From Nioella sp. MMSF_3534 (GTDB lineage: Bacteria > Pseudomonadota > Alphaproteobacteria > Rhodobacterales > Rhodobacteraceae), in NCBI RefSeq assembly GCF_030732985.1, contig NZ_JASHJX010000005.1, positions 1-64,000 on the forward strand: 64,000 nt of DNA, given 5' to 3'. Positions 1 through 64,000 of this stretch are shown here, one piece after another (positions within the stretch are counted from its first letter, which is position 1; the number at the start of each line of letters is the position of its first letter). The notes under the pieces were generated by a model. The model ran no database searches. It was not told the DNA's origin and worked only from the letters and a program-made list of their open reading frames with translations. Position numbers and translations under genes: made by a program.

Positions 1-17
1 CCCCCCCCCGCACCCCC

Positions 18-41
18 CTGAGGTATTTCAGCCAAGATGAA
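18..41 (+). repeat. Diverged copy of a dispersed intergenic repeat
   Basis: This stretch lies just downstream of the eda stop. It keeps the core GAGGTATTT..GCCAAGATGAA of the repeat seen in full at 729-760 and 54365-54396, with a few bases changed and the CCTCCGG arm lost. Its orientation relative to the preceding minus-strand gene matches the copy next to edd. Recognised only by comparison within this window. Confidence 0.5.
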
Positions 42-45
42 AGGG

Positions 46-687
46 TCAGCGCGGCAGGGCTGCGGCCTCTTTCGCGAGCGCTTCAATGCGCTGCCAATCG
101 CCGGATTCCACCGCATCCTTGGGGGCGACCCAGGACCCGCCCGCACAAACAACGTTCGGCAAGGTCAGGTAATCTTTCGCATTTTTCAAGCTGACACCAC
201 CCGTGGGACAGAAGGAAATCTGCGGAATGGGTGCCCCGATGGATTTCAGGGCAGGCGCGCCGCCAGAGGCCTCGGCGGGGAAGAATTTCAGCATCGTGTA
301 GCCGCGTTCCAGAAGGCGCATGGCCTCGGTCGCGGTGGCGGCACCCGGCAGCAGCGGCAGGTCCGCCTCTTCGCAGGCATCGAGCAGCTTGTCGGTCGCG
401 CCGGGCGAAACGCCGAATGTCGCGCCCGCCTCCTTCGCGGCCTGCACATCGGCGGGCGTCAGCAAGGTGCCGGCCCCCACGACGCCGCCCGGCACCTTGG
501 CCATCTCGCGGATCACGTCGAGCGCGGCGGGGGTGCGCAGGGTTACCTCCAACGCGGGCAGGCCACCGGCGACGAGCGCTTGCGCCAAAGGCTGTGCATG
601 AGCCGCGTCATCGACGACCAGCACGGGGATGATCGGGGCAAGGGCCGCGATTTCGAGGGCACGAAGAGAGGCTTGTTGCGGGGTCAT
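46..687 (-). CDS. eda: 2-keto-3-deoxy-6-phosphogluconate aldolase
   Basis: This enzyme splits KDPG into pyruvate and glyceraldehyde-3-phosphate, the last step of the Entner-Doudoroff pathway in the cytoplasm. The 213-residue product has the usual length of a class I KDPG aldolase. The Schiff-base lysine is K134 in MLKFFPAEA, and the active-site pair E47/R51 sits in LEVTLRT. A CPTGGV phosphate-binding loop follows near residue 161. The start has AAGGA seven bases upstream. It lies about 75 bp behind edd on the same strand, so the two are very likely co-transcribed. Family assignment is secure. Confidence 0.96.
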   Translation of the reverse strand: MTPQQASLRALEIAALAPIIPVLVVDDAAHAQPLAQALVAGGLPALEVTLRTPAALDVIREMAKVPGGVVGAGTLLTPADVQAAKEAGATFGVSPGATDKLLDACEEADLPLLPGAATATEAMRLLERGYTMLKFFPAEASGGAPALKSIGAPIPQISFCPTGGVSLKNAKDYLTLPNVVCAGGSWVAPKDAVESGDWQRIEALAKEAAALPR

Positions 688-728
688 GTCACGTTCCTTG
701 AGGTCGGGGCCAGTGGCGGGGTCGGGAC

Positions 729-760
729 GCCTCCGGCGGAGGTATTTTTGCCAAGATGAA
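729..760 (+). repeat. Dispersed intergenic repeat, full copy
   Basis: This 32-bp element fills the gap between the edd stop and eda. It is identical base for base to 54365-54396. It begins with the small dyad CCTCCGGCGGAGG, followed by TATTTTTG and CCAAGATGAA. Read on the minus strand it starts three bases after the edd stop codon. More diverged copies are at 18-41, 25475-25503 and 61561-61581. All five lie between genes. Confidence 0.75.
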
Positions 761-763
761 AGA

Positions 764-2569
764 TCAGACGACCACGCCCGCCCCCGAAGTCGCGGGGCCT
801 GCGCTGCGGCGGAAGACCTCGAAGAGCTCGCGGCCGATGCCGTGGCTGTTGGCGGAAAGATCCGGCGTGGCGGGGGTTCGGTCGGCGACGCCCTCGGTCA
901 GCACGTCGAGCGTTCCCTTGACCGCATCGACGCGGATCAGGTCGCCGTCCTGCAGCCTGGCGATAAGGCCGCCATCGAGCGCCTCGGGTGAGACGTGAAT
1001 GGCCGAGGGCACCTTGCCCGATGCGCCGGACATGCGGCCATCGGTGACGAGAGCGACCTTGTGGCCGCGATCCTGCAACACCGACAGGACCGGGGTCAGG
1101 CTGTGCAGTTCCGGCATCCCGTTGGCGCGCGGCCCCTGGAAGCGGACGACCACCACAACGTCTCGGTTCAACTGGCCGTTCTGAAAGGCTTTTTTCACAT
1201 CGGCCTGGTCATGGAATACGGCTGCCGGGGCCTCGATCATATGGCGTTCGGGGGCCACGGCAGACACTTTCATGATGCCCTGGCCGAGGTTGCCCGTCAG
1301 CTCCGCCAGCCCGCCGGAGGCCTGGAACGGGTCGGAGGCCGGGCGCAGGATCTTTTCGTTCAGGCTGGTCCCGGCACCGTCGGTCCAGACCACCTTGTCA
1401 CCTTGCAGCTTTGGTTCCTGCCGGTAGCGGGACAGGCCATCGCCCGCCACGGTGACGGCGTCTTCGTGCAACAGCCCCTCATCCAGCAACTCGCCGATCA
1501 TATAGCCAAGCCCGCCCGCCGCGTGGAAATGGTTCACATCCGCCAGCCCATTGGGGTAGACGCGCGCCATCAACGGCGTGACGGCAGAGATATCGGCGAA
1601 ATCGGCGGGTTCGATCAGCACCCCTGCCGCCCGCGCCATGGCGGGCAGGTGCAACACGAGATTGGTGGAGCCGCCCGTGGCCATCAGCCCGACGATGCCA
1701 TTCACGAAGGCCTTTTCGTCCAGAACCTCGCCCGCGGGGCGATAGTCATTGCCAAGCGCTGTGATGCTGATCGCCCGCTCGGTCGCGGCAATGGTCAACG
1801 CATCGCGAAGCGGCGTGTTTGGGTTGACGAAGGACGCCCCCGGCAGGTGCAGCCCCATGAATTCCATCAGCATCTGATTGCTGTTGGCGGTGCCGTAGAA
1901 AGTGCAGGTGCCCGGCCCGTGATAGGAGGCCATCTCGGCTTCCATCAGCTTGTCGCGGCCTACCTCTCCGGTGGCAAACTGCTGGCGCACCCGGGATTTC
2001 TCGTCGTTGGGAAGGCCGCTGGTCATCGGCCCCGCCGGTACGAAGACCGCCGGAATATGGCCGAATGTGGCAGCGGCGATGATCAGGCCGGGTACGATCT
2101 TGTCGCAGACCCCCAGATACATGGCCGCGTCAAAACAGTTATGCGAGAGCGCCACGCCAGCGGACAAGGCAATCACGTCGCGCGAAAAGAGGCTCAGTTC
2201 CATCCCCGGCTGGCCCTGCGTGACCCCGTCGCACATGGCGGGAACGCCGCCCGCGACCTGCGCGGTCGCCCCTCGGGCACGGGCAGCGTCCCTGATCAGG
2301 CCCGGAAACCTCTCAAAAGGCTGATGGGCCGAGAGCATGTCGTTATAGGCGGTCACGATCCCGATATTGGGCGCGCGCCCTTCGGCAAGCGCCCCCTGAT
2401 CCTGCCCCATGGCCGCATAGGCATGGGCCTGGTTGCCACAGGTCAGATGCGCGCGTGCCGGACCCTGATCGGCGGCACGGCGCATCCGGTCGAGATAGGC
2501 GCTGCGGCTGTCCGCCGACCGGGCGATGATCCGGTCCGTGACCTCTGCAATCCGGGCATTGAGCGACAT
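764..2569 (-). CDS. edd: Phosphogluconate dehydratase
   Basis: This [4Fe-4S] enzyme dehydrates 6-phosphogluconate to KDPG, the first dedicated Entner-Doudoroff step. The 601-residue length is typical of Edd and longer than IlvD. Family signatures include [11 protein letters not shown] near residue 112, HNCFDA near 143, VCDK around C155 and [10 protein letters not shown] near 221; these cysteines are the likely cluster ligands. The start is preceded by AAGGAG. Expression probably responds to a LacI-type repressor through the palindrome at 2610-2621, and eda follows downstream as the partner gene. Confidence 0.97.
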
Positions 2570-2599
2570 CGGAAACTCCTTGGCTGCGTGTTACCGCAT

Positions 2600-2621
2600 T
2601 CTATAATCCGTTAGCGCTAAC
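2600..2621 (-). promoter_or_regulatory. LacI-type operator and promoter of edd-eda
   Basis: GTTAGCGCTAAC at 2610-2621 is a perfect 12-bp palindrome with the CG centre typical of LacI/GalR-family operators. On the minus strand a TATAGA -10 candidate at 2600-2605 follows it closely, so the palindrome would sit in the promoter spacer, a position suited to repression. The edd start is 40 bp downstream. The palindrome is seen directly; the regulator family is inferred, and no lacI-type gene is in the window. Confidence 0.6.
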
Positions 2622-2724
2622 ATTACTAGAGGGAATAGAACTCCTTCCTGCAGCAGAGGCGTTTGCAATTCGCCAGACCATACGGCATCAATGGTACAGT
2701 GCCGAAAGATGGAATTTATTTAAG

Positions 2725-4752
2725 ATGCGCAACACTCTATCCGCTGCAGCCCTTGCCGTGATCCTAACTGCAGCAGTTCCTGCCAGCGCCGATGACCCTG
2801 TCAATTCCGTCCTGGTTTCCGCGATTCGCGCCTGGGAGGCGGCTGAAGCCATGCCCGACACGGATGCGGGACGCGCCGAACGTCTGCAGCTGTTGCAGCA
2901 AGTAGATGACAGAGTGGAAACCATTCTGTCTACTTATGCGTCCTCTGATGTCGCTTTGCAGCTCATCCTAGGGGAAACGGTCGGACCGATTTCACGCGCG
3001 GGTCTGGCACGGGCCATTGAGGATGCAGAAGCAGCTCTGCGCGAAAGCGTGGATGACACTGCGGCGCGTGGCTTGTTCGTGCAGGCCAGTCTCTTGCTGG
3101 AAGAACTAGACAGCATCGAGGTGCGGGATCGTGCTTCGGCGCTCCACCATGCCCTGGCGGTCCGCAGCATCATGCAACTGGTTGAACAGATCGTCGAGGC
3201 ACATGAAACGTCGGATCTGGCCATGTCTTTGGAAGCCGGTACACAGGTCGGCCAGTTCACTCAGGCTCGGATATCTCAGATCACAACACAAGTTCGTCGG
3301 AACATGACTCGGTATTGCAACGGCGATTTGCCGCAGATCTGTCTGTTTGATGAGGCACGCGCCCAGATCGAGCCGGATATGGAGCCGCGTCAGGCCATAA
3401 CCGCAATGGTGCGCGTGGCATCGTTGCGCGCCCTTGCCAGCGACAGCGATGGCGCCTTGGCCCTGTTCGGCCAAGCCTATGAGCAAATCTCGGATATGGA
3501 CGCGGGTGTCACGCAATCCTCTGCAATCGACCGAACTTTGCGGGCGCAGGTGAATGCTGGAATGCTGGCCGAAGCGCGCGCCCGATTCACTCGATACGGT
3601 GGACTTCTGCGCGATCCCGAAAGCTTTGCCATGACCATGATCGAGCACCATCTGAGCGCGGGAGATGGTCAAGCTGCGCGGGAGGGGGTACTTGCTCTTG
3701 ACGATGTACGCAATCGCGCCCGGATGTTGCGCCGAATTGCACAGGTGCAAGCCGAGGCGGGCGATACAAACGCTGCGCTTGCGACACTGGAGGATGCTGC
3801 AGAGGCCGCCTCTGGAATCGCTGATGAAGCGGCGCGGTCACGGCAGATGCAGTCCATCGCAAGGAGCATCGCTCATGCGGGCGCGCTGCGCGACGCCATT
3901 CGAACCGCCGAAGCCATTCCGGACCCCGAAGGGTCAACCAGGGCCATGGCCTCAGTCGCGGAAGCGGCCCTTAGACAGGGAGCCCGTGACACGGGCCTCG
4001 ACCTTCTGGGCCGCGCGATGTCACGGACCGATGAGATCGAGAATGCCAGCACCCGCATCGCACGATTGATCTGGATCGCTGACTTGCAGCGCCAGGCTGG
4101 GGCTGTCGCCTTCAATGCCGAAAGCCGTATTCGCGACAGCCTTGCAGCGTTTGCACCAGGTGCGGGTGAAGGTGCGCGGGCTAGCTTCGCCCTTTATCTG
4201 TCTGACCAGGGTGAATTTTCCGAAGTCGCACGACTTTATGAAAGCGCCGACATTCCGGCGCTGGTGATCCGCGATCTGGTTGGGTCGCTCGCCCGACATG
4301 GTGAAATGGACGAGGTTTGGGCCCTGTTGACTCGCGAGGGTGATCGAACGGTTCGAGACGATCTGCTGTCCAGGGTGATTGCCGCGTTGTGGGACGTGGA
4401 AGACCGCCGCCACGAGGCGATTGCTCTGATCGGCCGGTTGGAGACCCCGGCACAGCAAGGGCGCTGGCTGACCCGGCTCTCAGGGTTGTTTTTGGAAGAA
4501 CAAAGCCTAGGCGAGGCGCGAATTCATCTGCACGACGCCTTGCAGGCGGCTCGTTTGGTGCCGGGGGATGCAAACGGAATGGCAGGCTTTTCTCTGGAGA
4601 CGGACCAATCGATCGTCTTGAGCACAGTATCCGAAGGCTATCTTGAGGCAGGGTTTCTCGCTGATGCCTACCTTGCAGCACTCTATGTGCCCGACGCGGG
4701 AATACGCGCGGTTCTTCTGGCCCGTATCGCCGCGGCAACCAGCGATCGCTAG
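2725..4752 (+). CDS. Secreted helical-repeat protein of unknown function
   Basis: I do not recognise a named family. The 675-residue product opens with a Sec signal peptide ending near ASADDP (residues 1-23). The mature part is almost entirely amphipathic helix with recurring A-rich 30-40-residue units such as ALADDVRNRARMLRRIAQVQ-like segments, suggesting a TPR-like alpha-solenoid in the periplasm. There are no obvious catalytic motifs. Its stop overlaps the stop of the convergent VIT-family gene within CTAG (4749-4752). A scaffolding or protein-binding role is possible but is inference only. Confidence 0.75.
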   Translation: MRNTLSAAALAVILTAAVPASADDPVNSVLVSAIRAWEAAEAMPDTDAGRAERLQLLQQVDDRVETILSTYASSDVALQLILGETVGPISRAGLARAIEDAEAALRESVDDTAARGLFVQASLLLEELDSIEVRDRASALHHALAVRSIMQLVEQIVEAHETSDLAMSLEAGTQVGQFTQARISQITTQVRRNMTRYCNGDLPQICLFDEARAQIEPDMEPRQAITAMVRVASLRALASDSDGALALFGQAYEQISDMDAGVTQSSAIDRTLRAQVNAGMLAEARARFTRYGGLLRDPESFAMTMIEHHLSAGDGQAAREGVLALDDVRNRARMLRRIAQVQAEAGDTNAALATLEDAAEAASGIADEAARSRQMQSIARSIAHAGALRDAIRTAEAIPDPEGSTRAMASVAEAALRQGARDTGLDLLGRAMSRTDEIENASTRIARLIWIADLQRQAGAVAFNAESRIRDSLAAFAPGAGEGARASFALYLSDQGEFSEVARLYESADIPALVIRDLVGSLARHGEMDEVWALLTREGDRTVRDDLLSRVIAALWDVEDRRHEAIALIGRLETPAQQGRWLTRLSGLFLEEQSLGEARIHLHDALQAARLVPGDANGMAGFSLETDQSIVLSTVSEGYLEAGFLADAYLAALYVPDAGIRAVLLARIAAATSDR

Positions 4753-5465
4753 ATCAGGCCGACGCCCACAAGCGCCCCGATGGCCGAGGTGGCGGCCATG
4801 GCCAACACGCCCCAGATGACGACCCGCATGGCAGCCCGTGTCCTGGGCGCCCCGCCTGCCTGCGCCCCAAGGGCCCCTAAGGCGGCCAAAGCCACAATCG
4901 TGGCAAGGCCCACGGACCAGACCAGACCCGTCAGCGGCGCGAACATGGCCACGAGCAGCGGCGCGGCGGCCCCGACGGCGAAGGTCAGGGCCGATACGAC
5001 AGCGGCCTGCACCGGCGCGGGCGGCGACAGGTCGGTGATGCCGATCTCGTCGCGCAAATGGGCGGCGAGCGCGTCCTTCTCGGTCAGTTCCACGGCGACC
5101 TTGCGGGCCAGATCGGGCGACAGGCCCCGGAATTCATAGATCGCAACCAGTTCTTCCAGTTCCGAGTCCGGGTTGTGTTCCAGCTCGTATTTCTCGCGCT
5201 CCACATCGGCGGCCTCGGTATCGGCCTGGCTGGAGACCGACACATATTCACCTGCCGCCATGCTCATCGCACCGGCCATCAATCCGGCGGTCCCGGCCAG
5301 CACAATCGCCACCCTGTCGCCGCCCCCGGCGGCAACACCGGCGATCAGGGACGCGGTGGACAGGATGCCGTCATTGGCTCCCATCACCGCGGCGCGCAGC
5401 CAGCCGGTGCGGAAAGACAGATGCGGTTCGTCGTGGGCGGAGGGTTGGTCAGTGAGATCAGACAT
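4749..5465 (-). CDS. VIT/CCC1-family membrane protein
   Basis: The 238-residue product belongs to the VIT1/CCC1 family, whose members move iron or manganese across membranes. The family pattern GANDGILSTASLIAGV is at residues 29-44 and a second membrane segment contains AGAMSMAAGEY. A charged central domain (about residues 85-150, with EREKYELE) is followed by three C-terminal membrane helices. It overlaps the end of the upstream oxidase gene by 8 bp, which implies translational coupling. Metal specificity cannot be read from sequence. Confidence 0.88.
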   Translation of the reverse strand: MSDLTDQPSAHDEPHLSFRTGWLRAAVMGANDGILSTASLIAGVAAGGGDRVAIVLAGTAGLMAGAMSMAAGEYVSVSSQADTEAADVEREKYELEHNPDSELEELVAIYEFRGLSPDLARKVAVELTEKDALAAHLRDEIGITDLSPPAPVQAAVVSALTFAVGAAAPLLVAMFAPLTGLVWSVGLATIVALAALGALGAQAGGAPRTRAAMRVVIWGVLAMAATSAIGALVGVGLI

Positions 5466-6870
5466 CGGACAACAGGATCTTTCCGGGATTGAAGATGTTG
5501 AACGGGTCGACGCCGCGTTTCACTGCCGCCATCATGGTCAGGGCGCCTTCGCCCAGTTCCCCCATCAGGTACTTCGCCTTGCCCTGCCCGATCCCGTGTT
5601 CGCCGGTACAGGTGCCGTCCATGGAAATCGCCAGATCGTTCAGCCAACTGACAAATTCCCGCGCGCGGGCGACCTCTTGGGCATCCTCCATCATGATCAG
5701 CGGCAGGGCGTGGAAATTGCCGTCGCCCACATGGCCCACGACCGGGGCGATCAGGCCCAGTTCCTCGGCCTTGGCCTGCGCGGCGGTGACGCATTCGGCA
5801 AGGCGGGACACGGGCACACAGCAATCGGTGGAAATGCCCTTCGCCCCGGGGCGCAGCGCCAGGGATGCCCAATAGGCGTCGTGCCGAGCCTGCCAGAGCC
5901 GATTGCGGTCCTCCGGTTTCGTGGTGAAGGCAAAGCCCTGGCTGCCGAAATCTTCTGCAATCTCGCCAAAGGTTTGCGCCTGTTCCTTCACGGAGTTTTC
6001 AGATCCGTGGAACTCCAGCAACAGCAGCGGCTGTTCCGGCAGATCGAGCCTGGAATAGGCGTTCACCCCCCTGACGGACAGCGCGTCCAGCAGCTCGATC
6101 CGCGCGACGGGCAGGCCCATCTGGATGGTCATGATCACCGCGTTGCAGGCGGCCTCGACCGTGGGAAAGGAACAGGTGGCCGCCGAGATCGCCTCGGGGA
6201 TGCCCTGCAATTTCAAGGTCAATTCGGTGATCAGGCCAAGCGTGCCCTCCGAACCGACGATCAGCCGCGTCAGGTCATATCCGGCGCTGCTTTTGCGGGC
6301 GCGGTTGCCGGTCTTGACGATTTCCCCCGAGGGCAGCACCGCCTTCAGCGCCAGCACGTTATCCTTCATCGTGCCGTAGCGCACCGCGTTGGTGCCCGAG
6401 GCGCGAGTCGCGGCCATCCCACCGAGCGAGGCATTGGCACCCGGATCGACCGGGAAAAACAGCCCCGTGTCGCGCAGGTAGGTGTTCAGCGCCTCGCGGG
6501 TCACGCCGGGTTGAATGACGACGTCCATATCTTCGGGATGCACGGCAAGGATCTTGTCCATGCGGCTGAAATCCACGCTGATGCCACCGGCAGGGGCGTT
6601 CACATGCCCCTCCAGAGAGGTGCCGGTGCCAAAGGGGATGATCGGCACGCGGTGATCGGCGCAGATGCGCACCACCTCCTGCACCTCCTCGGCGCTGTCG
6701 ACGAAAACGACCGCATCGGGAGGCTGGGTCTCGATCCATGTGGTGGTGTGGCCATGCTGGTCACGGATGGATTGGCCAGTCTCCAGCCGCTCTGCGAAGC
6801 GTTGCTTCAAAAGCGCCACAGCCGTTCCGATTCCCTCGTCATTGCGCGGCATTTCCATCAGTTCGGCCAT
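5458..6870 (-). CDS. FAD-linked oxidase, D-lactate dehydrogenase (cytochrome)/GlcD type
   Basis: This is a 470-residue flavoprotein that oxidises a D-2-hydroxy acid, probably D-lactate or glycolate, and passes electrons to the respiratory chain. The FAD-binding PCMH domain is N-terminal, with PFGTGTSLEGH and DPGANASLGGMAATRASGTN. The C-terminal cap carries GHVGDGNFH and GEHGIG. I chose the ATG at 6870 because GGAAGG lies upstream and the family starts there; the longer open frame to 6999 adds a basic tail unlike the family. No glcE or glcF is adjacent, which favours a single-subunit D-lactate dehydrogenase. Confidence 0.9.
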   Translation of the reverse strand: MAELMEMPRNDEGIGTAVALLKQRFAERLETGQSIRDQHGHTTTWIETQPPDAVVFVDSAEEVQEVVRICADHRVPIIPFGTGTSLEGHVNAPAGGISVDFSRMDKILAVHPEDMDVVIQPGVTREALNTYLRDTGLFFPVDPGANASLGGMAATRASGTNAVRYGTMKDNVLALKAVLPSGEIVKTGNRARKSSAGYDLTRLIVGSEGTLGLITELTLKLQGIPEAISAATCSFPTVEAACNAVIMTIQMGLPVARIELLDALSVRGVNAYSRLDLPEQPLLLLEFHGSENSVKEQAQTFGEIAEDFGSQGFAFTTKPEDRNRLWQARHDAYWASLALRPGAKGISTDCCVPVSRLAECVTAAQAKAEELGLIAPVVGHVGDGNFHALPLIMMEDAQEVARAREFVSWLNDLAISMDGTCTGEHGIGQGKAKYLMGELGEGALTMMAAVKRGVDPFNIFNPGKILLSDV

Positions 6871-7058
6871 GGCGACCACCTTCCCATCAGCACCCAACGG
6901 GCTGACCCTAGGCCGCTCGTCACGTCGGTGCAATTGCCGCCATGGTCGCTGCGGGCGGTAATTCCACCTGTTAACCATGATTTTCCGGTTTCTTGTCATC
7001 CGGGCGATACAGATCGTGCCTAGATTTGCTGAAAACCCTGGCTTGAGCGGTCTTCACA

Positions 7059-8093
7059 ATGTCTCTCTACCTGCCGCCCCTGCGCCTGACCGGCGCCCGG
7101 ATTCTGCGTAGTGGCCAGCTTCAGCGCCGGTCGCTCGGGCTTGCGCGCGGGCGGATCACCAAGGGCCCCCTGCCCGAGATCGACCTGAGCGGATACCTGG
7201 TGTTGCCCGGCATCGTCGATCTGCATCTGGCCCTGCCCGAACCGTTGCGGATCGGCGCGTTGCCCGCGATCAAATCTCGCCTGGCAGCACAGGGTATCAC
7301 AACGGCCTGGCTGACCGTTCCGTCCGACCCAGAACCGCTGATCGAGCAGGTTCTGGACGGGCTGGCCGTCATTCGCGGCGGAATCGACCTGCGGGCCAAG
7401 CTGATCCTGTCGCCGGATGCGCGTCTCGGCCCGGACCGGCTGCGGCGGCTGGAAGAACGTCGTCTGGACCTTGCCTCGTTCACGTCCCGCGCCCGGACGA
7501 CTGTGGCAGACTCCGGCGCGCCCAATTTTCCCCGCGATCTCTGCCAGATGGCGGAATGTCTCGACTCGCTTGGCATCCCCTATGGCAGTCTCGGCGATGC
7601 CGATGCCGAAACACGGGAATACTACCGGATGCTCGGGGCGCGGATTGCCGAACTGCCACGCAGCCGGGCCGCGGCGGCCACCGCGCGTGCCATGGGTGAT
7701 TGCGTGCTTGTCTCCGCCGGGGATCTTTGCCCTTCCGCGGGCATTGGTGAAGCGGCCGGAACGGCCCGGTTGGTGGCGCAGGGGCTTTGCGACGCGCTTG
7801 TGTCAAATGGCGCGCCGCATAAAATGGCCGAAGCAGCCTGGGTTCTGGCCAATGGCGCGCTGAAAGACCTGCCCGCCGCATGGGCGCTGATCTCGTCCAA
7901 ACCGGCCGAGATCATCGGTTTGGCCGATCGCGGCACGCTGGAACACGGCAAACGGGCCGATCTGGTGATTGTCGAGGAAACCACGCGCGCGGTTGTGGCC
8001 ACCATCTCAAAGGGTCGCCTGTGTTTTGCGACGCGGGATCTGGCGGCGCGTTTCGGGCAACCGGGGCACCCCATTCCATTGGCCGCGGAGTGA
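7059..8093 (+). CDS. PhnM-like amidohydrolase lacking canonical metal ligands
   Basis: The 344-residue product aligns by eye to PhnM, the phosphonate-pathway amidohydrolase: LPGIVDLH near residue 48, a TIM-barrel middle, DYY-like and GDLCPSAG segments, and the C-terminal SSKPAEIIGLADRGTLEHGKRADLVIVE block typical of the family. The first metal motif reads DLHLAL, without the second ligand of the usual HTD(N/H). The later SHSGN-type motif appears replaced by LCPSAG. No other phn gene is nearby. It may be a divergent hydrolase or a non-catalytic relative. The Shine-Dalgarno signal is weak. Confidence 0.65.
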   Translation: MSLYLPPLRLTGARILRSGQLQRRSLGLARGRITKGPLPEIDLSGYLVLPGIVDLHLALPEPLRIGALPAIKSRLAAQGITTAWLTVPSDPEPLIEQVLDGLAVIRGGIDLRAKLILSPDARLGPDRLRRLEERRLDLASFTSRARTTVADSGAPNFPRDLCQMAECLDSLGIPYGSLGDADAETREYYRMLGARIAELPRSRAAAATARAMGDCVLVSAGDLCPSAGIGEAAGTARLVAQGLCDALVSNGAPHKMAEAAWVLANGALKDLPAAWALISSKPAEIIGLADRGTLEHGKRADLVIVEETTRAVVATISKGRLCFATRDLAARFGQPGHPIPLAAE

Positions 8094-8205
8094 TCGCCCG
8101 CTGCGCGCCAGTATTACGTCGGCACCATTAACCCTTTCGCAAGAATTCTTACCGTACTCTTCTTCACGTGCCCAAGCGATCCGACTGCCGAAGGCACTGA
8201 AGGAC

Positions 8206-8245
8206 AGCCCCTGTCGCACCGCACCCAAACATCGCGGCAGGGGCT
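8206..8245. terminator. Stem-loop between convergent genes
   Basis: AGCCCCTGTCGC (8206-8217) pairs with GCGGCAGGGGCT (8234-8245), a 12-bp stem with one G-U pair and a 16-base loop. It lies between the PhnM-like gene and ispG, which converge. A clear T-run is missing on both sides, so its role as terminator is uncertain. Confidence 0.35.
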
Positions 8246-8300
8246 GACCGGAGCCCTGCTCAGCCTGACAGCACAAGACGAAGAAAAGGTTAAGCGCGGA

Positions 8301-9425
8301 TCACTCCGCCGCGTCAGCGCGGGCGGCGTCAATTTCGGCGGCCTTGCGTTCGACCTGCTCGACGATGTGATCGACCATGCCGTCATTGGCGAGCTTATGG
8401 GCCTGCTTGCCGTCAAGATAAACCATCCCCGACCCGGCCCCGCCGCCGGTGAAGCCCACATCGGTCAACAGCGCTTCGCCCGGCCCGTTCACCACGCAGC
8501 CGATGATGGACAGGCTCATCGGCGTCTTGATATGGGCCAGCCGGTCCTCCAGCAGTTCCACCGTCTTGATCACGTCAAACCCCTGCCGCGCGCAGGACGG
8601 GCAGGAGATGATATTGACCCCCCGGTGCCGCAGCCCGAGCGCCTTCAGGATCTCGTAGCCCACCTTCACCTCTTCGACCGGGTCGGCAGACAGGCTTACG
8701 CGCAGGGTGTCGCCGATGCCCATCCACAGAAGGTTGCCAAGTCCGATGGCGGATTTCACGGTGCCCGTCGTCAGCCCGCCCGCCTCGGTGATGCCAAGGT
8801 GAATGGGCGCGTCGGTGGCTTCTGCCAGCCCCTGATAGGCGGCAGCGGCCATGAAGACATCGGACGCCTTCACGCTGATCTTGAATTCGTGGAAATCGTG
8901 GTCCTGCAGGATACGGATGTGATCGAGCCCGCTTTCGATCATCGCGTCGGGGCATGGTTCGCCATACTTATCCAGCAAGTGCTTTTCCAGCGATCCGGCA
9001 TTCACCCCGATGCGGATGGAGCAATTATGGTCACGGGCGGCCTTCACCACCTCGGCCACGCGGGTTGCGTCACCGATATTGCCCGGATTGATCCGCAGGC
9101 AGGCCGCGCCCGCCTCTGCCGCTTCGATCCCGCGTTTATAGTGGAAATGGATATCCGCCACGATTGGCACCGGGCTTTCCGCCACGATCTCTTTCAGCGC
9201 CCTGGACGACGCCTGATCGGGCACCGAGACTCGCACGATATCGGCCCCCGCTTCGGCACAGGCCTGAACTTGCGCGATGGTGCCCGCCACATCCGTGGTC
9301 AGCGTGTTGGTCATCGTCTGAACGGAAATCGGCGCGCCTCCCCCCACAGGCACATTCCCCACCATGATGCGGCGGCTGTCACGCCGGTCGATATTGCGCC
9401 AGGGACGAATGGGATTGTGGGACAT
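8301..9425 (-). CDS. ispG: 4-hydroxy-3-methylbut-2-enyl diphosphate synthase
   Basis: IspG (GcpE) reduces and opens methylerythritol cyclodiphosphate to HMBPP in the MEP isoprenoid pathway, using a [4Fe-4S] cluster. The 374-residue product matches the short bacterial form. Cluster cysteines are visible in [11 protein letters not shown] and CVVNGPGEA. The N-terminal barrel contains VQTMTNT and [10 protein letters not shown]. The next gene upstream is the rodZ-like gene. That pairing recurs in many proteobacteria, which supports both assignments. Confidence 0.97.
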
Positions 9426-9518
9426 GTCAGTCTGCCTCGGGCCTGATCAAACGCTTGTGCCAGTCAGATAGCCCCTGTGTCCGGGCACGGCAACGGGGGT
9501 GCGTCAGTTGTCGCCGGA

Positions 9519-10709
9519 TCAGTTGTCGCCGGACAGGACCAGCGCCGCGACGCGCGGCAGGTCGGGGTCGGCTGCGGCATCGGCCATTACGTAATTGTCG
9601 GACAGCGCATCGGCGGTCAGCACCACGTCGCGCGCGATGGAGGTGCCGGGTCCGGCGGGGCCAAGCGTCACGCCATTGACGGCGAAATAGAGCGAGCCGG
9701 AATTCCCCGCGCGCAGGGTTGGCAGATCGGCCCCTTCGGGCAGGGTATAGCTGTCACCCGCGTCAAGCGTTCCCTCGAACAGGACGGTGCCGGAGGCGGA
9801 GCTGACGCGAATCCAGGACGGGCGCACGGCAAACAGCACCACCTCATCGGCCGTCGGCGCTTCGGTCACCTGTACGGCACCAGCCAGTTCAAAGCTGGCT
9901 TCGGGCGCATTTGGACGGGCAAGGCCGGGGGTTTGCGCGAATTCTCCGACCGCATCGGGGTCGAGCGTGGCAATCGCTTCATCCCGTGGGGTCAGGACGG
10001 GGGTGTCCAGCGCCTGCGGACGATAAAGCCGGTCAATGGGGTCGACCGAGGGCAGGCGCGGCGTGGTGGCGTCGGGCAGTTCCGTTTGCGCCATCGACAT
10101 GACTCCGGCTGCTTCGACCGGATCAAGGGCCGCAACGGTCTGCGGGGCCTCGTCCACGGGAACGAACTGCACCCGCTGGATTTCCGTCAACACCGACCAT
10201 GCGCCGTAGCCGATGACGCCGACAAGCGCGATCAGCACGGCAGCAGATCCAAGCGCGCCGGGTTCCAGACGGCTGAACATGCTTTCGCGCTCGGGGGCGA
10301 AAGACACGCGGGCGGTGGACATCACATCATTGGGATTCAGGCGCTTGGGGGCGTCGCCGAAGGCGCGCTTGGCCCCACGGGCCTGTGCCGCGGAATCCCC
10401 GTGAACCCCGTGGAACCCGGCCTCGGCGCTGAAGCGGCGGAAGGTCCATTCCGGGTCCATGCCCAGATAGCGCGCGTAGGAGCGCACGTAACCGGCCACG
10501 AAGCCCTTGGTGGCAAAGACGGAGAGATCGGCGTTTTCGATGGCAGCGATGTGAGAAGCCTTGATCTTCAGCTCTCGTTCCACATCCAGAAGGGATTTGC
10601 CAAGCGTGGCGCGTTCCCCGCGCATCAGGTCACCCAGAGGCACGTCAAGCGTATCAAGCTCGTCAAATGGCAAGCTGCCATCCTTCGACGTGTCTGTGTT
10701 CATGCCCAT
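9519..10709 (-). CDS. RodZ-like protein with HTH and DUF4115 domains
   Basis: The 396-residue product has the RodZ architecture. A cytoplasmic helix-turn-helix domain spans about residues 25-100, with GKSLLDVERELKIKASHIAAIE. A linker and one membrane segment follow near 165-185 (AAVLIALVGVIGYGAW). The C-terminal periplasmic domain of about 300-396 resembles DUF4115, with SWIRVSSASG and LFEGTLDAGD. RodZ links MreB to the cell-wall elongation machinery. Start choice between residues 1 and 3 is open. It sits directly upstream of ispG on the same strand. Confidence 0.85.
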   Translation of the reverse strand: MGMNTDTSKDGSLPFDELDTLDVPLGDLMRGERATLGKSLLDVERELKIKASHIAAIENADLSVFATKGFVAGYVRSYARYLGMDPEWTFRRFSAEAGFHGVHGDSAAQARGAKRAFGDAPKRLNPNDVMSTARVSFAPERESMFSRLEPGALGSAAVLIALVGVIGYGAWSVLTEIQRVQFVPVDEAPQTVAALDPVEAAGVMSMAQTELPDATTPRLPSVDPIDRLYRPQALDTPVLTPRDEAIATLDPDAVGEFAQTPGLARPNAPEASFELAGAVQVTEAPTADEVVLFAVRPSWIRVSSASGTVLFEGTLDAGDSYTLPEGADLPTLRAGNSGSLYFAVNGVTLGPAGPGTSIARDVVLTADALSDNYVMADAAADPDLPRVAALVLSGDN

Positions 10710-10865
10710 GCGGCCCTGTGCCCCGCGTTTCGCCTACGGTCTTTGACGGTTTTCCGATCTACCGACCGAAGACATCCCCATTCCATCCCGGTGATTCCCC
10801 AAAATCGCCGGTGTTAGGAGCGTGTTAACACAACATGAGGTTATTTTGCACCTGCGGAACTTGCG

Positions 10866-12089
10866 TCAGGCACTCATTTCGGCACGATTCAGCGCACAGT
10901 GGTTCCACAGCGCGTCCATCGCCCGGACAAGACCATCCAGCATCTTGGGATCATGGACCGGTGACGGGGTAAAGCGCAGACGTTCCGTCCCGCGCGGAAC
11001 GGTCGGGAAATTTATCGGCTGCACGTAGATCCCGTAATCCGACAGAAGCATGTCCGAGATCTTCTTGGTATGCACCGGATCGCCCACCATGACCGGCACG
11101 ATATGGCTGCCATGGTCGATGATCGGCAGGCCCATGCCCTTGAGGCGCAGCTTCAGCACCTTGGCGTGTTCCTGATGCAGATCGCGCAGCGCCTGATCGG
11201 TTTTCAGGTGCCGGACAGAGGCCGCCGCCCCTGCCGCAACGACCGGCGGCAGCGAGGTGGTGAAGATGAAGCCCGGCGCGTAAGACCTTACGGCGTCGCA
11301 CATTTTTGCGCTGGCCGCGATGTAGCCGCCATGCACGCCAAAGGCCTTGCCCAAGGTGCCGTTGATGATGTCGATGCGATGCATCAGGTTGTCACGCTCG
11401 GCCACGCCAGCGCCACGGGGGCCGTACATGCCAACCGCGTGCACCTCGTCGAGATAGGTCAGCGCGCCGAATTCGTCTGCCAGATCGCAGATCTCTTCGA
11501 TCGGGCCGAAATCGCCATCCATGGAATAGATCGACTCGAACGCGATCAGCTTGGGCGCGGCCGGATCGTCGGCCTCCAGCAGCTCGCGCAGATGCGCCAC
11601 GTCATTGTGACGGAAGATGCGCTTGGCCCCGCCATTGCGGCGCACGCCTTCGATCATCGAGGCATGGTTCAGCGCGTCGGAATAGATGATGAGGCCCGGA
11701 AACAGCTTGGGCAGCGTGCTGAGCGTCGCGTCATTGGCAATATAGGCCGAGGTGAACAGCAGCGCCGCTTCTTTCTGGTGCAGGTCGGACAGCTCTGCCT
11801 CCAGCTCCTTGTGATAGACGGTTGTGCCGGAAATGTTGCGCGTGCCGCCAGACCCCGCGCCGGTATCTTCCAGCGCCTTGTGCATCGCGTCCAGCACAAC
11901 CGGATGCTGGCCCATGCCGAGGTAATCGTTACCGCACCAGACGGTGATATCCTGCTCGGACCCATCGGGTTTCTTCCAGACCGCATGGGGGAACTGGCCG
12001 CGACGGCGCTCGATATCAATAAAGGTCCGGTAGCGCCCTTCTTCGTGCAGGCGGTTCAGGGCGGCATCAAGCGCGGCATCGTAGTTCAC
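10866..12089 (-). CDS. hemA: 5-aminolevulinate synthase
   Basis: This PLP enzyme condenses glycine and succinyl-CoA to 5-aminolevulinate, the first step of haem synthesis in alphaproteobacteria. The 407-residue length is standard. The PLP lysine is K248 in [13 protein letters not shown]; the substrate-binding [12 protein letters not shown] is at residues 78-89, and YLDEVHAVG precedes the lysine. Translation starts at a GTG with AAGGAG eight bases upstream. It appears to be transcribed alone. The C4-type enzyme is a lineage marker for the window. Confidence 0.97.
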
Positions 12090-12274
12090 TGGCGGTCTCC
12101 TTTTTCCGGACCCGTTCGCGGAGGCCCGAAAGACACGGCTGGCAAGGCTTCGGACGGATGCGTTTCCTTGAATGCCCGAAGATTTGGGTGATCTAGGCCC
12201 TGAGGCCCTCCCCTCGCAAGTTACAAATTGACGCGCGGGTTACTTTGACATGGATCAACGGAGTGGCCGCAAGA

Positions 12275-12859
12275 TCAGTTCTGAACAACAACGCGGCAGT
12301 CATCCTGTCCACAATTGGCGACGGCTGTTTCCTCGTCTGCCCCGATTCCCCACTGGCCGGTTGCCTCGGAAATGGCCATGGCGCGGTTGCGGCCAAGGCG
12401 GCGATACTCGCCGCGCAGGGCAGCTGTGGCCTCGGTATTCAGTTGCAGACCGCGGCCCGGTTCCCAGCCCTCCGGGCGCACCACCATGACCACGATGCAG
12501 GACGGGCCAGAGCTGCGCTGCGCTTCGCAGCCCTCCAGGGCGACGCGGCGCGCATTCTCTTCGTCATGGAAATTGGCGGCAGCAACGGTCGCCTCAGAGG
12601 CAAGACCCATGCCGGGCGCAATGGCGATCGCCCCGTAATAGCTGACCGCGCCGGACAGTTGCGGCGATTGCAGAATGGCCCGGTCGGTATCCGACAGGCT
12701 GTCATGGTCGATCACCTCCACCTCGACGGCCCCGCGTTCGGCAAAAACCAGACGCCGCGCCTCGCGCAGGTTCGGCAGGTCCTGTGCAAGCGCAGGCAGC
12801 CCGGTGGCCGCGATGGCAAGGGCAAGGCCCGAGGATCGAAGGAAGGATATCGCGCGCAT
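12275..12859 (-). CDS. Secreted protein of unknown function
   Basis: The 194-residue product has a signal peptide (residues 1-25, cleavage after ALA). The mature part contains YYGAIAIAPG followed by a pattern of A-rich helix, ENARRVALEGCEAQ and CIVVMVV, which resembles DUF4189-type domains; a second half-repeat ends in CGQDDCRVV. Four cysteines could form two disulfides in the periplasm. It is transcribed in the same direction as hemA but with a gap of 185 bp, so its role is independent as far as can be seen. GGAG precedes the start. Confidence 0.7.
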   Translation of the reverse strand: MRAISFLRSSGLALAIAATGLPALAQDLPNLREARRLVFAERGAVEVEVIDHDSLSDTDRAILQSPQLSGAVSYYGAIAIAPGMGLASEATVAAANFHDEENARRVALEGCEAQRSSGPSCIVVMVVRPEGWEPGRGLQLNTEATAALRGEYRRLGRNRAMAISEATGQWGIGADEETAVANCGQDDCRVVVQN

Positions 12860-13033
12860 GAAAATACTCCGCTCTCTTTGGGCCGGATGTCTGAAACCTT
12901 AACAGGGATATCGCAGCCCCTGCCCTTCGGCAACAACCCTGACGCAATGCACAGGCTTGCCCTGTTATTTCGCTGTTGCTGAGCTTGCCGCCATCTTGTG
13001 CTACCCTAGGCCATTCACAGGGGAGATATAGCC

Positions 13034-13849
13034 ATGCGCCCAATTGTTTTTCTAATAGTTCTTAGCGGTCTCTTGTTGTTTTCAGCCATGTCGGAAGCAC
13101 AAAACTGGACAGGTCAGGATCTGGTTCAGATGGCGCAGGACCGCGAAGAGCTTGCCTTGCAGCGCATGCGAACCCTCCGGGAGCTTGAGGCCAGTTATGA
13201 CCAACCGCTTTGGATGATCGACCGAGACGGAGACGTTGTGATTGATGAGGCAGACCGGGTTCTGTCCGGGATCGATACCGTGATAGAACTGGTCGTTTCA
13301 ATGCGAGTCGATCAGGGGATCAGCCGGCTCGAAAACTCTCTGTTCGAACTGCCCGCCGCAGCCCGGTCCGCACTGGCACGAGAGCTGGAGAACGCGGCCA
13401 ACCTGCCCGCCGGGCGCATTCGCCAGATCATTCTAGATGCCTATCTGGAGCATTCCCGTCGCATTCGCGGAAACGTATTTGCCGGGCTGGAGCGAGAGTT
13501 GGAGGAGGCTCGCGCCCTCTTCGAAGAAGGTCGCGCCCTTGCCCAGGATCAGGGCCGTCCTGAAACCTACCGGGATTACGACAGCACCTACGGCGTGATC
13601 TACTGGTCAGAAGGTTGGTATGGTGATGAGAACAAGCGCCTGTCCATCTCCTCTGTCACCAATCGTCCGGACCTTGGGGGGTGGCTGGTCGAAGGCGACT
13701 GGTGGCGGGCCAATGACGAGGATTACAGGGGCGGCTTTGCCTTCCTCTTCGGTTCACCCTGCGTCTTTTCCGGCACCTGGTGGTATGAATGGGATGGCCG
13801 CCCCGAAGAACTGAGCTTCAGCGGTTGGTCGGGGTCCTGCGTCGAGTAG
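13034..13849 (+). CDS. Secreted protein of unknown function
   Basis: The 271-residue product starts with a signal peptide (about residues 1-22). Residues 25-175 are mostly charged helix with coiled-coil character. The last 90 residues are rich in tryptophan and tyrosine (IYWSEGWYGDENKR, GGWLVEGDWWR, GTWWYEW), suggesting a small beta-domain with one cysteine pair, C near 247 and C near 269. No family is recognised. A GGGGAGATAT ribosome site precedes the start. Confidence 0.7.
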   Translation: MRPIVFLIVLSGLLLFSAMSEAQNWTGQDLVQMAQDREELALQRMRTLRELEASYDQPLWMIDRDGDVVIDEADRVLSGIDTVIELVVSMRVDQGISRLENSLFELPAAARSALARELENAANLPAGRIRQIILDAYLEHSRRIRGNVFAGLERELEEARALFEEGRALAQDQGRPETYRDYDSTYGVIYWSEGWYGDENKRLSISSVTNRPDLGGWLVEGDWWRANDEDYRGGFAFLFGSPCVFSGTWWYEWDGRPEELSFSGWSGSCVE

Positions 13850-13924
13850 AACCGGTCACATCTGGACAGCGCCGGGCGGGCTGATAGGCTCCGCCCCAAC
13901 ACGCGATTGTGAAAGGAATCCCCC

Positions 13925-15310
13925 ATGTCGCTCGACGCCGTTCTTGCCCGCATTGACGAAAACCTGGAGGACGCCACCGACCGGTTGATGGAGCTGCTGC
14001 GAATCCCCTCCATTTCGACCGACCCGGCCTACAACGACGATTGCGACCGGGCCGCCGACTGGCTGGTCGAGGATCTGAAGGGTCTGGGCTTCGACGCCAC
14101 CAAGCGCGTGACGCCGGGCCGTCCCATGGTCGTGGCCCATGCCAATGCCGATGCCGACGGCCCGCATATCCTGTTCTATGGCCACTATGACGTGCAGCCG
14201 GTCGACCCGCTGAACCTGTGGCACACGCCGCCCTTTGAACCGGCCATTGAAGACACAGCGAAAGGCAAGGTCATCCGCGGGCGCGGCGCCTCGGACGACA
14301 AGGGGCAGCTCATGACCTTCGTCGAGGCCTGCCGCGCGTGGAAGGCGGTTCATGGCAGCCTGCCGGGCAAGATCACGCTCTTCTTCGAGGGAGAGGAGGA
14401 ATCGGGCTCGCCCTCGCTGGTGCCCTTCATGCAGGAAAACGCCGCCGAGCTGACCGCCGATATCGCGCTGATCTGCGACACCTCCATGGTCGCCCCCGGT
14501 GTGCCCTCGATTCCCACGCAGCTGCGCGGGATGCTGAAGGACGAGTTTACCCTGACCGGACCGCGCATCGACCTGCATTCGGGCCATTATGGCGGACCGG
14601 GCCTCAACCCGCTGCGGGAAATGGCCCGGATCGTGGACAGTTTCTATGATACCGAGACGGGGGCCGTGGCGGTCGAGGGGTTCTATGAGGGCGTCCATGA
14701 GGTGCCCGAGGATATCCTGCGCCAGTGGAACCTGTCGGGCTTCGACGAGGCGGACTATCTGTCCGAGGCGGGCTATACCGTGTCGCATTACGAACAGGGC
14801 TATTCCTGCCTCGAAAAGCAATGGGCGCGTCCCACGCTGGAGGTGAACGGGATGTGGGGCGGCTATCAGGGGGCCGGGACCAAGACCGTGATCCCCTCAA
14901 AGGCGCATTGCAAGATCACCTGCCGCCTTGTGGGCGACATGGACCCCGACGCGCTGCGCGTGAAGATCCGCAAGCATGTGGCCGACCGGCTTGGCCCCGA
15001 TCTGAGCGTGGAGTGGAACCAGGATCTCGAAGGCTCCCCCGCGCCGGTCATGAACGTGAACCGGCCCGAGTTCGAAAAGGCCCGGCAGGCGCTGTCCGAC
15101 GAATGGGGCCGCGAGGCGGTCTTCATCGGGATGGGCGGCTCGATCCCGATTGCCGGGTTCTTCAAGGATGTGCTCGGCATGGACGCACTCTTGACCGGGT
15201 TCGCCAATGACGACGACGCGATCCATTCCCCGAATGAGAAATATGACCTCGACAGCTTTCACAAGGGCATCCGCTCCTGGGCGCGGATCCTGCATGCGCT
15301 GACGCGCTGA
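13925..15310 (+). CDS. M20-family dipeptidase
   Basis: This 461-residue zinc peptidase belongs to the M20 ArgE/DapE/carnosinase group and probably cleaves dipeptides in the cytoplasm. Metal-ligand motifs are present: GHYDVQPVDP near residue 91, GRGASDDKGQ near 119, and EGEEESGSP near 154. A lid domain (about 200-330) carries HSGHYGG. The C-terminal GGSIPI and NDDDAIHSPNE motifs complete the site. AAGGAA precedes the ATG. Substrate cannot be inferred. It converges with the MATE exporter. Confidence 0.92.
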   Translation: MSLDAVLARIDENLEDATDRLMELLRIPSISTDPAYNDDCDRAADWLVEDLKGLGFDATKRVTPGRPMVVAHANADADGPHILFYGHYDVQPVDPLNLWHTPPFEPAIEDTAKGKVIRGRGASDDKGQLMTFVEACRAWKAVHGSLPGKITLFFEGEEESGSPSLVPFMQENAAELTADIALICDTSMVAPGVPSIPTQLRGMLKDEFTLTGPRIDLHSGHYGGPGLNPLREMARIVDSFYDTETGAVAVEGFYEGVHEVPEDILRQWNLSGFDEADYLSEAGYTVSHYEQGYSCLEKQWARPTLEVNGMWGGYQGAGTKTVIPSKAHCKITCRLVGDMDPDALRVKIRKHVADRLGPDLSVEWNQDLEGSPAPVMNVNRPEFEKARQALSDEWGREAVFIGMGGSIPIAGFFKDVLGMDALLTGFANDDDAIHSPNEKYDLDSFHKGIRSWARILHALTR

Positions 15311-15331
15311 CCCTCTGCCCCTGCCCGGTGC

Positions 15332-16714
15332 TCAGGCGTCGGGCGGGGGCGTGTCGGGCACGAAGGCAAGGGCGGACCGCGCCGGGCCTGTCCAGAACCG
15401 GGTCATCATCAGAACCGCCGCCACCGTCAGCCCGAGGGCCAGGCCAAGCCAGATGCCAACACCCTCCAGCCCGAGCGGAAAGCCGAGCACATAGCTCGCC
15501 GGTACGCCGATGCCCCAATAGCTGACCACCGCGTAGATCATGGGGCGCTTCGTGTCCTGCACCCCGCGCAGGAAGCCAAGCGCCATGACCTGCACTGCAT
15601 CGGCCAGCTGAAACAGCGCCGCCGTGGCCAGCAGCACCGTGCCGGTGGCGATCAGGGCTGCCCGGTTGGGCTCTGCCGGGTCGAGGAACAGGCCGATCAG
15701 CAGCTCCGGTATGCCGAGGAAGGCCGCGATGGTGATCGCCACCATGCCAAGCGACAGAACCAGGGCGGCCAGCGCCCCCATGCGCAGGTTGGGCAGGTCC
15801 TTGCGTCCCCAGGCATAGCCCGCGCGCACCGTGGCGGCAGAACTCAGACCCAGATGCACCATGAAGGTCGCCGCCGCGATGGACACGGCAATGCCATGGG
15901 CAGCGAGCGCCTCTTCCCCGATCCAGCCCATCATGATGGCGCTTGCCGTGAACAGACCGCTTTCGGCCAGCATCGTCAGCCCGATCGGCATCCCGAGGCG
16001 AAACACCTCGCCAAACGCGCCCCAGTCCGGCCGCCAGAGCCGCGCCAGGATGGTGTATTCGCGCAAGTCCCGCGCCAGCGCCGCATAGGCGCCAAGCAGC
16101 ACCAGGATAAGCGCATTTGTACCAAGCGACGCGATGGCCGCCCCCCGAATCCCCAGTTCCGGCGCGCCGAGATTTCCGAAGATGAGCACCCAGTTGAACC
16201 CGATATTCACCGCCGTCCCGGCCAATGTCGCCCACAGCACGATCTGGGTGTGACCAAGCGCCGACAGGTGGCTCTTGAACACAACGGCAAGCAGGAACAG
16301 CGGCATCGACCAGCCCGCGATGCGCAGATAATCCTGCATCAGTTGCGACAGGTCCGGCTCCTGCCCGAGGGCCACGAAGATCGGGCCGCTGAACCAGAAC
16401 AGCGGCATCGAGGCACATCCGATGAGACAGGACAGCCACAGCCCCATGCGCGTGACCCGGCGCACCTGCGTCCGGTCTTCATTGGCAATCGCGGCGGCCA
16501 CCATGGGCATGACGGCAATGCCGAATCCGGACCCAAGCAGGAACACCACGAAGAAGTAAGAGGACGCCAGGGATTGCGCGGCCAGTTCGCTGACACCATA
16601 CCATCCCAACATGACCGTGTCGGTGATCCCGATGGACAATTGGGCAAGATGGCTGCCCGCGAGGGGAAGACCAAGCAAAAAAACAGCCCCGAGGTGATGG
16701 CGAAAAGGTGTCAT
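15332..16714 (-). CDS. MATE-family efflux transporter
   Basis: The 460-residue product has about 12 membrane helices and the MATE pattern of two six-helix halves. The N-terminal LGLPLAGSHLAQLSIGITDTVMLGWYG and the mid-protein LRLGMPIGLTMLAESG-like stretch are the two pseudo-symmetric starts. NorM-type proteins export cationic drugs or metabolites in exchange for Na+ or H+. The substrate is unknown. It is a single gene between convergent M20 peptidase and the divergent pilin-like gene. Confidence 0.92.
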   Translation of the reverse strand: MTPFRHHLGAVFLLGLPLAGSHLAQLSIGITDTVMLGWYGVSELAAQSLASSYFFVVFLLGSGFGIAVMPMVAAAIANEDRTQVRRVTRMGLWLSCLIGCASMPLFWFSGPIFVALGQEPDLSQLMQDYLRIAGWSMPLFLLAVVFKSHLSALGHTQIVLWATLAGTAVNIGFNWVLIFGNLGAPELGIRGAAIASLGTNALILVLLGAYAALARDLREYTILARLWRPDWGAFGEVFRLGMPIGLTMLAESGLFTASAIMMGWIGEEALAAHGIAVSIAAATFMVHLGLSSAATVRAGYAWGRKDLPNLRMGALAALVLSLGMVAITIAAFLGIPELLIGLFLDPAEPNRAALIATGTVLLATAALFQLADAVQVMALGFLRGVQDTKRPMIYAVVSYWGIGVPASYVLGFPLGLEGVGIWLGLALGLTVAAVLMMTRFWTGPARSALAFVPDTPPPDA

Positions 16715-16906
16715 TGCTGGTACTCTTCTGCGACAAGGCCCCTTGACAAGCGGCTTTGTAATTATTTGAAAATACCCGATAAAGTGGGTATACGTTTCCA
16801 GATTGGAACCGCATTGTTGCTTAGCTTACCCCCCTCTGCGCCACATTCACGCCACATTTTTTGACGAGATAAGCATCTGCGTAAACAGCGAGCAGAAGAA
16901 ACAAGA

Positions 16907-17353
16907 ATGCAACACGAAAGTTGGCATAATTTCCTGACGTCCGAAAGTGGTGCCGTTTCGGTGGACTGGACGGTTCTGACCGCTGCGGTTGCCGGTATGG
17001 CGCTGGCTGCGACGGCGATGATCGAGGACGGGATTTCCTCGCTCGCCTCGGATCTGGAAGCGCAGCTTCGGACGCAGCAGGTCAGCGACGCGTTCGTTGT
17101 GTTCCATTCCGCGCATTTCAATGCGCTCTACGATGCCGGCATGATCGACGAAGCCGGTGCGGAAAGCATGTTCGACATCGCCAACGCCATGACCAACGCC
17201 ACGATCCTGACCGGTATCGAGGAAGGCATTCTGGCTTATAACGATGGCGATCTCTCAGATGAGGATATTGCCCTGCTCGTCGCCATGGCCAGCGTCGGCG
17301 TGCAGCGCAATATCATCAGTGCCGACGACGTCAATCTGGTCTCGACCTACTAG
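16907..17353 (+). CDS. Flp-type prepilin-like protein
   Basis: The 148-residue product starts with a short hydrophilic leader, then ESGAVSVDWTVLTAAVAGMALAATAMI (written here in parts: ESGAVSVDW at 13-21 and a hydrophobic helix at 22-39). This is the Flp/TadE-like arrangement of a glycine, five residues and an acidic-aromatic pair (D20-W21 rather than the usual E-Y), ahead of a membrane helix. The remaining 110 residues are far longer than a normal Flp pilin and mostly acidic helix. No tad/cpa genes are nearby. It may be a minor pilin or an unrelated exported protein. Confidence 0.6.
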   Translation: MQHESWHNFLTSESGAVSVDWTVLTAAVAGMALAATAMIEDGISSLASDLEAQLRTQQVSDAFVVFHSAHFNALYDAGMIDEAGAESMFDIANAMTNATILTGIEEGILAYNDGDLSDEDIALLVAMASVGVQRNIISADDVNLVSTY

Positions 17354-17395
17354 GCCACGCCCCATCTGTCTGCCCCGGATCGGTCTGGTCTGAAG

Positions 17396-17424
17396 GAAAC
17401 GGCGCCCCGAACGGGCGCCGTTTC
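17396..17424. terminator. Bidirectional terminator
   Basis: GAAACGGCGCCC (17396-17407) and GGGCGCCGTTTC (17413-17424) form a perfect 12-bp stem with a 5-base loop. It lies between the convergent pilin-like gene and ppk2, with AAAC/GTTTC ends that provide short T-runs on either strand. Confidence 0.8.
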
Positions 17425-17429
17425 TTCGG

Positions 17430-18359
17430 TCAGCGGTCGCGCCGCTGATCAGGGTGCAGGGACGCCCCCAGAATATGGTCCGAGGCATGGATCACATGAC
17501 TGGCATGGCCCACGATCAGCGGGTCGGGCGCCTGCGCGATGTCGTGATCTTTACCGGGATAATCCAGCGTCGACAGGAAATGACGCATGGTATTCAGGCG
17601 CGCGCGCTTCTTGTCGTTCGACTTGATGATCGTCCAGGGCGCATCCGCCGTGTCGGTGTAGAAGAACATCGCCTCCTTCGCCTCGGTATAGGCGTCCCAT
17701 TTGCCAAGGCTCGCCTTGTCGATCGGGCTCAGCTTCCACTGCTTCAGCGGGTCGGTTTCGCGGCTGGCAAACCGGGCGCGCTGTTCTTCCTGAGTGACCG
17801 AGAACCAGTATTTGTAAAGCCGGATGCCCGAGCGCACCAGCATCCGTTCCAGATCCGGGGTCTGGCGCATGAATTCCAGATATTCATGCGGCTCGCAGAA
17901 GCCCATGACGCGTTCCACGCCCGCGCGGTTGTACCAGCTGCGGTCATAGAACACCATCTCGCCCGAGGTTGGCAGGTGGTTGATATAACGTTGAAAGAAC
18001 CACTGACCGCGTTCTTCATCCGTGGGTTTGTTCAGCGCCACGACGCGGGCAAAACGCGGGTTCAGGTGTTCGGTAAACCGCTTGATCGTGCCGCCCTTGC
18101 CCGCCGCGTCCCGGCCCTCGAACAGGATCACGAATTTCTGTCCGGTGTCCTGCGCCCATAGCTGAACTTTAAGCAGTTCCGCCTGAATGCGCGCCTTCTC
18201 GGCCTCGTAGGCCTTGCGCGGCAGCTTGTCGGAATATGGGTACTCGCCGGTTTCGAACGCATGGCGGATGTCATCCGTGGTCACCGTGGGAAAGCCCTTG
18301 TCGGCCCCGTTGGTCTGTCCGGCCTCGGTCTGGGCGTCGGTGGCTGCGGGTGCGGTCAT
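17430..18359 (-). CDS. ppk2: Polyphosphate kinase 2
   Basis: PPK2 transfers phosphate between polyphosphate and nucleotides, usually favouring (d)NDP phosphorylation. The 309-residue product has a single PPK2 domain, as in class I enzymes. The Walker A-like loop FEGRDAAGKGG is at residues 80-90 and the Walker B/lid DRSWYNRAGVERVMGF follows near 150. The start at 18359 has AAGGAG seven bases upstream; the open frame extends further but without a better site. It is divergent from parE. Confidence 0.93.
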   Translation of the reverse strand: MTAPAATDAQTEAGQTNGADKGFPTVTTDDIRHAFETGEYPYSDKLPRKAYEAEKARIQAELLKVQLWAQDTGQKFVILFEGRDAAGKGGTIKRFTEHLNPRFARVVALNKPTDEERGQWFFQRYINHLPTSGEMVFYDRSWYNRAGVERVMGFCEPHEYLEFMRQTPDLERMLVRSGIRLYKYWFSVTQEEQRARFASRETDPLKQWKLSPIDKASLGKWDAYTEAKEAMFFYTDTADAPWTIIKSNDKKRARLNTMRHFLSTLDYPGKDHDIAQAPDPLIVGHASHVIHASDHILGASLHPDQRRDR

Positions 18360-18575
18360 TGCGGTCTCCTTCTGATTGTCCTGCGCTTCGTCTGCCACAG
18401 ACCGCGATAATGCGCCTTGATCGGTGTCAAGAAACTGACACAAAACATCGGAAAACCCGTGGATAGTGGCCCGCACCCCCTGCCCCACAAAATCCTGCGT
18501 TGCCCCTTGTCGGCTGCCCCGCCCCTGCGATACCCTGCCAGCCAATCAAAAGCACAAAGCAAAGAGCAGATGGGC

Positions 18576-20537
<1,962 letters not shown>

Positions 20538-20540
20538 GGG

Positions 20541-21569
20541 CTATATGAGCGTGTCTTGATCGTTTCGCGCAGGTGCTTTGATTTTTCCCAGAATGCTTGC
20601 TAGTGCCGCCCCGTCTAGTTGCTCAGCAAGCTTCAGCCCATCAAGTGAAAGTACTCTTACAGCTATCTTTTCTCTCGGGCCCTTGCGACGAACTCGGGTC
20701 GCCATTTGCACCACGATAACACTCCCTTCTGAAAACTTAATCTCTTTTGCAAGCAATCTCGACCAAAACTCAGAATCCACAATATCAAACAAGACATTGG
20801 ACCCTTTTGCGTTAACTCCCATCCACTTTCTTTGCGGATTCTCCCGCTCGAAGACAGGCGATGTAATACGGACCTGCTGTAGGGATACTTCCCACTCTCC
20901 TTCGTCTTCATTCCTTCGCGGTGGTAGCGGTCTAACGCCTCGAACAGCGAATTGATTTCTGGGAATCGGAACCTGATCCTCTTCTTGGAAGCTGATTCCT
21001 CTTACATTTTGGTCTTCTAGGGCCGCCTCGAAAAGCTCTGACTGTGCAAGACGCAACTCATAACTAAGTTCGTCGGGAATCGTGCTGGATTCCAACGTTT
21101 CGGGAGCTGCCCCCAAGGAAGAAGAAGTTCCTTGAACGAGTAATTCTTCGACTATCTCATATCCATCCTGGCGAAGACTTTCGAGTTGATCTTCGGCGGC
21201 ATCGACAGGAGTTTCCTCTACCCGAGTTCGGTAGTCTCTGATTCTCTGCACAATGACTTCTGAAGGTGTTGCTCCAAACAACTCGCGGGAAATATCCTTC
21301 ACGCTCGCAGAGTCCATTAGTTGGATTAGAGACCACACTACTGCATATACTGTTCCAGCTGCTTTTAGAAATTTAACACTAACACCGATGTACTGTTTTA
21401 GACTTCCTGCTTCCGGAGGGTATACAACTAGCTCAAAAACTACCTGCCCACCAAATAGCTCGTTATTCAGTGCAGTCACTGTACGCGCAGCTGCTTGTGC
21501 AGAACTTACAAAGGTTTCAAGTAGAATATGAGACTCAGAAACTTCAAAATGAACCAAAACTGAACGCAT
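20541..21569 (-). CDS. AT-rich orphan gene, unknown function
   Basis: I do not recognise this 342-residue protein. It contains no signal peptide; one hydrophobic stretch (about residues 75-95, VKFLKAAGTVYAVVWSLI) could be membrane-associated. The middle is acidic, and the C-terminal 100 residues look like a beta-rich domain (VVVQMATRVRRKG, KIAVRVLSLDGL). Base composition is markedly lower in GC than its neighbours and codons such as AGA and TTA recur. It lies three bases behind the parE stop. ATG at 21569 is preceded by AAGGTAGG; upstream starts are possible. Horizontal acquisition is likely. Confidence 0.75.
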   Translation of the reverse strand: MRSVLVHFEVSESHILLETFVSSAQAAARTVTALNNELFGGQVVFELVVYPPEAGSLKQYIGVSVKFLKAAGTVYAVVWSLIQLMDSASVKDISRELFGATPSEVIVQRIRDYRTRVEETPVDAAEDQLESLRQDGYEIVEELLVQGTSSSLGAAPETLESSTIPDELSYELRLAQSELFEAALEDQNVRGISFQEEDQVPIPRNQFAVRGVRPLPPRRNEDEGEWEVSLQQVRITSPVFERENPQRKWMGVNAKGSNVLFDIVDSEFWSRLLAKEIKFSEGSVIVVQMATRVRRKGPREKIAVRVLSLDGLKLAEQLDGAALASILGKIKAPARNDQDTLI

Positions 21570-21922
21570 TGTGTCGCCTACCTTCTCACGATCAATTGAC
21601 GATAGCGAACAAGTCAATGATCGGCAAAATAAAATTAACCTCTACCAGAGAAGAAGTTTTTTCTCATGGAAGCGCCCGTTTACGCCATCGACGACGCGCA
21701 CGGGGGCGATCCCACGGTCTGTGACTCGCGCTTTATGGCGGCCACATCCGCGCTCCCTCTCCGTCCCGCCTGGCCCTACCCAAATCGCCTCCGCCGGGGG
21801 CGCGTCGGCGATGGCGCGGCGGCTTCGCCTTGATTCCGCGCCGGGGGCACAGCTCCACCCTTCCCCTTGACCGCTCCCCCGCAACCCGCAACAGTTGACG
21901 CACACAAGCGGGGGGACAGCCG
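21570..21922. other. Gene-free interval across the AT-rich/GC-rich border
   Basis: The first 90 bases (to about 21665) continue the AT-rich composition of the orphan gene and must hold its promoter. The rest returns abruptly to GC-rich sequence. I see no tRNA, repeat boundary or credible coding frame here. Confidence 0.6.
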
Positions 21923-22621
21923 ATGTGCTGGAGCGAGGGGGCCAGTCTGGCCATGGTGGGCGTCGGCGCCGCCGCAACGGTCGTCACGTGGAAACGCGGT
22001 GACCCGCCCGCGATCCCGATCACGCTGGCCTTTTTCGCCTCGATGGAGGCGCTGCAGGTCTGGGGTTACCAGACCATCGACCAATGCGAGCTGACCGGCA
22101 ACCGCGCCTCGGCGCTGCTTAGCTACGTCCATATCTCGCTGCAACCGCTCTTCATCAACGCCTTTGGCATGGCGATCATGGGCGGCGTTTCGGCCCGGAT
22201 GTGGCGGACCGTCATGGGGCTGACGGCGGTGATCTCGGTCCTGTTGCTGATGAGGATGGTGCCGATGGCCTCGATTGGCCCCTGCGTGCCGGGCACGACG
22301 CTATGCGGGCCGCAATGGTGCACGCTGTCAGGTACATGGCACCTCGCCTGGGACATGCCGCTGTCGGATTTCGCGGGACGGTTCGGCGGCGATGTGTTCC
22401 GACATTGGGTGCCCTTCCCCGACTACCTTTTGGCGGTGTTCATCTTCCCGCTCTTTTACGGGGCGTGGCGGTTTGCGCTGGTTCATGCGGCGCTCGGGCC
22501 CATCCTTGCGGCGACGCTGACCGCCAACCCCAATGAAATGCCGGCGGTCTGGTGCCTCTTCTCCGTCGGGCTGGTGCTGATCTCACTCACCCCATGGGTG
22601 CGCCGGACGGTGACGGGATGA
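21923..22621 (+). CDS. DUF5765-like integral membrane protein
   Basis: The 232-residue product opens with MCWSEGAS and has about seven membrane helices, including ALQVWGYQTIDQC and a late FIFPLFYGAWRFAL. The MCWS start and spacing of aromatic residues resemble DUF5765 proteins. Three cysteines in the exposed loop PCVPGTTLCGPQWC are notable and could bind metal or form disulfides. GGGGGGACAG precedes the start. Function is unknown. Confidence 0.75.
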   Translation: MCWSEGASLAMVGVGAAATVVTWKRGDPPAIPITLAFFASMEALQVWGYQTIDQCELTGNRASALLSYVHISLQPLFINAFGMAIMGGVSARMWRTVMGLTAVISVLLLMRMVPMASIGPCVPGTTLCGPQWCTLSGTWHLAWDMPLSDFAGRFGGDVFRHWVPFPDYLLAVFIFPLFYGAWRFALVHAALGPILAATLTANPNEMPAVWCLFSVGLVLISLTPWVRRTVTG

Positions 22622-22656
22622 CCCGCATCTGCTAGCGTGGCGACAGGGAGGATGCC

Positions 22657-23193
22657 ATGGCCCCTTGGTTGCAGGTTCTGTTTACCCTTGTCTTCGCCGG
22701 ACTGGCGGGGGCGCTGATCTGGCGGCTGACCTCCATCGACAAGGCGCTGTGGCAGAACCGGCCCATTCTGGCCAAGCGGCTGGAGATCTACGACCGCATC
22801 GCGCCGGATATGAACCGGATCTACTGTTTCCGGCGGCTGGTGGGGTATTGGAAGGAGATCTCTCCCCCCGACATGATCGCCACCAAACGGCGGCTGGACC
22901 GGGAGGTGAATATCTATCGCCACCTGCTGTCCGAGGACTTCTACCAGCGGCATTTCGAATTCATGCAGCTCTGTTTCCATACCTTCACCGGCCAGGGCGA
23001 AGACGCCAAGATCCGCGCGGTGGTGACGCATGATCTGGGGGACCGGCGGGTCCATGCGGGCTATGACTGGGACGAGGCGTGGGAGCCGATGTTCGCCCCC
23101 GACGAGTTGCCCACGGATTACCAGATCGACGAGGCTTATATGCAGGCGATGAATGCGCTGAGGCGGTCCATCGGGCTGAGGGATATAGACTGA
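22657..23193 (+). CDS. Membrane-anchored protein of unknown function
   Basis: The 178-residue product has one N-terminal membrane helix (about residues 4-22, LQVLFTLVFAGLAGALIW) and a soluble helical domain rich in aromatic and charged residues. It lies 35 bp behind the DUF5765-like gene with a strong GGGAGG ribosome site, so the two are probably co-transcribed. No family is recognised. Confidence 0.75.
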   Translation: MAPWLQVLFTLVFAGLAGALIWRLTSIDKALWQNRPILAKRLEIYDRIAPDMNRIYCFRRLVGYWKEISPPDMIATKRRLDREVNIYRHLLSEDFYQRHFEFMQLCFHTFTGQGEDAKIRAVVTHDLGDRRVHAGYDWDEAWEPMFAPDELPTDYQIDEAYMQAMNALRRSIGLRDID

Positions 23194-23255
23194 AAGTACC
23201 CCGGAGCGCGCGAAAACACCCCGGGGCGAAGCATGACAAAGTCAGAATTGTCCGA

Positions 23256-23531
23256 TCAACGCAGGATCACCGTGCGCGTGATCGGGGTGTAGTGCAGCGG
23301 CATGGGCGGGCAGCTCAGGCAGGTGTCCGGCAACGGGATCGGACGCGGCATGGGCAGCACCACCGGGAAGGGGAAGGGCAGCGGGCGCGGCTCGGGCAGC
23401 GGCGTCAGCTTTGCGTCGTCCTCGATCACATGCAAGGGCGAGCCAAGCACGATGATGTCAGCCGAGGCGGCGGGGGCAATGGCTGCAGCCGTCAGGGCTG
23501 CGGCGAGGAGGGTCATAACAGGTTTCTTCAT
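23256..23531 (-). CDS. Small secreted proline-rich protein
   Basis: The 91-residue product has a signal peptide (1-24, ending ASA). The mature part is dominated by alternating proline, PLPEPRPLPFPFPVVLPMPRP, (given in part) that would form an extended polyproline segment, then CLSCPP with two cysteines. It could be a cell-envelope spacer or be anchored by these cysteines. No family is recognised. Confidence 0.6.
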   Translation of the reverse strand: MKKPVMTLLAAALTAAAIAPAASADIIVLGSPLHVIEDDAKLTPLPEPRPLPFPFPVVLPMPRPIPLPDTCLSCPPMPLHYTPITRTVILR

Positions 23532-23749
23532 GGGTCAAATTCCTTGGGTCAGGGTCAATGGGTTTTCAGGTTGCGCCGGGGGTTTGGGAGGAGCCGACAG
23601 GAAAACCCTGCCAGACCCGGCCCCGTCATCCAAAATCGCCGCGTCGTCAGCCAAGAACAGCCTTGCGCTATCGGATAACCGTTCGGGGATTGCCCCTGCA
23701 TTCTCTGCGGCTTAGCCTTGAGTGGACGATCACAGAAGGGCCACGCGCC

Positions 23750-24169
23750 ATGACCACACCACCCCTTTCCCCTGCCGATCTGAACCGCTTCCTTGGCGAG
23801 AATTTCGCCGATTGGGTGCGCGATCTGCAATTGGATGTGACCGAGGTGAGCGAGTCGCACACGATATCCCGCATGCCCAACAGTGCCCGGCTGACCCGCG
23901 TTGGCGGCATCATCTCGGGCCAGGCCCTGATGACCATGGCCGATACGACAATGGTGCTTGCCACGGCCGGGTTCTTCGGATCGTTCCGTCCGGTCGCCAC
24001 CACGAATTTCACCTGCCAGTTCCTGCGCCCCGGCGTGGGCGACTGGATCGTCTGCCGGGCCGATATCGTGCGCGCCGGCAAGTCCATGGCCTTTGTCGAG
24101 GCGGAAATGGTGGCCGAACCCTCCGGCAAACCCGTGGCGCGGGCGCAAGCCACCTTTTACGTGGTCTGA
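23750..24169 (+). CDS. PaaI-family hotdog thioesterase
   Basis: The 139-residue product fits the hotdog-fold acyl-CoA thioesterase family. It has the PaaI-like RVGGIISGQALMTMADTTMVLA, in which the aspartate is the likely catalytic acid, and TTNFTCQFLRPG in the second strand region. Such proteins hydrolyse aryl- or acyl-CoA in the cytoplasm. The ATG at 23750 is preferred to upstream starts because the family begins there. Substrate unknown. Confidence 0.85.
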   Translation: MTTPPLSPADLNRFLGENFADWVRDLQLDVTEVSESHTISRMPNSARLTRVGGIISGQALMTMADTTMVLATAGFFGSFRPVATTNFTCQFLRPGVGDWIVCRADIVRAGKSMAFVEAEMVAEPSGKPVARAQATFYVV

Positions 24170-24225
24170 CCCTGTCGGAGTCTGCGGAGGCTGGCGATGT
24201 CCATCCGATCGGCTAGACTGCGCCC

Positions 24226-24906
24226 ATGCGCTGGATTCTCGCCCTATGCCTGCTGATTGCCGCCTGTGGCCGCCCGCTGACCGATGCGGAACGCGCCTTT
24301 ATGGGCGAGTTACAACCGGGGCTTGATCCGGCCCCGATCCGCATCGTCGAAATGCCCCTCGTGGGCCTGCGCAGCCACACCCGCCCCGTGCGCCCCCGCG
24401 TGACCTGCCGGGAACGGATTTTCCCGCCGCCAGAGGGACTTACCGTCCAAAGCCGCGCAGCCGGAATTGCCACATTCAGGCGCATCTGGGTCACGCCGGA
24501 CTATTACCTGGACGATTATCTGGCAGGCTACCCGGATGAATTGCGGCTGGTGGCGGCAATGTTCTTTGCCCATGAGATGACCCATATCTGGCAATGGCAG
24601 AACCGGGCGCTCACGGGCTACCACCCGCTGCGCGGCGCGTCGGAACACTGGGTCAGCGACGACCCCTATCTCTTTGACGTTCCTGAAGATACTCCAGATT
24701 TCCTGAGCTACGGATATGAACAGCAAGCCAGCCTGGTAGAGGAATATGTCTGCTGCCGCGCCATCGATCAAGACGGCGCACGCACAGCGAGACTGGAGGA
24801 TATTCTTCAACCATATCTGGATCTTACACCACTGGCTGAGAGCATGTCACAACCCGACATACGGTTGCCCTGGGACGGGCTGGAGCCGCGCGGCATCTGC
24901 TCATAG
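24226..24906 (+). CDS. Lipoprotein with an HExxH metal-binding motif
   Basis: The 226-residue product has a lipoprotein signal with lipobox LIAAC (C14). A zinc-type HEMTH motif is at residues 116-120 in MFFAHEMTHIWQW, within a predicted helix, and EEYVCCRAIDQD follows 50 residues later, with an acidic residue suited to be the third ligand. A zinc metallopeptidase or a former one at the inner face of the outer membrane is plausible. I cannot name a family with confidence. Confidence 0.7.
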   Translation: MRWILALCLLIAACGRPLTDAERAFMGELQPGLDPAPIRIVEMPLVGLRSHTRPVRPRVTCRERIFPPPEGLTVQSRAAGIATFRRIWVTPDYYLDDYLAGYPDELRLVAAMFFAHEMTHIWQWQNRALTGYHPLRGASEHWVSDDPYLFDVPEDTPDFLSYGYEQQASLVEEYVCCRAIDQDGARTARLEDILQPYLDLTPLAESMSQPDIRLPWDGLEPRGICS

Positions 24907-24966
24907 AGCCTTGCGCTTCCCCCCGATCCGCCGCAGCCTGCGCGCCGGATGATGGAGAGCAATGAC

Positions 24967-25407
24967 ATGACCCAACACGCGCTGATCATGCTGGCCGCGG
25001 GCATCGGCATTCCGGTTCTGGCCGCGCTGAACGCCCGGCTCGGGGCCAATATCGGATCCCCCGCCGCCGCCGCCTTCATCCTGTTTATCGTCGCTTTTTC
25101 AGCGACTTGCGTGGTCATGCTGGTGACCGGGCCACAGGCGCTGGCCCGATTGCCGGGCCAACCCTGGCACCTGTTTCTTGCGGGGCTTCTGGTGGCCTTC
25201 TATGTGCTGTCCATCACCTATGTGGCCCCCCATTTCGGGGTCGGAAACGCGGTCTTTTTCGTGCTTCTGGGCCAGCTCGTCTCGGCCGCGATGATCGACC
25301 ATTTCGGCCTGTTCGGGGCAGCGCAAACGCCGCTCACCCTCATGCGGGCGGGCGGAATTCTGGTCATGGCGGCAGGCGTCGCCCTGACCCAGATGGCGGC
25401 CAGATAA
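24967..25407 (+). CDS. DMT-family transporter (DUF606/YdcZ type)
   Basis: The 146-residue product has five membrane helices, the size and pattern of DUF606 proteins. The N-terminal GIGIPVLAALNARLGANIGSP is the family hallmark (about residues 9-29). These form dimers like EamA halves and may export small metabolites. I chose ATG 24967 because GGAG is nine bases upstream; two further ATGs precede it. It is single. Confidence 0.82.
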   Translation: MTQHALIMLAAGIGIPVLAALNARLGANIGSPAAAAFILFIVAFSATCVVMLVTGPQALARLPGQPWHLFLAGLLVAFYVLSITYVAPHFGVGNAVFFVLLGQLVSAAMIDHFGLFGAAQTPLTLMRAGGILVMAAGVALTQMAAR

Positions 25408-25421
25408 GGGGGGGTGCCCCC

Positions 25422-25461
25422 CGTACACCCCCCGTGCACCCCCCGTACACCGGGCGTACAG
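25422..25461 (+). repeat. 11-bp tandem repeat
   Basis: The unit CGTACACCCCC recurs with small changes four times: GTACAC, GTGCAC, GTACAC and GTACAG begin at 25423, 25434, 25445 and 25456, an exact 11-bp period. It lies between the DUF606 gene and a copy of the dispersed repeat. The period matches one helical turn but no role is known. Confidence 0.6.
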
Positions 25462-25474
25462 ACGAAAATCCACT

Positions 25475-25503
25475 TTCATCTTGGCAAAAATACCACGGGG
25501 GAG
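25475..25503 (-). repeat. Copy of the dispersed intergenic repeat
   Basis: Plus-strand TTCATCTTGGCAAAAATACC is the exact reverse complement of GGTATTTTTGCCAAGATGAA in the copies at 729-760 and 54365-54396. The GC arm is altered (CACGGGGGAGG). Read in the direction of the plus-strand gene that ends at 25407, it has the same orientation relative to that gene as the edd copy has to edd. Confidence 0.7.
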
Positions 25504-25573
25504 GAGCGAAGCGACGGGGGCAGAGCCCCAATTTTCTTCCAGGAAAACTCCTGTGCCGGTGGCTCGGACGCGC

Positions 25574-27397
25574 CTAGCCGCCGGCCTTGTCCTCCAGCAT
25601 CAGCCACTCGTCTTCTGCCGCGGACAGCTTGGCCTGCCGTTCGGCCAGGGCCTCGCTGGCCTTGCGGAATTTCACCGGCTCTCGGGTAAACAGCTCGGGA
25701 TCCGACATCAGCTCTTCCAGCTTGGCAATCTCCGCTTCCAGCCGCTCGATCAGGCCGGGCAGTTCCTTCAGACGATGCGATTCCGTGTAGGACAATCCGC
25801 CCCCGGTCTTGCCAGCGGGCTTTTCCCGGGGCGCGCTTGCGGGTGCTTTCGGTCTCCCCGGTTTTTCCGCCTCCCGCGTGGGCGCGGTCTCGGCCCGCTG
25901 CGCGCGGTAGTCGGACCAGCCGCCGGCATAGACCGTCGCCAACCCGTCGCCTTCCATCGCGATGGTGGTCGAGGCCACCCGGTCGATGAAGTCCCGGTCG
26001 TGGCTGACCAACAGGACCGTACCGGGGTAATCGCCCAGAAGATCCTGCAACAGGTCGAGCGTCTCCACGTCCAGATCGTTGGTGGGTTCGTCCAGCACCA
26101 GAACGTTCGATTCCCGCGCCATCAGCCGCGCCAGCAGAAGCCGTGCCTTTTCTCCGCCCGACAGCGATCGGACCGGGGCGCGGGCCTGGCGTTCGTCAAA
26201 CAGGAAATCCTTGAGATAGCCCACCACGTGGCGCGGCGTGCCGCGCACCATCACCTGATCGGAGGCACCCGAGACGGCCATCGCGGGATCGAGCGCCAGC
26301 GCATCCCACAGGGTCGCATTCGGATCGAGCGCCGCGCGGGTCTGATCGAAGACCGCCATCTCCAGGTTCGTGCCATGGGTGACGCTGCCGGTATCGGGCG
26401 TGATTTCGCCGGTCAGCACCTTGAGAAGCGTCGTCTTGCCAACCCCGTTGGGGCCGACAAAGGCCACCCGGTCGCCGCGCAGGATGCGCAGGTCGAAGGG
26501 TTTGAAGAGGGTCTTGCCGTCGAAGGATTTGGAAATGCCCTTTGCCTCGATCACCCGCTTGCCGGATTTGGTGCCTTCCTCCAACGCCATGGCGGCGGTG
26601 CCCTGCCTGCGGATCATGCCGGCGCGTTCGGCGCGCAGCTCGCCAAGCGCCCGGACCCGGCCCATATTGCGCTTGCGCCGGGCGCTGATGCCTTCCACGG
26701 CCCAACGGGCCTCTGCCTTGATCTTGCGGTTGAGCTTGTGGCGGTATTGGTCTTCCTCTTCCCAGACCTTGTCGCGCCAATCCTCGAAACTGGCAAAACC
26801 CTGTTCATTGCGCCGCACCTGCCCCCGGTCGATCCACAGAGTCGCGCGGGTCAGCGCGTTCAGGAATGCCCGGTCATGGGAAATCAGGACATAGCCCGCG
26901 CGGGTGTCCTTCAATTGGGATTCCAGCCAGCCAATCGCTTCGATATCGAGATGGTTGGTGGGCTCGTCCAGCAGCATCAGTTCCGGGGCTTCCGCCAGCA
27001 GCTTGGCCAGGGCGGCGCGGCGGCGCTCACCGCCGGAGGCCGCATCGGGGGCGGCATCGAGGCGCAGTTTCAGCCCCTCGGCAGCGGCCTCCACCTTCCA
27101 CGAATCGGCGGGGTCCAGCCCGGATTGCGCATAGTCGCCAAGCGTCGCGAAGCCCGCGAAATCGGGGTCCTGTTCCATGTAGCCAACAGATATTCCGGGG
27201 GGCAGGATGCGGCTGCCGGTATCGGCCTCGACCAGCCCCGCCATGACCTTCATCAGGGTCGATTTGCCCGATCCGTTGCGGCCCACCAGGGCCACCCGGT
27301 CGCTTTCATGGACGACAAGCGACAGGTCGTCGAACACGGGGTCGCCCCCGAAGGTCAGCGAGATGTCATTGAGCTGGAGAAGGGGTGCGCGTGCCAT
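25574..27397 (-). CDS. ABC-F family ATPase (Uup/EttA-like)
   Basis: The 607-residue cytoplasmic protein has two ABC ATPase domains in tandem and no membrane segment. Walker A loops are GRNGSGKST (near 40) and GPNGVGKTT (near 317), with signatures SGGERRRAALA and LSGGEKARLLLA. A basic linker lies between them and a C-terminal coiled coil spans about 545-600 (RLEAEIAKLEELM). That tail is typical of Uup. ABC-F proteins act on ribosomes or branched DNA. The downstream region lacks a clear terminator. Confidence 0.92.
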   Translation of the reverse strand: MARAPLLQLNDISLTFGGDPVFDDLSLVVHESDRVALVGRNGSGKSTLMKVMAGLVEADTGSRILPPGISVGYMEQDPDFAGFATLGDYAQSGLDPADSWKVEAAAEGLKLRLDAAPDAASGGERRRAALAKLLAEAPELMLLDEPTNHLDIEAIGWLESQLKDTRAGYVLISHDRAFLNALTRATLWIDRGQVRRNEQGFASFEDWRDKVWEEEDQYRHKLNRKIKAEARWAVEGISARRKRNMGRVRALGELRAERAGMIRRQGTAAMALEEGTKSGKRVIEAKGISKSFDGKTLFKPFDLRILRGDRVAFVGPNGVGKTTLLKVLTGEITPDTGSVTHGTNLEMAVFDQTRAALDPNATLWDALALDPAMAVSGASDQVMVRGTPRHVVGYLKDFLFDERQARAPVRSLSGGEKARLLLARLMARESNVLVLDEPTNDLDVETLDLLQDLLGDYPGTVLLVSHDRDFIDRVASTTIAMEGDGLATVYAGGWSDYRAQRAETAPTREAEKPGRPKAPASAPREKPAGKTGGGLSYTESHRLKELPGLIERLEAEIAKLEELMSDPELFTREPVKFRKASEALAERQAKLSAAEDEWLMLEDKAGG

Positions 27398-27452
27398 GGC
27401 CTCCGCTAGCGCTGCGGGAACGGGAGGTCAAGCAGGGAGTGAGGCGGGGGGA

Positions 27453-27497
27453 AAGCGGCTTCGAAGCCGCTTGTCAAAAGGCGCTTCGAAGCGCCTT
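27453..27497. repeat. Tandem array of two 20-bp palindromes
   Basis: AAGCGGCTTCGAAGCCGCTT (27453-27472) and AAGGCGCTTCGAAGCGCCTT (27478-27497) are perfect palindromes with a common CTTCGAAG core and AAG/CTT ends. The three-base arms differ between copies but stay complementary within each. The start-to-start distance is 25 bp. The array starts 15 bp downstream of the minus-strand DUF3179 gene. It is a member of the family at 29890-29982. Confidence 0.85.
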
Positions 27498-27511
27498 GTC
27501 CCCGGCCCGCC

Positions 27512-28471
27512 TCACTCGCCCAGCATCCATTCCCCCTCCGGCCAGAAGGCGTGAAAGGCGAAGGCGAACATCAGATCGTGCACCACGTCCCTGCCCTGCC
27601 CGTCGCGCACCCGGATGTTGCCCACGTCGCGACCCTCGCCGATATCGCGCGTGTCGAGCGCCGAGGACTGGCCGGCGGTCCAGCTTATGGTCACTCCCGC
27701 CTCGGAGATCTCGCCTTCTGCGGCCAGGCGCGTCATCGGCCAGGCCCGGTCTCCGACACGGACCACGCGAACAAGCGGCGGGATGTCATGGGGCGGCATT
27801 TCACCATTATAGAGAAACGGCTGAACCGAGCTGTCGTAGCGTACATAGGGGTTCTGACCGTAGGGGCGCGGGGCGTCCGGTTCATCCATCACCAGGCCCT
27901 CGGGGTTGCGGGCCTGGAAATCCTCCCAGCTTTCCATCCAAGTGGGCAGGGTCGTCAGTTCGCTGCCCATATGCGCGCCGACTATCCCCTCGCCAATGGC
28001 TTGCTGCCACCAGCTTTCGGTTTCCCGGTCGAACATGATCATGTCCGAGTGTCGCAACTTGCCAGAGACCCCGAAGGTCAGAACGTCCCCGCCCACGCGA
28101 CGGTCGAAGGTAATGGCGGAATTGCAGAGCGGGCAGAAGGTGACGGCAACAGGAATATCGCCCACCACGTCGTTCACGATCTCATGCCAGGTGAGATAGC
28201 GGATCGGGTAGGCACGCGGGGCAACGCCGTCGAATTCCACCGCGATCACCGGCTCGGTCGGGCGCAGGCGGGTTTCCTCGCTGACGGGGATGAACTCTGG
28301 ATCGTCGATGGCCGGGATTCCGTCGCGGGGCGGACCGCCGGACATGATTTCGTCGAAGGCCACGGCTGTCCGGGTGAAATCGGTATTGGGCCATTCTCCG
28401 CGCCAGCGGTCGGGGTTGGCAGCCGCGGGTATGGCTGCGCAAAGGGCAAGAACGATTGTGATCAGGCGCAT
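27512..28471 (-). CDS. DUF3179 domain protein
   Basis: The 319-residue product has a signal peptide (1-18, ending AAA) and the DUF3179 motif FCPLCNSAITFDRRVGGDVLTFGVSGKLRHSDMIMFDRET (given in pieces: CPLCNSAI near residue 129 and SGKLRHSDM near 150). These are periplasmic proteins of unknown function; the CxxC pair suggests metal or redox. It is followed at 15 bp by the palindrome array. The SD region is typical. Confidence 0.88.
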   Translation of the reverse strand: MRLITIVLALCAAIPAAANPDRWRGEWPNTDFTRTAVAFDEIMSGGPPRDGIPAIDDPEFIPVSEETRLRPTEPVIAVEFDGVAPRAYPIRYLTWHEIVNDVVGDIPVAVTFCPLCNSAITFDRRVGGDVLTFGVSGKLRHSDMIMFDRETESWWQQAIGEGIVGAHMGSELTTLPTWMESWEDFQARNPEGLVMDEPDAPRPYGQNPYVRYDSSVQPFLYNGEMPPHDIPPLVRVVRVGDRAWPMTRLAAEGEISEAGVTISWTAGQSSALDTRDIGEGRDVGNIRVRDGQGRDVVHDLMFAFAFHAFWPEGEWMLGE

Positions 28472-28783
28472 GGGGGATCCTCCTGACCTTCAGGCTGGCA
28501 GACAATGGCCCGGCTGCACAGCCCCGCTCACGCAATGGTTATGGCGGGTGAGAGCTCTTGGATGCCGACAGGTCGCGGCTCCGATCCGCCGGTAGGGCGG
28601 GCATCCCGTTCGGCCTGGGACTGTTGCCGCGTTCCGGCCCCGCCCCGAAGGTGCTCTTCCTGATCCGTGCCAGACGCGGGCCCCAGAGGCTCCCTGCCTT
28701 CTTCCTGCCGGCCGGACCTGCCAAAACGATACGGGCCTCCGCCGGGATGGCAGAGGCCCGAAATGCGCAGTGATGTGCGGCGA
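28472..28783. other. Intergenic region, 312 bp
   Basis: This interval separates the start of the DUF3179 gene from the end of the cyclophilin gene, both on the minus strand. It contains the terminator-like stem at 28732-28760. A short minus-strand frame at 28539-28724 (61 codons, proline- and arginine-rich) is open, but it has neither a convincing ribosome site nor a recognised family, so I do not call it. Confidence 0.5.
28732..28760 (-). terminator. Terminator of the cyclophilin gene pair
   Basis: On the minus strand, CGGGCCTC and GAGGCCCG form an 8-bp stem with a 13-base loop, followed by TATCGTTTT. It lies 24 bp beyond the stop of the periplasmic cyclophilin gene. Confidence 0.6.
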
Positions 28784-29332
28784 TCAGTCGATCACGCGCA
28801 TCGCGGTGATATAGTCCGGCTGGCCGATCACGGCGCCATTGCGGCCCGTGCCGCGCTTGATCGCGTCCACGATCTCCATCCCTTCGATCACCTGACCCAC
28901 GATGGTATATTGCCCGTCGAGCTGCGGCACGTGGTCGAACATGATGAAGAACTGCGAATTGGCCGAGTCCGGATCCTGCGCGCGGGCCATGCCGACAATG
29001 CCGCGCTCGAAGCTGAGTTCTGGATCGAATTCCGCCACAAGATCGGGGTAGTCCGAGCCGCCCCGCCCCGCATAGCGCATGTCCTGACCTAGACGGCCAT
29101 ATTCCACGTCGCCGGTCTGCGCCATGAAACCGTCGATCACCCGGTGAAAGACGACCTCGTCATAGGCGCCTTCGCGGGCCAGTGTCGCGATGCGTTCCAC
29201 ATGCAGCGGCGCGACCTGTTCGAAGAGGTCGATGACGATGGTGCCTTGGGCCTCTCCGGTCACGTCGATCTCGAGCGTGGTGGCCGCCGCGGGGGTGGCC
29301 ATCAGCATGAGGGCGAGCGCCAGCCTACGCAT
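28784..29332 (-). CDS. Periplasmic peptidyl-prolyl isomerase (cyclophilin)
   Basis: The 182-residue product has a signal peptide (1-17, ATPAAA). The cyclophilin domain shows FHRVIDGFMAQTGD (catalytic arginine in FHR), QFFIMF and a GQYTIVGQV segment. It catalyses cis-trans isomerisation of prolyl bonds in exported proteins. It overlaps the upstream cytoplasmic cyclophilin by 8 bp, so the pair is translationally coupled. The second copy, with a signal peptide, serves the periplasm. Confidence 0.92.
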   Translation of the reverse strand: MRRLALALMLMATPAAATTLEIDVTGEAQGTIVIDLFEQVAPLHVERIATLAREGAYDEVVFHRVIDGFMAQTGDVEYGRLGQDMRYAGRGGSDYPDLVAEFDPELSFERGIVGMARAQDPDSANSQFFIMFDHVPQLDGQYTIVGQVIEGMEIVDAIKRGTGRNGAVIGQPDYITAMRVID

Positions 29333-29831
29333 CGGCGGCGACTTTCATGGAGATCATCTTGTCGGGATTCGCGGGCGGCTCGCCGCGGGTGATCTTGTCC
29401 ACATGCTCCATGCCCGACACCACGCGGCCGTAAACGGTGTATTGGCCATTCAGGAAATGGTTGTCCTTGAAGTTGATGAAGAACTGCGAGTTTGCGGAAT
29501 TGGGGTTCTGCGACCGGGCCGCACCGATGGTACCGCGATCATGGGGCAGCTTGGAGAACTCGGCCGGTACATTGGGCTTGTCCGATCCGCCGGTGCCGGC
29601 GGCGCGGATGTTCAGGCCCTTGTCGGCATTGCCATGGGCCACATCGCCGGTCTGGGCCATGAAGCCCTCGATCACGCGGTGAAAGACGACACCGTCATAG
29701 GCGCCTTCGCGGGCCAGTTCCTTGATCCGGGCGCAGTGCTGCGGGGCCACGTCGGGCAGCAGCTCGATGGTGACGGGGCCGTCTTTCAGTTCGATGATGA
29801 TGGTGTTTTCGGGGTCTTTGATCTCGGCCAT
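29325..29831 (-). CDS. Cytoplasmic peptidyl-prolyl isomerase (cyclophilin)
   Basis: This 168-residue product is a single-domain PpiB-type cyclophilin without signal. Catalytic FHRVIEGFMAQTGD is near residue 50, SQFFINF near 111 and GQYTVYGRVVSGM near 124. I chose the ATG at 29831, eight bases after GAGGAG; the longer open frame reads through the palindrome array. It begins a two-gene unit with the periplasmic paralogue. Confidence 0.93.
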   Translation of the reverse strand: MAEIKDPENTIIIELKDGPVTIELLPDVAPQHCARIKELAREGAYDGVVFHRVIEGFMAQTGDVAHGNADKGLNIRAAGTGGSDKPNVPAEFSKLPHDRGTIGAARSQNPNSANSQFFINFKDNHFLNGQYTVYGRVVSGMEHVDKITRGEPPANPDKMISMKVAADA

Positions 29832-29889
29832 CTGGCTCTCCTCAAGTCTCGGGTCGGGCGTGACCTTAGAGGCGAGCGGGCCGGGCGGC

Positions 29890-29982
29890 AAGGCGCTTCG
29901 AAGCGCCTTGTGGGAAGGGTTTTGAAAACCCTTTATCAAGCGCCTTCGAAGGCGCTTTCCGCAAGCCGCTTCGAAGCGGCTT
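29890..29982. repeat. Tandem array of four palindromes
   Basis: Four dyads lie head to tail: 29890-29909 (AAGGCGCTTCGAAGCGCCTT), 29915-29933 (AAGGGTTTTGAAAACCCTT), 29938-29957 (AAGCGCCTTCGAAGGCGCTT) and 29963-29982 (AAGCCGCTTCGAAGCGGCTT). All are perfect. Spacing is 23 to 25 bp. The first equals the second copy at 27478-27497. The array begins 12 bp after the coaD stop on the minus strand. Three have the CTTCGAAG core; the second has a TTTTGAAAA core. Paired changes in the arms imply that the symmetry itself is maintained. Confidence 0.88.
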
Positions 29983-29993
29983 TCGCGCCCCGC

Positions 29994-30491
29994 TCAGAGC
30001 TTTCCGTATTTGGTCAGGACCGCCTGTTTGACCGCCGGAGGCACGAAATGGGTGATGTCCCCATCGAGCCGCGCGATCTCCTTCACCAGTTTCGATGCAA
30101 TCGCCTGATGCTGTGCATCCGCCATCAGGAACACCGTTTCGATCGAGGCATCCATCTTGCGGTTCATGCCGACCATCTGAAATTCATACTCGAAATCGGC
30201 CACGGCGCGCAGGCCGCGCACGATCAGCGTTGCGCCGACATCGCGGGCGCAGTCGATCAGCAGGTTCTCGAACGGATGGGCGACAATCTCGGTCCCGGTC
30301 TTGTCGGAGAGCTTGGCGCATTCCGCCTGCACCATCTCCAGCCGTTCCTCCAGCGAGAACAGAGGCCCCTTATCGCGGTTGATGGCGATCCCGATCACCA
30401 GCCGGTCAACCAGCGAACAGGCCCGCCGAATGATGTCGATATGGCCGAGCGTGATCGGATCGAATGTTCCCGGATAGAGGCCGATGCGCAT
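29994..30491 (-). CDS. coaD: Phosphopantetheine adenylyltransferase
   Basis: CoaD transfers AMP from ATP to 4'-phosphopantetheine, the penultimate step of coenzyme A synthesis. The 165-residue product has GTFDPITLGH at 8-17 (nucleotidyltransferase HxGH motif), VRGLRAVADFEYEFQM near 90 and the late IASKLVKEIA block. The start at 30491 has AAGGGA upstream. Its stop is followed by the tandem palindrome array. Identity is secure. Confidence 0.96.
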   Translation of the reverse strand: MRIGLYPGTFDPITLGHIDIIRRACSLVDRLVIGIAINRDKGPLFSLEERLEMVQAECAKLSDKTGTEIVAHPFENLLIDCARDVGATLIVRGLRAVADFEYEFQMVGMNRKMDASIETVFLMADAQHQAIASKLVKEIARLDGDITHFVPPAVKQAVLTKYGKL

Positions 30492-30597
30492 GGGTGGTCC
30501 CTTTCCATCCCGCAATGTCTGGGCCGCACGCAACAATATTGCGCGATGCATTGCAACCCCCGCCGGGTTATTGCCTTCGCACCTGCGGCAATTGGGG

Positions 30598-31032
30598 TCA
30601 GAACCCCTTAATCATGCCTTCCAGCGCTTCTTTCTCCATGGCAAGCTCTGCCAACTGCGCCTTGACCACGTCACCGATGGAGATCAGACCGATCATCGCG
30701 TCGCCGTCCATCACCGGCATGTGCCGGAACCGGCCCTGGGTCATCTTGCCCAGAACCGCGTCGGAACTGTCGGAGGCGGTGCAGGTGATGATCTCGGAGG
30801 TCATGACGTCATCGACACTGTCGGTCATGCAGTCCACGCCGCGCTTGCCAAGCTCGCGCACGATATCGCGTTCCGACAGGATGCCGGAGAGCGACTTGCC
30901 ATCGGGCGAGACCACCACGGTCCCGATCCGCTTGCCGGACAAAAGCTCTGCCGCGTCGCCGATGGTCGATCCCGGTTTGATCGTGACAACCCCCTGATCC
31001 GGTTTGGACTTGAGAATTTGCTGCACCAGCAT
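30598..31032 (-). CDS. CBS-domain protein
   Basis: The 144-residue product consists of two CBS motifs (about residues 10-65 and 75-130), which bind adenosyl ligands and act as regulators. Motifs include GTVVVSPDGKSLSGILSERDIVREL and RFRHMPVMDGDAMIGLISIGDVV (in part). Stand-alone CBS pairs usually sense adenylate charge. GGAGG is six bases before the start. It does not share a strand-adjacent partner that would point to a target. Confidence 0.9.
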   Translation of the reverse strand: MLVQQILKSKPDQGVVTIKPGSTIGDAAELLSGKRIGTVVVSPDGKSLSGILSERDIVRELGKRGVDCMTDSVDDVMTSEIITCTASDSSDAVLGKMTQGRFRHMPVMDGDAMIGLISIGDVVKAQLAELAMEKEALEGMIKGF

Positions 31033-31094
31033 CGCGGCCTCCATTTTCCGTGGCTTGTGGTTTTTTCCAGCGTCCCCCCTAACGTTGGGGCATG

Positions 31095-31994
31095 TCAAGC
31101 GTCGTGACGGGCCAGATCCTCCAAACGCGCGATTTCAGCGCGCATGCCGGTCACCAGCGCCTGTGCAAAGCGGTTGAGCCGTTCGGACCCCCGGTCAGAG
31201 GCGTGACGCACGAGGTAGAAGGTACGCGTCAGCGAGACCTGATCGCGCAGCACCAGCCTGAGTTCCGGTGCGAAGGGCATGGCGAAGTCATGGGCGATGC
31301 CGATGCCGCGCCGGGTGCGCATCAGCATCAGTTGGACGGAAAAGGAGTTCGAGGCAAGGTCGACCTTCTTGGCCCCGATCGCAGAGAGGTAATCCAGTTC
31401 CTGATCGAAGATCATGTCCTGAATGTAGCCGATCACCGGCCGGTCCCGGATGTCGGACAGGCTGCGGATCTCGCCCGCTATTTCTTTCGGTGCGGCCAGA
31501 TGCAGGTGATAATCCGCCACTTTCTGCACCGTGAGCCGTCCGGTCTGGGGCGGGCTGACGGTGATGGCCATATCCGCCTCTCGCTTGGACAGGTTCACGA
31601 CGCGCGGCAGCGCGAGGATCTGAAGCTCCAGATCGGGGTTCTGTTCGCGGATCTGCGCGCAGACCTGCGGCAGCAGGAAATTGGCCGACCCGTCCGGCGC
31701 GCCGATGCGGATGGTGCCCGACAGCCCCTCATCGGCCCCGGTCACCGCCCCCTGCCCCGCATTGAGCGCGGCCTCCGCGGCCTCCAATGGCTCCTGCATC
31801 CGCTCGCCCGCCTCGGTCAGCGCGTAGCCTTGCGGGGATTTTGCGAAGAGGATCGCCCCCAGAGACGCCTCCAGCCGCGCAATCCGCCTGCCGACCGTGG
31901 CGGGGTCCATCCGCAATTCCTGCCCTGCGCGGCTGAGGCTTTCGGCCCGTGCCACCGCCAGAAACACCCGCAGATCGTCCCAGTTCTGTGTCAT
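31095..31994 (-). CDS. LysR-family transcriptional regulator
   Basis: The 299-residue product has the LysR winged helix at residues 1-60 (LRVFLAVARAESLSRAGQELRMDPATVGRRIARLEASLGAILF in part) and a two-lobed effector domain. It is divergent from mmsA, with 119 bp between their starts and a dyad at 32015-32028 in the gap. It is therefore a candidate regulator of valine catabolism. A V-type effector domain is inferred; the ligand is unknown. In Pseudomonas the mms regulator is AraC-type, so this would be a different solution. Confidence 0.9.
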   Translation of the reverse strand: MTQNWDDLRVFLAVARAESLSRAGQELRMDPATVGRRIARLEASLGAILFAKSPQGYALTEAGERMQEPLEAAEAALNAGQGAVTGADEGLSGTIRIGAPDGSANFLLPQVCAQIREQNPDLELQILALPRVVNLSKREADMAITVSPPQTGRLTVQKVADYHLHLAAPKEIAGEIRSLSDIRDRPVIGYIQDMIFDQELDYLSAIGAKKVDLASNSFSVQLMLMRTRRGIGIAHDFAMPFAPELRLVLRDQVSLTRTFYLVRHASDRGSERLNRFAQALVTGMRAEIARLEDLARHDA

Positions 31995-32014
31995 GACAGG
32001 GGTTTATCTCCATC

Positions 32015-32028
32015 TTGCAGAAATGCAA
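32015..32028. promoter_or_regulatory. Dyad in the LysR-mmsA intergenic region
   Basis: TTGCAGAAATGCAA is a perfect 5-bp inverted repeat around GAAA, in the 119 bp between divergent starts. A related half-site, AGGAATGCAAG, is at 32061-32071. Size and place suit a LysR box, but the consensus T-N11-A alone is weak evidence. Confidence 0.4.
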
Positions 32029-32113
32029 AATGATTTTGAGAACCTGCCCCTTTGTGGCGCAGGAATGCAAGACTATGCTGCGCGCAACGCATTTGGAGAT
32101 GAGGAGAGGTTCC

Positions 32114-33613
32114 ATGGAAGAACTCGGTCACTGGATCAACGGCAAGCGCGTGGCGGGCACGTCGGGCCGCTTTGCCGATGTCTACAACCCGGCCACCGGT
32201 GAGGTGCAGGCCAAGGTGGCGCTGGCCTCCAAGGCGGAGCTGGACAGCGCCATCGCGGACGCCGCCGAGGCGCAGAAAGCCTGGGGCGCCACCAACCCGC
32301 AGCGCCGCGCGCGGGTCATGATGAAGCTTGTCAGCCTGCTGAACCGCGACATGGACAAGCTGGCCGAAGCGCTTTCCCGCGAGCATGGCAAGACCTTCCC
32401 CGACGCCAAGGGCGACGTGCAGCGCGGGCTGGAAGTGATCGAGTTCTGCATCGGCGCACCGCAGATGCTGAAAGGTGAGTTCACCGACAGCGCCGGCCCC
32501 GGCATCGACATGTATTCCATGCGGCAGCCGCTTGGCGTGGTGGCGGGCATCACGCCCTTCAACTTCCCCGCCATGATCCCGCTGTGGAAGATGGGCCCGG
32601 CGCTATCCTCCGGCAACGCGATGATCCTGAAGCCGTCCGAGCGTGACCCCTCTGTCCCGCTGATGCTGGCGGAACTGTGCCAGGAAGCGGGCCTGCCCGA
32701 TGGTGTGTTGCAGGTGGTGAACGGCGATAAGGAAGCCGTGGATGGCATCCTGGATAGCGAAGTGATCCAGGCCGTTGGCTTCGTGGGCTCCACCCCGATT
32801 GCGCAATACATCTACGAACGCGCCGCCGCATCCGGCAAGCGCGCGCAGTGCTTCGGTGGTGCCAAGAACCACATGATCATCATGCCCGACGCCGATCTCG
32901 ATCAGGCCGCCGACGCTCTGGTCGGTGCCGGTTACGGCGCGGCGGGCGAACGCTGCATGGCCATTTCGGTCGCCGTTCCCGTGGGTGAGGAAACCGCCGA
33001 CCGGCTGATCGAAAAGCTGGTTCCGCGCATCGAAAAGCTGAAAGTCGGCCCCTACACCGCCGGAGACGATGTGGACTACGGCCCCGTCGTGACCGCCGCC
33101 GCCAAGGCCAATATCGAACGTCTGGTGCAATCCGGCGTCGATCAGGGCGCGGAACTGGTCGTCGATGGCCGTGGCTTCAGCCTGCAAGGCTATGAGGACG
33201 GCTTCTTCGTCGGTCCCCACCTCTTTGACCGCGTGACTCCCGACATGGACATCTACAAGACCGAGATCTTCGGCCCGGTCCTGTCCACGGTCCGCGCTGG
33301 CAGCTACGAGGAAGCCATCGGCCTGGCGCTGAGCCACGAATACGGCAATGGCACCGCGATCTTCACCCGTGACGGCGACACCGCGCGTGACTTCGCCAAC
33401 CGGATCAATATCGGCATGGTGGGCATCAACGTGCCGATCCCGGTGCCGCTGGCCTATCATACGTTTGGTGGCTGGAAGAAATCGGGCTTCGGTGACCTGA
33501 ACCAGCACGGGCCGGACGGGTTCCGCTTCTACACCCGGACCAAGACCATCACCTCGCGCTGGCCCTCGGGCATCAAGGAAGGCGGCGAGTTCAACTTCAA
33601 GGCGATGGACTGA
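32114..33613 (+). CDS. mmsA: Methylmalonate-semialdehyde dehydrogenase (CoA-acylating)
   Basis: MmsA converts methylmalonate or malonate semialdehyde with CoA and NAD+ to propionyl- or acetyl-CoA, ending valine degradation. The 499-residue product is full length for ALDH6. The catalytic cysteine is in GERCMAISV, FNFPAMIPLWK is typical of MmsA, and VGINVPIPVP marks the C-terminus. GAGGAGAGG lies six bases before the ATG. It is divergent from the LysR gene and is followed by a strong terminator. Identity is confident. Confidence 0.96.
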   Translation: MEELGHWINGKRVAGTSGRFADVYNPATGEVQAKVALASKAELDSAIADAAEAQKAWGATNPQRRARVMMKLVSLLNRDMDKLAEALSREHGKTFPDAKGDVQRGLEVIEFCIGAPQMLKGEFTDSAGPGIDMYSMRQPLGVVAGITPFNFPAMIPLWKMGPALSSGNAMILKPSERDPSVPLMLAELCQEAGLPDGVLQVVNGDKEAVDGILDSEVIQAVGFVGSTPIAQYIYERAAASGKRAQCFGGAKNHMIIMPDADLDQAADALVGAGYGAAGERCMAISVAVPVGEETADRLIEKLVPRIEKLKVGPYTAGDDVDYGPVVTAAAKANIERLVQSGVDQGAELVVDGRGFSLQGYEDGFFVGPHLFDRVTPDMDIYKTEIFGPVLSTVRAGSYEEAIGLALSHEYGNGTAIFTRDGDTARDFANRINIGMVGINVPIPVPLAYHTFGGWKKSGFGDLNQHGPDGFRFYTRTKTITSRWPSGIKEGGEFNFKAMD

Positions 33614-33637
33614 CCCCAACCGCCCAGGAATAGACAG

Positions 33638-33664
33638 AAGGCCCGGTGTTTCGCCGGGCCTTTT
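33638..33664 (+). terminator. Terminator of mmsA
   Basis: AAGGCCCGG (33638-33646) pairs with CCGGGCCTT (33654-33662), a 9-bp stem with a 7-base loop, then TTTTA. It begins 25 bp beyond the mmsA stop. Confidence 0.88.
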
Positions 33665-33670
33665 ATCGTG

Positions 33671-33937
33671 TCAGCCTGAGACTTCCAGCAGGAACCCGGT
33701 TGTGGTGGGACCAACGGTGACCTGCCCCTGCCCGCCGCGTCCCAGCCCTTCGGCACCAAAGACCGCTGCGGCACTGGCCACGAGGATCAGGAACCCGCTG
33801 GCCGGGTGTCGGCTGGTCCTTTCGATCATCAGGGACCCGCTTATGGAGTCGCCCCAACTCCAGCGCGAGGATTGCAGATCCTGAATTTCGAAATTGCCCA
33901 GTTTGCTGCAGATCTGAACCGTGATCCGCTGCCCTGA
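33671..33937 (-). pseudogene. Possible remnant of a small membrane protein gene
   Basis: On the minus strand an 88-codon frame stays open with coding-like GC-rich third positions. Its product would read through SKLGNFEIQ and end with a membrane segment (ASGFLILVASAAAVFGAEG) and a short tail FLLEVSG. No ATG, GTG or TTG start exists in the first two-thirds; the first ATG is at 33829 and would give 52 residues with no ribosome site. It may be an N-terminally truncated remnant or use an unusual start. Otherwise this 412-bp interval between mmsA and the next gene is empty apart from the mmsA terminator. Confidence 0.3.
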
Positions 33938-34026
33938 TCAGAAGAGAAGGCGGCAAATTGCGACTGGATTTGCACCAAGTGACCTGAGTATGATCCCGCA
34001 ACCCCTTGGTTCGAAAGAGGCAATGG

Positions 34027-34446
34027 ATGCCGGTCAGCTTCAAGATCTTTCCCGAACGCGGGCTCGTCTACGTGCGCTACACCGGCTTCGCGCGGCTGGA
34101 TGAAAGCAGCGAGGTCTTCGGTCGATACGCCACCCATCCCGATTTCCGACCAGGGCAGAAGCAACTGGTGGACCTTTCGGACGTCACCGGGATAGAGACC
34201 GACTACGTCAAGCTCTTTGCCCTGCAGGCGCGCAAGGCGGACGTGTTCCTGGGACATGACGTTCAGACCCTGCTGGTCTACTACGCCCCGACCAGTGTCT
34301 CGATGGAACTGGCCGAGTCCGTGATCCGGTCCTGGGAACCGTCCGGGTCTGTCATTCCCCTGATCCAGGAAGATGAAGGGGAATCGCTGCAGTTGCTTGG
34401 CCAGCCCGAGCGGAGCTTCGAGGAATTGCTGCAGACCGCCCGTTAG
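34027..34446 (+). CDS. STAS/SpoIIAA-like protein of unknown function
   Basis: The 139-residue cytoplasmic product has the alternating strand-helix layout of SpoIIAA-like (STAS-type) domains: GLVYVRYTGFARLDESSEVF, QLVDLSDVTGIE and DVQTLLVYYAP-like strands. No phosphorylatable serine motif is plain. The ATG at 34027 follows AAAGAGG. It lies alone between mmsA and a divergent secreted-protein gene. The fold call rests on pattern only. Confidence 0.7.
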   Translation: MPVSFKIFPERGLVYVRYTGFARLDESSEVFGRYATHPDFRPGQKQLVDLSDVTGIETDYVKLFALQARKADVFLGHDVQTLLVYYAPTSVSMELAESVIRSWEPSGSVIPLIQEDEGESLQLLGQPERSFEELLQTAR

Positions 34447-34512
34447 GTCTGAAGCCCGGATTGTCCGCAGGATGACGCCAAGCGTGCATGGCTTTCCCTG
34501 AGGTCCGTCACA

Positions 34513-35178
34513 TCAGCATGGAAGGGGAGGCAAACCTTCGCAGGATTCATCGGCGATGAAGTTGTCGCCATCATCGTCCATTGGATTGCCGACCTGAATT
34601 TCACCCTCACAGCCCGGCTCGAACCCGGAATCGCAGCGGAACCTGAGTTTCAGCGACGCGCCTTCGTGAATGGCATAGGCGGCAAGCGCGAAGGCCATTG
34701 CGAAAACGGCCAGCATGAAACCCCAGAAGCCAAGCGCCTGAGTGCCGCCATCATCGTCATCGTCATCGCCGGCGGCCTGGCCCGATCCGCTGATGTTTCC
34801 GACGCGGTAATCGAACGAGATGTTGGGGGCCTGACCGGACAGCCTGAAATCGAGATCGACACTGTCTTCGTTCACGTCCACCACGCGCAGCGGCATCGTG
34901 CCTTCCTGCAGGAAGCGGCGCGACAGCCGGACAATGCCCGGCGGCAGGGTCATGCGGCGAAACTCGTCCCCTTCGGCGGTCCGCAGCATGATTACGACCT
35001 CTCGACGCCGGTTGCCGGGATAGACGCGCGTTACGATCCGTCCGCGCGGACTGTCCGCGACCGCGATACCAATGGGCGAGACTCCGTCGGTCTCCTGCGC
35101 GAAAACCCGCGCCGAGAGCGGAACGCCGAGCGCCCCAATGGATGTCAGTGCGAGAGAAAGAAAGCTTCTTCTTTTCAT
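34513..35178 (-). CDS. Exported protein with Asp-rich linker and membrane helix
   Basis: The 221-residue product starts with MKRRSFLSLALTS, a signal sequence with a basic pair; processing near VFAQET. A beta-rich domain follows (about 35-125), then GDDDDDDGG, a membrane helix (WGFMLAVFAMAFALAAYAI) and a C-terminal acidic tail with paired cysteines and DDDGDNFIADE, a calcium-loop-like sequence. No family is recognised. GGAGC precedes the start. Confidence 0.65.
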   Translation of the reverse strand: MKRRSFLSLALTSIGALGVPLSARVFAQETDGVSPIGIAVADSPRGRIVTRVYPGNRRREVVIMLRTAEGDEFRRMTLPPGIVRLSRRFLQEGTMPLRVVDVNEDSVDLDFRLSGQAPNISFDYRVGNISGSGQAAGDDDDDDGGTQALGFWGFMLAVFAMAFALAAYAIHEGASLKLRFRCDSGFEPGCEGEIQVGNPMDDDGDNFIADESCEGLPPLPC

Positions 35179-35264
35179 GAGGATGCTCCGGGCTATGGCT
35201 TGAAATCGAACCGTCGTAATGGGTTTCAGGATTGCCTGACGAACTCGCCCTGTCAACGAAAAGA

Positions 35265-35284
35265 CCCGCCTGAAACCAGGCGGG
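35265..35284 (-). terminator. Terminator of the small secreted-protein gene
   Basis: CCCGCCTG (35265-35272) pairs with CAGGCGGG (35277-35284). On the minus strand this 8-bp stem with a 4-base loop is followed by TCTTTTCG. It lies 27 bp beyond the stop at 35311. Confidence 0.75.
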
Positions 35285-35310
35285 CCGAAACGTGCTGAAA
35301 TGAGGGGGGG

Positions 35311-35493
35311 TTAGCGGGTCGTCGTGCCACGACCACCGTCACCGCCGCCGCGGGTGGTGCCGAGGCCGCCGTCAGAAGCAAATCCGTCGATCTGGGCCAT
35401 CAGGCCGGTGCTGCGACCGGTCACCTGATCGGCCTGAGCGGCGCCAGCAAGAAGGGCAGTGAGGCTGAGGGCAATGGCGAAGGTCTTGGTCAT
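35311..35493 (-). CDS. Small secreted glycine-rich protein
   Basis: The 60-residue product has a signal peptide (1-21, ending AQA) and a mature part of about 39 residues with a Gly/Thr/Arg tail (GGLGTTRGGGDGGRGTTTR). It is framed by its own terminator at 35265-35284. The compact transcription unit argues that it is expressed. No family is recognised. Confidence 0.6.
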   Translation of the reverse strand: MTKTFAIALSLTALLAGAAQADQVTGRSTGLMAQIDGFASDGGLGTTRGGGDGGRGTTTR

Positions 35494-35655
35494 GGGTTCG
35501 TCCTGACTGGTCTTTCCAAAGGGTATGCCTGTCTGTCGTCCCGCCCCTGCCCCGGGTTCAAAACTTTCTTCAAAGCCCCGTCATTTTCGCAACCAAAGGT
35601 TGCTTTGGACGTCGCAGCCTGCAACGCTGACTGCATTCGCAACAGGAGATTACCA

Positions 35656-35985
35656 ATGACCACCCTCACCCGCCGCACTACGCTCGCCGCGCTTTTGGCA
35701 ACCCCGTTCGCGCTGATCGCAGGCCGGTCACAGGCCGCCACCCACGCAGTCACGATCGAAGGCTTTGCCTTCTCGCCCGCCGAACTGACGGCCGCCGTCG
35801 GCGATACGATCACCGTCACCAATAATGACGGCGCGCCGCATACGCTGACTGCCGATGACGGCAGCTTCGACACGGGTCGCCTGAACCGTGGGCAAAGCGC
35901 CGAGATCACGCTGACCGACGCCGGAACCTTCCCGTTCAAATGCGCGTTCCACCCCAGCATGACCGGAACGATCACCGTCGCCTGA
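35656..35985 (+). CDS. Cupredoxin (amicyanin/pseudoazurin-like)
   Basis: The 109-residue product is a periplasmic type 1 copper protein. Its signal peptide begins with TRRTTLAALL, possibly Tat-type. The cupredoxin ligands are visible as H in APHTL (residue about 62) and the C-terminal CAFHPSM, supplying Cys, His and Met. Such proteins shuttle electrons in the periplasm. AGGAG is about eight bases before the ATG and a terminator follows. No partner oxidase is adjacent. Confidence 0.9.
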   Translation: MTTLTRRTTLAALLATPFALIAGRSQAATHAVTIEGFAFSPAELTAAVGDTITVTNNDGAPHTLTADDGSFDTGRLNRGQSAEITLTDAGTFPFKCAFHPSMTGTITVA

Positions 35986-36008
35986 CCCCGGTTCTTCTGC
36001 CGCGACCG

Positions 36009-36038
36009 AAAGCCCCGACCCAGAGCCGGGGCTTTTTT
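36009..36038 (+). terminator. Terminator of the cupredoxin gene
   Basis: AAAGCCCCG (36009-36017) pairs with CGGGGCTTT (36027-36035), followed by TTTC. It lies 24 bp after the stop. Confidence 0.88.
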
Positions 36039-36090
36039 CTTGGCAAATGGCCGGTCTCGGGTTTTGCTGATGCAAACGGTGGAGGACATC

Positions 36091-37224
36091 ATGGCACGCA
36101 AAGAGCCCCCCTTCTCTCTCGGGATCGAGGAAGAATACCTTTTGGTGGACCAGACCAGTTGCGATTTGGTCGAGGCCCCCAAGGAGTTGATGGAGGCCTG
36201 CGCGGCAGAGCTGGAGGGCCAGGTCAGCCCCGAATTCCTGCAATGCCAGATCGAGATCGGCACCCGTGTCTGCGCCGATATCGCCGAGGCGCGGGAGGAT
36301 CTGAAGCGGTTGCGGTCCACCGTGTCCCGCGTTGCGGATGCTTACGGGCTCGCCCCGATTGCCGTCTCCTGCCACCCGTTTGCCGATTGGAAGAACCAGC
36401 ACCACACCGACAAGGACCGCTACAATGCGCTGGCCCGTGATCTGGGCGGCGTGGTGAACCGGATGCTGATCTGCGGGATGCATGTGCATGTGGGGCTTGG
36501 CACCGACGACCTGCGCAATGACCTGATGGGGCAGCTGTCCTATTTCCTGCCGCATCTTCTGGCTCTGTCGGCCTCCTCGCCCTTCTGGCAGGGGCGTGAT
36601 ACCAAGCTTGCCTCCTACCGGCTGACCGTCTTCGACAACCTGCCGCGCACCGGGTTGCCGCCCTCTTTCCCCTCTTTCGCAGATTACGAACGCACCGTCG
36701 ATGTGCTGGTCGATCTTGGCATCATCGAGGACAGTTCCAAGATCTGGTGGGATCTGCGCCCCTCCGCTCGCTTCCCGACGCTGGAAACCCGCATCTGCGA
36801 CGTGAATCCGCGGCTGGAGGACACGCTGACATTGGCGGCGATGATCCAGAGCCTGTCCCGCATGCTCTTCCGCCTGCGCGGCCTCAACCAACGCTGGCGG
36901 CTCTATGATGCTTTCCTGATCGAGGAAAACCGCTGGCGCGCGCAACGCTATGGCACCTGCGAGGGGCTGATTGATTTCGGCAAGCGCGAGATTCTGCCGA
37001 TGGCCGACCTGATCGAGGACATCATTGAACTGACCGCAGAGGACGCCGCCTATCTAGGCTGCACCGCCGAGCTGGAGCGCGCCCGCGACATGGTTGCGCG
37101 CGGCACCTCGTCTGACCGGCAGCGCGCGGTTCTGGCGGCCTCACTGGACGCTGGAAAACCCCAAGACGAGGCCATGCGCGATGTCGTGCGCCACCTGATC
37201 GAGGAATTTCACGCGGATTTGTGA
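36091..37224 (+). CDS. Carboxylate-amine ligase, YbdK/GCS2 family
   Basis: The 377-residue product is a glutamate-cysteine-ligase-like enzyme of the GCS2 family. [10 protein letters not shown] at the N-terminus and [10 protein letters not shown] near residue 130 are the ATP- and metal-binding motifs; LETRICDVN follows near 230. YbdK-type proteins have weak Glu-Cys ligase activity and unclear physiological substrates. ATG 36091 is chosen because GGAGG is six bases upstream. It is not linked functionally with the flanking valine genes. Confidence 0.88.
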
Positions 37225-37302
37225 CGCCGCGCATCGCCTTGCAAAACTCTTGCAAGATTTGGTAATTAAACAAGTGTTCAATTCTGGGAGGATTGCCGCC
37301 AA

Positions 37303-37548
37303 TTGCCCTTGGGTCTCTTCGTTGTCATCTCTACCTTCGTCGTCGGAATAGGCACGGCCTATATCGTAGTCCGGCGCAACCCCGGCTACCGGCAGGCGCT
37401 GCGGGACTGGAAGACACTGAAAGACCCCTTCGGTCTGAGAGCCTGGCGACAGTATTTCTGGTTGCGACTGCTGCCCATCGGGGCGGCGCTGGCCTGGATG
37501 ATCCTCTGGGTCCTGATTATCGAAATCCTGAGGTGGATGAGCACATGA
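37303..37548 (+). CDS. Small two-helix membrane protein, TTG start
   Basis: The 81-residue product has two membrane segments (about residues 3-23 and 55-78) joined by a basic loop, RRNPGYRQALRDWKTLKDP. It starts at TTG with GGGAGG about 11 bases upstream; another TTG 11 bases before it is possible. Its stop overlaps the ATG of the acyl-CoA dehydrogenase as ATGA (37545-37548), which indicates translational coupling with the valine operon. The function is unknown. Confidence 0.65.
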   Translation: MPLGLFVVISTFVVGIGTAYIVVRRNPGYRQALRDWKTLKDPFGLRAWRQYFWLRLLPIGAALAWMILWVLIIEILRWMST

Positions 37549-38690
37549 ATTTCGAACTGACCGACGAACAGGTGATGATCTTCGACATGGCGAAAGCCTT
37601 TGGCGAGGAACATATCGCCCCCTTCGCGATGGAATGGGAAGCGGCGGGCACGATCCCCAAGGACCTGTGGCCCAAGATCGCGGAGCTTGGCTTTGGCGGG
37701 CTTTACGTGTCCGAGGAATACGGCGGATCGGGGCTGAGCCGTCTGGACGCCACGCTTGTCTTCGAGGCGCTGGCGATGTCCTGCCCCGCCGTGGGCAGCT
37801 TCCTGTCGATCCACAACATGTGCGGCGGCATGATCGACAAGTTCGGCTCGGACGAGACCAAGGCGAAATGGCTGCCCGACCTGTGCAGCATGGAGAAAGT
37901 CTTTTCCTACTGCCTGACCGAACCGGGATCGGGATCGGACGCCGCCGCGCTGCGCACGCGGGCGGAACGGACGAATGAGGGCTATTCGCTCACCGGCACC
38001 AAGGCGTTCATCTCGGGCGGCTCCTATTCCGACGCCTATGTGACCATGGTCCGCACGGGTGAGGACGGGCCCAAGGGCATCTCCACAGTGGTGGTCGAGG
38101 ACGGGGCCGAGGGGCTTTCTTTCGGGGCGCTGGAGAAAAAGATGGGCTGGCTTGCCCAACCCACGGCGCAGGTGCAGTTCGACGACTGCAAGGTGCCTGC
38201 CGGGAACCTGATTGGCGAGGAAGGCAAGGGATTTGTCTACGCCATGGCGGGGCTCGATGGCGGGCGTTTGAACATTGCGGCAAGCGCCCTTGGCGGCGCG
38301 CAGAAGGCGCTCGATCTGACGCTGGCCTATATGGGCGAACGCAAGGCCTTTGGCCGCACCATCGACAGCTTCCAGGCGCTGCAATTCAAGCTGGCCGAGA
38401 TGGAGGTCAAGCTGCAATCCGCCCGCACCTTCCTGCGGCAGGCGGCGTGGAAGCTGGACAACAAGGCCCATGACGCCACCAAGTTCTGTGCCATGGCCAA
38501 GATGTATGTGACCGATGCAAGCTTCGACGTGGCCAACACCTGCCTTCAGCTTCACGGGGGCTATGGCTACCTCGCCGATTACGGGATCGAGAAGATCGTC
38601 CGCGACCTGCGGGTGCATCAGATCCTCGAAGGCACGAACGAGATCATGCGGCTTATCGTTTCCCGTCAAATTCTTGCGGAGCGCGGTTAA
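37545..38690 (+). CDS. Isobutyryl-CoA dehydrogenase
   Basis: This 381-residue acyl-CoA dehydrogenase is placed in valine catabolism by its neighbours and resembles ACAD8: CLTEPGSGSDAA, GTKAFISGG and the late LHGGYGYLADYGIEKIVRDLRVHQILEGTNEIMR (written in part). The catalytic glutamate is in the EGTNE region (E of LEGTNE). FAD binds the GERKAFGRTI helix. It oxidises isobutyryl-CoA to methacrylyl-CoA. The stop and the next start overlap as TAATG. Isovaleryl-type substrates are less likely given the operon. Confidence 0.93.
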   Translation: MNFELTDEQVMIFDMAKAFGEEHIAPFAMEWEAAGTIPKDLWPKIAELGFGGLYVSEEYGGSGLSRLDATLVFEALAMSCPAVGSFLSIHNMCGGMIDKFGSDETKAKWLPDLCSMEKVFSYCLTEPGSGSDAAALRTRAERTNEGYSLTGTKAFISGGSYSDAYVTMVRTGEDGPKGISTVVVEDGAEGLSFGALEKKMGWLAQPTAQVQFDDCKVPAGNLIGEEGKGFVYAMAGLDGGRLNIAASALGGAQKALDLTLAYMGERKAFGRTIDSFQALQFKLAEMEVKLQSARTFLRQAAWKLDNKAHDATKFCAMAKMYVTDASFDVANTCLQLHGGYGYLADYGIEKIVRDLRVHQILEGTNEIMRLIVSRQILAERG

Positions 38691-39724
38691 TGTCGGACAT
38701 CACCTGCCGTATCGACGGCCGCGCGGGCCGGATCACGCTCAACCGCCCCAAGGCGCTGAACGCACTCACCTGGGACATGTGTCTGGAGATCGAGAAAGCG
38801 CTGACGGCCTGGGCGGATGACCCGGTGGTCAATCTGCTGATCATCGACGGTCTACCCTGCGAAAAAGCCTTCTGCGCGGGCGGCGATCTGGCCGAGATGT
38901 ATGCGACCGGCAGCGCGGGCGACTACAGCTATGGCCGCCGCTTCTGGCAGGACGAATACCGCATGAACGCGGCCCTGTTCAATTTCCCCAAACCCGTCGT
39001 CACCTTCCTGCAGGGCTTCGTCATGGGTGGCGGTGTGGGCGTCGGCTGCCACGGCTCGCACCGGATCGTCTGCGATGACAGTCGCATTGCCATGCCCGAA
39101 ACCAAGGTGGGTCTGGTGCCGGATGTAGGCGGCTCGCTGATCCTCGCCCGCGCGCCGGGGCGCTTGGGCGAATATCTCGGCGTCACTTCGACCCGGATGG
39201 GACCGGGCGATGCGATCCATGCAGGCTTCGCCGATTACTACATCCCGCGCGACCACTGGGCATCGTTGATCGAGACGCTTGCGGAAACCGGTGATTGGGA
39301 GGCCGTGGATCGCAGCGCCCTGCCCGCCCCGGACTCTAAGATCGCCGCGCAACAGGCTGAGATAGATGATCTTTTCGGCGGAGAAACTCTGCGCGATATC
39401 GTCAATCTGCTGACGGCGACCGATAGCGACTTCGCCCGAAGCGCCCTGAAGGCGATGGATGGGAACTCCCCTATTTCAATGGCTTGCGCGGTGGAGTTGA
39501 TCCATCGCAGCCGCATGAAAGACACGATCGAAGGCGCGCTCGACATGGAATACCGCTTTACAGCGCGCGCCATGGAAAAAGGCGATTTCCTAGAAGGCAT
39601 CCGCGCCCTCATCATCGACAAGGACAACGCGCCAAACTGGCGCCACGCCGGACCGGGCGCGGTTCCCCCCGCCGAGGTTTCCGCCATGTTCCGGCCCCTC
39701 GGGGCGGATGCCCTGACCCTCTGA
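38690..39724 (+). CDS. 3-hydroxyisobutyryl-CoA hydrolase
   Basis: The 344-residue product is a crotonase-fold hydrolase of the HIBCH type. The oxyanion and catalytic region reads GFVMGGGVGVGCHGSHRIVCDD, with MPETKVGLVPDVGGS following (written in parts); the E and D are the expected catalytic acids. It removes CoA from 3-hydroxyisobutyryl-CoA, the step that lets valine carbon leave as free acid. Position directly between dehydrogenase and mmsB supports HIBCH over a generic enoyl-CoA hydratase. Confidence 0.92.
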   Translation: MSDITCRIDGRAGRITLNRPKALNALTWDMCLEIEKALTAWADDPVVNLLIIDGLPCEKAFCAGGDLAEMYATGSAGDYSYGRRFWQDEYRMNAALFNFPKPVVTFLQGFVMGGGVGVGCHGSHRIVCDDSRIAMPETKVGLVPDVGGSLILARAPGRLGEYLGVTSTRMGPGDAIHAGFADYYIPRDHWASLIETLAETGDWEAVDRSALPAPDSKIAAQQAEIDDLFGGETLRDIVNLLTATDSDFARSALKAMDGNSPISMACAVELIHRSRMKDTIEGALDMEYRFTARAMEKGDFLEGIRALIIDKDNAPNWRHAGPGAVPPAEVSAMFRPLGADALTL

Positions 39725-39736
39725 AGGAGAGACATA

Positions 39737-40612
39737 ATGAAGATCGGTTTCATCGGCCTTGGCAATATGGGCAGCCCCATGGCGCTGAACCTCGTCGCGG
39801 CGGGCCACGCGGTGACAGGCTTCGACCTTGCCGCCCCCGCGCCCGAGGGCGTCACCATGGCGGCAAGCGCGGCAGAGGCCGCAACGGGTCAGGACGTGGT
39901 CATCACCATGCTGCCCAATGGCGCGATCCTGAAATCCGTGGCTGCCGAGGTGATCCCGGCCATGGCCAAGGGCGCGGTGCTGCTCGATTGCTCCACCGTC
40001 GAGGTCGAGGCCGCCCGCGAGGTGGCTGGCCAGTGCGAGGCGGCAGGGCTCGGCTTTCTCGACGCGCCCGTGTCGGGCGGTGTCGGCGGCGCTGCGGCGG
40101 GCACCCTGACTTTCATGGTCGGCGGCGGCGACGCGGCCTTCGCGACGGCCAAGCCGCTTTTCGACATCATGGGCCAGAAGGCCGTGCATTGCGGCCCGGC
40201 GGGCAACGGACAGGCCGCCAAGATCTGCAACAACATGATCCTCGGCGTGACGATGATCGCCACCTGCGAGGCGTTTGCCCTGGCCGACAAGCTGGGGCTC
40301 GCGCGCGACAAGATGTTCGACGTGGTCAGCACCTCCTCGGGCTACAGCTGGACCATGAACGCCTATTGCCCGGCGCCGGGCGTGGGACCGCAAAGCCCCG
40401 CCGACAACGACTACAGGCCCGGCTTCGCGGCGGAGTTGATGCTGAAGGACTTGCGCCTCAGCCAGGCCGCCGCCGAGGCCGCCGATGCCGACACGCCCAT
40501 GGGCCAGGCCGCGGCGGCGCTTTATGAACAGTTCGTGGAACGCGAGGACGGCAAGGGCATGGATTTCTCCGCCATGCTGCCCCGCTTCGAGAAACGCCAC
40601 CGTAACGGATGA
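39737..40612 (+). CDS. mmsB: 3-hydroxyisobutyrate dehydrogenase
   Basis: MmsB oxidises 3-hydroxyisobutyrate to methylmalonate semialdehyde with NAD+, feeding MmsA. The 291-residue product has GFIGLGNMGSPMA for the dinucleotide at 4-16, DAPVSGGVGGAAAGTL near 115 and GNGQAAKICNN, whose lysine (near 172) is the catalytic residue of the family. GAAGGAGAG is just upstream. It closes the valine operon and is followed by a short stem-loop. Confidence 0.95.
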   Translation: MKIGFIGLGNMGSPMALNLVAAGHAVTGFDLAAPAPEGVTMAASAAEAATGQDVVITMLPNGAILKSVAAEVIPAMAKGAVLLDCSTVEVEAAREVAGQCEAAGLGFLDAPVSGGVGGAAAGTLTFMVGGGDAAFATAKPLFDIMGQKAVHCGPAGNGQAAKICNNMILGVTMIATCEAFALADKLGLARDKMFDVVSTSSGYSWTMNAYCPAPGVGPQSPADNDYRPGFAAELMLKDLRLSQAAAEAADADTPMGQAAAALYEQFVEREDGKGMDFSAMLPRFEKRHRNG

Positions 40613-40726
40613 CTGGGATCGGATCAGGAGAGGGATGGCGCGTCACGCCGTCGGGACAGCCGTCTCCCTCCGTCCGGTTCCACCTGATCCAACCGTCCGC
40701 TTCAGCGGACAGCGGGCCGACGAAGG

Positions 40727-40747
40727 CCCCCGCGCAAGCGGGGGTTT
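40727..40747 (+). terminator. Terminator of the valine operon
   Basis: CCCCCGC (40727-40733) pairs with GCGGGGG (40738-40744) around a GCAA tetraloop, followed by TTTG. It lies about 115 bp after the mmsB stop. The T-run is short. Confidence 0.6.
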
Positions 40748-40802
40748 GAGGAGGCACGCAGCCACCGCCCGTCAGGGCAACAGATTCAAACGGTAAGGAA
40801 AG

Positions 40803-40879
40803 TGGCGCGGTTGACGGGGCTCGAACCCGCGACCCCCGGCGTGACAGGCCGGTACTCTAACCAACTGAGCTACAACCGC
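40803..40879 (-). tRNA. tRNA-Asp (GUC)
   Basis: The minus strand reads as a 77-base tRNA with encoded CCA. The acceptor stem GCGGTTG/CAACCGC pairs perfectly; the anticodon loop CTGTCAC gives GUC. T-loop TTCGAGC and D-arm GCTCAGTTGG are canonical. Confidence 0.95.
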
Positions 40880-41013
40880 CCGCTGCTGCCGCCTCGGGGC
40901 GTTCATCCCCTTGGCGTGAAGCGGGTTCTATGTGCCTCGCGCCCCCCCGTCAAGCGCGGTTTTGCGCATAAATCCCTGTCGGGCGACTTTTTTCGCAACC
41001 GCCCCGCGCGGGC

Positions 41014-42015
41014 CTATCCACGCCTCAGCGGACGGCGCGGCGCGACCGGACTGCGGCGCTGTCTTTCGCGCATGAAAACATGGATCCCGGCCCCCGCGAT
41101 CAACACGGTGCCCGCCAGCACCCAAAGGTCCGGCACCTCCCCGAACACCAGCCAGCCCGAGGCGATGGCCAGCGGCAGGGCCGTGTATTCAAAAGAGGAA
41201 ATCGTCGCGGCGTTGCCCATCTTGTAGGCCGCCGATAGCAGGTATCCGATTGCGCCGGACATGCAGCCAAGCAGGATAAAGAGCGGCCAGTCGCCCGGCG
41301 TGGGCCAGACCCAGGCCCGGAACAGGAAGACAAGGCTTTCCGCCTCGACCCCTTCTGCAAACCGTCCATCGCCCGCCACCAGGTAGAAGCCGATGCTGAC
41401 CACAAGGAACACGCCCTGGATATAGACGGCCAGCGCCGAGGCCTTGGAATAGACCCCCAGTTTTCGCGTCATCACCTGCATCGCCGCATAGGCCGTGGCC
41501 GCAAGCACCGGCAGCAGAAGCGTCCAGCGCTGTGGCGCGTCTTCGCCCGCCATGCCGGGGCGGGTCATGACCAGAACGCCCGCAAAGCCCACGATGATCG
41601 CCGTGATCCTGTGCACGCCGACCTTTTCGCCCAGAACCACGACCGACAGCAGCGTGATGATCAGCGGTGCCACGAAGAAGGTCGCCACGGCATCGGCCAG
41701 CGGCATCACCGCCAGCGCCGCGAAATAGAGCATGTTCGAGATCACCACGAAGAGCCCGCGCATCAGGTGCAGCCCCGGCGTCGCGGTACGCAATTCGCGG
41801 AAACCGCCCTCGAATTGCAGGATCACCAGCGAAAAGACGATCCCGATGGCCGAGCGCACGAAAACCATCTGGTGCAACGGATAGTCGCCGCCAAGCGCCT
41901 TGATGAGGGAATCGTTCACGGTGATGAAGACCATGCCGGCCAGGATCAAAAGGATCGCAAGCGGCGGAGTCTCCTCGGTGGGGCGCGGAGGGCCGGGCAT
42001 CTCGTCTGCTTTCAT
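41014..42015 (-). CDS. DMT-family (EamA) transporter
   Basis: The 333-residue product has ten membrane helices in two EamA halves. Motifs include LIKALGGDYPLHQMVFVRSAIG and the second-half EYTALPLAIASGWLVFGE (given in part). Family members export amino acids or other metabolites; the substrate is not deducible. The start could also be the ATG five codons later. It is separate from tRNA-Asp and the pirin gene. Confidence 0.9.
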   Translation of the reverse strand: MKADEMPGPPRPTEETPPLAILLILAGMVFITVNDSLIKALGGDYPLHQMVFVRSAIGIVFSLVILQFEGGFRELRTATPGLHLMRGLFVVISNMLYFAALAVMPLADAVATFFVAPLIITLLSVVVLGEKVGVHRITAIIVGFAGVLVMTRPGMAGEDAPQRWTLLLPVLAATAYAAMQVMTRKLGVYSKASALAVYIQGVFLVVSIGFYLVAGDGRFAEGVEAESLVFLFRAWVWPTPGDWPLFILLGCMSGAIGYLLSAAYKMGNAATISSFEYTALPLAIASGWLVFGEVPDLWVLAGTVLIAGAGIHVFMRERQRRSPVAPRRPLRRG

Positions 42016-42099
42016 TGGTCGGGCGCGGGCGAGGATGAATGCCGCCGCGCGCGATCCAGCCCTAACGCGAAATGCCTGCCCTGAGAACCCTTTGCAGAC

Positions 42100-43062
42100 T
42101 CACCCCCCTTTCGCCCAGAGAGGGCCCCGATCCGGCGCGGGAATGAACTCCGCATCGTCGCCCGGGGGCAGATGGAACGGCCCCGATTGCCAGTCGGCCG
42201 CGCGCCATGCTTCCTTGGCCTCCAGGATCCGCTCCTTGCTGGAGGAGACGAAATTCCACCAGATATGGCGCGGGCCGTTCAGCGTCGCGCCGCCAAGCAG
42301 CACCAGCCGCGCCCCCGCCGGGCCAGCGGTCAGTGCCAACCGGTCACCGGGGCGAAAGACCATCATCTCGCCCGCGCCATGGCTGTCGCCCGCCAGCGTG
42401 ACCGAGCCTTCGGCCACATAGACACCCCTGTCTTCGTGATTGTCGGGCAAGGGCAGCTGCGCGCCCGGCTCCAGCACCGCGTCGGCGTAGAACATCTCGG
42501 AAGGGACCGGCACCGGCGCCGTTTCGCCATAGGCAGAGCCGAGAATCAGCCGCACCTCCTTTCCCTCGGCCTTCAGCAACGGCAGGTCGCCCGCGCCCGC
42601 GTGATGAAACTCCGGCGCGCGCTCTTCCTGGTCTTCGGGCAGGGCGATCCATGTCTGGATGCCAAAAAAGGGCATGGGCAGGGTCTGGGTCTCGTCATCG
42701 GTGCGTTCGGAATGGGTGATCCCCTGCCCCGCTACCATCAGGTTCACATCGCCCGGTTCGATCCAGCCATCGGTGCCCAGGCTGTCACGGTGATGCATCC
42801 GGCCCCGGTAGAGATAGGAAATCGTCGCCAGCCCGATATGCGGATGCGGGCGCACGTCGAGCCCCTTTGTGGGCAGCATCTCGGCCGGGCCCATCTGGTC
42901 GAAAAAGATGAACGGCCCGACCATCTGCCGCTTGGGCGCTGGCAGCGCGCGCCGCACTTCAAATCCGCCCAGGTCGCGGGCGCGCGGGATGATCAATGTC
43001 TCGATGGCATCAACCCCATCACCCATCGGGCAATGCGGGTCGAGGGCGGGGTTCCAGCTCAT
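42100..43062 (-). CDS. Pirin-family protein
   Basis: The 320-residue product is a bicupin of the pirin family. The N-terminal cupin has RPHPHIGLATISYLYRGRMHHRDS with the metal-binding histidines (near residues 76-98), then VMVAGQGITHSER. Some pirins are quercetinases or act with transcription factors; the iron site is conserved here. The leader RNA has an unusual complementarity around its ribosome site (43066-43104). Confidence 0.93.
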   Translation of the reverse strand: MSWNPALDPHCPMGDGVDAIETLIIPRARDLGGFEVRRALPAPKRQMVGPFIFFDQMGPAEMLPTKGLDVRPHPHIGLATISYLYRGRMHHRDSLGTDGWIEPGDVNLMVAGQGITHSERTDDETQTLPMPFFGIQTWIALPEDQEERAPEFHHAGAGDLPLLKAEGKEVRLILGSAYGETAPVPVPSEMFYADAVLEPGAQLPLPDNHEDRGVYVAEGSVTLAGDSHGAGEMMVFRPGDRLALTAGPAGARLVLLGGATLNGPRHIWWNFVSSSKERILEAKEAWRAADWQSGPFHLPPGDDAEFIPAPDRGPLWAKGG

Positions 43063-43104
43063 GTCCTTTGTCTCCTATCGTTTTGCAGCTAAGACAAAGA
43101 TAGG
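43063..43104 (-). promoter_or_regulatory. Leader with complementary segments overlapping the pirin ribosome site
   Basis: In the minus-strand transcript CCTATC and TTTGTCT occur in order, followed after a 13-base spacer by GATAGG and AGACAAAG, which pair with them in the same order. The latter include the AGGAG used for translation. A single fold cannot use both pairs unless it forms a pseudoknot. The segments are seen directly; regulation is inferred. Confidence 0.35.
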
Positions 43105-43252
43105 TCCAAAAGACGCACATACCTATTATAGCTCCGCACACAGGCACCGCGCAGCATTGCACGAGCGTAAACCCGATAGACTGCAAAGCCGGGCCTCCCG
43201 CCAACGGAACAAAGTCGCTGGCGGGAGAGCGGAACAGGGGCTGCAGCCGCTT

Positions 43253-44164
43253 TTACATGAACTCTAGAGCGTCCTCTTCCATGCCATCCCCGTCCATGGC
43301 CGGGTCGTCATAGGACCCGTCAAGGCTGAGGGCAGCCATCAGTTCGACGCCTTCGTCAGATGAGACCCCATCGAGGGCCCCATTGGCCACGGCTTCCTCA
43401 TAGGAGGCAAGCAGATCATCGGCAGAGTTCCACCCGTCCTCGGGCGCGTCGATGCGGAACAGTTCCTGCGGGATGTCGATCGGGTTTCCGTTGTCATCGG
43501 TGCCCGGGACAAGTTCCAGGAAGATCACTGATTCCAACTGAGTGATGTTGTAGTCGGGATCTTCCGCATAGAGGCTATCGTAGTAGGCGACGTAATTCTC
43601 GAATGTGCCGTCCTGGCCTTCCGGCAGGGCCTCTTCAAAGACGTAGACGCCATTCTCAATGCCGCCATTTGCGCCGATTTCGACGCCAAAGCCGATTTTC
43701 TCGAAGGTGGGATCTTCGGGGTCTTCGGGATCTTCGGGTTCGTCAGAGACGGATTTGATGGACCCTTCTTCGGTCGTGGTCGATGTGGCGCGGATACCAA
43801 GCACGTCAATTTCGTCAATGCTGCTGACATCGGTCAGTTCCACAAGGTAGCTTTCGCCGCTTTGAAGATAGGTTTCCTTCTCATCCGCATCCGGACCAAG
43901 CCCCGGATCCGATAGCGCAACTGCGCCATCCCACTGGATATCCTCACCCTCCAGCCGGGTGCCGTTCATGTTGAGCGGGCCATCAAGCGACGCACTGTCG
44001 CCTGAGAAGTCATTATCCCCGTAATAGATGGCATTCAAATCCATTGAGCCTTCGAGAACTTCGAGTTCCGCGAACACACTGCCGGTCACAGGATCTTCAA
44101 ACACGGTCACCGTGTAGGACAGCCCCTCCAACTCGTAAGTGAAAGTTTTGGAATGGTTAGGCAT
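43253..44164 (-). CDS. Acidic protein of unknown function
   Basis: The 303-residue product has no signal peptide and is strongly acidic. An N-terminal domain of about 1-130 starts FTYELEGLSYTVTVFEDPV; a linker with a triple EDP repeat (PEDPEDPEDP) precedes a second domain of about 155-303. The tail is rich in D and E and ends FM, a style seen in type I secreted proteins; that is inference. GGAGGA is eight bases before the ATG. A longer open frame continues past the tRNA-Val gene and is not used. The 5' flank is AT-rich. Confidence 0.65.
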   Translation of the reverse strand: MPNHSKTFTYELEGLSYTVTVFEDPVTGSVFAELEVLEGSMDLNAIYYGDNDFSGDSASLDGPLNMNGTRLEGEDIQWDGAVALSDPGLGPDADEKETYLQSGESYLVELTDVSSIDEIDVLGIRATSTTTEEGSIKSVSDEPEDPEDPEDPTFEKIGFGVEIGANGGIENGVYVFEEALPEGQDGTFENYVAYYDSLYAEDPDYNITQLESVIFLELVPGTDDNGNPIDIPQELFRIDAPEDGWNSADDLLASYEEAVANGALDGVSSDEGVELMAALSLDGSYDDPAMDGDGMEEDALEFM

Positions 44165-44456
44165 AGGTATTCCTCCGGTCATAAAACCAGACATCGAGGA
44201 ATATGGCTTCCACGGCTGGTTTTCGAGCCCCCACCCGAACACCACAATTTCGCCACAAATTTTTCCAGATTTCGCCGATAATTGATAGATACCGCGGAGA
44301 TATGCCGGGGAAACAATTTGTTTCTGGGCAACAAAGCTTTGATGTAATTGAGATTTCTGTTGAGAGCATACCGGACCTGAATCGAGATAATCCGATCCTG
44401 AATGCGGAAAGCGCACATCACCGACAATGCTTATATTACAATATCGTGAGGTGGAA
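44165..44456. other. AT-rich interval downstream of tRNA-Val
   Basis: These 292 bases hold the promoter of the acidic-protein gene and are AT-rich against the local average. No duplicated tRNA 3' end, integrase or attachment repeat is visible. The tRNA-Val gene on the same strand ends at its right edge without an obvious T-rich stem-loop. Confidence 0.45.
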
Positions 44457-44532
<76 letters not shown>

Positions 44533-44574
44533 GTCGGCGGTTCTGATAGCGCGGGTCCGGAAGGGGCGCAAGCC

Positions 44575-45165
44575 CTAAGCAGTCAGGATTTGCGCCTTGC
44601 CGTCGCGGATGTGGTGAACCACCCCCTGCCCGCCCGGAACCGAGGCCAGATCGGCGATCGGCAACCCCAGAACGATACAGCGCAGCAGGCGCGACGTGAC
44701 GCCGTGGGTGACCAGAACCGTGGGGCCGGTCAGCCCCTCCAGCACCGCCTGAACCCGCGCCGCCATCTGGCCGAGCGTCTCGCCACCGGGGGCGGTGAAT
44801 TTCCACAGATGCGGGTCGGTCGCACGGGCGATGTCTGGATGCTCCGCGCGCAGATCCTGCACCGTGCGTCCTTGCCATTTGCCAAGGTCGATCTCGGCGA
44901 GGCGCGGATCGGCTTCTATTGTCAAACCCAGGCCCGAAACCGCGATCTCCGCCGTGCGCAAGGCACGGGGGGCGTCGCTGGAAATGACCCGGACCGGACC
45001 GGGCAGATGGGCTGCCAGAAGCTGGCCCTGCCTACGCGCCTGATGCAATCCCGCAGCGGTCAGGGGTGAATCAAGCCGGCCTTGCAGGCGTTCCTCGGTA
45101 TTCCACTGGGTTTCGCCGTGGCGCAGCACCCAGAGTTCGGGAAAATCTGTACTGGCTTGTTTCAT
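44575..45165 (-). CDS. Histidine phosphatase (phosphoglycerate-mutase superfamily)
   Basis: The 196-residue product has the RHG motif LRHGETQWN at residues 14-22 and ERLQGRLDSPLT, typical of the branch 1 histidine phosphatases; the second histidine is in LVTHGVTSRLL. Members include broad-specificity phosphatases and PGM-like enzymes; substrate is not clear. It stands between two tRNA-Val genes on the same strand. Confidence 0.9.
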   Translation of the reverse strand: MKQASTDFPELWVLRHGETQWNTEERLQGRLDSPLTAAGLHQARRQGQLLAAHLPGPVRVISSDAPRALRTAEIAVSGLGLTIEADPRLAEIDLGKWQGRTVQDLRAEHPDIARATDPHLWKFTAPGGETLGQMAARVQAVLEGLTGPTVLVTHGVTSRLLRCIVLGLPIADLASVPGGQGVVHHIRDGKAQILTA

Positions 45166-45195
45166 GGGCGCTTTCCGGTCCGATCAGGTCCTGTG

Positions 45196-45229
45196 AAAAC
45201 GAAAAGGCGCCGCGATACCGGGCGCCTTT
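45196..45229 (-). terminator. Stem-loop downstream of tRNA-Val (CAC)
   Basis: AAAGGCGCC (45203-45211) and GGCGCCTTT (45221-45229) form a 9-bp stem with a 9-base loop. On the minus strand it is followed by TCGTTTTC. It lies 12 bp from the end of the tRNA. Confidence 0.8.
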
Positions 45230-45240
45230 CGGAAGGAAAA

Positions 45241-45315
45241 TGGTGGGTGATAAGAGATTTGAACTCCTGACATCTTCGATGTGAACGAAGCGCTCTACCA
45301 CTGAGCTAATCACCC
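45241..45315 (-). tRNA. tRNA-Val (CAC)
   Basis: Minus-strand 75-base tRNA with CCA encoded. Acceptor GGGTGAT/ATCACCC pairs; anticodon loop TTCACAT between CTTCG and CGAAG gives CAC. Its anticodon stem is identical to the tRNA-Val (UAC) gene. Confidence 0.95.
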
Positions 45316-45366
45316 GCCGTGGGGCCGTCTTTTAGCGGCGCTTTCGCAACTGCGCAAGGGGCCAGA

Positions 45367-45726
45367 TCACGGTTTTTCCGGATCGTCCTCTGGCTCTGTC
45401 GGGGTCAGTTTCTCCCCCTTGTTCATGAGCTTGATTCGTGCGGTCAGCAGATCCCCGGAAGGTTTGCTGTCGCGCTTGCGCGGGGTGATCTTGCCAAGCC
45501 CCGGCAGCGAAATCACCTGCCCGTCATCGAGCGCCCGACCAATTGCTTCGCAGACCAGGCCCGCGGCCTCCCGCAGTTCCGACCGCTTGAGGTCGGACTG
45601 ATCGGCGATGGCCTGCATCAGGTCCTGCATCTTGTAGGCTTTGGGCTTATCCGCGCCCGTGATTTCGGCAGTTGCGCTGTTCGCATCCGCGGAAGAGGAG
45701 AGACTCACGATTTCTCCGGCTGACAT
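45367..45726 (-). CDS. HU/IHF-like DNA-binding protein
   Basis: The 119-residue product has an HU-type core at about residues 30-95: MQDLMQAIADQSDLKRSELREA, then ALDDGQVISLPGLGKITPRKRDSKPSG, which keeps the GxG..F/I arm region and basic residues of HU proteins. N- and C-terminal extensions are charged. It probably binds DNA as a nucleoid-associated protein. ATG 45726 is preceded by AGGGGG. It is not one of the standard HU or IHF subunits. Confidence 0.8.
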   Translation of the reverse strand: MSAGEIVSLSSSADANSATAEITGADKPKAYKMQDLMQAIADQSDLKRSELREAAGLVCEAIGRALDDGQVISLPGLGKITPRKRDSKPSGDLLTARIKLMNKGEKLTPTEPEDDPEKP

Positions 45727-45812
45727 ATGGCCCCCTGTCGGCAGTTTGTTGCTTCTGTGGAAACAACCTAGCAACCGATGCGCAGCTGCGCCAGAGCCGC
45801 ATTCGCGCCTGT

Positions 45813-46592
45813 TCAGCCCGCGCTGCCCGACGCCAGCCGAATATTGCGGGTATCCCACCGGGGCCAGCCCATCAGTTCGGACACGGTGGTGAAGCGATAG
45901 CCCCGCGCAATCAGACCATCCAGCGCGGCCGGCATGGCGCGCACGGTGGGGCCGATGATGTCATGGGCCAGAATCACCGCGCCCGAATGCGACCGGCTGA
46001 CGATGCGGTTGGCCACGACCGAACTGCCCGGGCGGCGCCAATCCTCGGGGTCGACGGACCACAGGATGGTGGGTAACTGCCGCGCTTCGTAGATCAGGTT
46101 GCGCTGACGCATGGACAGCAGCCCATAGGGCGGGCGCATGGTGACCGGCGGGCGGCCAACGGTTTCGTTGATCACGACGGTGGTACGGTCCAGTTCCCGC
46201 AGCAGCCCGTCATTGCCAAGCGAGGTCAGGCGCGGATGATTCCAGGTATGGTTGCCGATCTCGTGCCCCTCGGCCGCAATGCGCCGCGTCAATTCGGGGT
46301 AGAGCGCCACGCGGCGACCGATCAGGTAGAAGGTCGCGCGGATGTTCCGCGCGGCCAGCATGTCCAGCAGTTGCGGTGTCAGCGTCTGGTGCGGACCGTC
46401 ATCGAAGGTCATGGCGACCAATGGCTGATCCGTCGGAATTCGGGTGATCGTGGTCGGACCGCCCTGAGTGATCCCCTCGGGAATGGTCAGATCCATCCGG
46501 GCCTGCGCATTTGCGCGGCCAATCAGGGCGGGGCTGGCCAATATGGCCGTCAGGCAGCCGGCAAATCTGCGACGTGTCAGGTTGGTTTTCAT
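45813..46592 (-). CDS. Polysaccharide deacetylase, exported
   Basis: The 259-residue product has a Tat-like signal (TRRRFAGCLTAIL, residues 6-18) and a NodB-type deacetylase domain. MTFDDGPH has D64 and D65; HTWNH supplies H115 and H119 as metal ligands; RPPYGLLS and ILAHDI complete the active site. It likely removes N-acetyl groups from an envelope glycan. The ATG at 46592 has GGTGA six bases upstream. Confidence 0.92.
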   Translation of the reverse strand: MKTNLTRRRFAGCLTAILASPALIGRANAQARMDLTIPEGITQGGPTTITRIPTDQPLVAMTFDDGPHQTLTPQLLDMLAARNIRATFYLIGRRVALYPELTRRIAAEGHEIGNHTWNHPRLTSLGNDGLLRELDRTTVVINETVGRPPVTMRPPYGLLSMRQRNLIYEARQLPTILWSVDPEDWRRPGSSVVANRIVSRSHSGAVILAHDIIGPTVRAMPAALDGLIARGYRFTTVSELMGWPRWDTRNIRLASGSAG

Positions 46593-46829
46593 TATGTCAC
46601 CAGGCAAGGCGGTTTAAGGCAATTCGGCTAGGCAACCCGCGAATCGGCTGCGAATCAAGTTTTGTCACAGCAATGGGGCACCGATCCGTTGCAAAAGGGT
46701 GTCACCTGCCCCACTTGTGTCGCCTTTGCGACACAGGGGGTTCTTGCCTTGCGAACCTGCATTATGATTGATTACGGTTGACAATAACCTTGGGGTAAGA
46801 ACGGGCCGATGGCTCTGAAGGGGAAGACG

Positions 46830-47042
46830 ATGAAAAAACTTATGGCTGCAACAACGGCGCTCACCTTGCTGAGTGCAACCGCCACCTATGCCGACGAGAC
46901 CACGCCGACCATGCCGGTTGAGATCGTGTCCCAGGACGCCATGGATACCGGCGTCGACGGCGGCATTCTTGTTCCGATCCTTGCGATGATCCTGATGCTG
47001 ATGGCTGCGTCCGGTGGCGGTGGCTACCAGATGCCAAGCTGA
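46830..47042 (+). CDS. Small exported or membrane protein
   Basis: The 70-residue product has a signal-like N-terminus (MKKLMAATTALTLLSATATYA) and a C-terminal hydrophobic segment, GGILVPILAMILMLMAASGGGG, (in part) separated by an acidic stretch. It resembles small roseobacter membrane proteins of unknown function. The ATG at 46830 has AAGGGGAAG before it. A hairpin terminator is 180 bp downstream. Confidence 0.65.
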   Translation: MKKLMAATTALTLLSATATYADETTPTMPVEIVSQDAMDTGVDGGILVPILAMILMLMAASGGGGYQMPS

Positions 47043-47220
47043 TCGCTCTCGCTGAAGCGAATCCAGCCGACGGCCCAGATGGGCAACGGACGGGCTTGCA
47101 GACGGCGGGTTTGAACGGCCGATATCTGAAGCGACGCCGTAGTCGTTTCCTATGGCCATCGCGGTTGTTCAGATAGGGCGGCACACAGACCCGTCGTGAG
47201 CGATGATTCAGAACGCACGA

Positions 47221-47253
47221 AACACCAGCGGTGACGCTGGTGTTTTCATTTGT
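47221..47253 (+). terminator. Terminator of the small protein gene
   Basis: AACACCAGCG (47221-47230) pairs with CGCTGGTGTT (47235-47244) around GTGA, followed by TTCATTTGTTT. A 10-bp perfect stem. Confidence 0.8.
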
Positions 47254-47309
47254 TTCGCAGCGTCCTCTTTGATGATGCTCTTTGTCACCGGCACCGCCAC
47301 GGAACAGCA

Positions 47310-47338
47310 AACCCCGCCGACAGCGAATCGGCGGGGTT
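47310..47338 (-). terminator. Terminator of lon
   Basis: AACCCCGCCGA (47310-47320) pairs with TCGGCGGGGTT (47328-47338) around a 7-base loop. On the minus strand the stem is followed by TGCTGTT, a weak T-run. It lies 29 bp after the lon stop. Confidence 0.65.
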
Positions 47339-47366
47339 CTCAAATCCTGACCGGGTATATCAGCCG

Positions 47367-49772
47367 TCAGTGGGCGGTTGCCCCTGCCCCTCCACCTGCA
47401 GCGGCCTGCGCAGCGGCGGCGGCGGCTTCTTCGGCCTCTTCATCCCAGTCAATCGCTTCGGGCGTGCGCACAAGTGCATGGGCCAGAACATCGCGCACAT
47501 GCGCGACGGGGATGATCTCCAGCCCTTCTTTCACGTTGTCGGGGATCTCGGGCAGGTCCTTTTCGTTGTCCACCGGGATCAGCACCGTCTTGATGCCGCC
47601 CCGCAAGGCCGCGAGCAGTTTCTCCTTCAGACCGCCGATCGGCAGCACATTGCCGCGCAGCGTCACCTCGCCGGTCATGGCGATGTCCTTGCGCACCGGG
47701 ATCTGCGTCAGGACCGACACGATGGAGGTCACCATCGCGATCCCGGCAGATGGCCCATCCTTTGGCGTCGCGCCTTCCGGCACATGCACATGGATGTCGA
47801 TCTTGTCGAATTTCGGCGGTTTCACCCCGATGGCCGGGCTGATGGACCGCACGAAGGAACTGGCCGCGTCGATGGATTCCTTCATCACATCGCCCAGTTT
47901 GCCCGTGGTCTTCATCCGGCCCTTGCCCGGCAGGCGCAGCGCCTCGATGGACAGCAGGTCGCCACCGACAGAGGTCCAGGCCAGGCCCGTCACCACGCCG
48001 ATCTGGTCGTCCTTTTCCGCCAGCCCGAACTTGAACCGCTTCACGCCCAGGAAATCCTCAAGGTTTTCCGGGGTCACGCGGACCGTTTCCACTTCACGCT
48101 TGAGGATCTTGGTCAGCGCCTTGCGGCAGATCTTGGCAATCTCGCGTTCCAGGTTCCGAACCCCGGCTTCACGGGTGTAGTAGCGGATGATGTCGGTCAG
48201 ACCGTCCTCGGTCAGCTCGAACTCCCGTGCCTTCAGACCATGGTTCTTGGTCTGCTTGGGCAGCAGGTGGCGCAGCGCGATCTCGCGCTTTTCGTCCTCT
48301 GTGTAGCCCGCCAGCGGGATGATCTCCATCCGGTCCAGAAGCGGGCCGGGCATGTTGTAGCTGTTCGACGTGGTCAGGAACATCACGTTCGACAGGTCGT
48401 ATTCCACCTCCAGATAATGGTCCACGAAGGTCGAGTTCTGTTCCGGGTCCAGCACCTCCAGCATGGCAGACGCGGGGTCGCCCCGGAAATCCTGCCCCAT
48501 CTTGTCGATCTCATCGAGCAGGATCAGCGGGTTGGTTGTTTTCGCCTTTTTCAGCGCCTGGATGATCTTGCCGGGCATGGAGCCGATATAGGTCCGGCGA
48601 TGGCCACGAATCTCGCTTTCGTCACGCACGCCGCCAAGCGAGATGCGGATGAACTCGCGCCCCGTGGCCTTGGCAACCGATTTGCCAAGCGAGGTCTTGC
48701 CGACGCCCGGAGGGCCGACCAGGCACATGATCGGGCCTTTCAACGTCTTGGACCGCTGCTGCACGGCGAGATATTCGACGATGCGTTCCTTGACCTTCTC
48801 CAGCCCGTAATGATCGGCATCCAACACGCCCTGCGCGCGGCCCAGATCCTTCTTCACGCGGGATTTCACGCCCCACGGAATGGCCAGCATCCAGTCGAGA
48901 TAGTTGCGCACGACGGTCGCTTCGGCGCTCATCGGGCTCATGTTCTTGAGCTTCTTGATCTCGGCATCGGCCTTTTCGCGGGCTTCCTTGCTGAGCTTGG
49001 TGTTGGCCACCCGCTCTTCCAGTTCCGCAACCTCGTTTGCGCCTTCTTCACCATCGCCAAGTTCGCGCTGAATGGCCTTCATCTGCTCATTCAGGTAGTA
49101 TTCGCGCTGCGTGCGTTCCATCTGGGATTTCACGCGCGTCTTGATCTTCTTTTCGACCTTCAGGACGCTCATTTCGCCCTGCATCAGGCCGTAGACCTTT
49201 TCCAGCCGCTCCGAGATGGACAGCGTTTCCAGCAGGTCCTGCTTCTGCGCCACTTCGATGCCCAGATGACCGGCGACCAGATCGGCCAGCTTGGCCGGAT
49301 CCGTGGTTTCCGAAACCGAGGTCAGCGCCTCTTCGGGGATGTTCTTCTTGACCTTGGCATAACGCTCGAACTCTTCCGCGACAGGGCCAAGCATCGCCTG
49401 AATGGCGGCGGCATCCCCTTCGTCTTCGGCGAGGTCCTCTGCCGTCGCCTCGAAAAACTCGGGGTTGTCGAGGAAACCGGTGATGGTCACGCGGTTGCGG
49501 CCTTCGACCAGCACCTTCACGGTGCCGTCGGGCAGCTTCAGCAGTTGCAGCACATTGGCCAGCACACCGGTGCGATAGATGCCATCGGTGTCGGGGTCGT
49601 CCTCTGCCGGGTCAATCTGGCTCGACAGCAAAATTTGGCGGTCTTCCTGCATCACCTCTTCCAGCGCGCGCACCGATTTCTCGCGCCCGACAAACAGCGG
49701 CACGATCATATGCGGGAACACGACAACGTCGCGCAGCGGCAGGACAGGATAGGTTGTATGTTGCTCGGGCAT
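47367..49772 (-). CDS. lon: ATP-dependent protease La
   Basis: Lon degrades misfolded and regulatory proteins in the cytoplasm. The 801-residue product has the N-terminal substrate domain, AAA+ module with Walker A GPPGVGKTSLG (near residue 356) and the protease domain with catalytic serine in PKDGPSAG and lysine in GGLKEKLL. The length is full. AAGGAAGG precedes the ATG. A heat-shock-like promoter lies at 49853-49880. Confidence 0.97.
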   Translation of the reverse strand: MPEQHTTYPVLPLRDVVVFPHMIVPLFVGREKSVRALEEVMQEDRQILLSSQIDPAEDDPDTDGIYRTGVLANVLQLLKLPDGTVKVLVEGRNRVTITGFLDNPEFFEATAEDLAEDEGDAAAIQAMLGPVAEEFERYAKVKKNIPEEALTSVSETTDPAKLADLVAGHLGIEVAQKQDLLETLSISERLEKVYGLMQGEMSVLKVEKKIKTRVKSQMERTQREYYLNEQMKAIQRELGDGEEGANEVAELEERVANTKLSKEAREKADAEIKKLKNMSPMSAEATVVRNYLDWMLAIPWGVKSRVKKDLGRAQGVLDADHYGLEKVKERIVEYLAVQQRSKTLKGPIMCLVGPPGVGKTSLGKSVAKATGREFIRISLGGVRDESEIRGHRRTYIGSMPGKIIQALKKAKTTNPLILLDEIDKMGQDFRGDPASAMLEVLDPEQNSTFVDHYLEVEYDLSNVMFLTTSNSYNMPGPLLDRMEIIPLAGYTEDEKREIALRHLLPKQTKNHGLKAREFELTEDGLTDIIRYYTREAGVRNLEREIAKICRKALTKILKREVETVRVTPENLEDFLGVKRFKFGLAEKDDQIGVVTGLAWTSVGGDLLSIEALRLPGKGRMKTTGKLGDVMKESIDAASSFVRSISPAIGVKPPKFDKIDIHVHVPEGATPKDGPSAGIAMVTSIVSVLTQIPVRKDIAMTGEVTLRGNVLPIGGLKEKLLAALRGGIKTVLIPVDNEKDLPEIPDNVKEGLEIIPVAHVRDVLAHALVRTPEAIDWDEEAEEAAAAAAQAAAGGGAGATAH

Positions 49773-49852
49773 GGTGCCTTCCTTGTTCTTGGCAAGAGGA
49801 CGCTGGCCCCGTCATGCGGCAGCCCTCGGCCCTCTCCGGGTGGGACACTTGA

Positions 49853-49880
49853 AAGTGGGGGCATGGCCCGCCGATTTCAA
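49853..49880 (-). promoter_or_regulatory. Sigma-32-like promoter upstream of lon
   Basis: On the minus strand TTGAAA is followed after 13 to 14 bases by CCCCCACTT, close to the RpoH pattern CTTGAAA-N11-15-CCCCATNT. It is 81 bp upstream of the lon start. The lon gene is heat-induced in many bacteria, which fits. Not confirmed by any other copy in the window. Confidence 0.4.
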
Positions 49881-49984
49881 CTGGTCATCCCGGCTTTGGG
49901 TCGCGGGCAGTCTGCACCCCGGCGCAGGCAGGGGCAAGGCGCGAACTGAAGCATGATGAAGGAAATGTGACGCATACCGGCCCG

Positions 49985-51529
49985 TCAGCGTGGCAGTTCC
50001 GACAGGGACAGGGCCGCCGTTGAAAAGACAGGTTGCAACAGCGCCCTTTGGCTGGCCCAACTGTCTTCCGGCTCCACATCCAGCGCCGCGATGGCGCGCG
50101 AGGTCAGCAGGATGCGACCCGGCCCGATGTCAGCCGCCCGGTCCAGCGCATCGGCGGGCAACAGCTCTGCCGGGGAAAACAGCAACAGGTAGCCCGTGCA
50201 GATATAGCCGCAATCATCGACGACGATGTCGCCGGGACGGACCTCTTGCAGCAGCGGCGCATGGGTGACGCGCCAGTAATCGCTGTCGGCCCGCGCGAAG
50301 CCCATCATCGCGCCCGCGCCGTTGGCAACCCACAAGGCCAGGATGCCCGCCGCCAGCACCCGCTGGACGCCTCGGACAGGCGGCAACCGAAGCACGACAA
50401 GCAGGGCCAGAAACGGCAGCGCGACGATCCAGAATTCCTTGTTGGTAGGTTCCCAGATCGTGGCGACCAGCGCATAGGTGCCCGCATGCAGTATCAGAAG
50501 CGGCGCAAAGCCGGGCGTCAACGCCCTGCCCCTGCGCAGCAAGGCCCTGACCGACAATGCGCCGATGGCCAGCACGCTGAGCACAGTCAGAAGCAGCAGG
50601 GGCCAGAACCCGAGCGCAAGCCCGGTTTCAGCGAAATGCGCTTCCTCCACCAGTTGACGGCCCGCGAACACCCTCTCCAGCGCGCCTGCGGCCTCTGGAG
50701 AGGCAAAGAGAAACAGGCTCGACCAGATCGCGGTGCCAAGCCCGATCAGCGCCTTGACCGGAGCCAGGACCGAGAGCGGCGTCCAAAGCCCGTCAGCGGC
50801 ATAGCCCTTGGCCCAGAGGATAAGCTCGCCGATCGTCCGATGCCCCAGCAAGACCCACCCGGCCCAGAGATAGAAAACCCCGACCACCGCGCCAAACACC
50901 GCCAGCCACAGGACCGCCGCCCCGATCCGGCGCGCAGAGATCAGCACGATCAGCGCAGGCACCGCCAGAAACACATGGCTTTGGTGGATCAGCGTGGCAA
51001 TGCCCGCCAGAAACGCCGCCAGGATCACGGCACGGGGGCCGGACTGTTCCCAACCGACTTGCCAAAGGGCCAGAAAGCTGGCCAGAACGAAGGGCAAGGG
51101 TAGCGTGTAAGTATCTGGATACATGCCATAAAGCCAGAAGGCGAAACAGCCCGCCAGCAGCCAGACAGCACCCGACGCGCCTGACAATCCACCGCCCGCG
51201 AGACGGGCAATTTTCCACACCAGGGCCAGCGTCCAAAGCGCAGCGATCAGGCTTGCCACCTGCATCACCGCCAAGGCCGTCGCCCCCGGCCAGACCGCTT
51301 GCGCCACGCCGGTGAGGCCCTGCATCAGCGGCTCATAGATCAGGTGGTTCGGATGCCATTGCGCAACGCCACCGGCGACGTGATCGACATAATAGACCGC
51401 GTCCTCCCCTTCGGTGAAATTCTGCGGGAAGGTCAGCAGGTAGAGCAGGCCGATCAGGGCAAGGGTCAGCCCCGGCAACAGCTTGTCGCTGCGCGTTTCA
51501 ACAAGGCTGTCACCACGATCCATCGCCAT
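49985..51529 (-). CDS. Polytopic membrane protein (GT39/ArnT-like)
   Basis: The 514-residue product has about 12 membrane helices and an acidic early loop EGEDAVYYVDHV (residues 40-51) like that of lipid-linked sugar glycosyltransferases of the GT39/GT83 type, where acidic residues in the first loop are catalytic. HPNHLIYEPL follows. A dolichyl-/undecaprenyl-phosphate sugar transferase is plausible; the acceptor is unknown. It is single and follows lon on the same strand. Confidence 0.7.
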   Translation of the reverse strand: MAMDRGDSLVETRSDKLLPGLTLALIGLLYLLTFPQNFTEGEDAVYYVDHVAGGVAQWHPNHLIYEPLMQGLTGVAQAVWPGATALAVMQVASLIAALWTLALVWKIARLAGGGLSGASGAVWLLAGCFAFWLYGMYPDTYTLPLPFVLASFLALWQVGWEQSGPRAVILAAFLAGIATLIHQSHVFLAVPALIVLISARRIGAAVLWLAVFGAVVGVFYLWAGWVLLGHRTIGELILWAKGYAADGLWTPLSVLAPVKALIGLGTAIWSSLFLFASPEAAGALERVFAGRQLVEEAHFAETGLALGFWPLLLLTVLSVLAIGALSVRALLRRGRALTPGFAPLLILHAGTYALVATIWEPTNKEFWIVALPFLALLVVLRLPPVRGVQRVLAAGILALWVANGAGAMMGFARADSDYWRVTHAPLLQEVRPGDIVVDDCGYICTGYLLLFSPAELLPADALDRAADIGPGRILLTSRAIAALDVEPEDSWASQRALLQPVFSTAALSLSELPR

Positions 51530-51618
51530 TCCCGTCCCTCAGGCTGCACGGTTGATTGATCGTTAGCATGGTGGACTAGCCCGGCCAACACTCCCCGCCT
51601 GCGGTGGTGGTGGCTTTG

Positions 51619-52749
51619 TCAAAGCGGCTCGATATCGCCTTCCGCCCGCCCGGCATGAAACCGCGCCTCGAACCCGGCGAAGTCATCGGCTTCGATGGCG
51701 TCGCGCATGTCCTGCATAAGCTCCTGAAAGTAATGCAGATTGTGCCAGGTCAGCAGCATGGAGCTGATGATTTCCTTGGCGCGGAAGACATGGTGCAGGT
51801 AGGCGCGGGAATAGCCGGTGCAGGCGGGGCATGTGCAATGCTCGTCCAGCGGGCGCGGGTCGTCCTGATGGCGGGCGTTCTTGATATTGACCACGCCGCG
51901 TCGAGTGAAAGCCTGTCCCGTGCGGCCTGACCGGCTTGGCAGCACGCAATCCATCATATCGATGCCGCGTTTTACGGCGCCGACGATGTCGTCGGGTTTG
52001 CCAACGCCCATCAGGTAGCGCGGCTTGTCCTCGGGCAGGAAATCGGGTGCGTAGTCGAGACAGGTGAACATCGCCTCCTGCCCCTCGCCTACGGCAAGGC
52101 CACCCACGGCATAGCCGTCGAAGCCGATGGCCTTGAGCGCCTCGGCGCTTTCCTCGCGCAGATCGCGTTCCAGACCGCCCTGCATGATCCCGAACAGCGC
52201 GTGGCCCGGACGGTCGCCGAACGCCTCACGGCTGCGCGCGGCCCATCTCATAGAAAGGCGCATGGACTCCGCGATCCGGGCGCGGTCGGCGGGCAGCGCG
52301 GGGCATTCGTCGAAACACATCACGATGTCGGAGCCCAGAAGCCGCTGGATCTCCATCGAGCGTTCCGGGGTCAGCATGTGGCGCGAGCCGTCCACATGGC
52401 TGCGGAAACTCACGCCCTCTTCGGTCAGCTTGCGCAGGTCGGCAAGGCTCATGACCTGGAAACCGCCGCTATCGGTCAGAATGGGTTTGTCCCAGTTCAT
52501 GAAGCGATGGAGCCCGCCAAGCCGGTCGATCCGTTCCGCCGTCGGGCGCAGCATCAGGTGATAGGTGTTGCCAAGCAGGATATCGGCCCCCGTCGCGGCC
52601 ACGCTTTCGGGCATCATCGCCTTGACGGTCGCCGCCGTGCCCACGGGCATGAAGGCGGGCGTGCGGATCTGCCCGCGCGGGGTCGAGATCACCCCGCGGC
52701 GCGCCTTGCCGCTGGTCGCTGTCACCGAAAAGTCAAACCGGCCTGTCAT
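51619..52749 (-). CDS. tgt: Queuine tRNA-ribosyltransferase
   Basis: Tgt replaces guanine 34 by the queuosine precursor in tRNAs for Asp, Asn, His and Tyr. The 376-residue product has [12 protein letters not shown], in which the aspartate lies in the active site, and the zinc-binding [11 protein letters not shown] near residue 306. GGTGA lies six bases before the ATG at 52749, which I prefer to the earlier one. It is divergent from the RimB-RimK gene. Confidence 0.95.
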
Positions 52750-52822
52750 GTCGTCACCCATTGCTTTGGACAGGCGACTGTCATAGGCGAAATATTCGCG
52801 ATGCCAAGAGAGGACCCATGAA

Positions 52823-54214
52823 ATGACTGCAGAAGAGTCCCTTCGTCTTGGGTGGGAAGAGTGGTTGAGCCTTCCCGGCCTCGGTCTGCCCGCGCTGAAA
52901 GCCAAGGTCGACACCGGGGCCAAGACCTCGGCGCTGCACGCCTTCGATATCGAAACCTTCGGCTCGGCCAGCAAACCGAAGGTGCGCTTCGCCGTGCATC
53001 CGGTGCCGGGGCGCACCGATATCACCATCGCCTGTTCCGCCCCGCTGCGGGACCGGCGCGAGGTGACCTCGTCCAATGGCGAGACCGAACAACGCTATGT
53101 GATCGAGACCGAGCTGGATATCGGCGGGCAGCGCGTGCCAATCGAGGTGACCCTGACCGACCGCACCAACATGGCCTATCGCATGCTGTTGGGGCGGCAG
53201 GCGCTTCAGCCCGACTGGATCGTCAGCCCGACGGAAAGCTGTTGTCAGCCGCTGCTGAGCTACGATGTCTATCATTCCGCCAAGGTCAAGACCTCGGCCC
53301 CGAAACGCGCGCTGCGCATCGCCGTGCTGAGCCGGGAGAACAATTATTCCACCCGCAGGCTGGTCGATGAGGGCGAAGAGCGTGGCCACACGATCGAGGT
53401 CATCGACACGACGCGCTGCTACATGGCGATCAATTCGCTGGCCCCGGAGGTCCATTACGACGGCGCCCGCCTGCCCCGCTATGACGCCGTGATCCCGCGC
53501 ATCGGGGCCTCGGTGACTGCCTATGGCACCGCCGTTCTGCGCCAGTTCGAAACGCTCGGCACGTTCTGCGTGAACGGCAGCGCGGGGATCACGGCGAGCC
53601 GCGACAAGCTCCATGCCCACCAGTTGCTGGCCCGTCACCGGATCGGGATGCCACGCACTGCCTTCGCGGCCTCGCCCAAGGACACCGGCAACCTGATTGG
53701 CCTCGTGGGCACCGCGCCGCTGATCGTGAAACTGCTGGAAAGCACGCAAGGCAAAGGCGTGGTGCTGGCGGAAACCCGAAAGGCCGCGCAATCGGTGATC
53801 GACGCGTTCCGGGGGCTCAAGGCCAATTTCCTTGTGCAGGATTTCGTCAAGGAAGCCGCGGGCGAGGACATTCGCTGCCTCGTGATCGACGGCAAGGTGG
53901 TCGCTGCGATGAAACGCAGCGCGGCGGGGGATGATTTCCGGTCCAACCTTCACCAGGGCGGCACTGCAAAGGCGGTGCGGATCAGCAAGGAGGAACGGGA
54001 GGCGGCGCTGCGATCTGCCAGGGTGTTCGGCCTCGGGATGGCCGGGGTGGACCTGTTGCGCGCCTCGGACGGTCCCAAGGTGCTGGAGGTCAACAGCTCG
54101 CCCGGCTTCGAAGGGGTGGAAAAGGCGACCGGCAAGAACATCGCCGCGCATCTGTTCGATGCCATAGAGAAGAAGGTGCGCCCGACGCCTGCCCGCAAGC
54201 GCAAGGGAAAATAG
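52823..54214 (+). CDS. RimB-RimK fusion protein
   Basis: The 463-residue product joins two proteins that are usually separate. Residues 10-140 are a retropepsin-like RimB domain with the active-site DTG at 30-32 in [13 protein letters not shown]. Residues about 165-440 are a RimK ATP-grasp ligase, with [37 protein letters not shown] and the metal site [12 protein letters not shown]. RimK adds glutamates to ribosomal protein S6; RimB is thought to cut them. The fusion implies joint control. It is divergent from tgt. Confidence 0.88.
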
Positions 54215-54364
54215 GGGGTGTTTCGCCGCCTTTGGCGTCGACCCATGGGCGGCCCTCCTCAACCCCCGGCTGACGCCGGAGGCCTCGTCATGCCGCGTTG
54301 CCACGGAACATCTGCGAGACCTGCGCTTCAGGCCGGTCGGATGTGATGGCGGTGAGGGCAGGAT

Positions 54365-54396
54365 GCCTCCGGCGGAGGTATTTTTGCCAAGATGAA
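54365..54396 (+). repeat. Dispersed intergenic repeat, full copy
   Basis: Identical to 729-760 over all 32 bases. Here it stands 150 bp downstream of the RimB-RimK gene. On the plus strand its CCTCCGGCGGAGG dyad is followed by TATTTTT, which would make it a small terminator, an orientation opposite to that seen beside edd. Confidence 0.75.
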
Positions 54397-54488
54397 CAGA
54401 CGGGATTGGCTGGCGGCTCTGGACCTCGGGGGGCGCTTTCCTTATATCTTTGCTCAACAATTGGTTTTCCAAGCCGGATGGCACGCAA

Positions 54489-54842
54489 ATGCAAGAGCAG
54501 CTGGAGGGGGCACCCCTCATCAAACCATCTTCGACCGATCATCCTCTCTACGACGCGATCGTCGAAGCCTGCCGCACGGTCTATGACCCTGAAATCCCGG
54601 TCAATATCTATGACCTAGGCCTTGTCTACACGGTCGAGATCAGCGCCGAGAACGAGGTCGAGGTGACCATGACCCTGACCGCGCCGGGCTGTCCCGTGGC
54701 CGGTGAAATGCCCGGCTGGCTGGCCGATGCAATCCTGCCTGTTGCCGGGGTCAAGACCGTCAATGTCGAGATCACCTGGGACCCGCCCTGGGGGATGGAG
54801 ATGATGTCGGACGAGGCCCGGCTGGAACTGGGCTTCATGTGA
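54489..54842 (+). CDS. SufT-like Fe-S assembly protein (MIP18/DUF59)
   Basis: The 117-residue product is a stand-alone MIP18-family domain (former DUF59). HPLYDAIVEACRTVYDPEIPVNIYDLGLVY is the family core (given in part), and TAPGCPVAGEMP contains the conserved cysteine. These proteins help deliver Fe-S clusters. The ATG at 54489 is weak; a TTG at 54450 in the same frame would add 13 residues. Its stop is two bases before the first operator-like repeat of the SatD gene. Confidence 0.88.
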   Translation: MQEQLEGAPLIKPSSTDHPLYDAIVEACRTVYDPEIPVNIYDLGLVYTVEISAENEVEVTMTLTAPGCPVAGEMPGWLADAILPVAGVKTVNVEITWDPPWGMEMMSDEARLELGFM

Positions 54843-54843
54843 G

Positions 54844-54892
54844 ATCAAGTCTTTTGGCTTGATTTTTGTGGTATCAAGTCATATGGCTTGAT
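54844..54892 (+). promoter_or_regulatory. Twin near-palindromic operators before the SatD-like gene
   Basis: ATCAAGTCTTTTGGCTTGAT (54844-54863) and ATCAAGTCATATGGCTTGAT (54873-54892) differ at two positions. Each is a dyad with ATCAAG/CTTGAT arms. Centres are 29 bp apart. The second ends two bases before the ATG at 54895, leaving no room for a ribosome site. The C-terminal helix-turn-helix of the gene product could bind here. Confidence 0.65.
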
Positions 54893-54894
54893 TC

Positions 54895-55545
54895 ATGATC
54901 ACTACCCCCCATCCCGTGGCCGTCCTTACCGGCGACCTCATTGGCTCAACCGATCATTCGCCTGAATGGACGACACAAGCGCTTGACCGTATCAAGACAT
55001 GTGCGCATGAGATCAGGGCTTGGGACGACGCCGATGACCCGCGGTTCACCCGATATCGGGGCGATGGCTGGCAGATCGTCCTGAGCGAACCGCGCCGCGC
55101 CCTGCGCGCTGCGCTCTATGTTCAGGCCAGCCTAAAATCCGCTCAGTCCGGAACCCGAAGCCGCATTGCGATAGGCCTGGGAGAGGTGGACGCCTTGCCG
55201 GTTGGCGACCTGTCAAACGCGTCTGGACCTGCGTTCATTGCCTCGGGCCAAGCCCTGGATGGCATGGCAAGGGACCGAGAGCTCGTCATCGCGGCGCGTG
55301 AGTCCGCGTATCTCCACAAAGGCATTGCCGTTCTGCTTGACCGGGAAGTGCAGGACTGGAGCCGCGAACAGGCCGAAGCCATGATGCACTTCCTTCCGCC
55401 GTCCACCCCGACCCTGAAGGACCTGGCAGATGCGCTTGGGGTCTCGCCGCAAGCCATTCATTCCCGGCTGAAAAGCGCCCATTGGCGAGAGGTTGTTCAA
55501 GCCGTCTCGCATTGGGAAGCCCATGAGGAAAGCCGCCATGATTGA
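54895..55545 (+). CDS. SatD-family regulator-like protein
   Basis: The 216-residue product resembles SatD-family proteins. Its N-terminal part has VLTGDLIGSTDHSPEW near residues 9-24 and RYRGDGWQIVLSEP near 51-64, a layout like a nucleotide-cyclase fold. The C-terminus (about 170-200) contains LKDLADALGVSPQAIHSRLKSA, a helix-turn-helix. It overlaps the next gene by 8 bp. With the twin operator ending directly before the start it may be autoregulated, and leaderless. Confidence 0.75.
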   Translation: MITTPHPVAVLTGDLIGSTDHSPEWTTQALDRIKTCAHEIRAWDDADDPRFTRYRGDGWQIVLSEPRRALRAALYVQASLKSAQSGTRSRIAIGLGEVDALPVGDLSNASGPAFIASGQALDGMARDRELVIAARESAYLHKGIAVLLDREVQDWSREQAEAMMHFLPPSTPTLKDLADALGVSPQAIHSRLKSAHWREVVQAVSHWEAHEESRHD

Positions 55546-56251
55546 AACCATCACTGCGCTGATCTTTGCCCATGTGCTGGCCGATTTCGCGTTTCAGACC
55601 AAGGCGATGGCCACCGGCAAGGACCGGCTGGGGCCGCTTCTGGCGCATACGGCCGTGGTCTTCCTGCTCAGCTACGCCGCCCTTGGGGGCGCGCATTGGC
55701 CGGCGCTGTTCATCGCGGCGCTGCATATGCAGATCGACTATGCCAAGGCGCGGCTTGGATCGGATGACAGCCTCGCGCATTTTCTGATTGATCAGGGGGC
55801 GCATCTGATGGCGATTTTGGCGGGTGGGCTTTTGTGGACCGATGCCTATGCCACGGGCCTTTGGGGGCAGATGCCCGATCTGACCGCACAAGCGCCCGAG
55901 GCGATGGCGCTGATTGCGGGCTTTCTGCTGGCCACCCGTGCGGGGCAGTTCGCCATTGGCAAGCTGATGACGCCTTATGCGGCGGCCCTGCCCGATACCG
56001 AGGGGCTGTCCAATGGCGGCGCGGTCATCGGGCTGCTGGAACGGGGGCTGACCTTCATCCTTGTGCTCAGCGGGCAGATGGCGGGCGTGGGCTTCCTGAT
56101 CGCGGCGAAATCCTTTCTGCGGGTGGGCAGTATCGAGAAGGACCGGACGCTGGCCGAATATGTTATCATCGGAACGCTCGCGTCGATCGGGTGGGCGTTG
56201 CTGGCCGGAATTGGCTCTGCGGCACTGATTTCCCATCTTGGAGGTGCTTGA
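55538..56251 (+). CDS. DUF3307 membrane protein
   Basis: The 237-residue product starts with IFAHVLADFAFQTKAMATGK, the DUF3307 hallmark with LxDFxxQ, and has about seven membrane helices. Its ATG at 55538 lies inside the end of the SatD-like gene, with GAGGAAAG before it. The SatD-DUF3307 pairing occurs in other genomes, from memory, so the two probably work together. Function unknown. Confidence 0.85.
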   Translation: MIETITALIFAHVLADFAFQTKAMATGKDRLGPLLAHTAVVFLLSYAALGGAHWPALFIAALHMQIDYAKARLGSDDSLAHFLIDQGAHLMAILAGGLLWTDAYATGLWGQMPDLTAQAPEAMALIAGFLLATRAGQFAIGKLMTPYAAALPDTEGLSNGGAVIGLLERGLTFILVLSGQMAGVGFLIAAKSFLRVGSIEKDRTLAEYVIIGTLASIGWALLAGIGSAALISHLGGA

Positions 56252-56303
56252 GAACCGGGACCACCTGCCCTAGATTTGGGGTAACAGGAAAAGGACCATC
56301 CCC

Positions 56304-56684
56304 ATGTTCGGCATTCCCGGCAAACAGGCCGTGACCGTTACCGACGCCGCAGCGCGCCAGATTTCCAAACTGATGGAGTCCGGCGGATCGCAGGGCTTGC
56401 GCATCGGCGTCAAGAAGGGCGGCTGCGCGGGGATGGAATACACGATGGAGTATGTGTCCGAGATCGACCCGCTCGACGAGGTCGTGGAACAGGACGGCGC
56501 GCGGGTGATGATCGCGCCGATGGCGCAGATGTTCCTCTTCGGGACCGAGATCGACTACGAGGTGTCGCTGCTGGAATCGGGGTTCAAATTCCGCAACCCG
56601 AACGTGGCCGATGCCTGTGGCTGCGGGGAATCGATCAAGTTCAAGGATATTGACGAGCTTCAGGCCGAACAGGCCGGGAAATGA
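56304..56684 (+). CDS. HesB/IscA-family Fe-S assembly protein
   Basis: The 126-residue product is an A-type Fe-S carrier. Ligand cysteines are C41 (KKGGCAGMEY) and the pair C105 and C107 in ACGCGES. The N-terminal VTVTDAAARQI is typical. It lies two genes from the SufT-like gene. Its stop overlaps the TfoX-N gene start by 4 bp. Confidence 0.95.
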   Translation: MFGIPGKQAVTVTDAAARQISKLMESGGSQGLRIGVKKGGCAGMEYTMEYVSEIDPLDEVVEQDGARVMIAPMAQMFLFGTEIDYEVSLLESGFKFRNPNVADACGCGESIKFKDIDELQAEQAGK

Positions 56685-57004
56685 GCCTGTCAGCGGAGGA
56701 GATTGCCTTCGCGAAAGAGCTGTTTTCGGACCTTGGCGAGCTGAGCACCCGGCGCATGATGGGCGGGCTGTGCCTTTATCACGAGGGCACGATCTTCGCG
56801 ATTGTCCATGGGGACGGGTCTATCTGGCTGAAAGGCGCGGGCGATTTCATTGCCGAGCTGGAGGCCGAGGGCTGCACCCGATGGACCTACACCCGCGAGG
56901 GCGGCAAGCCCACGTCGATGCCCTATTGGACCCTGCCGGACGCGGCGCTCGACGATCCGGAGATGGCCTGTGACTGGGCACGCCGGGCGCTGCGCCACCT
57001 ATAG
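56681..57004 (+). CDS. TfoX/Sxy N-terminal domain protein
   Basis: The 107-residue product has a single TfoX-N domain: LGELSTRRMMGGLCLYHEGTIFAIV (given in part) and the late SMPYWTLPDAALDDP. Such short proteins lack the C-terminal domain of competence regulator TfoX. The function in alphaproteobacteria is not known. It starts in ATGA overlap with the IscA-like gene. Confidence 0.88.
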   Translation: MSLSAEEIAFAKELFSDLGELSTRRMMGGLCLYHEGTIFAIVHGDGSIWLKGAGDFIAELEAEGCTRWTYTREGGKPTSMPYWTLPDAALDDPEMACDWARRALRHL

Positions 57005-57067
57005 CCCTTCCCGCCCCGCCTGTTTCGCGCTATCCCCTGCGAAAGCGTGATGAAGAAGGGTGTCGAT

Positions 57068-57817
57068 ATGGTCCGCAAGCTTGCCGCCGGGAACTGGAAG
57101 ATGAACGGAACGGGCGCGAGCCTTGCCGAGGCGGAGGCGCTGAAAGCCGCCCTGCCCTCTGCATCTGTCGATGTGCTGATCTGCCCGCCTGCGACGCTGC
57201 TCTCGCGCCTGTCTGACACGCTGTCGGGCAGTGCCATCGCCACGGGCGGGCAGGATTGCCATGCCGCTGTAACCGGCGCCCATACCGGCGACATCTCTGC
57301 CGGGATGCTGGCCGATGCGGGCGCGACCCATGTGATCCTCGGTCATTCCGAACGCCGCACCGATCATGGCGAAACGGACTCGGATGTCCGCGCCAAGGCC
57401 AAGGCGGCGATTGCGGCGGGCCTGACGGCGGTCATTTGCGTCGGTGAAACGCTGGCGGAACGCGAGGCCGCCAACACGCTTGCCATCATCGGCGGGCAGT
57501 TGGCGGGATCGGTCCCCGATCTGGTCAGCGCCGACCGTCTGGTGATCGCCTACGAGCCTGTCTGGGCCATCGGCACCGGGAAGGTGCCCACCCTGCACCA
57601 GATCGGCGAGGTGCATGATTTCATCCGCGCCGAACTGGAAAAGCGCTTCGGCGTCGGCGTGGGCCGCGCGGTGCCGATCCTCTATGGCGGGTCGGTCAAG
57701 GGCGCGAACGCGGCAGAGATTTTCGCGGTCAGCAACGTAAACGGCGCTTTGGTGGGCGGGGCCTCCCTGAAAGCCGCCGATTTCCTGCCAATTGTAGAAG
57801 CGCTTCAGGCCTCCTGA
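57068..57817 (+). CDS. tpiA: Triosephosphate isomerase
   Basis: TpiA interconverts dihydroxyacetone phosphate and glyceraldehyde-3-phosphate. The 249-residue product has AAGNWKMNG at residues 6-14 (catalytic lysine), HSERRT with the catalytic histidine, and [12 protein letters not shown] with the catalytic glutamate. The ATG at 57068 has AAGGG upstream. Its end overlaps the convergent P450 gene by 13 bp. Confidence 0.97.
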
Positions 57818-59154
57818 CGGGGGGTGACACGCAGGTGAATGCCGTCCTTGGCACGCACGGTCAGGAAGGCCACCGGCACCGGGTCTTTCCCTTCGATCCG
57901 CTCGAACCGGTAGCGTTTGAGCAGCATCGACAGCAGAAGCGGGCCTTCGACCATCGCAAACCCCGCCCCCGTGCAGACGCGTGACCCGGTGGAAAACGGA
58001 ATATAGGCCTCGCGCTGGCATTTCTTGCCGTTCTCCGTGTGCCAGCGCGCGGGGTCGAACCCGTCGGGATTGTCCCAGAGCCTTTCATGCCGGTGCAAAT
58101 GCCAGGGGCTGAGGACAATCTGCGCGCCCTTGGGCACGTCGCGGTTGCGGAAACGCTCCGGGCAGGCGGCCTCGCGCACCATCATCGGCACCGGCGGGTA
58201 AAGCCGCAGCGCCTCGCGGAACACATCGCGGCTTAACTTCAGCTTGGACGTGACTGAAAAGTCAGTGTTTTCCAAAGCCCGCGCTTCCTCTGCCACCCTG
58301 TCCTGCCACTCGGGGTAAAGCGCCATCAGGTAAAGCGTCCAGGCCAGAGCCGAGGCGCTGGTCTCATGCCCCGCAAGAAAGAAGATCGCCACCTGATCGA
58401 CCATTTCGCCGGTGCTGAAGGTCTGCCCCGTCAGCGGGTCCGCCGTGGTCATGATCTTGGTGGCCAGATCATCGGGCGCGGTCCCCGCCTCGATGTCCGC
58501 CATCCGCTCTGCCGTCAGCCGCGTGATCAGCCCCCGGATCGCCTTCGCCGTTTCCCGCGTCTTGCGCCGGTGCCCGCGCGGCAGGAAGCGCGGCAGGGGC
58601 AGGAAGGCGGCGAGGTTCAGGATGGGCTGCGTGCGCTGGTAATCGCGGAACTGGGTGAAGACCTCTGCCGCCACCTCATGCTCGATGGGGATGGAAAAGA
58701 GCGTGCGGAAAATCACATCCGCCGCCGCGTGGCTCATCTGTTCCTCGACCTCCACCTCGCCCGCCACCATGCGCGCGCAGGCGGCCTCTGCTGCCGCCCA
58801 CATGGCCGGGAAGGTGTCGCGCAGCCGCCCGCCCTCGAAGGCCGGGTCGATGATCCGGCGTTGCCGCTTCCACGTCTCGCCATTGGTCAGGAAGACCGAG
58901 TCGCCAAGCAGCGGGCGCAGCCCCTCGCCGATCCGGTCGGATTTGGGGAAATCATCGGGGCGGGTTTTCAGGACCAGATCCAGCAGCGCAGGTTCATTCA
59001 CCATGAAGCTGCGGAAAAACGGCGTCTTGAACTCCGCCATCCAGGCCCGGTAGAGCCGCGCGGGCTGCGCCGACAGGATGTCCTGCCGGAATAACCGCAT
59101 ATAGCGCCAGAGAGAGACCCGGTCAGGCCGTGATTTGGGCTTGGGCGGGATCAT
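57805..59154 (-). CDS. Cytochrome P450
   Basis: The 449-residue product is a soluble bacterial P450. AGHET at 261-265 is the oxygen-binding I-helix motif; EALR (E314-R317) is the ExxR pair; the haem ligand is C394 in [14 protein letters not shown]. There is no N-terminal membrane anchor. The substrate is unknown. Its ATG overlaps the stop of the upstream hydrolase gene as ATGA, so the two form a coupled operon. Confidence 0.94.
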
Positions 59155-60419
59155 GCCAGCCCCCGGTGTCGGTTGACCGGCTTGGAAATGCGCCCCGGTG
59201 AGGGCGCGCGGCCCGCGTAGCGGGTGGCCAGTGTCAAAGGCCCGGCGGTGATCTGGAAATAGTCGTAATCGCCGGGCCGGTCGAAGGCATTGAGATACTG
59301 GAAGTGCAGTTCGAACAGCTGCCATTTCAGGGCCTTCTGCCGCTCGGGGCTGAGGGTCTGCGTAAACGCCGCCGAAATGACCAGCGGCCAACGCTGCCCC
59401 TCTGGCGCGATCCCCGTCACTGCCACCGGATCACACAGCGCGAAGGAACAGCCATCGCCCGGCGCGGTCACGTCGAGCCAGGTGATCTCCTCTCGCGTGG
59501 ACAGAAACGCCAGATCCGCCCGCAACCGCCCCGCCTTTGGCAGGAACGAGACCATCGGCACCACATGGCCAAGCGTCAGCAGCGCCAGTTTCGGGCCGTT
59601 TTCAGGCACCCTGCCCGCCCGGATCACATCGGCCAGCAGGGACACCGCCATATAGGCGCCCGAGGAATGGCCGACGACCAGAACCTCCTCCACATCTTCG
59701 GCCAGCGCCCCGGCGATCCGATCCGCGAACTCCCGCATCCGCGCTTCCTGAGCGGGGGGATAGGCCCCGCCGTGGCTCGCCGAAAAGGCATAATCATGCA
59801 TCAGGTACCAGCCAAGCCAGGGGTCGCGCCGCTTGAACCAGCGCAGCACCAGCCAGGCCAAACAGGGCCACATCACCAGCGCCATGGCCGCGCGCAAAAC
59901 AAACAGGCTCTGCCCGCCGGATCGTTCCCCTTCAATCCCCCGCAGCAGTGCCTCGGACCCCGCTAGCGCGCCATATGCCAGCGCAAAGCCAAGCCCAAGG
60001 GCCAGACCCAGTTGCGCCAGCAGCAGCACCACCGGATAAAGCGCCGCGATCACCGGCCCTTTGCGTAACCGCATCAGCCGGAAGAGAGCACCCGATCCGA
60101 TATAGGCCCAGGCCGTTTTCACAAGCTGCCAGTAGGTCGCGGCAATCCCGTGGCCCATGCTGTCCTTGACGATATCGGCCCAGACCAGCACCTCGATATC
60201 GGCGCGCGTCCGGTCGCCGCGACTCTCCGTCTCCACCGACCAGCCGTAATAGCCCTTGGTCCGCTGCGGCCCCATCCTCAGGGCATATCCGGAAATGTCC
60301 GCCTGTTCCTCGCCCCCGCGCCGATACCGTTCACGATATTTGCGCGCCGGGACCGGGTCGAAGCCGGGAATATAGAGAACCCGCCGGGTCCTGACCTCTT
60401 GGCTCTGTGCCTCACTCAT
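59151..60419 (-). CDS. Membrane-embedded alpha/beta-hydrolase-like protein
   Basis: The 422-residue product carries VLYIPGFDP near residues 14-22, as in alpha/beta-hydrolase first strands, and GHSSG at 250-254, with a candidate nucleophile S252. Between them, two membrane helices (about 122-150 and 172-194) are inserted. A WPLVISAAF-like C-terminal part and FQYLNAFDRPGDYDYF follow. The family is not named. Coupling to the P450 suggests a lipid or hydrophobic substrate. Confidence 0.75.
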   Translation of the reverse strand: MSEAQSQEVRTRRVLYIPGFDPVPARKYRERYRRGGEEQADISGYALRMGPQRTKGYYGWSVETESRGDRTRADIEVLVWADIVKDSMGHGIAATYWQLVKTAWAYIGSGALFRLMRLRKGPVIAALYPVVLLLAQLGLALGLGFALAYGALAGSEALLRGIEGERSGGQSLFVLRAAMALVMWPCLAWLVLRWFKRRDPWLGWYLMHDYAFSASHGGAYPPAQEARMREFADRIAGALAEDVEEVLVVGHSSGAYMAVSLLADVIRAGRVPENGPKLALLTLGHVVPMVSFLPKAGRLRADLAFLSTREEITWLDVTAPGDGCSFALCDPVAVTGIAPEGQRWPLVISAAFTQTLSPERQKALKWQLFELHFQYLNAFDRPGDYDYFQITAGPLTLATRYAGRAPSPGRISKPVNRHRGLA

Positions 60420-60484
60420 CACTCTACTCTGCACCGGCTTTCCGGCACAGCATACAGGGAAATTCAGGCAAGGCTAAGGCCCGA

Positions 60485-61234
60485 TCAGCCCAATTCGCCA
60501 AGCGCCGGGAAGGTTTCGAGGATCCAGAAGGACAGCGTCGTAAACGCGCCGGTCAGCAGCATCAGCCCCACGGCAATCAGCAACAGGCCCATGATCCGCT
60601 CGATCAGTTTCATATGGCGCTTGAGCCGCGTCATCAGCCCCATGGCGCGTTCGATGAACATCGCCGCCAGCAAAAACGGCACCCCAAGCCCGAGCGCATA
60701 GACCGCCAGCAGCGTCGTGCCGCGTGCGACGGACGATTCCACCGCCGCAAGGCCCAGGATCGCGCCCAGTTGCGGCCCGATGCACGGAGTCCAGCCAAAG
60801 GCGAAGGCGAGCCCGAGCACATAGGCCCCAAGGGCCGAGCCCCCCCGGTCGCCCGCATCCATCCGCGCATCCCGGTCGAGGATCGAAATGCGGAAGACGC
60901 CCAGGAAATGCAGACCGAAGATGATCACGACCGCCCCGGCAATCTTCGCCAGAAGATCCTGATTTTGCAAAAAGAACTGCCCGAAGATCGAGGCGGTGAA
61001 ACCCAGGAATACGAACACCGTCGACAGCCCCAGCACGAAAAACGCCGCCGCCAGAACCGCCCGTCTGCGGCCCGTGCCTTCCTGCATCTCGTTCATGCTG
61101 ATCCCGCCCATATAGGCGAGGTAAGGCGGCACAATCGGCAGCACGCAGGGGCTGAGGAAACTCAACACCCCCGCTGTCAGGGCCACCAGCATCGCGGGCA
61201 GCAGCCCCGCATCGAAAAGATCAATTCCGAACAT
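60485..61234 (-). CDS. ccdA: Cytochrome c biogenesis protein CcdA
   Basis: CcdA carries reducing power across the inner membrane to periplasmic thiol partners. The 249-residue product has about six membrane helices with the two redox cysteines C30 (LSPCVLPIVPPYLAY) and C151 (GWTPCIGPQ). The ATG at 61234 has AGGAAGGGG upstream. It is divergent from tusA. The partner thioredoxin-like gene is not in the window. Confidence 0.92.
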   Translation of the reverse strand: MFGIDLFDAGLLPAMLVALTAGVLSFLSPCVLPIVPPYLAYMGGISMNEMQEGTGRRRAVLAAAFFVLGLSTVFVFLGFTASIFGQFFLQNQDLLAKIAGAVVIIFGLHFLGVFRISILDRDARMDAGDRGGSALGAYVLGLAFAFGWTPCIGPQLGAILGLAAVESSVARGTTLLAVYALGLGVPFLLAAMFIERAMGLMTRLKRHMKLIERIMGLLLIAVGLMLLTGAFTTLSFWILETFPALGELG

Positions 61235-61328
61235 GTCCCCTTCCTGCCGCGCCGCAGGGAAAAAGACCAGCCCAAGCGATCTCACATTCCCGTGGACAAA
61301 AGCCGCAGCCCTGCGTTAGGCGCAGGAC

Positions 61329-61556
61329 ATGACACCGGATCACGATATCGACGCGCTCGGCCTGCTCTGCCCCCTGCCCGTCCTGCGCCTGCGCAAGGTG
61401 CTGCTGGCCGCCCGGCCAGGCGCGGTGATCCGCATCCTTGCCGACGATCCGGTGGCACGGATCGACATCCCGCATTTCTGCGCAGAACAGGGCGTGGAAT
61501 TGTTGAAGACCGAGGACATGGATCAGGGCACCGCTTTCACGATCCGCGCAGCCTGA
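61329..61556 (+). CDS. TusA-family sulfurtransferase
   Basis: The 75-residue product has the TusA motif LGLLCPLPVLRLRK with the sulfur-carrying C14. Such proteins relay persulfide sulfur in thiouridine synthesis or other sulfur pathways. It is divergent from ccdA. Confidence 0.93.
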   Translation: MTPDHDIDALGLLCPLPVLRLRKVLLAARPGAVIRILADDPVARIDIPHFCAEQGVELLKTEDMDQGTAFTIRAA

Positions 61557-61560
61557 CCCC

Positions 61561-61581
61561 TTCTTCTTGGTCCAAATACTC
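61561..61581 (-). repeat. Diverged copy of the dispersed intergenic repeat
   Basis: Plus-strand TTCTTCTTGGTCCAAATACT resembles the reverse complement of the repeat core with several changes. It begins four bases after the tusA stop, in the same orientation relative to the upstream gene as the copies next to edd and at 25475. Confidence 0.4.
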
Positions 61582-61678
61582 AAATCCCGACCGTGCAATC
61601 CGGCCGGACGCCCACGTTTGGCGTCGCCTTCCCACGGGCGGGAACAGAGCGGCGCGGCAGCGCCTCCGCTTGATCACC

Positions 61679-64000
61679 TCACTCCGCCGCCGTCGCCATC
61701 GGGCTGCCCCCGGCGCGGAACGCCTGCAACAGTTCTTCCCGGCGACGGCTTGCGGCCTCGGCATTTGCCTCTTTCACCGGGCCGAAGCCCCGGATCTGAC
61801 GCGGCAGAGAGGCGATTTCCACCGCGATATCAATTGTTTCCGGGGTGATCTTCGTGCAGATTTCCGCCATGTCCGCCTCGTATTGACGGATCAGATCACG
61901 TTCCATCCGGCGTTCGGCGGTATAGCCGAAGACATCGAGCGGGGTGCCGCGCAGCTTGCGCAGTTTGGCGAGCAGCTTGAAGCCGCGCCCCATCCAGGCC
62001 CCGAATTGTCGTTTGCGCGGGCGGCCAGCGGCATCCTTGCCCGGCAGCATCGGCGGCGCGAGGTGATAGCTGAGCTTCAGATCGCCTTCAAAAACCTCCC
62101 GCGCCTTCGCTTCGGTCTCCAGATGGAGCCGTGCAACCTCGTATTCATCCTTGTAGGCCAGCAGCTTATGATATCCGATTGCGACAGCCTCCTTCAGCGC
62201 CGCATCCTCCACGCCGTCCACCAGCTTGCGATACCGCTTGGCCAGCCGCTTGCCCTGATAGTCCACCAGATGCGCCGCGCGGAAGGCGATGCGGTCCTCC
62301 AGCGATTTCGGCATCTCGACCACATCGCCGCCGATCTTCGCCGCCTCCTCGGGGTGCAGCACCGCCCACCGGCCCAGTTCGAAGGCCTGCTTGTTGCGTT
62401 CCACCGCCGCGCCATTCAGCTCGATCGCGCCCAGAATGGCCTCGTGGCTCAGCGGCACCAGACCGTTCTGCCAGGCGGCACCGAGCACCATCATGTTGGA
62501 GAAGATGGAATCGCCCATCAGCCGGCGCGCGAGGTCCGAGGCATCGAACAGCGCCAGACCCTCCCCCAGACGTGCTTGAAGGGCGATCTCCAAGTCATTC
62601 ACGGGAATACGGAATTCCGTATCGCGGGTGAAAGCGCCGGTGATGATTTCATGGCTGTTGACCACAGCCTTGGTGCGGCCCGTCGTCATCAGGCCGAGCG
62701 TCTTGGCCCCTGCGCTGACCACCAGATCGCCGCCGATCACCGCATCGGCCTCGCCCACGGCGACGCGGATCGCGCTGATATCCTCGGGTTGTTCCGCAAG
62801 GCGCAGGTGGATATGCACCGCGCCGCCCTTCTGCGCGAGCCCCGCCATCTCGATCATCCCCGCGCCCTTGCCATCAAGCTGCGCGGCCTGCGCCAGAACC
62901 GCGCCTACGGTCACAACGCCGGTGCCGCCGACGCCGGTGATCACCACGTTATGGGTGCCGTTGATGGCGGGCAGGTCGGGCGCGGGCAGATGGCCCACAT
63001 CGACGCTGGCCGAGGCCTCCTTGCGGATCTTGCCACCCTCGACGGTCACGAAACTGGGGCAGAAGCCCTTGAGGCAGGAGAAATCCTTGTTGCAGCTCGA
63101 CTGATCAATCGCCCGCTTGCGGCCAAGTTCGGTTTCCACCGGCACGATGGACACGCAGTTCGACTGCACCCCGCAATCGCCGCAGCCTTCACAGACATCG
63201 GTGTTGATGAAGACGCGGCGATCGGGATCGGGGAAGGTGCCGCGCTTGCGACGGCGGCGTTTTTCGGCGGCGCAGGTCTGCACGTAGATGATGGCAGAGA
63301 CGCCCTCGATGTCCTGAAACTTCTCCTGTACGGTCATCAGGTCGTCGCGTTCATGGCGTTCGACGTCGCGCGGAAAGGCTGAAAACTCAATCTCTTCCTT
63401 GGGGTCGTAGATGAGCGCGATGTGTTTCACGCCCATGGCGCGGATTTCATGGGCGATGCGCGCCGGGTCCAGATCGCCCTCGTTGTGCTGGCCGCCGGTC
63501 ATGGCGACGGCATCGTTGAAGAGGATCTTGTAGGTGATGTTGGTGCCCGCCGCGATGGCCGCGCGGATGGCCAGAATGCCCGAGTGGTTGTAGGTGCCCT
63601 CGCCCAGGTTCTGGAAGATGTGCTTGCGGGTGGAAAACGGCGCCTCGCCGGCCCAGTTTGCCCCTTCCGCGCCCATATGGGTAAAGGCCTCGGTGTTGCG
63701 GTCCATCCATTTGGCCATGAAGTGACAGCCGATGCCCGCGCCCCCGCGCGCGCCTTCGGGCACCTTGGTGGAGGTATTGTGCGGGCAGCCCGAGCAGAAC
63801 CAGGGCAGCCGCGTCGCCAGATCCTGCGCATTGTCGGCGCGCATGGCGTCGGTCACCTGCTGAATGCCTGCGCGGATGCGGTCGGTGGCGCGGCCCTCGT
63901 CGATCAGGATATTGCCGAGCTTCACCGCGATATCATTGGGGTCGAGCGCGTAATGGGTCGGGAACAGGACCTCGCCCTTGCCACCCTTGTAGCCATAGAC
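61679..64000 (-). CDS. Indolepyruvate ferredoxin oxidoreductase, 3' part
   Basis: This fused enzyme decarboxylates indolepyruvate and related 2-oxo acids to acyl-CoA, with ferredoxin as acceptor. The frame stays open at the right edge, so only the last 773 residues are seen. They contain the thiamine-binding region (GGQHNEGDLDPARI), a ferredoxin-like segment with CEGCGDCG and SCLKGFC, and the C-terminal gamma-type domain (GVGGTGVVTVG near residue 370). An apparent GTG start at 63923-63925 is internal. Gene fusion of the subunits is typical of alphaproteobacteria. Confidence 0.93.
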   Translation of the reverse strand, partial: VYGYKGGKGEVLFPTHYALDPNDIAVKLGNILIDEGRATDRIRAGIQQVTDAMRADNAQDLATRLPWFCSGCPHNTSTKVPEGARGGAGIGCHFMAKWMDRNTEAFTHMGAEGANWAGEAPFSTRKHIFQNLGEGTYNHSGILAIRAAIAAGTNITYKILFNDAVAMTGGQHNEGDLDPARIAHEIRAMGVKHIALIYDPKEEIEFSAFPRDVERHERDDLMTVQEKFQDIEGVSAIIYVQTCAAEKRRRRKRGTFPDPDRRVFINTDVCEGCGDCGVQSNCVSIVPVETELGRKRAIDQSSCNKDFSCLKGFCPSFVTVEGGKIRKEASASVDVGHLPAPDLPAINGTHNVVITGVGGTGVVTVGAVLAQAAQLDGKGAGMIEMAGLAQKGGAVHIHLRLAEQPEDISAIRVAVGEADAVIGGDLVVSAGAKTLGLMTTGRTKAVVNSHEIITGAFTRDTEFRIPVNDLEIALQARLGEGLALFDASDLARRLMGDSIFSNMMVLGAAWQNGLVPLSHEAILGAIELNGAAVERNKQAFELGRWAVLHPEEAAKIGGDVVEMPKSLEDRIAFRAAHLVDYQGKRLAKRYRKLVDGVEDAALKEAVAIGYHKLLAYKDEYEVARLHLETEAKAREVFEGDLKLSYHLAPPMLPGKDAAGRPRKRQFGAWMGRGFKLLAKLRKLRGTPLDVFGYTAERRMERDLIRQYEADMAEICTKITPETIDIAVEIASLPRQIRGFGPVKEANAEAASRRREELLQAFRAGGSPMATAAE

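Follow-up and report, generated by a model that had tools for sequence, protein, structure and literature searches.

How is a gene transcribed and translated whose start codon stands two nucleotides behind a palindrome, itself the second of a tandem pair? This question is raised by a regulator gene in the window—the whole stretch of 64,000 nucleotides of Nioella sp. MMSF_3534 DNA that was analyzed. The gene encodes 216 residues (54895..55545; forward strand, as are all genes and promoter elements given below) and is delimited by its open reading frame, its relatives, and an AlphaFold2 model. It follows, on the same strand and after a gap of 52 nt, a SufT-like gene of Fe–S assembly (54489..54842; TIGR02945 with 148.9 bits, cut-off 143.4, scanned from the start at 54450), which forms the left border of the module. 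Downstream, a DUF3307 membrane protein gene (55538..56251; PF11750 with 46.7 bits, cut-off 23) overlaps the regulator gene end by 8 nt, as the initial annotation had noted, and the comparison of loci described below supports the two genes as a unit. An IscA/HesB-type gene (56304..56684; PF01521) marks the right border. Two congeneric genomes (L154 and L156, one of them 81% complete) lack the module and carry the IscA-like gene directly after sufT. Hence, the regulator–DUF3307 pair looks like a presence–absence cassette at the sufT/IscA site. The short sufT–IscA gap of these two genomes contains, as judged by eye, CAAGG and GGGATTGAT pieces—possibly operator remnants. The window also bears a gene at 52823-54214 that joins a putative Zn-protease domain (PF05618) to a RimK ATP-grasp.

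The initial annotation described two near-palindromes with identical arms, 29 bp apart, the second ending at 54892 and followed by an ATG at 54895, and all of these positions are correct. The distal operator ATCAAGTCTTTTGGCTTGAT occupies 54844..54863 and the proximal operator ATCAAGTCATATGGCTTGAT 54873..54892; both were located by pattern search, neither is assigned to a strand, and the distance from start to start is 29 bp. Both copies have identical 8-bp arms on either side and differ in the central 4 bp alone (TTTT, ATAT); the outer 6 bp of each copy pair perfectly. A degenerate operator pattern with up to three mismatches is found at these two places only within the window (four strand matches, a number reached by 0 of 100 shuffles). 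Across the 4.15-Mb genome, ATCAAGN8CTTGAT occurs at no place except the two operators, and with a looser pattern they are likewise the only places at 0–1 mismatches in the whole genome (G000). At exactly two mismatches, this pattern finds 32 scattered genome places against 3 for a backward control pattern. Codon use may be a source of this excess, and given these 32 places, further weak targets elsewhere in the genome are conceivable.

Genomes with a regulator match number 67 of 295 for the family (two of them partial and cyclase-type), four of six for the genus including the window's own, 70 of 292 for an order sample (64 full length), and 13 of 289 for the class, where three matches are full length—all from the window's own family—and ten extend over part only. 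More distant copies reside on plasmids of gammaproteobacteria, of one Sphingomonas, and of one Bacteroidota species (nine records). The Enterobacter copy of the module has no blastn match in E. coli genomes at the DNA level. A phage origin was set aside, as neither window protein has a tblastn match at E ≤ 0.01 among 50,697 phage records; IMG/VR holds two distant relatives of the regulator and none of DUF3307.

A check of the repeat pair in orthologous loci, proposed along with the initial annotation, finds it conserved upstream of the gene. For these counts on 66 loci, L035 (the same locus as L004), L070 (whose match starts at residue 51), and L071 and L072 (partial cyclase-type matches) were dropped; the protein alignment A1 has 65 rows, with L064 left out as it is cut by a contig end. 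Palindromes with at least five of six arm pairs matched peak at 1–2 nt (28), 30–31 nt (22), and 59–60 nt (8) before the start, against an expectation of 0.31 per position, and a second palindrome 28–30 bp above the proximal one is common. In 60 of the 66 orthologues, where about 3 are expected, a tandem operator pair exceeds the 95% level set by shuffling the upstream DNA. In a wider set of 111 Rhodobacteraceae loci, a 20-bp palindrome ends 0–3 nt before the regulator start in 49, while the same search before the control genes gives 0 of 92 for sufT and 2 of 107 for DUF3307. The other 62 loci have no strong palindrome adjoining the start; some of them bear an operator about 11–47 nt up, with a leader, and in some (e.g., L046, L048, L120, L121, and L134) the finder sees no tandem pair. 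By eye, the annotated starts of two distant homologues, from Segatella (L075:3432-3500) and Pseudomonas fragi (L077:3393-3490), run into operator-like repeats, and their true starts probably lie downstream of the annotation.

The operators seem to vary together with the protein that is encoded next to them. In 54 loci, whose operators were picked without use of the protein, the column associating most strongly with operator base 2 is residue 185 (z 13.4, next 8.8)—the first residue of the recognition helix, and a Pro in the window (codon CCG, 55447..55449). For operator base 6, residue 183 reaches z 13.3 and residue 90 equally 13.4, the latter of which may be a clade signal. Among 45 further loci, 30 were scorable and 27 of these agree with the pairing: 24 of the 25 loci with Arg185 have a G at base 2, three of the four with Pro185 have a T and the fourth is ambiguous, and the thirtieth locus pairs Gln with C. 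Both sets together comprise 83 loci with 62 cases of Arg–G, 16 of Pro/Thr/Ala/Lys–T, one of Gln–A, and four exceptions. Hereby, the output of the automatic operator finder was left unedited; three operators seem to be out of phase (L008, L053, and L128) and one is unclear (L106), and each of these was counted against the rule. Arg contacting G and Gln contacting A would be ordinary chemistry. On the tree, the residue class changes four times and the base class six times, Lys183 arose once, and the independent residue–base pairs—two on supported branches, four on all—are too few for significance. We regard the link between residue 185 and base 2 as suggestive, an association with chemical logic rather than a phylogenetic proof. 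In a Bacteroidota homologue, the helix begins with Thr-Arg-Gln and the repeats are, by eye, of AATCAA type; Arg–G is thus not a general rule. In a subclade of 13 loci (L046, L048, L120, L121, L130, L132, L133, L134, L138, L140, L141, L143, and L144), the finder sees no tandem operators, and 10 of the 13 carry Gln or Lys at 185.

The operators might instead belong to another, wider-acting regulator, which would suit the 32 genome places at two mismatches and the putative status of binding by the adjacent protein. Yet a second genome site at 0–1 mismatches does not exist, and the operator base is associated with a recognition-helix residue of precisely that adjacent protein. This makes a foreign owner of the operators hardly credible.

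What does the position of the operators imply for expression of the regulator? An in-frame stop lies one codon before the ATG and there is no other upstream start; hence, the start cannot move upstream. The initial annotation held that no ribosome site fits in front of the gene, which is borne out insofar as no Shine–Dalgarno match of at least three bases exists 5–18 nt before the ATG, though the unconstrained pairing energy is −3.6 kcal/mol. The DUF3307 gene, for comparison, is preceded by a Shine–Dalgarno-like GAGGA (55525..55529) with −5.6 kcal/mol. This difference recurs in 48 adjacent-operator loci, with a median energy of −2.85 before the regulator against −5.7 before DUF3307; the regulator site is the weaker one in 38 of 48 (p 5.8e-5). 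It also goes with operator position, as the regulator sites of 37 loci with near operators have a median of −3.0 and those of 23 loci with farther ones of −5.7 (p 2.8e-4); in this grouping, a few loci counted as far (L027, L050) appear adjacent when inspected by eye, and two counted as near (L028, L053) are doubtful. Nonetheless, a Shine–Dalgarno-like match of at least four bases is present in 8 of the 32 loci whose palindrome adjoins the start.

A promoter can be predicted within the operators themselves. When 40 loci are anchored on the proximal operator, T-T-G stands out in the right arm of the distal operator (33, 30, and 22 of 40), followed 17 nt further on by T-A-T from the proximal center (31, 33, and 25 of 40), which lies about 6 nt from the start codon. 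At our locus, this pattern predicts a −35 element TTGATT in the right arm of the distal operator (54859..54864) and, 17 nt from it, a −10 element TATGGC (54882..54887), whose first TA is the center of the proximal operator. This central TA is found in 41 of 49 proximal and only 4 of 43 distal operators (p 1.5e-13), and is not explained by the palindrome that both share. The −35 TT and the −10 TA occur together in only 30 of 49 adjacent-operator loci, and a strict sigma-70 consensus scan of 54600-55000 found no promoter, the −10 here being TATGGC. With a −35 in the distal right arm and a −10 at the proximal center, 17 nt apart, the RNA should begin at the AUG. We thus predict a leaderless regulator message with its 5′ end at the start codon (54895..54897), a prediction from the column pattern and the comparison of ribosome sites. 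The start is an ATG in 48 of 49 adjacent-operator loci and in 57 of 62 other loci. Leaderless messages are established in alphaproteobacteria (PMC3616915, PMC3017554), and the 171 leaderless starts mapped in S. meliloti are all AUG (PMC3616915). For acuR of Rhodobacter sphaeroides, tests reported in PMC3017554 place the 5′ end of the message exactly at the AUG, behind TTGATT and TATTAT elements and with an operator over the promoter; the −35 predicted at our locus is the same TTGATT hexamer. Judged from these sequence comparisons, the block of operators, predicted promoter, and start codon is real and kept across much of a bacterial family.

The initial annotation had offered two ways of translation, leaderless or coupled from the SufT-like gene. 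The former stands as a prediction by comparison. Coupling was set aside in view of the 52-nt gap and of 8 out of 49 adjacent-operator loci that have no sufT upstream, as judged in the 783–1498 bases fetched there. A related alternative invokes a longer message, formed by read-through from sufT, in which the repeats act as RNA hairpins. The common strand and the short gap speak for it; the eight loci without sufT in the fetched DNA do not agree with it, nor does an operator base that tracks an HTH residue, nor a conserved TA that is confined to the center of the proximal repeat. Also, neither an Rfam match nor a terminator-like site was found. We consider a function of the repeats in RNA very improbable.

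The regulator combines two parts, as the initial annotation had proposed: a cyclase-like N terminus and a C-terminal HTH, both now supported by profiles and by a confident AlphaFold2 model (pLDDT 93.9, pTM 0.91). Residues 1–156 (54895..55362) correspond to a class III cyclase-like domain, for which an alignment of 65 relatives gives a match to class III cyclases (Ma1120, E 5.8e-4) over columns 1–98, and hhalign of the regulator profile against five cyclases from other genomes gives E 1.6e-8. The same residues match Rv1900c (E 9.5e-6), the cUMP synthase 7r65 (E 2e-5), and the uridylate cyclase 8jsz (1.6e-4) in Foldseek, and the best VIA match has Z 11.5 with 137 aligned residues and an rmsd of 3.1. 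Residues 157–195 (55363..55479) form the HTH part with the recognition helix at 185–194; the 65-relative profile matches ZitR-type HTH entries with E 1.4e-3 over columns 153–204. Pfam HTH models stay below cut-off for the window protein, and MarR_2 matches 13 of 65 relatives at E ≤ 0.01. The label SatD-like, which the initial annotation had used, does not hold in the strict sense: the window protein has no match to Pfam SatD (PF16264, cut-off 29 bits) at E ≤ 1, one of the 65 relatives reaches E 0.004, a Salinivibrio homologue 21.8 bits, and four other plasmid homologues have no match. A search for SatD genes was silent in all 6 genomes and likewise in all 14 controls, and is therefore uninformative on a link from the SatD side. 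Literature searches returned nothing on SatD with SatC and Streptococcus mutans, and no titles on a cyclase plus HTH repressor; for Pycsar together with helix-turn-helix, they gave one review.

Is the cyclase-like domain an active enzyme? Gly13, Asp14, Gly56, Asp57, Trp59, Gly118, Trp155, and Gln159 are invariant in 110 of 110 rows, and Asp14 and Asp57 align with the metal-binding Asp pair of class III cyclases. Together with the fold matches to cUMP and uridylate cyclases, this would suit a catalytically active regulator, which cyclizes nucleotides to a product that acts on DUF3307; the two would form a Pycsar-like pair of signal and membrane effector, in which the HTH only sets the dose. The conserved Arg/Asn pair for the transition state is, however, lacking: column 119 is Arg in only 55 of 110 rows, with Gln in the window protein, and column 115 varies; we take these positions, from the hhalign alignment and known cyclase motifs, to be those of the pair. 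As the catalytic Arg column is not conserved, the domain appears to be a binding rather than a catalytic one. Furthermore, no cyclase model of PADLOC—whose library presumably includes the Pycsar models—matches; PADLOC reports mad1 only, with E 0.0012 over the regulator HTH, and nothing for DUF3307. An active cyclase is thus unlikely in our assessment, and the following two sets of observations bear on it as well.

The first is the linkage to the membrane partner, which would be expected from a Pycsar-like pair, too. DUF3307 adjoins the regulator in 64 of 66 loci; of the exceptions, L064 ends at a contig end inside the regulator gene, and L019 has 430 downstream bases without a tblastn match, in which one frame begins, by eye, like the DUF3307 N terminus. 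Nine plasmid records were found, and in all six annotated ones that were opened DUF3307 lies next to the regulator, a seventh being unannotated. On a Sphingomonas insulae plasmid (L073:465-7621), genes for a Pycsar effector and a cyclase as well as a TIR gene lie close to the module, a proximity that can be counted in favor of an active cyclase. The DUF3307 protein itself is modeled as all helical (pLDDT 94.9), and its fold has no Foldseek match below E 0.001 and a best VIA Z of 6.0, which is not proof of a new fold. PF11750 matches 47 of 48 relatives at E ≤ 1, in an alignment (A2) of the 48 out of 64 DUF3307 proteins with coordinates. His12, Asp16, His37, His63, Asp67, Asp85, and His89, located in the first helices, are kept in 46–48 of 48 rows, and we would guess at a membrane metal site. 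The N-terminal part matches the PHROG profile phrog_2470 (membrane protein, moron category), and a DUF3307 gene is listed in a jumbo-phage paper; both observations speak against the dismissal of a phage origin. In the literature searched, one paper uses the word DUF3307 and one the term SatD family, and none mentions PF16264 or PF11750.

The second is the exchange of regulators in front of a DUF3307 that stays alike, which counts against an active cyclase. Between the window and its sister species G003, SufT is 100% identical in amino acids and DUF3307 95%, while the regulator is only 45% identical. The operators are kept, the intergenic DNA is identical in 88% of its 52 bases, and identity drops from near the start codon to near 55530. 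Five other sets of loci repeat this kind of contrast, with DUF3307 at 70% or more and the regulator at 48% or less: L094/L098/L100 versus L048/L120/L121/L130/L132/L134, L021/L125 versus L145, L012 versus L079, L051 versus L068, and L037 versus L041. In the contrast pairs aligned, intergenic DNA is 40–62% identical and the operator class usually differs, which suggests that operators move together with the regulator gene; same-type pairs (L021/L125, L094/L100) share only 62–64% of the intergenic DNA. The reverse contrast, with a regulator more alike than DUF3307, is seen too (down to −18 points), and both genes are hence exchanged. Over 5886 pairs, the regulator is the more divergent protein with a mean identity of 38.5% against 48.1%. 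Within an exchangeable cassette, a class III cyclase fold may have come to serve a DNA-binding head as its ligand sensor, the sensor—sometimes with its promoter–operator block—having been replaced repeatedly before a more conserved DUF3307. We put this forward tentatively, as possible but rather doubtful. Repeated replacement is what diversifying selection on the sensor, e.g., for infection detection, would lead one to expect.

We consider it quite probable that the locus is a leaderless, acuR-like autorepressor operon with a nucleotide-type sensor that controls the DUF3307 membrane protein. Dimers of the regulator would bind both operators via the C-terminal HTH, the distal operator covering the −35 and the proximal one the −10 and the start site, so that binding would block the promoter shared by regulator and DUF3307. 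When the promoter is free, RNA would start at the AUG; the regulator would be weakly translated from its leaderless message, and DUF3307 would be translated from its own ribosome site or reached by the overlap. The regulator would act as sensor, with the cyclase-like domain binding a metal–nucleotide or similar ligand and signaling the HTH to let go. Comparison of loci speaks for this mechanism through operator conservation, promoter-like columns, the weak ribosome site, the HTH–operator association, and the two-gene linkage; DNA binding itself, repression over activation, the position of the start site, the ligand class, and the function of DUF3307 are inferred. The protein might also be an activator, or a repressor without ligand that exerts pure dose control, given that the ligand is hypothetical. 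Operators on the −35, the −10, and the start are, however, in the position of a repressor, and the invariant Asp14, Asp57, Trp59, Gly118, Trp155, and Gln159 suggest a kept site. Both variants are distinctly unlikely in our view.

A leaderless autorepressor of this type would give two gene families, on which the library searched has next to no literature, a function that can be tested. Its promoter would be unusually compact, as operators, −35, −10, and start codon would form one block. Also, the family provides a natural series of repressor–operator pairs, including sister species with 45% identical regulators behind nearly the same operators.

Among known systems, the closest counterpart to the locus is AcuR of the R. 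sphaeroides acuR-acuI-dddL operon, as described in PMC3017554. There, too, the repressor gene comes first, the message begins at the AUG (here predicted), the repressor gene is described as having no convincing ribosome site, the downstream genes are translated better, and an inverted repeat lies over a TTGATT/TATTAT promoter, which at our locus is a predicted one. AcuR differs in that it is of the TetR type, has a single inverted repeat, and uses acrylate as co-inducer (PMC3017554). The protein studied here, on the contrary, is cyclase-like with an HTH, has at least two operators about 29 bp apart, and is partnered with DUF3307. With class III cyclases (Ma1120, Rv1900c, and 7r65), residues 1–156 share the fold, the D-(L/I)-x-x-S and GDG motifs, and the aligned metal Asp residues; unlike these, the regulator does not conserve the catalytic Arg column and is fused to a putative DNA-binding head. 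The likeness to the SatD family (PF16264) is a weak N-terminal profile likeness in two relatives, with every protein scanned below the curated cut-off, and that to MarR-type winged-HTH proteins (ZitR, AdcR) concerns columns 153–204, the HTH part only. The promoter design is of a known kind; what is new is the regulator and its exchange.
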